Shown: positions 1 through 27,134 of the stretch, one piece after another
Layout of the letters: each line of letters starts with the position of its first letter
How positions within the stretch are numbered: position 1 is the stretch's first letter
IMG/VR virus record: IMGVR_UViG_3300047678_000567
Span: 1 to 27,134 of that record
Length of the DNA stretch: 27,134 bases
Direction: 5' to 3' (one strand)
From: a virus
Made by a program: the position numbers and the translations under genes
Notes under the pieces: model-generated
What the model saw: only the letters and a program-made list of their open reading frames with translations
Databases searched by the model: none
What the model was told of the DNA's origin: nothing

Positions 1-175
1 CCCGCCCACCAGCGAGATCGACGCCCGGAACCAGACCATGCCGCGCAGCCCGCGGTGTGTCACCGGTGCGGACGTCGGGGAGATCCAACCAGCCCTCGAC
101 CTCGACCACCTCGACCGGGGACGGACCAGTACCGCCGAACGTGACACCGGCGTAGGACCACTCCCACACGGCCAT
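1..175 (-). CDS. Distal tail protein-like, N-terminal part (cut by window edge)
   Basis: Seen: an open frame starts with ATG at 175, overlapping the tape-measure stop by one base (TGATG), and runs off the left edge, giving 58 residues. The text begins MAVWEWSYAGVTFGG and contains the run LDLPDVRTGDTPR and HGLVPGVDLAGGR. Family knowledge: genes directly after the tape measure in siphophages usually encode the distal tail (Dit) or first baseplate protein, and short N termini of the form 'domain-LPDVR-GD-PR-HG-PG-D-GGR' are common in actinophage minor tail proteins. Inference: this is the distal tail or first minor tail protein. The C-terminal part lies outside the window. Confidence 0.75.
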   Translation of the reverse strand, partial: MAVWEWSYAGVTFGGTGPSPVEVVEVEGWLDLPDVRTGDTPRAARHGLVPGVDLAGGR

Positions 176-2385
176 CAGGAGATCCTCCAGGCCCACGTCG
201 ACTCCCGCACGATGTCGGCTCCAGTCGAGCGGTCATGTACAACGATGTTGTTCACCACCGACGCACCGCCCGCCATCCGAGCCGACTGGTCCGCGGGGAA
301 CACCTGCGCCCCGCGTGGCAGATTGACGAGCTCAGGGCCACGCTCACCGACCCACGCCAAGCCGCCGGGCGCCGACATCGTTCCGGACGCGAACGCCCCG
401 ACCTTGACGTTGCCGCCGACCTTGGTGAACGTGCCGGTGACCTTGCCCTTGACCTCGAGCAGCCCCATGACGTCGAGGAGGTCCTTGGCCCAGTCGACAC
501 CCTTACGGAACCAGTCGATCATCGTCTTGACGACCCCGATCACCAGGTCGACCGACGAGCGGATCGCGTCGAACACGGCCACAGCGACACCCATCCCGGT
601 CGAGAACGCGCCCTTGACGAAGCTCACGAGCGGGGAGAGCACGTTGTTCCACAGCCAGCCGGCGGCGTCGATGACGAAGCCGATCGCCGTCCTGATGGCA
701 TCGAACTGCAACTTGGCGGCCTCGAAGGCGATCTTGAACGCTGCACCGAGGAATGACGCGAGTGGAGATAGGACGTTCCGCCACAGCCAGGTGGCGGTGT
801 CGATGACTGCACTGATGATCTTGGGCACGTTGTCCCTCAGCCAGCCGAACACCGTCTTCAGGACGGGCCACAGGGTGCCGGTGAGGAACTTGGCGACGGC
901 GTCGACGGTGGTGCGGAACCAGTCCCAATGGGTGTACGCGTAGATCACGCCGGCGACCAGCGCGCCGATGGCGGCACCGATCGCGATGAACGGGGCAGCA
1001 GCCGCGAGAGTCGCCGCCGCAGCCGACAGAGCACCGGCCGCCCACACGGCGAACAGGGCGACGAGCGCCGCCCCGATACCGGCGGCGATCCCGATGAGGA
1101 CCTCCTTGTGGTCGATCACCCACTCGAACGCGGCGCGCAACCCACGACCGATCCCCTCGAGCGCCGGCCGCAGCTGGTTCTGCCACACGCGTGCGACCAC
1201 GCCCGCTACCGTCGCGATCGCCGCCTGGATGGTGGGCCAGTTCCGACGGAACCACGACGTGACGGCTTCCCCGGCGGCGGTGAGGCGGGGGCCGAGCCAG
1301 TCGGCGAACCGGGCGAGGTACGGGGACGCCCACTCGATCCCACGCGTGACGGCGTCGAACACCTTGGCGGCCAGCGGGCCGAGCTTCGCCAACGCCTTGT
1401 TCCGCAGGAGAGCGAGCTTCTCCTTCCAGTCGTCGGTCGCCGCCGCGGTGCCCGTGATCGCACCCTCGGCGCCCTGCAGTTGGGCGACGAGCTCGTCGAT
1501 CTCGAACCGGCCCTCACGGATCGCCGCCGCCATATCCGGCCCCGCACGAGCACCGAACAGCTCGAGCGCCAACGTGTTCGCCTCACCCGCGGACCCGGCC
1601 GCCTTGATCGAGGCGACAGTGCGACGGAACGTGTCGATCGGCGCCTCACCAGCGCGGGCCATCTTCCCGAGCGCGATCCGCAGACCACCCATCACCGTCT
1701 CGGTGTTCACACCCTCGCGTTCGAACTTGCCGATCAGCGCGGTGCCTTGCTCGAACGAGAACCCGAGCTGACGCAGCGGCGCGCCGAACTGCACGATGCC
1801 CGACGACAGCTGGTCGATGCTCGCACCGGTCACCTGCGACGCCTTGAACAACTGGTCGAGCGCCTTGCTCTGATCGCCGGTCTGGATACCCCAGTCGCCG
1901 AACACACGGGTGACCCCCTTGATGTTCCCGGCGACGTCGGTGCCCGTGATCCTCGACAGGTCGAGGAACTGGGCGGACAGGTCCTGCAGCGGCTTGCCGG
2001 TCAACCCGAGCCGGGTGTTCAGATCGGCGATCGCGGTGGCGGCCTGATCGGCCGAGACCGGCACTGTCGTGAACACCTTGTTGAAGTCGGTCTTGAGCCC
2101 GTCGAGCGCCGACCCCGTCGCCCCCGTGCCGATCAGGATCTTGTCGAACGCGTCGTCGAACATGCCGCCGAGCTTCAACAGGCCGGCACCTGCCGCGATG
2201 CCGACACCGATGGCAGCGGCGGCGGTCTTGCCGACGCCGCCCATCACCCTGGTGAACCGGTCGCCGAACGACTTCCCGGCCGCGTCGCCGATCGGGCCCA
2301 TCTCCTTGGTGAGCCCACCCAACATGCCCTTCGCGGAAGGGATCAGAGAGAGTGTCGCGTAGCCGACGTTCGGACCACCAGCCAT
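175..2385 (-). CDS. Tape measure protein
   Basis: The 736-residue protein sets tail length and is carried inside the tail tube. It is the longest gene in the window and sits between the tail-assembly chaperones and the distal tail protein. Visible are an N-terminal Gly/Ala hydrophobic stretch near residues 50-70, a long very hydrophobic block near 425-500 (Ala/Gly/Val-rich membrane-like helices) and two tandem copies of a roughly 45-residue unit near 530-620, each containing W-L-W-x-N-V-L-S-P-L and F-D-A-I-R. A C-terminal G-L-A-W-V-G-E-R-G-P-E-L motif is typical of tape measures. Two ATGs are adjacent (2388 and 2385). I chose 2385 because it leaves a workable distance from AAGGAGG and gives TGATG coupling. 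At about 0.15 nm per residue the tail would be near 110 nm (inference). Confidence 0.95.
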   Translation of the reverse strand: MAGGPNVGYATLSLIPSAKGMLGGLTKEMGPIGDAAGKSFGDRFTRVMGGVGKTAAAAIGVGIAAGAGLLKLGGMFDDAFDKILIGTGATGSALDGLKTDFNKVFTTVPVSADQAATAIADLNTRLGLTGKPLQDLSAQFLDLSRITGTDVAGNIKGVTRVFGDWGIQTGDQSKALDQLFKASQVTGASIDQLSSGIVQFGAPLRQLGFSFEQGTALIGKFEREGVNTETVMGGLRIALGKMARAGEAPIDTFRRTVASIKAAGSAGEANTLALELFGARAGPDMAAAIREGRFEIDELVAQLQGAEGAITGTAAATDDWKEKLALLRNKALAKLGPLAAKVFDAVTRGIEWASPYLARFADWLGPRLTAAGEAVTSWFRRNWPTIQAAIATVAGVVARVWQNQLRPALEGIGRGLRAAFEWVIDHKEVLIGIAAGIGAALVALFAVWAAGALSAAAATLAAAAPFIAIGAAIGALVAGVIYAYTHWDWFRTTVDAVAKFLTGTLWPVLKTVFGWLRDNVPKIISAVIDTATWLWRNVLSPLASFLGAAFKIAFEAAKLQFDAIRTAIGFVIDAAGWLWNNVLSPLVSFVKGAFSTGMGVAVAVFDAIRSSVDLVIGVVKTMIDWFRKGVDWAKDLLDVMGLLEVKGKVTGTFTKVGGNVKVGAFASGTMSAPGGLAWVGERGPELVNLPRGAQVFPADQSARMAGGASVVNNIVVHDRSTGADIVRESTWAWRIS

Positions 2386-2798
2386 CATCCCTCCTTCCGT
2401 TTGCTCGATGCGATCTCGCCGGCGGCGATCCGTTCACGCCGTGCCCGGGCACGGGCCCGAGCGGCCGCGGCGCGACGGGTGAACCCGGACGGCAACGCGA
2501 CCCGACGGGCATGTCGTTGCGCCTCGACGAGCAGCGGATGCCGGGTCTTCGACCGGGCCGTCGCCTGCCACACGTCAGCGAGCAGGACCTCGCCGAGCGA
2601 CCACACATGCCCGCCGTTGAGTGCCTGCACCGTCGCCGACTCGGCCGGCAGATGCCGCACCAGCACCATCAGCCGCCGCAACGTCAACCGGCCCGGCCCG
2701 GCCGTCCAGCGGGTGCGGTAGTCGACCTGGTAGAAGCGTTGCAGGTCGGCCTCCACCCGGTCCGCGTGATCACGGAGCAGCCGGAGGAGGCCCGCTAT
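2385..2798 (-). CDS. Tail assembly chaperone, frameshift-extended part (gpT-like)
   Basis: This is the -1 frame extension of the preceding chaperone gene. After a slip at GGGGGAA the fused product reads through ATA at 2798 and continues I-A-G-L-L-R-L-L-R-D-H-A-D-R-V-E-A-D-L for 137 residues to the stop at 2385; the full fusion is 228 residues. A GTG at 2756 would allow separate initiation, but it has no ribosome-binding site, and the frame is open back to the slip site. The C terminus is strongly basic (A-R-A-R-A-R-A-R-R). Family knowledge: siphophages make a short chaperone (G) and a frameshifted long form (G-T) just upstream of the tape measure. The position, frame relation and length all fit that arrangement. 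Confidence 0.9.
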   Translation of the reverse strand: MAGLLRLLRDHADRVEADLQRFYQVDYRTRWTAGPGRLTLRRLMVLVRHLPAESATVQALNGGHVWSLGEVLLADVWQATARSKTRHPLLVEAQRHARRVALPSGFTRRAAAARARARARRERIAAGEIASSKRKEG

Positions 2799-3070
2799 TC
2801 CCCCGTGCTGCCCAACCCGATCCGGGTCGCGTACGCGTCGAACAGGGCTGCGTAGTCGCGGACCTTCGGCCGGGTCGCCTTGAACCGTGCCCAGTCGGCC
2901 GGGGACAGCAACGCGCGCAGCACGTAGGAGAGCTTCTGGTCGTCGATCGCTTCGAGTACCTCGCCCGCGGCGTCGTCGAGCGACGCCGGGAACTCGTAGC
3001 TGCGGCCGTCATGGTCGATGGTGACGGTGCCGCCGTCGACGTCGAGCCGTGCAGGATCGTTGGTGGTCAT
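2795..3070 (-). CDS. Tail assembly chaperone, short form (gpG-like)
   Basis: The 91-residue acidic protein starts with ATG at 3070 after GAGGAG and ends at the TAG at 2797-2795. It contains T-I-D-H-D-G-R-S-Y-E-F-P near the N terminus and a helical stretch (V-L-E-A-I-D-D-Q-K-L-S-Y-V-L-R-A-L-L). This form and spacing are characteristic of actinophage tail chaperones, which hold the tape measure during tube polymerisation. The last sense codons are GGG GAA just before TAG and form part of a GGGGGAA slip site, so most ribosomes should end here while a minority make the long form. Confidence 0.9.
   Translation of the reverse strand: MTTNDPARLDVDGGTVTIDHDGRSYEFPASLDDAAGEVLEAIDDQKLSYVLRALLSPADWARFKATRPKVRDYAALFDAYATRIGLGSTGE
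2798..2804 (-). promoter_or_regulatory. Programmed -1 frameshift slippery site GGGGGAA
   Basis: Minus-strand heptamer G GGG GAA, read in zero frame as (AC)G GGG GAA and followed immediately by TAG. It fits X XXY YYZ with both tRNAs able to re-pair after a -1 slip. The -1 frame is open from here into the downstream chaperone frame. Confidence 0.88.
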
Positions 3071-3109
3071 GATGGGGTCTCCTCGTGGTGGTGCGTGGGC
3101 GCGTGGAGA

Positions 3110-3145
3110 GTCCCGGTGAGGCAGCCACGCCTACCCCACCGGGAC
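3110..3145 (-). terminator. GC-rich hairpin after tail tube gene
   Basis: A perfect 9-bp inverted repeat (GTCCCGGTG / CACCGGGAC) with an 18-nt loop lies between the tail tube stop (3155) and the chaperone start (3070). No U-tract follows. It may attenuate readthrough or protect the 3' end of the abundant tube mRNA. Confidence 0.55.
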
Positions 3146-3154
3146 ATCTTCGGG

Positions 3155-3676
3155 TCAGGAGCCCGAATCGGGCTGCTCCTCCCACAGGACACCGTCGGTG
3201 TCCGGGTAGATCGTCGCGACGAACTGGACGGCGGCGATGTCCTGCTCGTTGTCGGTGACGTCGCCGTCGACGACGATCTCGGCCTGGTAGGCGGAGATCA
3301 GCCGGCGCACCTGGTCGCCGTCGCGGACCTCGAACGCGACCTTCACCCGCTCGGGCTTGGGCACCTTGATCTGGCCGCCGGTCGACCCGGGCCACATCAG
3401 CCGGTGCGTGGTCTCGTTGCGCTCGAAGCAGCGGAACGTGACCGTCTGCTTGAAGTTCCGCCGCGACGTGCGCATGAGGATCCCACCCCACGCGAAGTGG
3501 TCGGCGACGTCCTCGGACCGGCCGTGGACGAAGCCCTGCTCGCCGTCGAGGAGACCGACGAGGTCCCACTCGGTGCCGAACTCGGTGTCGACGTCGGTCG
3601 GCGCCTCGGCGTCGAGGTCGAAGCTGACGAACACGTCTGCGTCTTGCCACAGCCGTGCGTTCTGCGGATCTCCCAT
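3155..3676 (-). CDS. Major tail protein (tail tube)
   Basis: A 173-residue protein beginning MGDPQNARLWQDADVFVSFD, acidic throughout. It lies between the tail terminator and the chaperones, the standard place of the tube protein. Phrases such as D-L-D-A-E-A-P-T-D-V-D-T-E-F and F-V-A-T-I-Y-P-D-T-D-G resemble siphophage tube proteins that form stacked hexameric rings. The ATG at 3676 is preceded by AGAGGAGG eight bases upstream, one of the strongest ribosome-binding sites in the window, as expected for an abundant product. The gene starts after a gap of about 100 bases and is followed by a hairpin. Confidence 0.85.
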   Translation of the reverse strand: MGDPQNARLWQDADVFVSFDLDAEAPTDVDTEFGTEWDLVGLLDGEQGFVHGRSEDVADHFAWGGILMRTSRRNFKQTVTFRCFERNETTHRLMWPGSTGGQIKVPKPERVKVAFEVRDGDQVRRLISAYQAEIVVDGDVTDNEQDIAAVQFVATIYPDTDGVLWEEQPDSGS

Positions 3677-3773
3677 GTCGGGGACCTCCTCTGTGTGTTC
3701 GCCGCCCGGGAGCACCGGTGCGGGCTGTGGACCCCGGCCCCGGGCGGGGACGGGAGAGATCGACGAGACCCGG
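3677..3773 (-). other. Intergenic leader of the tail tube gene
   Basis: Ninety-seven bases between the tail terminator stop and the tube start. They hold AGAGGAGG (3692-3685) and an inverted repeat at 3704-3725 (GCCCG/CGGGC around the palindrome CACCGGTG). I see no open frame or clear promoter here. Confidence 0.5.
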
Positions 3774-4172
3774 TCAGGACTCGTCGTCGATGGGGACAGT
3801 GCGCACAACGACCCTGGCGGTCGTCGCGGCGAGAGCGACACGGGTCTGCGGGTCGAAGCCCGGCAGCGGACCCGTGAGCGGGATGACGTTGACGATGCCC
3901 GGGGCATCGGTCGCGGCGAGTGTCCCGAGCGCGTCGCCGGCGAGCTGCTTCGCTGCCGACGGTGATCCGGCGCGGGCAACCAGCCGGACCGTGAAGTCGG
4001 CCTTGATCGGCCACACCACCGTCGGGGCGCCGTCGGACACCACCTCGAGATGTGGACCGGCCGCCGGCGTCCAGCCCTCGGGGACACCGACTCCGACGGT
4101 TGCGTCGACCAGCCCGTCGAGAGCATCGACGACGAGCCGCTCAACATCAGGAAGAGCGACGAGAGGCTTCAC
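3774..4172 (-). CDS. Tail terminator protein
   Basis: The 132-residue protein starts MKPLVALPDVERLVVDALDG and contains A-D-F-T-V-R-L-V-A-R-A and a conserved Trp-Pro (V-V-W-P-I-K). Family knowledge: proteins of this size between the gp10-like gene and the tube are tail terminators that cap the tube and join it to the head; the alpha/beta layout with an initial 'PDVERLVxDxL' helix is typical. The GTG start at 4172 overlaps the stop of the gp10-like gene by four bases (GTGA), implying coupled translation. Confidence 0.75.
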   Translation of the reverse strand: MKPLVALPDVERLVVDALDGLVDATVGVGVPEGWTPAAGPHLEVVSDGAPTVVWPIKADFTVRLVARAGSPSAAKQLAGDALGTLAATDAPGIVNVIPLTGPLPGFDPQTRVALAATTARVVVRTVPIDDES

Positions 4173-4441
4173 CGTGCCGTCACCTCGAGGCCGACACCCG
4201 CTGCAGCGCGGGTGAGGACGCCGTCGCGGACCTGCCAGAGCCGGCCGCGCGGATCACGGATCGTGACCGAGGCAGCGGTCCGGTCGGTGCGGTAGCTGTC
4301 GACGACCACGTCGACGTCAGACGGCAACTGGGCGCGCACCTGGGCGGCGACCTGTTCGGCCAACGCCCGCATCTGCTGGGCGGTCTCCGCCGAGTTCAGC
4401 AACGCCTTGATCCCTGCCGAGTCGAGCCGCACTTCCGCCAC
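4169..4441 (-). CDS. HK97 gp10-like (head-tail/tail completion) protein
   Basis: A 90-residue protein reading M-A-E-V-R-L-D-S-A-G-I-K-A-L-L, then V-V-V-D-S-Y-R-T-D-R-T-A-A-S-V-T-I and V-L-T-R-A-A-A-G-V-G-L-E-V. This pattern is common in the small actinophage proteins placed just before the tail terminator and often labelled HK97 gp10-like. The start is uncertain because several GTG codons lie in a row; I prefer 4441, which begins the conserved text. The first 125 bases overlap the end of the upstream glycosyltransferase frame, an unusually long overlap for this genome. Confidence 0.75.
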   Translation of the reverse strand: MAEVRLDSAGIKALLNSAETAQQMRALAEQVAAQVRAQLPSDVDVVVDSYRTDRTAASVTIRDPRGRLWQVRDGVLTRAAAGVGLEVTAR

Positions 4442-5912
4442 GACCACCACCACCCTTCGCTCTCCGGCCGGCGAGCGGCCCGCCAGGTTCGGACAGGATC
4501 GACCGGACCATGTCCGGGTCCGGCGGCGCCACCGACCGCAACCGGGGCAGCGCGCCGGTGGCATGCTCGACGCCGGCGGCCGCCTTGTAGCGCAGGCCGA
4601 GCTCGATGTTCGCCGCGTACTCGGGGAGATCGCGTTGCTTGTCGATGGCTCGGGGATGCCACCAGTGGAACGCCGGGCCGGGGATCCGGTCTGCCTCGCC
4701 GCACAGCGTGTTCGCCGCCAACCAGAACGCCCGATCCTCGCCGCCCCACGACGCGAACCGTTCGTCGAACCCGCCGACCGTGTCCCACACGGTGCGGGGC
4801 ACCATCACCGCACCGGACGCGTGGTGAGTCCACACCGTGGCGCCCTGCCGGGCCCGTTTCGGGCCGAACTCGACCCGGCCAGACAGCACCCGATCGGTGA
4901 ACACCCGCGGGATCTTCACGTACCGGTCGAACGCCAGCACGAGACGCTGCTGCTCGACGGCGAGATGGGCTGCCGCCCACAGCTGCTCGACAGGGACGAA
5001 CGTGTCGGCGTCGGCGAAGAACAGGCAGTCCCACCCGTCACCGGCGGCCACGGCGGCGGCGTTGCGGGCCGCGGACCGGTTCGGCCACGCCCCGCCCGTG
5101 GTGTCGTCGCCGACGTGCACCTCGAGGCCGTGGCGACGCCAGTAGTCGACCGTCCACAGGTACGACCGGGTCCGCCAGTCGTCACCACCGGTCCACGGGA
5201 CGCACACCGCCACCCGGTAGCGGCCCTCCATGCGTCGTCCGATCCATGACGCCCACTCAGCCGGGCTGTCGAAGTCGTCGGTCCAGTCGTCGATCACCGT
5301 CTGATTCCGGCAGCCGGCAGCGACTTTGAGGTCGTCGAGCCATGCGGTGCGGACACCGGCCATCGCCGCCATATGGGTGCGGATGTGTGTCGACGGGAGC
5401 CGACCGCGGCGCACCAGGTCGGCGAGCTGCGCGGCGACCTCGACCACACGGACGTGTTCGCCGGGGCCGAACGACACGGCGAACGACTCGTCCCACCGGT
5501 GACCGGTCACCTTCGACCGGCCGGGCCGGCGGAACACGTGGTAGGCGTCGCCAGGGTGGTCGCAGATCGTGTCGACCGCCGCCTGGGAGTACCAGACGTC
5601 ACCCCACACGATCACCGTCCGGCGATCCTCGGCCCACAGATGGCGGGTGTCGAGAAACTTGCCCATGTCGGACCCGCACGAGTTGATCTCGTCGAGCGCG
5701 ACACGACGGGCACCGGGCAAGTCGTAGCGTTCGTCCGGGCCGACCACCACCACCTCGTCGACGTTCGGATGGCCGGCGAACAGGCGAACGGCCCGGCCGA
5801 TCAACGTCTCCCCGTTGACGGTGACGAAGTGCTTGGGGTGGCCGAGGAACTGGCCGCCGTCAGCGTTCACCCAGCGGCGCCCGTCACCGTGAGCCAACAC
5901 GAGCACCCTCAC
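4317..5912 (-). CDS. Nucleotidyltransferase-like / glycosyltransferase fusion
   Basis: A 531-residue frame with two apparent domains. Residues 1 to about 225 resemble a sugar-phosphate nucleotidyltransferase: start MRVLVLAHGDG, then K-H-F-V-T-V-N-G-E-T-L-I-G-R-A-V (27-42), V-V-V-V-G-P-D (54-60) and I-V-W-G-D-V-W (101-107) with a candidate metal-binding Asp. Residues about 230-450 look like a GT-A glycosyltransferase: V-A-V-C-V-P-W-T (233-240), the DxD-type motif F-F-A-D-A-D-T (298-304), then G-G-F-D-E-R-F-A-S-W-G-G-E-D-R-A-F-W (380-397), the acceptor/Mn-site signature of GT2/GT27-like enzymes. It starts at GTG 5912, overlapping the methyltransferase stop (GTGA). Residues beyond about 488 are a low-complexity Gly/Arg tail overlapping the next gene and may not be functional. 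It probably makes and transfers a sugar; the acceptor is unknown. Confidence 0.85.
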   Translation of the reverse strand: MRVLVLAHGDGRRWVNADGGQFLGHPKHFVTVNGETLIGRAVRLFAGHPNVDEVVVVGPDERYDLPGARRVALDEINSCGSDMGKFLDTRHLWAEDRRTVIVWGDVWYSQAAVDTICDHPGDAYHVFRRPGRSKVTGHRWDESFAVSFGPGEHVRVVEVAAQLADLVRRGRLPSTHIRTHMAAMAGVRTAWLDDLKVAAGCRNQTVIDDWTDDFDSPAEWASWIGRRMEGRYRVAVCVPWTGGDDWRTRSYLWTVDYWRRHGLEVHVGDDTTGGAWPNRSAARNAAAVAAGDGWDCLFFADADTFVPVEQLWAAAHLAVEQQRLVLAFDRYVKIPRVFTDRVLSGRVEFGPKRARQGATVWTHHASGAVMVPRTVWDTVGGFDERFASWGGEDRAFWLAANTLCGEADRIPGPAFHWWHPRAIDKQRDLPEYAANIELGLRYKAAAGVEHATGALPRLRSVAPPDPDMVRSILSEPGGPLAGRRAKGGGGRGGSAARLGRDQGVAELGGDRPADAGVGRTGRRPGARPVAV

Positions 5913-6529
5913 GACAACCTCGCCGCGACCAGCCGTCCCGTGCGAGTCACCTCCACCGGGTGCACCCGGTCGATCCACTCGTCGACCGCCCGGACCACAC
6001 CGGGGAACTGGGTCGCCTTCGGCTCGAACCGGGTGTAGTCGTGGAAGCACACCCACGCCCCCAACGCGAGGTGCTGCGCCCACGCGTCGAGGTCGGCGCA
6101 CACGGACTCGTAGCGGTGGTCGGCGTCGACGAACAGCAACCCGACCGTCGGGCCCTGCCAGCCGGCAGCCACGTCCACCGTCGAGCCGTGATGCTCGACG
6201 ACGAGCGACTTCACCTTCGCACGAGCGACCTGCGCTCGGAACGTGTCGAGCGTCTCGGGCAGGTCGAAGCCGAGATGCTGGTACTCGCCCTGACCACCCA
6301 ACGTCCACAAGTCCACCGCGTGGACCTTCACCCCGGCGCCGGCCTTCGACCCGCGGGCGAGGAAGCACGTCGACTTGCCCCGGTTCGAGCCGAGCTCGAC
6401 GATGCACTCACCCGCAGGCACGAGGCTCGCGAGCCTGGCCAACCTGGCGCCCTCGCGCCGCCACAAGAAACCCTCGAACGTGTCGAGATCGGGGTGACGG
6501 TCGAGGTCCTGTTCGGTCGTGGTCCGCAC
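5909..6529 (-). CDS. SAM-dependent methyltransferase (class I)
   Basis: The 206-residue protein shows the class I SAM-binding motif I-V-E-L-G-S-N-R-G-K-S-T (43-54), the acidic end of strand 2 (H-A-V-D-L-W, 70-75) and L-L-F-V-D-A-D-H-R-Y-E-S-V-C-A-D-L-D-A-W (131-150), followed by C-F-H-D-Y (161-165). That arrangement is typical of the Methyltransf_24/CmcI-like group, often involved in sugar or small-molecule O-methylation. Start choice: the first GTG (6538) lies inside the ribosome-binding site, whereas GTG at 6529 stands 8 bases after AGAGGAGG (6545-6538). It is translationally coupled to the downstream glycosyltransferase. Its place inside the head-tail module suggests modification of a virion glycan rather than DNA (inference). 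Confidence 0.85.
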   Translation of the reverse strand: MRTTTEQDLDRHPDLDTFEGFLWRREGARLARLASLVPAGECIVELGSNRGKSTCFLARGSKAGAGVKVHAVDLWTLGGQGEYQHLGFDLPETLDTFRAQVARAKVKSLVVEHHGSTVDVAAGWQGPTVGLLFVDADHRYESVCADLDAWAQHLALGAWVCFHDYTRFEPKATQFPGVVRAVDEWIDRVHPVEVTRTGRLVAARLS

Positions 6530-6553
6530 CAGGAACACCTCCTCTGATCAGGG

Positions 6554-6895
6554 TCAGCCTTCGGCGCGTCGCAACGCGACCTCGACCCCACGGACCTGAC
6601 CTGTCCACGGGGACACCCACACACCGACGTCGCCCTCGACGTCGAACATCACACCTCGCCACCTGATCCGATCCGTGCTGCGCACATCGTGCGGCGGATC
6701 GGCCGCAGGGGCATACAGCGTCGCCCCGACGATCACGCCCGTCCGGGCCCTGTCGGACACGTCCGACGACCCACGAGGCGCCACCGCCACGTGCGACAGG
6801 TCGAACTCGACGACATCGCCGTCGACCGGGTCGCCGTACCGGTCCCGGCCGCCAGGAGCAGCACGGACCACGGTCACGGTCTGGTTGAGGTTCAC
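6554..6895 (-). CDS. Head closure (head-tail joining) protein
   Basis: A 113-residue, beta-rich protein with R-D-R-Y-G-D-P-V (17-24) near the N terminus and I-R-W-R-G-V-M-F-D-V-E-G-D-V later. 'DRYGxP' followed by a single beta-barrel-sized domain is typical of phage head closure/stopper proteins. It follows the connector gene, starts with GTG at 6895 with a GTGA overlap, and is the last head gene before the sugar/methyl cassette. Confidence 0.72.
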   Translation of the reverse strand: MNLNQTVTVVRAAPGGRDRYGDPVDGDVVEFDLSHVAVAPRGSSDVSDRARTGVIVGATLYAPAADPPHDVRSTDRIRWRGVMFDVEGDVGVWVSPWTGQVRGVEVALRRAEG

Positions 6896-7353
6896 GGCCG
6901 TGCGAGATCGGCCTGCGCAGCCGCGAGCCGGTCGATCGGATCGAGCACATCACCGTCGAGGATCGCTCCGGCGCCGGCGGTCTCGAGATGGTCACCGCGG
7001 GAGGTGGGCTGCACCCACAGCCCGGTGCGGCCCGCCGCTCGACGCAACTGTGAGATCTCCCGATTGGTGAGACCCAGGCCGGCGGCGCCGCCCTGACGGT
7101 CCTGCATCTGGAACGGGCCCACCGTCTCGGCCGCCAACCCGGCCGGGTTGACCTGTGCGGACTGGCCGGCCTGCCACATGCGGGCGACGATCTGCGCGAG
7201 GACTGCCTGCAGCCGCCCCGACACCGGGTCCTGTTCACCGACCTCGATCTCGGCAAGGGCCTGAGCCTGAGCGATCAGCGCGGGCACCCACTCATCGGTC
7301 GACAAGTCGGTCTGCAGCAGAGTGCTGACCCGCTGGGCCGTGATCCAAGCCAT
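6892..7353 (-). CDS. Head-tail connector (adaptor) protein
   Basis: A 153-residue mostly helical protein starting MAWITAQRVSTLLQTDLSTD, with E-W-V-P-A-L-I-A-Q-A-Q-A-L and V-L-A-Q-I-V-A-R-M-W-Q. It lies immediately after the major capsid gene, where siphophages encode the gp6/gp15-type ring adaptor bound under the portal. The ATG at 7353 follows a strong GGAGGGAGG site; an in-frame upstream extension to 7398 would run into the hairpin and is rejected. Confidence 0.75.
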   Translation of the reverse strand: MAWITAQRVSTLLQTDLSTDEWVPALIAQAQALAEIEVGEQDPVSGRLQAVLAQIVARMWQAGQSAQVNPAGLAAETVGPFQMQDRQGGAAGLGLTNREISQLRRAAGRTGLWVQPTSRGDHLETAGAGAILDGDVLDPIDRLAAAQADLARP

Positions 7354-7382
7354 CCGGCGCACCTCCCTCCACGCGGTCGAGG

Positions 7383-7427
7383 CCCACCAGCAGCACACCC
7401 CGGTCGAGGCGATGCTGCTGGTGGGCT
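7383..7427 (-). terminator. 14-bp perfect hairpin after the major capsid gene
   Basis: GCCCACCAGCAGCA and its exact complement TGCTGCTGGTGGGC flank a 17-nt loop. The hairpin sits between the capsid stop (7439) and connector start (7353). It has no U-tract, so it may act as a partial terminator or as an RNA-stabilising structure that raises capsid mRNA relative to downstream genes. Confidence 0.65.
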
Positions 7428-7438
7428 TGGGACAGGGA

Positions 7439-8404
7439 TCAGCTCTCGTCGTCGAGGACGATCTTCACGGCGCGGACGAAGTAATCGTCCTCGTCGCCGA
7501 CCGGCGACTCCGGGTCGATGCCGGGCGTGAACCGGCCGTCCTCGTCGAACTGGCCGAAGTCGGTCACGACGTTGGTGCCGACCCACGCCTCCGTTGCGAG
7601 CACGTTGACGATGTCGGTCGGGTCGAGGACCTGGACCGCACGGATCGCGAACCCGCCCGCCGCCATCGTCTGACCCCACGGTGCACCGTTGGGGATCGCC
7701 GGCGCACGGCTCGACAGCGCGAACGCGGTCCGGTGGTAGGCGTACGCCTCGCCGGGCGGGAGCGCGTTCGTGACGAAGGGCTGGAACCCGGCCAGGCGCC
7801 CCATCTGCGCGTCGCGCAGCGCCGACGCGTCGCCGGTGCGGGCGATGTTCTCCTGCACCGTGGTGGCGTTGAGGATGAACTCCTCGACGTCCGCGCCGAC
7901 GGCGAGGAACCGGTCCGACTGCGGCACGTTGGCGAGGTTGAGCCGCTTGCGGGCCTCGCGCAGCGTCCCGATCGGGTCGGTCCCGTCGAGCGTCAGCGTG
8001 TGACCGGGCGCGTACGTCGCGTCGGTCATCAGCTCGGCGAGCTCGTCCTCGTAGCCGCGCACGATCGACCGCAGACACGGCGCCATCACCTGCTGCATGA
8101 AGTCGACCAGGTCGAGCGAGAACACCTCGTCGGTGACCTCGATGTCCTTGTACAGCCGCGACGACAGCGTGACGTCGACCTTGCGCTCGGCGAGCGAGTC
8201 GCGGCTGCGCGGACCACCCGAACGCAGCGCGTTCTTCTGCGACTGGGTGTAGGCCGGGAGCCGGATGCTGATCGTGTCGTTCTTCGCGCCGCGGAAGTCG
8301 CCGGCGGCGTCCCTCCACACGGTTGCCGGGAGGACGACCTCCCGCTCGAGCAGCGCGAGCGCGGTCGACACGACCCGCTCCGCCTTGATGGTCTGGACCG
8401 TCAT
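7439..8404 (-). CDS. Major capsid protein (P22 coat-like)
   Basis: The 321-residue protein begins MTVQTIKAERVVSTALALLE and contains A-T-V-W-R-D-A-A-G-D-F, D-T-I-S-I-R-L-P-A-Y, D-V-T-L-S-S-R-L-Y-K-D-I-E-V-T-D-E and A-Y-A-Y-H-R-T-A-F-A-L. This is the pattern of actinophage coat proteins in the P22-coat-like branch of the HK97 fold. It follows the scaffold gene. The ATG at 8404 is preceded by AGAGGAGG (8417-8410), and a large hairpin follows the stop. The length is normal for a coat without a fused protease. Confidence 0.92.
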   Translation of the reverse strand: MTVQTIKAERVVSTALALLEREVVLPATVWRDAAGDFRGAKNDTISIRLPAYTQSQKNALRSGGPRSRDSLAERKVDVTLSSRLYKDIEVTDEVFSLDLVDFMQQVMAPCLRSIVRGYEDELAELMTDATYAPGHTLTLDGTDPIGTLREARKRLNLANVPQSDRFLAVGADVEEFILNATTVQENIARTGDASALRDAQMGRLAGFQPFVTNALPPGEAYAYHRTAFALSSRAPAIPNGAPWGQTMAAGGFAIRAVQVLDPTDIVNVLATEAWVGTNVVTDFGQFDEDGRFTPGIDPESPVGDEDDYFVRAVKIVLDDES

Positions 8405-8456
8405 GTTCTCCTCCTCTGGAGAGTGTTGTCATCGGACCCGGATCAGCCCTGCCGCC

Positions 8457-8960
8457 TCAGAGACGGGGGATCTTCTCCAGGACCTTGTCGATGTCGGGTT
8501 CGGGGTCCTCGCGGTCGGCGCCGCCCGGGGTGAGGTTCTCGGCCGGCTTCCGAGACGGTGGCGGCTTCGCGCCCTCACCGCCCTGCGGGGCGAACGACGC
8601 GAGCAGCTCGGCGGCGTCCGCCTCGAGCTCCTCCACCGTCGACCCGACCAGACGGGCGGCCTGCTTCGGGGTCAACCCCTTCGCGCCGCCCACCTCCAAC
8701 CGCATCACCCTGAGTCGTGCCTCGTCACGTTCACGTTCGGCCGCCGCCAACCGCTCCGCGGTCTTCTCCGACTCGGACTTGTCCTTGTCGGCGATCTCCT
8801 TGAGCTGCTTCTCCAGCGCGGCCAGCCGCGACTCGGCGTCGCGCCGAGCCTTCCGTTCCTGTTCGAGGGCCTTCTTGCCCGGATCGCCAAGCTGGTCCTC
8901 CGGGTCCTTCTTCTCGCCAGGGTCGCCCTGGCCCTTCGGGTCTTCGTTCTCGGCACCCAT
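8457..8960 (-). CDS. Capsid scaffolding protein
   Basis: A 167-residue highly charged protein. Residues 1-27 are acidic/Gly/Pro-rich, residues 28-88 form a long predicted coiled coil (L-E-Q-E-R-K-A-R-R-D-A-E-S-R-L-A-A-L-E), and the tail is acidic and Pro-rich. Composition and position directly before the coat gene are typical of an internal scaffold. The start was set at ATG 8960, seven bases after AGAGGAGG (8975-8968). An in-frame ATG at 9008 has no comparable site. Confidence 0.88.
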   Translation of the reverse strand: MGAENEDPKGQGDPGEKKDPEDQLGDPGKKALEQERKARRDAESRLAALEKQLKEIADKDKSESEKTAERLAAAERERDEARLRVMRLEVGGAKGLTPKQAARLVGSTVEELEADAAELLASFAPQGGEGAKPPPSRKPAENLTPGGADREDPEPDIDKVLEKIPRL

Positions 8961-9016
8961 CGCGGGGCCTCCTCTCGTGGGTAACAGGCCCGCCATCGCG
9001 GCAGGCACATCTCTCG

Positions 9017-9763
9017 TCAGCCGTCGCCGGTACCGGCGTCGACCATCGACCTTCTGAACGCGTTCACCGCGTCATCACCACCGAGGCCGGCGGTGACCTC
9101 GTCCCACTGGCGCCGGAACTCGCTGGCACCTGAGGGCCACGAGTAGCGGTCCTGGTCGTACACCGGCTCGGCGGTGCACTGGCAGCCGCCGTGCGCCTCG
9201 AAGTCGGCCGACTCCTCCCGATACACCGGGCCGCGGGATGCGAGCATGGCGCAGAACGCACACGGCGAACCCGACGGCGCCCGTGCCCACCCCTGCGCAC
9301 GGCGGTCGGCAGCGACCGACTCCAACACCGTCGACCGTCCACCCGCCAGCGTGTGCCGGACCGCCTCCCCCGCTGCACCAGCCATCGCCACCTGAACCGC
9401 CCGGGCCAACGGCACGGCCCGCACCATCGCCTGCTTGACCGCGACCGGACCGACCACCGTCAACGACGTCGTGATCGCCGCCGCCGGCGGCGGTGACGCC
9501 ACCACCGGAATGAACCCGCCCAAACCGATCTCCGCCTGTCGGAACGCCTCCAGGTAGCGGCCCGCCAACCGGGCCGACACGCTCGCCTGAGCGGTCACCA
9601 ACGGCACCATCACCCGCAACCAGCCCTCAACCGTCCGATCGAGATCCTCCGGGTCGAGCAGCCGCCACCCAGCCGCCACCTGCGCCGCCACTTGTGCAGC
9701 GAGACGAGACTGGGCCCGACGGTGCGCATCCGTCAGCCGTGCACCGTCGACCGTGATCGACAC
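9017..9763 (-). CDS. MuF-like minor capsid / capsid maturation protein
   Basis: The 248-residue protein has a helical N-terminal part (Ala/Arg/Gln-rich, residues 10-80) and a C-terminal cysteine module: P-C-A-F-C-A-M-L-A-S-R-G-P-V-Y (167-181), then E-A-H-G-G-C-Q-C (189-196). Such CxxC...H..CxC ends are a hallmark of the MuF/SPP1 gp7-like proteins that sit between portal and scaffold in actinophages and enter the capsid with the portal; some are annotated as maturation proteases. The GTG at 9763 starts four bases after the portal stop. No toxin domain is fused to it. Confidence 0.82.
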   Translation of the reverse strand: MSITVDGARLTDAHRRAQSRLAAQVAAQVAAGWRLLDPEDLDRTVEGWLRVMVPLVTAQASVSARLAGRYLEAFRQAEIGLGGFIPVVASPPPAAAITTSLTVVGPVAVKQAMVRAVPLARAVQVAMAGAAGEAVRHTLAGGRSTVLESVAADRRAQGWARAPSGSPCAFCAMLASRGPVYREESADFEAHGGCQCTAEPVYDQDRYSWPSGASEFRRQWDEVTAGLGGDDAVNAFRRSMVDAGTGDG

Positions 9764-9767
9764 CCGG

Positions 9768-11135
9768 TCAGCCGCCCGCGGGGAGTTGGCCGGCGGCGAG
9801 CTCGGCGAGCAGCTGCGCCATCGGCGCATCGTCCTCGGCCATCTGCTTCCACCGCTCGACGTCCTGCTGCGTCACACCCGGGATCCGCTCCCACAAGGCG
9901 CGGGCCGGCACGCCGAGCATCGTCGCCAACTTGCCGAGCGCGTCGGCGGCCTGCGACAGCGACCGGGACTCCTTGTCGTCCCACGCCACCTCAGCCGACC
10001 AGTCCTGCGACCCCTCCTCGTCACCCATCAGGTGGGCGGTCAGCCGGAACGCCTGCTCGTGCGACTCCCCGAAGGTCTGCTTGCGTTCGTCGATCTTCCG
10101 GTTCTTCCCCGCCTGCGCAGCGGCGAGCGCCTCAGCCGAGATGTTCACGATCTGCCCGATCAAGTCGGTCGGCGGGACCTGCATCACCGCACCGAACTCG
10201 TAGATGTCCGACTCCTTCGCCCGCAGGTACCCGTCGAGCTGGGTGCCCTGCAAGGTGTCGAACTTGGTGTCCGGCGACTCGGCCACGAGGATGTCCTCGA
10301 CCGAGAGCCGCAGCTTCTCGGCTTGCATCGTCGACGCATCCGCCGACTCCGGCATCAGCATCCCCGAGATCGTGCGCACCACCCACGAACCGAACCGCTG
10401 CACCACCAGCCGGTCGAACGTGTCCTGATCGAGCCGGGCGGCCAGATCGATGTTCGGCTCCACCTCACCCTCGGAGCGGCCGTCGAGATCGAGCTCGTTG
10501 GCGTAGCGCACCACGGGGCACACCCCGACCCGATGCCGCTCGTGCGAGATGTACGTGAACTTGGTGCGCTCCGCGTCCGAGTCGACCGTGTACACCGCGT
10601 CGTCGTCGAACAGCTGGAACCGCCAATGCGACGACCCGTCACGACCGTTGATCGGCTTGCCCGCCAACGCGTGCATCGGCCACTCGTCGACCTCAGGGTC
10701 CTGCCAGAACGCCACCATCGACCGGGCCGAGAACGACCGCCACACCGGCACCGGCGACCCCGGCAGCACCGCCACGTAGGCCAGCCCGAGCGACAACGCA
10801 CCCCGGTGCACGGCGATCTGGCGGGCGTCCATCCTGTTCGCCTGCCACGCCGCCCACGCCGGCGTGTTGTCGGCCTCACCGGTACGCCGGTAGCCAACCA
10901 CGTAGAGCGACTGGGCGAGCGACGCGACCGCCAACTTCAGGAACTTGCCGACGGCCCGGTCACGCAACTCGCGGTACTCGCGGGTCGCCCTCCCCGGTGG
11001 GATCTTCGGCTTGTCCGACTCGGCGAGCCGACCCCGATACCAGCGGTCCACCAGATCCATCCGGTCACGGTTCGCCGCCCAGTCGGCCGCGTACAGCTTC
11101 ACGAGGGCCTCGGCGTCGGCAGGCTTCATCGGCAT
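9768..11135 (-). CDS. Portal protein (SPP1 Gp6 type)
   Basis: A 455-residue protein at the vertex through which DNA enters. It begins M-P-M-K-P-A-D-A-E-A-L-V-K-L-Y, has D-R-W-Y-R-G (about 30-35), V-G-K-F-L-K-L-A-V-A-S-L-A-Q-S-L-Y-V-V-G-Y-R, W-Q-A-N-R-M-D-A-R-Q, and Q-V-P-P-T-D-L-I-G in the clip/stem region, followed by N-I-S-A-E-A-L-A-A-A-Q-A-G. These features match Gp6-family portals of actinophages. The start follows a 19-base gap after the terminase stop with GGGGGTG upstream; a second in-frame ATG two codons later is possible. Confidence 0.93.
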   Translation of the reverse strand: MPMKPADAEALVKLYAADWAANRDRMDLVDRWYRGRLAESDKPKIPPGRATREYRELRDRAVGKFLKLAVASLAQSLYVVGYRRTGEADNTPAWAAWQANRMDARQIAVHRGALSLGLAYVAVLPGSPVPVWRSFSARSMVAFWQDPEVDEWPMHALAGKPINGRDGSSHWRFQLFDDDAVYTVDSDAERTKFTYISHERHRVGVCPVVRYANELDLDGRSEGEVEPNIDLAARLDQDTFDRLVVQRFGSWVVRTISGMLMPESADASTMQAEKLRLSVEDILVAESPDTKFDTLQGTQLDGYLRAKESDIYEFGAVMQVPPTDLIGQIVNISAEALAAAQAGKNRKIDERKQTFGESHEQAFRLTAHLMGDEEGSQDWSAEVAWDDKESRSLSQAADALGKLATMLGVPARALWERIPGVTQQDVERWKQMAEDDAPMAQLLAELAAGQLPAGG

Positions 11136-11154
11136 CCCAACACCCCCGTCCTGT

Positions 11155-12957
11155 TCACCACACGCGGCCAGGCCGCTTGCCCTGCTTGTCGGGCCGTTCC
11201 GTCTCGTTCAACGCGGCACGGCGCATCATCCGTGCCCCGACCATGCACACCGCCAGGTCGATCTTGCGGCGCGACTCCCGCGCCCCCTTCCACAGCGACA
11301 CACCCCACCGGTTCGGATAGCGGCGAGCGTTCAACACGTGGATCCGCAGACGGGCGTCACCATCCCACGACAACTGGCCCGCCGAGATCTCCGCCGTGGT
11401 GCGCATCGCCGCCGCCGTGAACTCCGCCGACCTCGACGGCGACGTCATGTCCCACATCACCGAATGGCCGCCCTTGCCGGGCACCGCCCACAACTGCAGC
11501 TGACCACGCCACCGGCGATGCCAGCCGTCGATCAGGTCATCCCAGTACCGCTCCTGCGTCTCATCGTCACGGGTATGCGACGGATCCGCCCACAACCCGA
11601 TCACCTCGAGGCGGGCGAACACGTCGGCCATCCGCTCGTCGATCTCCGCGCGGGGCGCCAGCCAGCCATCACCACGAGCCTTCGGTGGACGCTGCCACAT
11701 GCCCAGCGTGACCACATGGCCGTCCTCCAGCCGGCATCCGACCATGCCCGTGGCATCATCAGACTTCGATCCGTCGAAGAAGACGACCCATCGGCCGGCG
11801 GCACGCTCTTCAGCCATGAGCAGGTCGCGTCCACGACCAAGCTCGGGACGGGCGAGCGGGCCGAACTCGATCGGCGACACCCACGCGTCCTCCGCCGCGT
11901 GGAGCTGGTTGAACCAGAACCGCCGCGACCTCGATGGCGGGTTGCGGGGATCGAGGATCGACCGCACCACTCGGTCGACGTCCAACCACACCGAGTCGCC
12001 ACGCACCGCCTGCAACACCCGCTGAGCTTCGGCCACCGACAACCCCGCGTCGGCCGGTGCCTCGACCGAGTCGTACAAGATCCGCGACCCCTCTGTCGAC
12101 CCCGCGGCGTCAGCGTCCTCCCACGCCTCACGGTCACGCATCCCCACCGAGTCCGTCGACGGGTCCGGCGCGTTCGTCGCCGCCAACACCCGCGCCGCGC
12201 CGTCCACCGACTTCACGCTGTTCCGCTCGATCACATCCGCCATGTCGTGACCGGCGTTCGACGCCAACCAGTGCTGGGTCTCGTTGCGGACCGTGAAGCT
12301 CGACCGGATGCCCTCCAGCACCGTCGGCGACGAGGTGACCGCCTGGATCATCCGTGCGTCGCCGTACGCGTACACCATCTCCTTGCCCGGCACGATCCCG
12401 AACTCGTCGACCGCCTCCGGCGAGAACAGACCCGGGAACAGACGGAACGTCGTCTTCGTCTGCGCCAACGCGGTCGCCGCCACCGGGACCCACGCATCCT
12501 CAACATCGCCCGCGACCGGCAACCCCCGATCCCACCCGAGGAACCGGGCTGGGCCCACGAGCTCGTTCGCGCACAGCACCGCGAGCAGAGGATCTTTCCC
12601 CCACCCCTTCAGGCGTTGGATCACCCCGTCGTCGAACAGCCAGCGGCCGTGCTCGTCGACGGCGTACCACCACAGCACGAACCGGGCCTGCTCGAGCGTG
12701 AACCGCCACGGCACACCCCGCCGGTGCTGCAACCAGCACCCGGCGAACCCGAGCACGTCCCAACCGATCGTCGCGTCCGGCAACACCCACCGGCCCTTGT
12801 CGGTCCGCCATGTCGGACCGAGCAGCAACGGCTCCACCCCGGTCCCGGCCCACGGGAACACCGCCGGGCGGACGAGCTGCTCCCGATACCAGTCGATCAC
12901 CGCCTGGTGGTCATCACCGACGTGCTCGACCTGTGGCCGGCTACGAGGCCGAGCCAC
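11155..12957 (-). CDS. Terminase large subunit
   Basis: The 600-residue packaging motor. It has an N-terminal ATPase with an atypical Walker A, R-L-K-G-W-G-K-D-P (115-123), preceded by an adenine-side motif region F-T-L-E-Q-A-R-F-V-L-W-W-Y (87-99). The C-terminal RuvC-like nuclease shows V-V-F-F-D-G-S-K-S-D-D-A-T-G (391-404) and L-W-A-D-P-S (455-460) with candidate metal ligands D395 and D458. The start is uncertain: I prefer GTG 12957 (AAGGTGG just upstream, 17-bp overlap with the small subunit). An earlier in-frame start at 12984 would add nine residues. Confidence 0.93.
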   Translation of the reverse strand: MARPRSRPQVEHVGDDHQAVIDWYREQLVRPAVFPWAGTGVEPLLLGPTWRTDKGRWVLPDATIGWDVLGFAGCWLQHRRGVPWRFTLEQARFVLWWYAVDEHGRWLFDDGVIQRLKGWGKDPLLAVLCANELVGPARFLGWDRGLPVAGDVEDAWVPVAATALAQTKTTFRLFPGLFSPEAVDEFGIVPGKEMVYAYGDARMIQAVTSSPTVLEGIRSSFTVRNETQHWLASNAGHDMADVIERNSVKSVDGAARVLAATNAPDPSTDSVGMRDREAWEDADAAGSTEGSRILYDSVEAPADAGLSVAEAQRVLQAVRGDSVWLDVDRVVRSILDPRNPPSRSRRFWFNQLHAAEDAWVSPIEFGPLARPELGRGRDLLMAEERAAGRWVVFFDGSKSDDATGMVGCRLEDGHVVTLGMWQRPPKARGDGWLAPRAEIDERMADVFARLEVIGLWADPSHTRDDETQERYWDDLIDGWHRRWRGQLQLWAVPGKGGHSVMWDMTSPSRSAEFTAAAMRTTAEISAGQLSWDGDARLRIHVLNARRYPNRWGVSLWKGARESRRKIDLAVCMVGARMMRRAALNETERPDKQGKRPGRVW

Positions 12958-13528
12958 GCCGCCACCTTGCGTTCGCCGCAGCACGCGCCTTCACCGCACG
13001 CTCCGCAGGACCCGACTTCGGCACCACCTCCGGGTCGTCGGGGAGGCGCAGCTTGCCCATCAGCTGGGCGAACGTCGCCCGATGCTGACGGATCTCCTGC
13101 ACCATCGGCGACGCCGTCGGCTGACCCATCGAACCCTTCACCACCAGCGGAGCAGATTCGAGCTCACGGTCCATCCGGTCGATCAACATCGCCTCACGAC
13201 CGGCGTCCTCCAAGATGCGCAACTCGTCCGGGCGCAGGTCGTACACGTCGACGATCGCCATCCACAGCCGCAGCCCTGCACCGACCAGACCTTCAGGTGG
13301 GGCCGGCACCTCCCGCACCACCGGGGCCGGCGGCTCGACCGGCTCGACGGCAGCGACCGCCGGCGGCCGATGCCTCGCACGATGATGCGCCGCCAACCCC
13401 GCACCCGGCCGACACTCCTGCCCGCACACGCCACACGGCACCGTGACCGGCTTCGTTTTCGATCTCTGCGGCCGTGCATTCGCCGCAGCGCGCCGCGAAT
13501 CAGCATCCGAACGCATACGTGGCGCCAT
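12941..13528 (-). CDS. Terminase small subunit with N-terminal zinc-finger-like motif
   Basis: A 195-residue DNA-recognition subunit just upstream of the large terminase. The C-terminal two thirds (about 85-195) are helical, with L-R-L-W-M-A-I-V-D-V-Y-D-L-R-P-D-E-L and S-P-M-V-Q-E-I-R-Q-H-R-A-T-F, matching P27-like actinophage small terminases. Before that is a basic N terminus and C-G-V-C-G-Q-E-C-R-P-G-A-G-L-A-A-H-H-R-A (32-51), giving C32-x2-C35-x12-H48-x4-H53, a C2H2-like finger, then a Pro-rich linker. The ATG at 13528 stands seven bases after AGAGGAGG (13543-13536), so it opens the strongly translated late block. Confidence 0.85.
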   Translation of the reverse strand: MAPRMRSDADSRRAAANARPQRSKTKPVTVPCGVCGQECRPGAGLAAHHRARHRPPAVAAVEPVEPPAPVVREVPAPPEGLVGAGLRLWMAIVDVYDLRPDELRILEDAGREAMLIDRMDRELESAPLVVKGSMGQPTASPMVQEIRQHRATFAQLMGKLRLPDDPEVVPKSGPAERAVKARAAANARWRRGSAS

Positions 13529-13647
13529 CGCGGCACCTCCTCTGCGTAGGCCAGATCGCCTGACCGTCCGAAAAACGTCACCTCACCGAGCACGCATGAC
13601 CACGACCGCTAAGCCGACCGTGCTCGGACGCCCGCCCGGGCAGGGGG
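13529..13647 (-). other. Intergenic leader before the terminase genes
   Basis: About 119 bases between the HNH stop and the small terminase, the main gap between early and late genes. It holds AGAGGAGG and a possible 22-codon reading frame (13583-13651). It is a natural place for a late promoter and for cos/pac recognition, but I cannot identify a clear -35/-10 pair. Confidence 0.4.
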
Positions 13648-13651
13648 TCAC
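13583..13651 (-). CDS. Possible 22-residue ORF after HNH gene
   Basis: A GTG at 13651 overlaps the HNH stop (GTGA) and opens a 22-codon frame, reading MTPCPGGRPSTVGLAVVVMR and two further residues, ending at 13583. The overlap style matches the real neighbours, but the peptide is too short to judge by composition and no family is recognised. It could be a leader peptide or chance. Confidence 0.2.
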   Translation of the reverse strand: MTPCPGGRPSTVGLAVVVMRAR

Positions 13652-13944
13652 CCCCACCCCCGACGACGAGCCAGCCGACTCGGATGCGGCTCGGCCGGCC
13701 GCAACCTCGACCGGCGGGCACGACCACGAGCCTGCTCCCCCATCGTCTTGCGGTGATGGCACGGGTCGCACAGACCCTGCCCGTTCGACACGTCGTCAGT
13801 CCCACCCTCGGCCACCGGGACCACATGATCGGCGACCGTCGACGAACGCACACCGCACGACCGGCACACCGGATCACGCTCGAGGATGAGACGTCGGACC
13901 CGGGTCGGGAACGACCGGCGTGCACCGGACCACGAGCTCGTCAC
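13648..13944 (-). CDS. HNH endonuclease
   Basis: The 98-residue protein carries a compact HNH/ββα-metal fold: C27-x2-C30, D39-H40 in V-A-D-H-V-V-P-V, a conserved Asn (N54) and C59-x2-C62-H63-H64 in L-C-D-P-C-H-H-R-K-T. Such small HNH nucleases directly upstream of terminase genes are frequent in siphophages with cohesive ends, where they cooperate with the terminase in genome cutting. The GTG at 13944 overlaps the upstream stop by four bases. The C terminus is a basic Arg-rich tail. Confidence 0.88.
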   Translation of the reverse strand: MTSSWSGARRSFPTRVRRLILERDPVCRSCGVRSSTVADHVVPVAEGGTDDVSNGQGLCDPCHHRKTMGEQARGRARRSRLRPAEPHPSRLARRRGWG

Positions 13945-14177
13945 CCGTCGTCGTCCCCATCGTCGCCGTCACGCAAGCTGTCGATCAGTCGGGCCCGCAT
14001 CGAGTCGGCGAACGTCGTCGCCATCCCCAACGCCTCCCAGCGAGTCAACCCATCCGAGGACCGCTCGCACAACATCATCCGACCCTCGGCATCCAGCGCC
14101 TTGACCAGACAGACCACATCGAGCGGAACAGCGCCCTCGGGGAGATCCGGCATCTCGACGCCGAACACGACCGCCAT
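13941..14177 (-). CDS. Hypothetical protein (78 aa, acidic C-terminus)
   Basis: Not recognised with confidence. It reads MAVVFGVEMPDLPEGAVPLD, continues D-A-E-G-R-M-M-L-C-E-R-S-S-D-G-L-T-R-W-E-A-L-G-M, and ends in a run of Asp/Gly (D-G-D-D-G-D-D-D-G). The middle resembles the small phage proteins with 'L-x-x-x-G-x-x-x-L-x-x-R-x-T-x-G-L-x-x-W-E-x-L-G-M' seen near replication and terminase genes, but I cannot name a family. The ATG at 14177 overlaps the preceding stop (TGATG); a GTG one codon earlier is possible. Confidence 0.7.
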   Translation of the reverse strand: MAVVFGVEMPDLPEGAVPLDVVCLVKALDAEGRMMLCERSSDGLTRWEALGMATTFADSMRARLIDSLRDGDDGDDDG

Positions 14178-14314
14178 CACACTGCCCCGGTCCGCACCTG
14201 AGGCGCAGACTGGACATCGTGAACGTCACCGTACTGAACTCGTGAGCGCGAGTGGTGGATACCCGCAACGACCTGCGGCGACGAGGCCAGTACGAATCTC
14301 GCCGGCCCGATCAT
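14177..14314 (-). CDS. Hypothetical small protein (45 aa)
   Basis: A 45-codon frame that exactly fills the space between two genes, with an ATG at 14314 overlapping the upstream stop (ATGA) and a stop overlapping the next start (TGATG). It reads MIGPARFVLASSPQVVAGIH and ends in A-P-Q-V-R-T-G-A-V. The third-base GC is lower than in its neighbours, so it may be a spacer rather than a selected gene. No domain recognised. Confidence 0.45.
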   Translation of the reverse strand: MIGPARFVLASSPQVVAGIHHSRSRVQYGDVHDVQSAPQVRTGAV

Positions 14315-15003
14315 CGCGACACGCTCCCGTCACGCACGCGGACGTAGCCACGGCGGAGGTAGTCGAGCATCTCGCTGCGCTCGGGGAGCCGACGATGCGC
14401 CCGGGTGAAGTCGTACACCCACCGGCACACCGGCCGTTCCTCCGGCCACGGCTGCGCCAACACACCAGCGAACGTCGTCGACCGCCACGGCGACCACGTG
14501 TCGTCCCACTGCAGGCCGTGCACCACCCGGGCGACATGGCACTGCGGTGCGTCCTCGACCGGGGCCGTGTCACGCAGCCGGTCGAACCGGTCACACACCG
14601 CCTCGATGTCGTGCACCGTGCGCACCAGCCGCTCGAGCAACGGGACGAGCTCACGCGCCTGGCCGAGGTACGGGTCACGGATCTTGTTGCGGGCCTCGGC
14701 GACGGCGACGGCGGCGAGCTCGGTCGACGACGTCGCCAACCAGTCGGGCCCGTCGTCACCGTCGACACGCATCTGCATCCTGGCGCCCTTCCCCGATCCC
14801 GGCGAGCCCGACAACGACGACCGAGATGGAAACCCATCCGGCCGAGCCGACCCCGCCGCCGCCACACGGAACACCTCACGACAGCGACGCAACAACAACT
14901 CGACCGCCGGCACACGCTCGGGCCGACGACCATCACCCTCCACCGCCACCGGCCGCACCACCGTCTGCCGGACACGATCCAACTCGCGCTCCCACCTCGA
15001 CAT
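14311..15003 (-). CDS. Hypothetical protein (230 aa) after replication protein
   Basis: Family not recognised. It is a basic, largely helical protein starting MSRWERELDRVRQTVVRPVA. Residues 65-73 read G-S-P-G-S-G-K-G, which looks like a P-loop but lacks the Ser/Thr after the Lys-Gly, and no Walker B is apparent. Residues 95-150 are helical (E-A-R-N-K-I-R-D, L-V-P-L-L-E-R-L-V-R-T-V-H-D-I-E-A-V). The C-terminal part holds a Trp-rich piece (C-R-W-V-Y-D-F-T-R-A-H-R-R-L-P-E). The ATG at 15003 overlaps the replication-protein stop by one base, suggesting a shared role in replication or regulation. Confidence 0.75.
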   Translation of the reverse strand: MSRWERELDRVRQTVVRPVAVEGDGRRPERVPAVELLLRRCREVFRVAAAGSARPDGFPSRSSLSGSPGSGKGARMQMRVDGDDGPDWLATSSTELAAVAVAEARNKIRDPYLGQARELVPLLERLVRTVHDIEAVCDRFDRLRDTAPVEDAPQCHVARVVHGLQWDDTWSPWRSTTFAGVLAQPWPEERPVCRWVYDFTRAHRRLPERSEMLDYLRRGYVRVRDGSVSR

Positions 15004-15788
15004 CAGCCCCCACCTTTCACTCGCACTGAACCAGGATCTGCATCATCGAAGGGACCACCTCGAGGAGACTCGGCTGCGCTCCCCGACCCGTTCCCGACCT
15101 GACCCGACCCGGCCCAGTCCCGGCCCGGACCCGACCCGAGTCGTGGCCTGGTCTTAGACTGAGCAGAGACTGAGCATTTTCCAAGGCGCAGCTCAGCCTG
15201 CGTCGCTGTGGTGCCGGGGTCGAGGAGCACCATCTCCGCCTCGTCGAGCGTCTTGTTGTACTTGCGACGGTTGTCGAAGTCGCAGCACACGACGACGTTG
15301 CCGAGCACGGTCTTGCCGCCCTTCGTGACTGGGACGACGTGGTCGTAGCGGCCGGCAGTGTGGCCCGTGCGGGCGGCGAAGTTCACCTGGATGCCGCAGT
15401 AGCGGCACAGGTCCTGGTCGCGGACGCGGATCGCCGTCTTGAGGTCCGGGTCGTTCTGGATCTTCTTGCGTTCCTTCTCGATCGCTGCGGCCTTGTCGAT
15501 CGTTGCCCGAGGTGGGTTGAAGTCGGTCCAGTTGTGGAACGCCCACCCTTCGTCGGTGCGCTGCCAAAGGTCTGCTGCAACGAGTTCGGCCGCCGCCACG
15601 CCGGTCTGGCGTGTGGTGAGCCCAACCTGCGGGGCAAGGATCGGCAACTGGCTGCTGCCGATCTGGCCGTCCGTCTTGTACGACGCGCACCATGCACCGG
15701 CCGTGGTCCACAACGCCTTCGCGTTCGGTGACAGCGCCCACCACTTCGGGTGGGCGTGCAACTTGTCGTCGACCTTGAACCACGTCAT
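15003..15788 (-). CDS. Replication-initiator-like protein with HNH domain
   Basis: The 261-residue protein has three parts. Residues 1-95 (M-T-W-F-K-V-D-D-K-L-H-A-H-P-K, then L-W-T-T-A-G-A-W-C-A-S-Y and W-x-F-H-N-W) match the winged-helix N-terminal domain of many actinophage replication initiators. Residues 118-182 form an HNH module: C128-x2-C131, D149-H150 (Y-D-H-V-V-P-V-T-K-G-G), N164, C168-C169, N173. Residues 210-261 are low-complexity Gly/Ser/Arg, encoded by iteron-like DNA. The HNH part may be a nickase or endonuclease at the origin or a separate activity. The start ATG at 15788 overlaps the GIY-YIG stop (ATGA). Confidence 0.78.
   Translation of the reverse strand: MTWFKVDDKLHAHPKWWALSPNAKALWTTAGAWCASYKTDGQIGSSQLPILAPQVGLTTRQTGVAAAELVAADLWQRTDEGWAFHNWTDFNPPRATIDKAAAIEKERKKIQNDPDLKTAIRVRDQDLCRYCGIQVNFAARTGHTAGRYDHVVPVTKGGKTVLGNVVVCCDFDNRRKYNKTLDEAEMVLLDPGTTATQAELRLGKCSVSAQSKTRPRLGSGPGRDWAGSGQVGNGSGSAAESPRGGPFDDADPGSVRVKGGG
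15082..15138. repeat. Iteron-like direct repeats CCCGACCYG inside replication gene
   Basis: Plus-strand CCCGACC(C/T)G occurs at 15082, 15093, 15103 and 15130, with start spacings of 11, 10 and 27 bases. It lies within the coding part for the low-complexity tail of the replication protein. Helical-turn spacing suggests a protein-binding array such as an origin, though it may simply reflect Gly/Arg-rich coding. Confidence 0.45.
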
Positions 15789-16408
15789 GAGGTCCTCGTG
15801 GCCACCAGGCGAGCAACGTCGATGTCGAGCACGAAGTCGGCGGGAGCGCGGCGCACCGTGCATTTGCGCAGGAGATGTTCGACGTGCCACAGGCCGGTGT
15901 TGCCGGTCACCCAGAGGTCACGGAAGTACGCGAGGGCCTCGGAGAGTCCGACGACGTTGCACGGCCACCCGACGTCAAGGCATGGGTGTACAGCCGTGCC
16001 CATGACGAGCTCCGCTGATGTCGGTACGGGGTCGTCCGCCTTGAGGCCGGCGCATCGGCGCATGTCGCAGTTCGGTGACCGGTCGGTGAACTCGTGAACG
16101 ACGACGAACCCGGAGTGCACGGGCTTGCCGCAGCTGCGGCAGTTCCACAGTTCCTTGGGCAGCAACTGGACATCCCCAGGAGCGTGCACCACGTTGTATC
16201 GAGGCTTCTCCCGGCGGATCGCGGCACGCTCGAACTGCTCGGCCTCGACACGGGTGCCGACGCTCAGCTTCTCGATCTCGATCCGGCGGACATCCGACCA
16301 CCACGGCTTGATCGCCCGATGCTGCCCAGCTCGGTGAGCGGCTGACAGGGAGATCCCGATGTACAGCAGGTTCCCGTCGTGGTCGTAGAGCCGGTACAGA
16401 TCGATCAT
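15785..16408 (-). CDS. GIY-YIG endonuclease with zinc-ribbon-like segment
   Basis: The 207-residue protein begins M-I-D-L-Y-R-L-Y-D-H-D-G-N-L-L-Y-I-G-I-S (1-20), the paired 'Y-x-L-Y ... L-Y-I-G-I' signature of GIY-YIG nucleases. R26, H30, the E56/E60 region and Y71-N72 fit the rest of the fold. A second part carries C90-x2-C93 and C114/C119, perhaps a zinc ribbon that binds DNA. Free-standing phage GIY-YIG proteins often act as homing endonucleases. The ATG at 16408 overlaps the stop of a 28-codon replication-protein fragment, and the next gene is the full-length replication protein. Confidence 0.85.
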   Translation of the reverse strand: MIDLYRLYDHDGNLLYIGISLSAAHRAGQHRAIKPWWSDVRRIEIEKLSVGTRVEAEQFERAAIRREKPRYNVVHAPGDVQLLPKELWNCRSCGKPVHSGFVVVHEFTDRSPNCDMRRCAGLKADDPVPTSAELVMGTAVHPCLDVGWPCNVVGLSEALAYFRDLWVTGNTGLWHVEHLLRKCTVRRAPADFVLDIDVARLVATRTS

Positions 16409-16491
16409 GAGCCCACTCCTACAGCGTGCGCGACCGACCACGGTGGAGCCTCGGGGCCCATCAGCTTGTCGTCGGTCCGGAACCAGCTCAC
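16405..16491 (-). pseudogene. Truncated replication-protein N terminus (28 aa)
   Basis: The frame reads MSWFRTDDKLMGPEAPPWSV followed by A-H-A-V-G-V-G-S and stops. The first ten residues match the start of the full replication protein downstream (M-T-W-F-K-V-D-D-K-L), with M, WF and DDKL identical. Nothing else of that domain remains. GTG 16491 is the likely start. The stop overlaps the start of the GIY-YIG gene (ATGA). It is best read as the remnant of a second initiator-like gene, cut off where the nuclease gene begins, though a functional micropeptide cannot be excluded. Confidence 0.55.
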
Positions 16492-16519
16492 ATTGACCAC
16501 CGACGTCCGGGCGCGCCGA

Positions 16520-16544
16520 AGCCCCGGGCCGACAGCCCGGGGCT
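16520..16544 (-). terminator. 10-bp GC hairpin upstream of the truncated gene
   Basis: A perfect inverted repeat AGCCCCGGGC / GCCCGGGGCT with a 5-nt loop, in the 79-base gap after the gene ending at 16571. No U-tract. It looks like an intrinsic terminator or attenuator of actinobacterial type. Confidence 0.6.
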
Positions 16545-16570
16545 CCCACCAGCGTCCGCCACCATCACCC

Positions 16571-17422
16571 TCACGTCGGAGCGGCCACCTCGACCAGTTC
16601 GGCGTGCGCTGCGGTGAGGGAGTCGAGCCAGGCCTGCTCGTAGTCGGCCGGCTCGTAGCCGAGCCGGATCCAGTCGTCAAGGAGCTCGCGGTCGTCGTCC
16701 TCCGCCCGCAGCCAGGTCGTCCAGTAGCCGCGTTGGGCGGCGGGGTGGTCGGCGGCGGCGAACGCGATGGCAGCAGCGTCGTGGAGCGCGGCGACGGCGA
16801 TCGTCAACGCCGGGTCGGCTGTGCACACCTCGGTGCGGGTGGCGCCCGGCCGGCCACCGACGGTCGTCACGATCATGTCCCCGTCGAGGTACACCACGTT
16901 GCCGATCGCGAGTTGGGTGGTGATCCACGCGAAGCCGACCTCGACGACGGTGTCGCGCTGTTCCCGTGCAGCGCGGGCGAGGGTGGCACGGCGTGCTTCG
17001 ATCGTCGGGAGGACCAGTGCTTCGGTGGTCTCGCGGACGTTTAGCGTCGTCGACACCGGCGTAGCGGCGGTCGCAGCGGCGGTCGCTGCGTCGGGGGCAG
17101 GGGCGGGCTTGGGCCCGTACCAGGTCACGCTCGTGTCGCGGTCGTGGAGGTACCAGTGGGTGGCGTCGGGGCGCTTCACCTTCTGCAGCCGGTCGGTCCA
17201 CGGGTCGGTGGTGCGGGGCAGACCCGACTTTTTGGCCTGCTCGAGCGCCTTGGCGCGCTTGCGGGCCAGGATGAGGTCGTTGATCGCGTTCGCGATTGCC
17301 CAGTCCTGCACCGGCCTCTCCCGGTTGAGACCCGCCTTCGCCGTGTTCGCGACCTGCTTGCAGACGGTGTCGACGTCGCCCTCGTCGAGATCGGCGATCT
17401 GCTCGGCCTGGCGGATCGTCAA
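16571..17422 (-). CDS. Hypothetical protein (283 aa) downstream of ParB-like gene
   Basis: No named family recognised. The N terminus is helical (MTIRQAEQIADLDEGDVDTV), basic near 50-68 (R-K-R-A-K-A-L-E-Q-A-K-K-S-G). An Ala/Thr/Pro linker lies around 108-125. A globular C-terminal half includes V-G-F-A-W-I-T-T-Q-L-A-I-G-N-V-V-Y-L-D-G and E-Q-A-W-L-D-S-L. Translation probably starts at TTG 17422, which overlaps the ParB-like stop (TTGA) with GGAG five bases upstream. The coupling suggests it is made in fixed ratio with that protein; a role as its partner or regulator is inference. Confidence 0.7.
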   Translation of the reverse strand: MTIRQAEQIADLDEGDVDTVCKQVANTAKAGLNRERPVQDWAIANAINDLILARKRAKALEQAKKSGLPRTTDPWTDRLQKVKRPDATHWYLHDRDTSVTWYGPKPAPAPDAATAAATAATPVSTTLNVRETTEALVLPTIEARRATLARAAREQRDTVVEVGFAWITTQLAIGNVVYLDGDMIVTTVGGRPGATRTEVCTADPALTIAVAALHDAAAIAFAAADHPAAQRGYWTTWLRAEDDDRELLDDWIRLGYEPADYEQAWLDSLTAAHAELVEVAAPT

Positions 17423-18036
17423 CCGATCTCCTTGCGCAACACGCGCAGCTTCAACCGGCGCGACACGTGCGGCTGCGAGCAGCCCACCCGTTCGGCGATG
17501 TCACGCTGCGACAGGCCGAGGTCGACGAGCATCTGGTAGCCGCGGGCCTCGTCGAACGGGTCGAGATCACGGCGGTGCAAGTTCTCGACGAGCATCGCCA
17601 GCCGACGTTCGACGTCGTCGAACACGCGGATCACCGCCGGCACCAACATCACCCCGGCGAGGGTGGCGGCAGCGTGGCGGCGGTGACCGGCGACGATCTG
17701 CCACTCACCGCGCACCGTCGGATGGGCGGTCACGATCAACGGCTCGAGGACACCGAGCTGAACGATCGACGCTGCGAGCTCGGTGAGGTCACCGAGATCC
17801 TGGCGGGGGTTCGCCGGGTCCGGGTGGAGCTGATGGGCCGGCAGCCACTCCAACCGGGCGTCGGTGATGTCGCGGGCATCACCCGCCGGCGTCGCCGGCG
17901 CAGCCTTCTTCGCGGCGGCCTTCGCGGGCGGCTTCTTCTTCGCCGGCGCGGCCTTCTTCGCGGCGGGCTTCGTCGCCGTCGTCTGCGCCGGCGGCTTCTT
18001 CACGGCCAGCGCAGCCTTCTTCGTCGTCGTGGTCAA
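17419..18036 (-). CDS. ParB-domain DNA-binding protein with histone-H1-like N-terminus
   Basis: The 205-residue protein has residues 1-52 almost wholly Lys/Ala/Pro/Thr (repeated P-A-K-K, A-A-K-K-A-A-P), like histone-H1 or Hc1 tails. A ParB/Srx domain follows: A-N-P-R (75-78), the nucleotide-binding box A-G-H-R-R-H-A-A-A (116-124), and E-N-L-H-R-R-D-L-D-P-F-D-E-A (151-164). A helix-turn-helix completes it: L-S-Q-R-D-I-A-E-R-V-G-C-S-Q-P-H-V-S-R-R (175-194). Start: TTG 18036 lies six bases after GGAGG and overlaps the upstream stop (TTGA); the in-frame GTG 18072 lacks a site. No ParA is seen, so it may regulate or organise phage DNA rather than partition it. Confidence 0.9.
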   Translation of the reverse strand: MTTTTKKAALAVKKPPAQTTATKPAAKKAAPAKKKPPAKAAAKKAAPATPAGDARDITDARLEWLPAHQLHPDPANPRQDLGDLTELAASIVQLGVLEPLIVTAHPTVRGEWQIVAGHRRHAAATLAGVMLVPAVIRVFDDVERRLAMLVENLHRRDLDPFDEARGYQMLVDLGLSQRDIAERVGCSQPHVSRRLKLRVLRKEIG

Positions 18037-18269
18037 CTCGTTCCTCCAGGGTTCGGTGGCGGCCACGGACACACCGCAGCCGCCGGGGTATCAGGGACAT
18101 CGACCAGCCCGTGCCGGTCGAGCAGCTCGGCGACACGCTCCGCCACCACCCGCTCCGCGCACAACAACAGCGGCGCCGACCGGTCATGGCCGACGACCAC
18201 GGTCCAGCCGGCGAACACCACCACCACCGGTCGCTGCTCGTGCACATGGGGACGATCCGGACACGTCAT
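18033..18269 (-). CDS. Hypothetical protein (78 aa)
   Basis: Not recognised. It reads MTCPDRPHVHEQRPVVVVFA, then G-W-T-V-V-V-G-H-D-R-S-A-P-L-L-L-C-A-E-R-V-V-A-E-R-V-A-E-L-L-D-R-H-G, ending in a Pro-rich stretch. One short beta region followed by an amphipathic helix would make a small alpha/beta unit. The ATG at 18269 overlaps the ASCH-like stop (ATGA), and its stop overlaps the TTG start of the ParB-like gene. Confidence 0.68.
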   Translation of the reverse strand: MTCPDRPHVHEQRPVVVVFAGWTVVVGHDRSAPLLLCAERVVAERVAELLDRHGLVDVPDTPAAAVCPWPPPNPGGTS

Positions 18270-18661
18270 CGCCGACGCCCATGTTCGGAATCGTCGAGGT
18301 ACCGCCACTCGATGCGTCGGCACACGATCGCCAGGCGTTCGAGGCCGTCAGTGGTGCGGTAGCCGTGAGACCGCACCCACATGTCGACGAACTCTGGATG
18401 TGTCAGGTGGTCGAGGCCCTCCTTGGAGAGCTCGCCCGGCATGATGCTGAGGGCGAGGGGCTCGAGCCGGTTCGAGACGACCTCGACGTCGGCGAGGACC
18501 CGCTGCTTCGCGCCCTTCGGCAGCCCCATCCCCTTCTCGACGAGGGTCAGGTGGTCGCCGGGCTGGAGCGTCGTCCACGTGTCAGCGCGGCGGCGGGTGA
18601 CGGTCTTGGCGCGGTTGAGCACGGCGTCGACCGTGAGCGCGCACGACATGCGACGAGTCAT
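18266..18661 (-). CDS. ASCH-like (PUA-fold) protein
   Basis: The 131-residue protein has R-A-K-T-V-T-R-R near the N terminus and L-Q-P-G-D-H-L-T-L-V-E-K-G-M-G-L-P-K-G (32-50), then R-V-L-A-D-V-E-V-V-S-N-R-L-E-P-L (54-69) and Y-R-T-T-D-G-L-E-R-L near the end. The layout of an early 'K-T-V-T-R-R' followed by 'P-G-D-x-L-T-L-V-x-K' is typical of phage ASCH-domain proteins, an RNA- or modified-base-binding fold related to PUA. Its substrate is unknown. The ATG at 18661 overlaps the upstream stop by four bases. Confidence 0.7.
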   Translation of the reverse strand: MTRRMSCALTVDAVLNRAKTVTRRRADTWTTLQPGDHLTLVEKGMGLPKGAKQRVLADVEVVSNRLEPLALSIMPGELSKEGLDHLTHPEFVDMWVRSHGYRTTDGLERLAIVCRRIEWRYLDDSEHGRRR

Positions 18662-18984
18662 CGCCGGTCCCTCGGGCGTCGCGTCGCGAACGTGACGACC
18701 GGGTGCGGTGCACCACGCCGGATCTCTGCGTCGAGCTTGTCGGCCACGACGGCGTGGGCTGCGGGCCCGAACAGCAGCTCGACCTTGTCGAGGCCCTCGC
18801 CGGGCTCGAACCAGATGATCGACACCTGAGTGCCAGGCACATGAGGGAGAACGTCGTGGGCCTCTGCGAGAGCGTGACGCGTCCACTCGTCGGTGACGTC
18901 GGGCAACACACCCGGCACCACCGGCCACCGCTCACGGGCACGCGCCCGATCCTCCCGACGCATCCGGGCCCGCAACGCGCTCAT
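18658..18984 (-). CDS. Hypothetical protein (108 aa)
   Basis: Not recognised. A basic N terminus (MSALRARMRREDRARARERW) precedes an alpha/beta-like body: V-S-I-I-W-F-E-P-G-E-G-L-D-K-V-E-L-L-F-G-P-A-A-H-A-V-V-A-D-K-L, then a basic tail. The ATG at 18984 overlaps the RusA-like stop (ATGA), and the gene is coupled to the downstream ASCH-like gene in the same way. Confidence 0.68.
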   Translation of the reverse strand: MSALRARMRREDRARARERWPVVPGVLPDVTDEWTRHALAEAHDVLPHVPGTQVSIIWFEPGEGLDKVELLFGPAAHAVVADKLDAEIRRGAPHPVVTFATRRPRDRR

Positions 18985-19400
18985 TCTGGGCCCCTGACCG
19001 TGTCGAAGATCTCCGACCAGCTGGCGGTGAGCTCGGCGCGGGGAACGATGAGGACCCGCACCTTCTCGGCTCGGCGGAGCAGCAACGGTTCGACGGTCGT
19101 CACCCACTCCAGGGTGTCGTCAGGCCACAGGCCGGCCTGCACGAGGCCGTCGACGATCGGCTTCACCGTCGCGATGTAGTTGGACGGGTCGCGGCGAGTG
19201 TTGGTCGCGACCGGGAGTCCGACCGCGACGACCGACGGGGCGAGAGGCAGCGTCCACCGGTCACGGTTGCGGGCGTCGACAGCGGCCATCAGCGCGGCGA
19301 TCCGCCACTGGCGTGTCCGGGTGGAACGCGTCGACCAGTGCAACCGGTCGTTGAGCGACATCAACCGGTCAGGGGCCCGGAACTCGATCAGCCGGTTCAC
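18981..19400 (-). CDS. RusA-like Holliday junction resolvase
   Basis: The 139-residue protein contains the RusA acidic pattern: R-D-P-S-N-Y (70-75), K80, P-I-V-D-G-L (81-86), and L-W-P-D-D-T-L-E-W-V (91-100). In RusA the conserved 'D-x-x-N-x-x-K-x-x-x-D' and 'D-D' residues bind metal and cut four-way junctions made during phage recombination and replication; here D71, N74, K80, D84, D94 and D95 are the matching set. Length is close to the family. The GTG at 19400 overlaps the stop of the 38-codon membrane gene. Confidence 0.85.
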   Translation of the reverse strand: MNRLIEFRAPDRLMSLNDRLHWSTRSTRTRQWRIAALMAAVDARNRDRWTLPLAPSVVAVGLPVATNTRRDPSNYIATVKPIVDGLVQAGLWPDDTLEWVTTVEPLLLRRAEKVRVLIVPRAELTASWSEIFDTVRGPE

Positions 19401-19513
19401 GACCGGTCCTTCGGGCCGTGATCGCGCAGCAACCAGAGCACGACCGCTGCGATGGTGATCTGGCCGACGATCATCACGCTGTCGAACAGGGCGGCGAAGT
19501 CGCGGGCGGTCAC
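19397..19513 (-). CDS. Small membrane protein (38 aa)
   Basis: A 38-codon frame bridging two genes, with GTG 19513 overlapping the Gp37/Gp68 stop and its TGA overlapping the RusA start, both as GTGA. Residues 12-29 (S-V-M-I-V-G-Q-I-T-I-A-A-V-V-L-W-L-L) form one hydrophobic segment with a short acidic N side and a basic C side (R-D-H-G-P-K-D-R-S). This predicts a single-pass inner-membrane peptide. Function unknown; it is too far from any lysis module to call a holin. Confidence 0.6.
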   Translation of the reverse strand: MTARDFAALFDSVMIVGQITIAAVVLWLLRDHGPKDRS

Positions 19514-20586
19514 AGCAGCGCCGCCTGGTCATCGACCGCCGGGTACTCGTCCCACGGGCGGCCGTCGAGCTCGCGGCCGGCGGTTGTCTTCCCGATCCTG
19601 TGCCACACGACGGGGTCAGCACCCGTGACGTCCGTGTCCCAGCCGGGTGGGTCGAGGTTGAAGTCGGGGAAGTGGTGGCTGTCGACGAGCTTGCCGTGCT
19701 GCGACAGCCAGAACGGGGGCTGTGGATCCGGCTCGAGTGGGAGCCACTCGCCCCACTGCTTGAAGAAGAACCTGGTGTGCCGGTCACCCGGCCACGCGTC
19801 GTTCAGCTCGGGCAACTGGGTGCGGTCGCGCAGGTCGCGAACCCAGTCGGGGTGCATGGGGCGTGCGCCGGGACCGGACTCGCCGCCGACGATCAGCCAA
19901 TCGATCCCAGACAGGTCGAGCGACGGGAGCGGCCCGAGGAGCGGCTCGGCCGACACGAACCGCACCACAGCCGGCGTCGAGCGCAGGTGATCGGCCCGCC
20001 AGGCGTACCGGTCGGTCTCGATCGACACGCCGAGCCACACGTTCGGCAACGGCCACGGCGGATACCACACGTTCGAATCGGCGTACGGCTCGGGGTGCCA
20101 CCGGCTCAGGTCGAACTGTCGTCGGCCGGCGAACCCGGTCGTGGCGATGATCTCCGTCGCAGCCTCGGCGACAGCGACCCGGAACTTCGGGTCGTCGAGC
20201 ATGCGGGCCATCCGCTGCGGACGCTTGGTCAGGACCTGGAAGGTGTGACGGTGAGCGAGTGCCATCCGGGCGAACACGCCGGCGATGAACGCCCAGTCGA
20301 CGCCCGGGTGGAACAGATCGGACATCGAGTTGACGAACACCCGCCTCGGCCGGCGCCAGCGCAACGGCTGGTCGAGCCGCTCCGGCAGACAGCGGACCTC
20401 ACCGGTGAACTGGGCAGGTTCGCCCGGGCGGCGGACCGCCAACCCTGCGTACGTGGGCAGGTGCGCGAGACGGTCGGCGGCCTCGCGGGCGGCGTAGCAG
20501 TTCTCGCACCCGGCCGACACGTACGCGCAGCCGACCACCGGGTTCCAGGTGGCATCGGTCCACTCGATTCCCGTCCGGTCACTCAT
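19510..20586 (-). CDS. Phage Gp37/Gp68 family protein (DUF5131)
   Basis: The 358-residue protein starts MSDRTGIEWTDATWNPVVGC and carries the family's cysteine cluster C20-x6-C27-x2-C30-Y-A. It then has R-R-V-F-V-N-S-M-S-D-L-F-H, F-Q-V-L-T-K-R-P-Q-R, N-V-W-L-G-V-S-I-E and W-L-I-V-G-G-E-S-G-P-G-A-R-P-M-H, all hallmarks of Gp37/Gp68 proteins. The three-cysteine cluster and barrel-like repeats suggest an iron-sulfur, radical-SAM-like enzyme, but the reaction is not established. The ATG at 20586 overlaps the upstream stop by eight bases. Length is slightly longer than usual because of an insert near 140-170 and an extended C terminus. Confidence 0.93.
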   Translation of the reverse strand: MSDRTGIEWTDATWNPVVGCAYVSAGCENCYAAREAADRLAHLPTYAGLAVRRPGEPAQFTGEVRCLPERLDQPLRWRRPRRVFVNSMSDLFHPGVDWAFIAGVFARMALAHRHTFQVLTKRPQRMARMLDDPKFRVAVAEAATEIIATTGFAGRRQFDLSRWHPEPYADSNVWYPPWPLPNVWLGVSIETDRYAWRADHLRSTPAVVRFVSAEPLLGPLPSLDLSGIDWLIVGGESGPGARPMHPDWVRDLRDRTQLPELNDAWPGDRHTRFFFKQWGEWLPLEPDPQPPFWLSQHGKLVDSHHFPDFNLDPPGWDTDVTGADPVVWHRIGKTTAGRELDGRPWDEYPAVDDQAALL

Positions 20587-20758
20587 CGCCCAGCCCCCGT
20601 TCCGTGTCAGGGATGCCGGAGCGCGGCGATGACCAGGTGCAGCCACGGCACCGCCAACGCTCGCCGTCGAAGAACGTGTCTGGCCGCACACACGCCACCG
20701 GCCGGGTGGTGCCCGGCGTCGAGGTCGTGTCGATCGGCGGGGAATCGAAGACGGTCAT
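20579..20758 (-). CDS. Hypothetical small protein (59 aa)
   Basis: Not recognised. Thr/Pro-rich at first (MTVFDSPPIDTTSTPGTTRP), then V-A-C-V-R-P-D-T-F-F and R-W-R-C-R-G-C-T-W, where C38-x2-C41 could be half of a zinc site with C23. ATG 20758 overlaps the preceding stop (ATGA). Its stop lies inside the start region of the Gp37/Gp68 gene. Confidence 0.62.
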   Translation of the reverse strand: MTVFDSPPIDTTSTPGTTRPVACVRPDTFFDGERWRCRGCTWSSPRSGIPDTERGLGDE

Positions 20759-20964
20759 TGAGCCCTCCAGGCTTGGATCGCAGCCCACAGCTGCAGGTGA
20801 TGGACGGACCAGGTGGCGGAGCGTTCGCCGACGAACACGTTCCCGGCGGCGGCGAGGTGGTCGCCGGCGGTCTGCAACTGGCGGGCACGAGTCAATGCCC
20901 GGTCACGCTCCGCCTCGAGCGCAGCGATACGCCGGCGGAGCCCTTCGTAGCGGAGCTCGGTCAC
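20755..20964 (-). CDS. Hypothetical coiled-coil protein (69 aa)
   Basis: Residues 5-33 form a likely coiled coil (Y-E-G-L-R-R-R-I-A-A-L-E-A-E-R-D-R-A-L-T). The remainder reads A-G-D-H-L-A-A-A-G-N-V-F-V-G and W-S-V-H-H-L-Q-L-W-A-A-I-Q-A-W-R. Family not recognised. GTG 20964 overlaps the preceding stop by four bases. Confidence 0.65.
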   Translation of the reverse strand: MTELRYEGLRRRIAALEAERDRALTRARQLQTAGDHLAAAGNVFVGERSATWSVHHLQLWAAIQAWRAQ

Positions 20965-21491
20965 AGGGCGTGCTCCTCGCCGCGCAGGTGGGCGGACGTC
21001 TTGATGAGCGTGGTGTGCCACGGTTCGCGCTGACCGGACAGCGGCGGCTCGGCCCATAGTCGGCCATCGACGACCGCTCGCGCTGCGAGATCGACGAGTT
21101 CGGCGGCGGCGTCATCGGAGGGAAGGTGGACCTGCTCGACGACGTTGAGCGGGTGGAGCGGTCGCCACGAGCGCGGGTCCACTGACGTGACTCGGCCACC
21201 GCGTAGCATCCGCCCAACCTGTGGGCGGGGGTCGCAGGCGTACAGGATCACCTCGTGGGTGGCGCCGGGGAGGGTGACGACGGGCGGCGGCAGGCCAGGC
21301 TCGGCGCGCAGGTGTACGACGGCGAGGACGTAGTGCTCCCAGGCAGGCGACTGGCCCGGGCAGTGCAGAAACCAGGTAGCGACGCCCGCAGCGCGGTCGC
21401 GGTCATCGACGATGACGACGCGGGTTGCTGTGCCCGCAGGCCCGGTCAGCGGAGCGAACGGGGTCTCGTACTTCACCCGGAGGTCCGTCAC
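20961..21491 (-). CDS. Hypothetical protein (176 aa)
   Basis: No family recognised. It begins MTDLRVKYETPFAPLTGPAG and has three apparent beta-rich runs: A-T-R-V-V-I-V-D-D-R, H-Y-V-L-A-V-V-H-L-R-A-E-P and E-V-I-L-Y-A-C-D-P-R-P-Q-V-G-R. A helix near the end (A-A-A-E-L-V-D-L-A-A-R-A-V-V-D-G) completes it. The alternation of strands suggests a single compact alpha/beta domain. The GTG at 21491 overlaps the stop of the cysteine-rich microprotein. Confidence 0.68.
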   Translation of the reverse strand: MTDLRVKYETPFAPLTGPAGTATRVVIVDDRDRAAGVATWFLHCPGQSPAWEHYVLAVVHLRAEPGLPPPVVTLPGATHEVILYACDPRPQVGRMLRGGRVTSVDPRSWRPLHPLNVVEQVHLPSDDAAAELVDLAARAVVDGRLWAEPPLSGQREPWHTTLIKTSAHLRGEEHAL

Positions 21492-21664
21492 AGCACACCG
21501 CCGGCGGGGTGGGCGCACCCGTGAGTGGCGCAGTCGGACACGTCCAGGTTCGGGCAGAACGGCACCGTGCACGGCCCCGTCAGATCCCGGGCGGCGAGGC
21601 GATCCTTCAGGTGCGCCGCCTTGGCGAGACCGGCAGCCCGATCGGACTCGGGGATGGCGGTCAT
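21488..21664 (-). CDS. Cysteine-rich microprotein (58 aa)
   Basis: A 58-codon frame filling the space between two genes, with an ATG at 21664 overlapping the upstream stop (ATGA) and a stop overlapping the next GTG. After a helical N terminus (MTAIPESDRAAGLAKAAHLK), it has C32, C37, C45 and C50, with H48 and H52, in G-P-C-T-V-P-F-C-P-N-L and D-C-A-T-H-G-C-A-H-P. The pattern C-x4-C-x7-C-x4-C suggests a zinc-binding knuckle. No known family is recognised. Confidence 0.62.
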   Translation of the reverse strand: MTAIPESDRAAGLAKAAHLKDRLAARDLTGPCTVPFCPNLDVSDCATHGCAHPAGGVL

Positions 21665-22296
21665 GCGACGAGACTCCCCGACATGTAGCGAGGCGCGGCC
21701 CGGACCGGTGCGGTCGCCGGCACCTGCGGCTGATCCCGCGGTGGCAGCAGACCCTGCTTGCGGAGCCGTGGCGGCCAGTTCTTCGCAACCTCACGTGTGA
21801 CGCCGAAGTGGTCCATCAACGCCTGGATCACTTCGGCGACCGCCTCGAGGTAGACGCGGGCGACCTCGCCGTAGTCAACCGACGGCGGACGACCCGGCCG
21901 GCCCGGCCGGCGTTCGTAGCCGACATCGCCGGCCTCGCTCGGGGTGATCACACCCTTCGCCCGCGGCTTCGCCGGCCGGCTGCTCGCCGCCGGTCGTACC
22001 GGCTCCCCTGTCGGCGCCGGGGCCGGCGACGGTACCGCGGGGAGCACGACCGGGTCTGCGGGGACCGACGGGGTCGGCGGACGCACCAACGGCGGCACCT
22101 CCCGAACAGCTCCGCCGGACAGACGCGTCAACGTCGCGGTCACCTCACGCAGATCCGCCTCGACGCACAACACCTCCGCCTCGACCGCCACCACCTCAGC
22201 GCGGAGCTCGGCGAGGCGAGCCTCATGCCGCTCACGCCGGTCCAACAAGGCGTCGACCGCAGCGTGCATGTGATCCAGATGCGACAACACACCCAT
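21661..22296 (-). CDS. Coiled-coil / helix-turn-helix protein
   Basis: The 211-residue protein has a coiled coil (about 20-60: R-R-E-R-H-E-A-R-L-A-E-L-R-A-E-V-V-A-V-E), a Pro/Ala linker (75-125), then V-Y-L-E-A-V-A-E-V-I-Q-A-L-M-D-H-F-G-V-T (150-169) and a likely helix-turn-helix (F-G-V-T-R-E-V-A-K-N-W-P-P-R-L-R-K-Q-G-L-L). This 'helix, H-F-G-V-T/S, helix, R-x-x-G-L-L' end is common in actinophage regulators. It probably dimerises through the coiled coil and binds DNA. ATG 22296 is preferred; GTG 22299 is one codon earlier. It follows the tRNA-like gene after a G-rich site (GGAAGGGGAGG). Confidence 0.72.
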   Translation of the reverse strand: MGVLSHLDHMHAAVDALLDRRERHEARLAELRAEVVAVEAEVLCVEADLREVTATLTRLSGGAVREVPPLVRPPTPSVPADPVVLPAVPSPAPAPTGEPVRPAASSRPAKPRAKGVITPSEAGDVGYERRPGRPGRPPSVDYGEVARVYLEAVAEVIQALMDHFGVTREVAKNWPPRLRKQGLLPPRDQPQVPATAPVRAAPRYMSGSLVA

Positions 22297-22336
22297 CACC
22301 CGTCACCTCCCCTTCCTTCGCTCGTGCTCTTCGTGG

Positions 22337-22415
22337 TGGTGCCCCATCCCGGAGTCGAACCGGACCCGACCGCAGTTGCCGTGCGTCGTCGTGGCACCCG
22401 TCGTGCCAATGGGGC
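22337..22415 (-). tRNA. tRNA-like gene (cloverleaf-like; anticodon unclear, GCA possible)
   Basis: Read on the minus strand, the 79-nt sequence has a perfect 7-bp acceptor stem (GCCCCAT/ATGGGGC), discriminator A and an encoded CCA (a second CCA follows). The T arm is normal: TCCGG, TTCGACT loop, CCGGG. Between them are a D-like hairpin (GGCAC-GACGG-GTGCC) and an anticodon-like hairpin with loop CGGCAAC, in which GCA would be read as a Cys anticodon. Two points are abnormal: position 33 is G, not the near-universal U, and the linkers around the D and anticodon arms have atypical lengths. It may be an unusual or decayed tRNA, or a tRNA-shaped processing signal. Confidence 0.6.
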
Positions 22416-22460
22416 CACGTCTCTCCGTGGAGTCACGCCTGGGTGTCGCCGGCGTTCACG

Positions 22461-22484
22461 ACCCCACCCCAACGGGGAGGGGGT
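22461..22484 (-). terminator. GC-rich hairpin between metallopeptidase gene and tRNA-like gene
   Basis: Plus-strand ACCCCACCCC-AAC-GGGGAGGGGGT forms about 9 bp around one A·A mismatch, 12-35 bases after the metallopeptidase stop (22496). No U-tract. It may separate the tRNA-like transcript from the upstream message. Confidence 0.4.
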
Positions 22485-22495
22485 GAGGTGGGGGC

Positions 22496-23011
22496 TCAGC
22501 CGTCCGGAGGACGGGCCATCACGTCGGCGAGCGTGTCGTCGAGCGCGAGGACGAGCTGCTCGGCAACAGCCGCAGCCGTCGCCTCCGCCGCCGAGGTCCA
22601 CAGGCCGTGACGGCGAATCACGTCGACGAACTCCTCGAAGTCGTGACCGCGCATCTTCAACACAGGGCCGTCGTCACCCTGGACGACCGCCAGGTGCATC
22701 AGCTCGTGATCGACCAGCGCCCGCCGGCGACGAGCATCGAGACGACCCCAGATCTCCTCGGAGATCTCGACCACCGCGAACGGCACCGGCTCCGTGCACG
22801 CCGCACCATCATGGGCGGCCAGATCGGCGAGGACCGCCGACAGGCCGGTGATCTTGCGGGCATGCCCCCAGATGGTGCGGCCAAGATGCGTCGGAGGCGG
22901 ATCGACGAACAGGTAGACGATCGACACGTCGGCCAGGTCGCGGCGATGCGCTTCGATCACCTCCAACGCGACCTGCTCCACATCGACCGCCAGTCGGTAT
23001 CCGGTCGTCAT
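22496..23011 (-). CDS. Putative phage metallopeptidase
   Basis: The 171-residue protein carries the zinc-protease motif D-H-E-L-M-H (101-106, HExxH type: H102, E103, H106) and a downstream R-G-H-D-F-E-E-F (121-128) that can supply the third ligand (H123 or E126/E127). Strand-like V-E-I-S-E-E-I-W-G-R-L-D (81-92) precedes it. This combination is typical of the putative phage metallopeptidase family found in many siphophages; its substrate is not known. ATG 23011 overlaps the upstream stop (TGATG). It is the last gene before the tRNA-like element. Confidence 0.85.
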   Translation of the reverse strand: MTTGYRLAVDVEQVALEVIEAHRRDLADVSIVYLFVDPPPTHLGRTIWGHARKITGLSAVLADLAAHDGAACTEPVPFAVVEISEEIWGRLDARRRRALVDHELMHLAVVQGDDGPVLKMRGHDFEEFVDVIRRHGLWTSAAEATAAAVAEQLVLALDDTLADVMARPPDG

Positions 23012-23565
23012 CAGCCCATCCCTTCCAGTCGTCCACCGAACACAGCTCCCGGCGACACACGGCCGGCCAACACGTCCCGGCCGGTCCGCGTGATCCGCCA
23101 CACCATCGCCTTCGCCCCCGTCGTCGCCGCCCGCCAGTTGTCCGGCCCAGGAGCAGCCGCCACCAACCCCTGGTGGACGAGCTCGCCACGCCGCTTGCCC
23201 AACGACGTCTGCTGACGGGCCCGGCCACGCGCGTCACGCGGCGCCAACCCGGCCAACTCGAAGTCCGTCAACCCGGCCGGATGCGCACCGAGGAGACGCA
23301 ACACCACCAGCCGATCACCAGCAGCACCCCGCGCCGCGACACCGGCGGCCTGATGCGACGTCACCGGATCCGTCCCACGCGCCGACGGCACCGCCGACGT
23401 CGGGTGGGGGTGCAGATGCGACGCCGGCACCGTCAGGTGCGCTTCCGGCTCGCCAGGCCGGCACACCGTCACCCGGCCGTCAAGCCCGACGGCGACCACC
23501 TGCCACCGCGACCGCGGAGCAGCCGGCACCCACGGCTCCATCCACACGATGTCACCCCGGTTCAC
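23011..23565 (-). CDS. Winged-helix-like DNA-binding protein
   Basis: The 184-residue protein has an SH3-like N terminus (MNRGDIVWMEPWVPAAPRSRW, then V-V-A-V-G-L-D-G-R-V-T-V-C). Its middle motif T-D-P-V-T-S-H-Q-A-A (66-75) is typical of phage DNA-binding proteins that precede a winged helix. The C-terminal half reads R-L-V-V-L-R-L-L-G and T-D-F-E-L-A-G-L, then K-R-R-G-E-L-V-H-Q-G-L-V and V-W-R-I-T-R-T-G-R-D-V-L, matching a wHTH. A repressor or regulator role is inference. GTG 23565 overlaps the upstream stop by four bases. Confidence 0.72.
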   Translation of the reverse strand: MNRGDIVWMEPWVPAAPRSRWQVVAVGLDGRVTVCRPGEPEAHLTVPASHLHPHPTSAVPSARGTDPVTSHQAAGVAARGAAGDRLVVLRLLGAHPAGLTDFELAGLAPRDARGRARQQTSLGKRRGELVHQGLVAAAPGPDNWRAATTGAKAMVWRITRTGRDVLAGRVSPGAVFGGRLEGMG

Positions 23566-23963
23566 GACGACACCCCCGCCCGCCGCCGCGCCTCGACATC
23601 GACCTCGAGACGCGTGTACCGGCCGTTCAGACCAGCGACCGCAGCCTCAGCCAACCACCGGCCGTTCGTCAGCGGGTGATGCCAGCCGATCTCACCCACC
23701 ACCACCCGGGGGGCGGTGGGCTCCCGGTGGTACCAGAGCTCGAAGCGGACCTGACCCTCCACCGGCCGCAACCGCCACGGGCCCAGCTCCTTGCACGGTG
23801 CGGTCGACGGGCCATTCAGACCCGCGACCAGCCGGTCGACCGTCAACGCCGGCCGACGCAACACCCGCACCCACAACACCTCACCCACCAAGCCCGACAC
23901 CGGATGATGCAACTCCCACACCGCGTCCGACACCATCCGCGACGACCACACACCGCCCGTCAC
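23562..23963 (-). CDS. Hypothetical protein (133 aa)
   Basis: Not recognised. It reads MTGGVWSSRMVSDAVWELHH and is beta-rich, with V-L-W-V-R-V-L-R-R-P-A-L, R-F-E-L-W-Y-H-R-E-P-T-A-P and R-V-V-V-G-E-I-G-W-H-H-P-L-T-N-G-R-W. The sequence A-G-L-N-G occurs twice (about 46-50 and 109-113), which may mark an internal duplication. GTG 23963 overlaps the zinc-ribbon stop by four bases. Confidence 0.68.
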   Translation of the reverse strand: MTGGVWSSRMVSDAVWELHHPVSGLVGEVLWVRVLRRPALTVDRLVAGLNGPSTAPCKELGPWRLRPVEGQVRFELWYHREPTAPRVVVGEIGWHHPLTNGRWLAEAAVAGLNGRYTRLEVDVEARRRAGVSS

Positions 23964-24190
23964 AACACCACCGCCGCATCCGTCCGCCACAGCCGGGCCG
24001 GCAACACGCCCGCCACCCCGTCCACACCGCACACCCAACACGACGCGTCGCCCCGCCAGCCCACCTCGCAACGCACACAATGCAGATCCGAACCCGGTGC
24101 CGGCGGCCGGAACGCGTGCGCGACCGTGACCGACACCGGCGACTCACCGAACGCACGCCAGAACACCCGGAACGCGCGAGCCGGGCTCAT
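23960..24190 (-). CDS. Small zinc-ribbon protein (76 aa)
   Basis: The 76-residue protein begins MSPARAFRVFWRAFGESPVS and contains L-H-C-V-R-C-E-V-G-W-R-G-D-A-S-C-W-V-C-G, i.e. C38-x2-C41-x9-C51-x2-C54, a four-cysteine zinc ribbon. A short hydrophobic C terminus follows. Such small ribbons occur in phage transcription or replication clusters. ATG 24190 overlaps the secreted-protein stop (ATGA). Confidence 0.7.
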   Translation of the reverse strand: MSPARAFRVFWRAFGESPVSVTVAHAFRPPAPGSDLHCVRCEVGWRGDASCWVCGVDGVAGVLPARLWRTDAAVVL

Positions 24191-24873
24191 GAGGTCGGCC
24201 TCCGGCAGCTGTAGTCGCCCGCGATCCACGGGCCCTTCCCGCAGAACGACCACAGCTGGGCGAACGCCAACGCGCACGCCTCGAACGAGGCCTTCACCGA
24301 CCCGACCGTCCACCCCAACTTCGTCAGATACCCGGTCCTCGACAACGGACCGTTCAGCGCATTCAGCTGGGCGAAACAGTGCGAGTCGTCCAACCCCGAC
24401 CGGTTCACCGCCAGGTAGTTGCACCCAGCCTCCCGCGACGCCACGTACACCGCCCACCACTGCGTCTCCACCGCCGCCCCATACGCAGCGAACGTGTCAG
24501 CGATCACGTCGGCCTGGGCCGGCGAGCAGGCGGCGTGCGACCCGTAGGACGGCACACCCTCAGCCGACAGCCGCCACTTCGGCCACACCGACCATGCCGG
24601 CACCGGTCGCACCAGCCCCGCCGACGCCGACCGCGTCTCCGGTGGTGGGGGCTGCGTCGGGGACACCTGCACCGCAGTCCCACGCACCGCAACCGCCGGC
24701 ACACCATCCGCCACACCCACCGACGCCACCGTCGGCAACGGGCCCACCTCAACCACCGGTGGCGCGTACACCGCTGGCGGCAGTCCGTCCGCCCGGTCGG
24801 CCGGCGTGTCGACCGACACCACCCCGAACACGGTCACCAACGCCGCGACCGCCATCGTCAACGACACCCGCAT
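24187..24873 (-). CDS. Secreted lysozyme/transglycosylase-like protein
   Basis: The 228-residue protein has a signal segment (residues 4-20, A-V-A-A-L-V-T-V-F-G-V-V) and an extracellular Pro/Thr-rich linker (30-95). The globular domain near 110-228 reads Q-W-W-A-V-Y-V-A-S-R-E-A-G-C-N-Y-L-A-V-N (138-157) and H-C-F-A-Q-L-N-A-L-N-G (165-175). The 'E-[SA]-G-C-N...A-V-N...[FG]-x-Q-x-N' form resembles soluble lytic transglycosylases, with E148 as the candidate catalytic residue. Six cysteines (116, 151, 166, 200, 211, 223) could form three disulfides. ATG 24873 overlaps the upstream stop (TGATG). A cell-wall role is likely; its exact use is not clear. Confidence 0.68.
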   Translation of the reverse strand: MRVSLTMAVAALVTVFGVVSVDTPADRADGLPPAVYAPPVVEVGPLPTVASVGVADGVPAVAVRGTAVQVSPTQPPPPETRSASAGLVRPVPAWSVWPKWRLSAEGVPSYGSHAACSPAQADVIADTFAAYGAAVETQWWAVYVASREAGCNYLAVNRSGLDDSHCFAQLNALNGPLSRTGYLTKLGWTVGSVKASFEACALAFAQLWSFCGKGPWIAGDYSCRRPTS

Positions 24874-25070
24874 CAGTCCACCTCGACGACCGGGAATCCG
24901 GTGTGCTTCGACAGTCGCTGTGCCATGTTCTCGACACCTCTTCGAGTGGCGAACTCGTGCCAGATGCCCCACAGATCGCTCTCCACGCCGAGGTCGACAC
25001 AGACCCCCCAGCCGCGGCGGGGGTGTCGCTGGATCACCACACGTGGTGGCCGCCACGTCCTGACGCTCAC
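24873..25070 (-). CDS. Hypothetical protein (65 aa) after DUF6551 gene
   Basis: The small protein reads MSVRTWRPPRVVIQRHPRRG, W-G-V-C-V-D-L-G-V-E-S-D, W-G-I-W-H-E-F-A-T and H-T-G-F-P-V-V-E-V-D. No family recognised. GTG 25070 overlaps the DUF6551 stop (GTGA), the same coupling used by its neighbours; a GTG four codons earlier is possible. Confidence 0.65.
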   Translation of the reverse strand: MSVRTWRPPRVVIQRHPRRGWGVCVDLGVESDLWGIWHEFATRRGVENMAQRLSKHTGFPVVEVD

Positions 25071-25873
25071 GATGCCGTCCACCAGTTCGGCAGCTTCTTG
25101 GTTCGTGGCGATCCGGCATTGATGAGCTCGACCGCCGCTGCCGCGATGCAGTGCGAGTACGGCCGACCGGTCTGCTTCATCGCCAGTCCCGCCTTCGACT
25201 TGAGAGCACCCAGCCCACCGCGGGCGTTCCGTAGCTGTGCTGTGGCGTGGGGGTCGTCGAGCGAGCCGTTGTAGCGGGAGCAGAGCAGCCCGAAACCCTC
25301 GATGATCTTGCCGTCGAGCCCCTCGTCGCCGTATGCGTCACGGATGATCCGCAATGCACGACCCAACGTCGTCGGTCCAGCCGTCGTGTACACCTTGCGG
25401 AGGGCGCCAACCGCCTTGATCGCGCCGTCACCGATGGTGCTCGCGATCTTGAGTCCGTTGGCCAGCACGATCCGCTCTATGTCACACTCCACCGGGCGGC
25501 CGGCAACGGTGGCGATCATGAACTTCTCGTAGGCCCCGACCGTCTTGCGGTTGTTGTGCCACAGGAACAGGTCGGCCTCCTCGGCTTCGCTGAGACCCTC
25601 GAACACGTGGCACTGCACCTGCTGGTCGTCCCAGCCCATGATGCGCATCGCCTCGATGCGATGCTGGCCGTCGATGACGTAGTGCTTGGCGTCGCGCAAC
25701 GACACGAGTGGAGGCATGAACCGGTCCGGGTCGAACTCGGCCGCGATCTGTGCCGCCCAGCCCGGCCTCAGCTCACGTTGAGCGCGTTCGTTCACGTGCA
25801 TGTCTGCGATGCGGACCCAACGCAGATGGCCGCTCCGTTCGATGCGACTCGCGGTAGTGTTCTTCGTGGTCAT
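25067..25873 (-). CDS. DUF6551 / ParB-like (DGQHR) protein
   Basis: The 268-residue protein has R-I-A-D-M-H-V-N-E-R-A-Q-R-E-L (21-35), P-L-V-S-L-R-D-A-K-H-Y-V-I-D-G-Q-H-R-I-E (55-74), V-Q-C-H-V-F-E-G-L-S-E-A-E-E-A-D-L-F (86-103) and a helical C-terminal domain. The V-I-D-G-Q-H-R box and the following 'E-G-L-S-E-A-E-E-A-D-L-F' are diagnostic of DUF6551, a ParB/DndB-fold family common in actinobacteria and their phages. Such domains bind nucleotides or DNA; the exact function is unknown. ATG 25873 overlaps the upstream stop (ATGA) with AAGGAG eight bases before it. Confidence 0.88.
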   Translation of the reverse strand: MTTKNTTASRIERSGHLRWVRIADMHVNERAQRELRPGWAAQIAAEFDPDRFMPPLVSLRDAKHYVIDGQHRIEAMRIMGWDDQQVQCHVFEGLSEAEEADLFLWHNNRKTVGAYEKFMIATVAGRPVECDIERIVLANGLKIASTIGDGAIKAVGALRKVYTTAGPTTLGRALRIIRDAYGDEGLDGKIIEGFGLLCSRYNGSLDDPHATAQLRNARGGLGALKSKAGLAMKQTGRPYSHCIAAAAVELINAGSPRTKKLPNWWTAS

Positions 25874-26592
25874 CCGCTGATCTCCTTCTTGAAGCGGTTG
25901 ATCGCAGAGAGCGGCTGGCGAAGGGCTTCCAACCACCCCAGCCGCATCTCCGCGTCGAGCGACGCGGGGTCGTCGATCAATGACAGGCCCGAAGCGATCG
26001 CCTCGAGGGCCGCGATGGACTCGTTCACGATCCGGACCGGGTCGAGTTTCCGGCGGCGATAGTGGACGCTCGACCGATCGGGTGGCGGTGCCTTGCGCAC
26101 CTTGCGGACGACGTTGGCGCGCGACAGGTTCTTCTCGGCCTTCGCTTCGGCCAGCGCCTCCTCGAACTCGTCGTCGGACACGCCGTCGGTCAGGTCGTAG
26201 ACGTCTGCTCGTTCGCTGGCGTTCTTCAGGTAGTCAAGCGATGAGTTCTTGATCGACGCTGGATCAGGAACGAATCGGCTTGTTTCAGAAGGCTTGCGAA
26301 TCGCGCCCTCGGCCTGGCCCTGACGGATGCCGAGGCCGATGCACCGCTCCGCGCGGCGCACCAACTCGGTCGCCGCCAACTCGGCGTCCTTGCCGAGCTG
26401 CTTCTGCATCGTCGCCGTCCGCAACGTCACCGCCCACCCCTTCGCGTTCGCCAACGCATCGAGATCGCCGTGCGCCAACGCCTCCGTCAGCCACGACTTG
26501 CCGCGCTCGCACGCCAACAACACGAACTCGCCAGGATCGGCCGCCGCGTCCAGAGCCGCTGCCGGGTCGACGACCGCGACCTCGGCACTCAC
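25870..26592 (-). CDS. Hypothetical helical protein (240 aa) paired with DUF6551
   Basis: The 240-residue protein is helical. Residues 25-100 (F-V-L-L-A-C-E-R-G-K-S-W-L-T-E-A-L-A) lead into L-V-R-R-A-E-R-C-I-G-L-G-I-R-Q-G-Q-A-E-G (78-97), as in the 'RAERxxG' proteins often found beside ParB-like genes in actinobacteria. Residues 139-168 (S-D-D-E-F-E-E-A-L-A-E-A-K-A-E-K-N-L-S-R) continue A-N-V-V-R-K-V-R, a recurrent actinophage motif. GTG 26592 overlaps the upstream stop (GTGA), and the gene is coupled to DUF6551. A DNA-binding regulatory pair is inference. Confidence 0.75.
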   Translation of the reverse strand: MSAEVAVVDPAAALDAAADPGEFVLLACERGKSWLTEALAHGDLDALANAKGWAVTLRTATMQKQLGKDAELAATELVRRAERCIGLGIRQGQAEGAIRKPSETSRFVPDPASIKNSSLDYLKNASERADVYDLTDGVSDDEFEEALAEAKAEKNLSRANVVRKVRKAPPPDRSSVHYRRRKLDPVRIVNESIAALEAIASGLSLIDDPASLDAEMRLGWLEALRQPLSAINRFKKEISG

Positions 26593-26975
26593 GACGTCAC
26601 CGTCCGGTCGGTCGCAAGCCGGTGGCGGGCCACCTGCGCCGATATCCCCCACGACGTCGGCAGCAACCGCGACCGGTGCTCGACCAGCCACACGTCCCGC
26701 AACGCGTCCTCCGTCGAGGTGTCCATCGTCACGGCGAACGGGATCCACTCGGCCGACGCCGGCGGCACCATGCGATGCGACCGCCACCCACACGAGCAGC
26801 CCACCTGGATCCTGACGCGTGCACGCTCAGGGACCGCCATGTCGTCCGTGCCGGCCGGGCCGCGTTCGAGGCCGAGCTCACGCCAGAACCAGCTGTCCGG
26901 CTCGCGCACCACCATCGTCACGAACCCCTCATGATCGAACGCCTCGTCGTGGTCGTCGGCCTGGAACCAGCCCAT
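26589..26975 (-). CDS. Hypothetical protein (128 aa)
   Basis: Not recognised. The protein reads MGWFQADDHDEAFDHEGFVT, then D-S-W-F-W-R-E-L-G-L-E-R-G-P, C-S-C-G-W-R-S-H-R-M-V-P-P (a CxCG-type motif) and W-L-V-E-H-R-S-R-L-L. The CSCGWRS motif recalls the metal-binding loop of small actinobacterial 'CxCGWxS' proteins. ATG 26975 was chosen over GTG 26984 because it sits 10 bases after GGAGG and overlaps the upstream stop (TGATG); GTG 26984 would lie directly against the Shine-Dalgarno sequence. Confidence 0.7.
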   Translation of the reverse strand: MGWFQADDHDEAFDHEGFVTMVVREPDSWFWRELGLERGPAGTDDMAVPERARVRIQVGCSCGWRSHRMVPPASAEWIPFAVTMDTSTEDALRDVWLVEHRSRLLPTSWGISAQVARHRLATDRTVTS

Positions 26976-27134
26976 CAGTGCCACACCTCCACCAGCAGCG
27001 GCCCACCAAACCGCGACGGCCGACGGATCCCGTACGGAGGCGTCGGATCAGTGTCGACCACACCCACACCGCACCCCCCGACGGGTGGGGTGTGGTCGAC
27101 GAACACGTCACCCTCACCTGGCGGGAAGGTGAGG
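26975..27134 (-). CDS. Partial gene at right edge (C-terminal 52 aa)
   Basis: An open frame enters from the right edge and ends at TGA 26977-26975. The visible text is L-T-F-P-P-G-E-G-D-V-F-V-D-H-T-P-P-V-G-G, then C-G-V-G-V-V-D-T-D-P-T-P-P-Y-G-I-R-R, then P-S-R-F-G-G-P-L-L-V-E-V-W-H. Its stop overlaps the next start (TGATG), the neighbour-type coupling that makes it a real gene. Family not recognised. Confidence 0.65.
   Translation of the reverse strand, partial: LTFPPGEGDVFVDHTPPVGGCGVGVVDTDPTPPYGIRRPSRFGGPLLVEVWH

Follow-up and report, generated by a model that had tools for sequence, protein, structure and literature searches.

Why would a phage keep two enzyme genes in the middle of its head-tail operon? 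The window analysed here is the whole of a 27,134-base virus record from IMG/VR, in which the structural genes are all on the minus strand. As transcribed, they run from small terminase, large terminase, portal, a scaffold-position gene, capsid, adaptor Ad1 and head closure Hc1 through a methyltransferase gene (MT) and a nucleotidyltransferase-glycosyltransferase fusion gene (NT-GT) to the gp10-like neck protein, the tail terminator, the major tail protein and the tape measure. The large terminase and the scaffold were assigned from position and size, not from a family search. The original prediction held that the phage makes an activated sugar, attaches it to a virion protein and caps or methylates it, and that the fusion of activation and transfer in one protein would render this decoration system compact and self-contained.

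The pair is indeed present as two coupled minus-strand genes between Hc1 (6554-6895; phrog_501, E=2e-24) and the gp10-like gene (4169-4441; phrog_8079, E=2e-20). MT spans positions 5909-6529 and NT-GT positions 4317-5912, and they overlap by 4 nt (GTGA), an arrangement of translational coupling. For MT, translation more likely begins at the GTG at 6529 than at an upstream GTG (6538), which overlaps the SD sequence. The ribosome-binding site of MT, AGAGGAGG (6538-6545), is an octamer shared with four other genes of the window, as had been claimed: five sites were found, on the minus strand only, and they precede MT and the tube, capsid, scaffold-position and small terminase genes (5 observed versus 0.55 expected; none of 100 shuffled sequences has as many). 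The GC content of MT and NT-GT is 0.69-0.71, and their GC and codon use are like those of the flanking genes. Elsewhere on the same strand, the window contains a tRNA-Cys (GCA) gene (22337-22415) and, in its replication-side region, long open frames without PHROG match (14311-15003, 16571-17422 and 18266-18928).

Predicted folds and activities of NT-GT and MT

The NT domain (5235-5912) matches PF12804 NTP_transf_3 (E=6e-6, at the cut-off) and, over residues 2-222, phrog_33187 (E=1e-19). It carries the motifs GDGRR, PK, GD and IDDWTDDFD. Across the NT family, GxGxR, PK and GD are conserved together with the C-terminal IDDWTDDFD signature, the PK lysine being substituted in locus L012 and in Streptomyces phage Wentworth. 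The GT-A domain (4578-5216) matches PF02709 Glyco_transf_7C (E=4e-6) and, over residues 233-420, phrog_1721 'galactosyl transferase' (E=2e-26), with DXD at residues 301-303, WGGED at 389-393 and HWWH at 416-419. DXD, WGxE(D) and two histidines are conserved in the GT, with divergence in L005 and L011. The C-terminal tail (4317-4454; ~45 residues) has no counterpart in relatives, is of low confidence in the structural model and overlaps the gp10-like neck gene by 125 nt.

Both the NTP-transferase and the GT folds, on which the original prediction depended, are predicted with good confidence in the AlphaFold2 model of NT-GT (mean pLDDT 81). Its matches in the PDB are nucleotidyltransferases, namely CTP:inositol-1-P cytidylyltransferase (IPCT; TM 0.63 on target), GMPP, ST0452, GlmU and IspD. 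In a viral library, it matches phage GT-A galactosyltransferases (TM 0.78-0.84 on target), including that of Gordonia phage Syleon (TM 0.78 on target). By motifs and modelled fold, the NT domain appears to be of the NTP_transf_3 / sugar-1-phosphate nucleotidyltransferase type, with NDP-sugar synthesis as its putative activity. It has the fold and the GxGxR / PK / GD motifs in common with ST0452, GlmU and IPCT, whereas the IDDWTDDFD signature and the fusion to a GT set it apart from them. The DXD and WGxED motifs found in the second domain, together with its modelled fold, point to a GT-A glycosyltransferase (Glyco_transf_7C / GT27-like).

MT is a predicted class-I SAM-dependent methyltransferase (PF13578 Methyltransf_24, E=4e-22) and, judging from its sequence relatives, a probable sugar O-methyltransferase. 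Its best PDB match by sequence is MeT1 (6g7d, E=4e-7), the methylmannose polysaccharide 1-O-methyltransferase of Mycolicibacterium hassiacum, which acts as a 1-O-methyltransferase of mannosides (PMC9883506). In this closest solved structure, DGGH/HD-type motifs line up with DADH/HD; on the other hand, identity is ~20% and the substrate of MeT1 is a host polysaccharide, not a virion. The MT model (pLDDT 58) is of low confidence because it was built from only two sequences, and its fold matches therefore carry little weight; the sequence matches support SAM class I. PHROG assigns MT to phrog_2675, labelled 'DNA methyltransferase'. We rejected this label as misleading, since MT has no Pfam match to DNA methyltransferases, its best matches being small-molecule O-methyltransferases and MeT1. 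A full-length member of the family, Pas34 (L028:7083-8873), is a GT-methyltransferase fusion that adjoins another GT, and the family label looks wrong there as well.

Recurrence in other phages and relation to Che8

The same pair recurs in the structural module of other phages. In L002, MT and NT-GT lie directly after the capsid gene and before the head-tail connector, and are respectively 67% and 55% identical to those of the window. The portal, protease and capsid of L002 belong to families other than the window's, and the head genes are non-alignable; a search for relatives of the L002 capsid returned that capsid alone. In L024, a related NT-GT, whose GT domain belongs to phrog_854, lies between Ad1 and a capsid gene whose product is 37% identical to the window capsid. 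A scan of genome contigs for the NT found only two small ones, L024, which is phage, and L025.

The NT-GT domain order is found in the window and in L002, L003, L018, L024, L005 and L011, and is reversed (GT-NT) in L025. In L006, NT is fused to GT25, and in L012 it is fused to an FkbM methyltransferase, beside a GT. An FkbM methyltransferase also precedes NT-GT in L005 and L011, with a tape-measure-sized gene downstream. Genes 32-34 of Wentworth encode a GT, an NT and an FkbM methyltransferase after a large late gene. Wentworth resembles the window in its NT family, in the GT and MT neighbours, in their location downstream of late genes and in a tube protein ending in AGS. It differs in that the three genes are separate and that the GT and MT are of other families, their role being putative. 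From this exchange of fusion partners among loci, we argue for a common pathway of NT, GT and MT.

Two further arrangements were observed. At L004:7656-10108, myo-inositol-1-phosphate synthase, NT and a GT25-like enzyme are encoded consecutively, possibly as a phage CDP-inositol or similar pathway. At L215:4085-6180 and in related uncultured phages (G010, G012, L063 and L072), a two-GT fusion lies by an FkbM methyltransferase near the capsid gene, and the capsids end in Ser.

To our knowledge, reports of phage virions carrying glycans are recent and mainly concern mycobacteriophages. The GT family of the window (phrog_1721) is that of Che8 gp109 (33% identity, E=5e-10) and the GT family of L024 (phrog_854) is that of Che8 gp110, while Che8 gp108 is a GT-MT fusion. 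Glycans on the Che8 capsid are reported in PMC11256854, and PMC12619734 places those of mycobacteriophage capsid and tail tube at the C-termini; for mycobacteriophage virion glycosylation, both papers cite Freeman et al. 2023. A phrog_854 GT was present in 36/36 tested close relatives of Che8; at the loci read, the capsid terminates in KTGS and the tube in SDGS. The likeness to Che8 (gp108-gp110) thus comprises phrog_1721 and phrog_854 GTs, a GT combined with a methyltransferase, and capsid and tube proteins ending in Ser. However, the Che8 GT genes stand at the far genome end with no NT beside them, whereas the window has an NT-GT fusion that lies in the head-tail operon and is coupled to an MT from a different family. 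Because the GT genes of Che8 are distant from its capsid gene, we rejected the head-tail position as proof by itself and regard the position of the cassette as supportive.

C-terminal serines of capsid and tube proteins

The major capsid protein of the window (7439-8404, minus strand; phrog_283, E=7e-43) ends in KIVLDDES, its last Ser codon being at 7442-7444, and the major tail (tube) protein (3155-3676, minus strand; phrog_117, E=1.5e-24) ends in EEQPDSGS. In both, the terminal residues (DDES, DSGS) could accept an O-linked glycan. Terminal serines were likewise seen in other GT-bearing phages: Che8 (capsid KTGS, tube SDGS), L002 (NFS and VGS), L024 (NGS), L011 (GSGS) and the Wentworth tube (AGS). 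The C-terminus of the tail terminator (3774-4172, minus strand), DDES, consists of the same four residues as that of the capsid.

The association was examined in 80 capsid homologues from viral contigs, whose flanks or whole contigs were scanned for GT and sugar-type MT genes. All 20 of the 20 GT/MT-positive records (18 new ones, the window and L024) have a capsid ending in Ser. After clustering at 90% identity, which is a rough phylogenetic correction, a C-terminal Ser was found in 17/17 clusters with linked GT/MT versus 7/30 without, the GT-negative records being partly fragments (Fisher p=1.3e-7, for a rule found after looking). Without the window and L024, the association gives p=5e-7; with clustering at 70%, 60% and 50% identity, it gives p=2e-4, 0.003 and 0.045, respectively. 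Some Ser-ending capsids come without a detected GT, and most of those records are fragments. One non-Ser positive cluster was encountered, in which L045 ends in TLGS and has a GT fragment directly downstream, whereas its siblings, 78-80% identical, end in TLGA and have none.

The serine is characteristic of particular proteins: among positive records, the tube ends in Ser in 5/5 cases, as against 0/18 for the portal, 0/14 for terL and 1/17 for Ad1. In the tube and the capsid, terminal serines tend to occur together (p=0.007). A weaker form of the association recurred in another capsid family, phrog_2263, with a Ser end in 7/9 positive versus 9/39 negative clusters (p=0.004); the two positive exceptions end in Thr, which is the commonest ending in this family. 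The families searched revealed no GT in D29, Bxb1, TM4 or Giles, and none of these phages has a Ser-ending capsid. Sephiroth, whose capsid ends in SA, and Fionnbharth, whose tube ends in SV, are partial exceptions.

Probable virion glycosylation and its alternatives

It is likely, in our judgement, that the cassette is a virion-glycosylation unit co-produced with the late structural proteins, for which we infer the sugar, the linkage, the acceptor, the activities and the order of steps. From a sugar-1-phosphate or a similar compound, the NT domain would make an NDP-sugar. The GT-A domain fused to it would then transfer the sugar to capsid and tail-tube subunits, or extend a glycan on them, and MT would O-methylate the transferred sugar. 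The C-terminal Ser common to capsid (DDES) and tube (DSGS) would be the most likely attachment site. Folds, recurrence, the GT families held in common with Che8 and the covariation of C-termini make the decoration and methylation of a virion protein the best-supported reading, and in this the original prediction fared well; the NT product is a putative donor for the fused GT. The notion of a compact, self-contained system stands for compactness, the folds for sugar activation and transfer being fused, and not for self-containment, as no sugar-phosphate biosynthesis gene was recognised among the scanned genes of the window.

Three alternatives are less likely than virion glycosylation. Phage glycosyltransferases altering host surface glycans are known, and the enzymes could alter the glycans of the host wall, either late in infection or in a lysogen, for example for superinfection exclusion. 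In L007 and L009, NT has other GTs as neighbours and no structural module is evident around it, and in L004 it lies beside the inositol-phosphate synthase, as this explanation would have it. We nevertheless consider it unlikely for the window, where no flippase, membrane-anchor or lipid-carrier gene was recognised beside MT and NT-GT, where the genes are coupled and preceded by a late-gene ribosome-binding site, and where GT families are in common with Che8; the covariation of capsid and tube C-termini with GT/MT enzymes also argues against it.

An improbable variant is that the group placed on the virion is not an ordinary sugar, NT being a cytidylyltransferase for inositol-1-phosphate, glycerol-phosphate or phosphocholine. 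Profile and fold matches to CTP:inositol-1-phosphate cytidylyltransferase and to LicC score like those to sugar enzymes, and the L004 NT follows myo-inositol-1-phosphate synthase. Yet NT profile scores are alike for sugar, inositol and choline nucleotidyltransferases, so that sugar-1-P nucleotidyltransferases do equally well, and the glycosyltransferases fused or adjacent to NT are of GT-A, GT25 or GT-B type, enzymes that use NDP-sugars.

Least credible is DNA hypermodification, with the GT glycosylating a modified base and MT methylating DNA: the phrog_2675 label and the phage GTs acting on DNA that are cited in PMC12619734 would agree with it, but MT resembles small-molecule O-methyltransferases and MeT1 rather than DNA methyltransferases, the phrog_2675 member Pas34 combines a GT with a methyltransferase next to another GT, and no base-modification gene was found among the scanned genes of the window.

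Overall, the sequence comparisons point to phage virion glycosylation in a new form, whose enzymes would decorate the virus particle itself. A C-terminal Ser tag on phage capsid and tube proteins could, more generally, be a widespread acceptor for virion O-glycosylation served by interchangeable GTs, with one polypeptide here activating and transferring the sugar and its partner methylating it; we hold this generalisation to be nearly as likely as not. With NT-GT(-MT) cassettes, virion glycosylation would reach uncultured phages whose head genes are otherwise unlike, and would gain sugar activation and probable methylation. From the serine association would follow a simple sequence rule for predicting glycosylated phages and the residue that bears the glycan.
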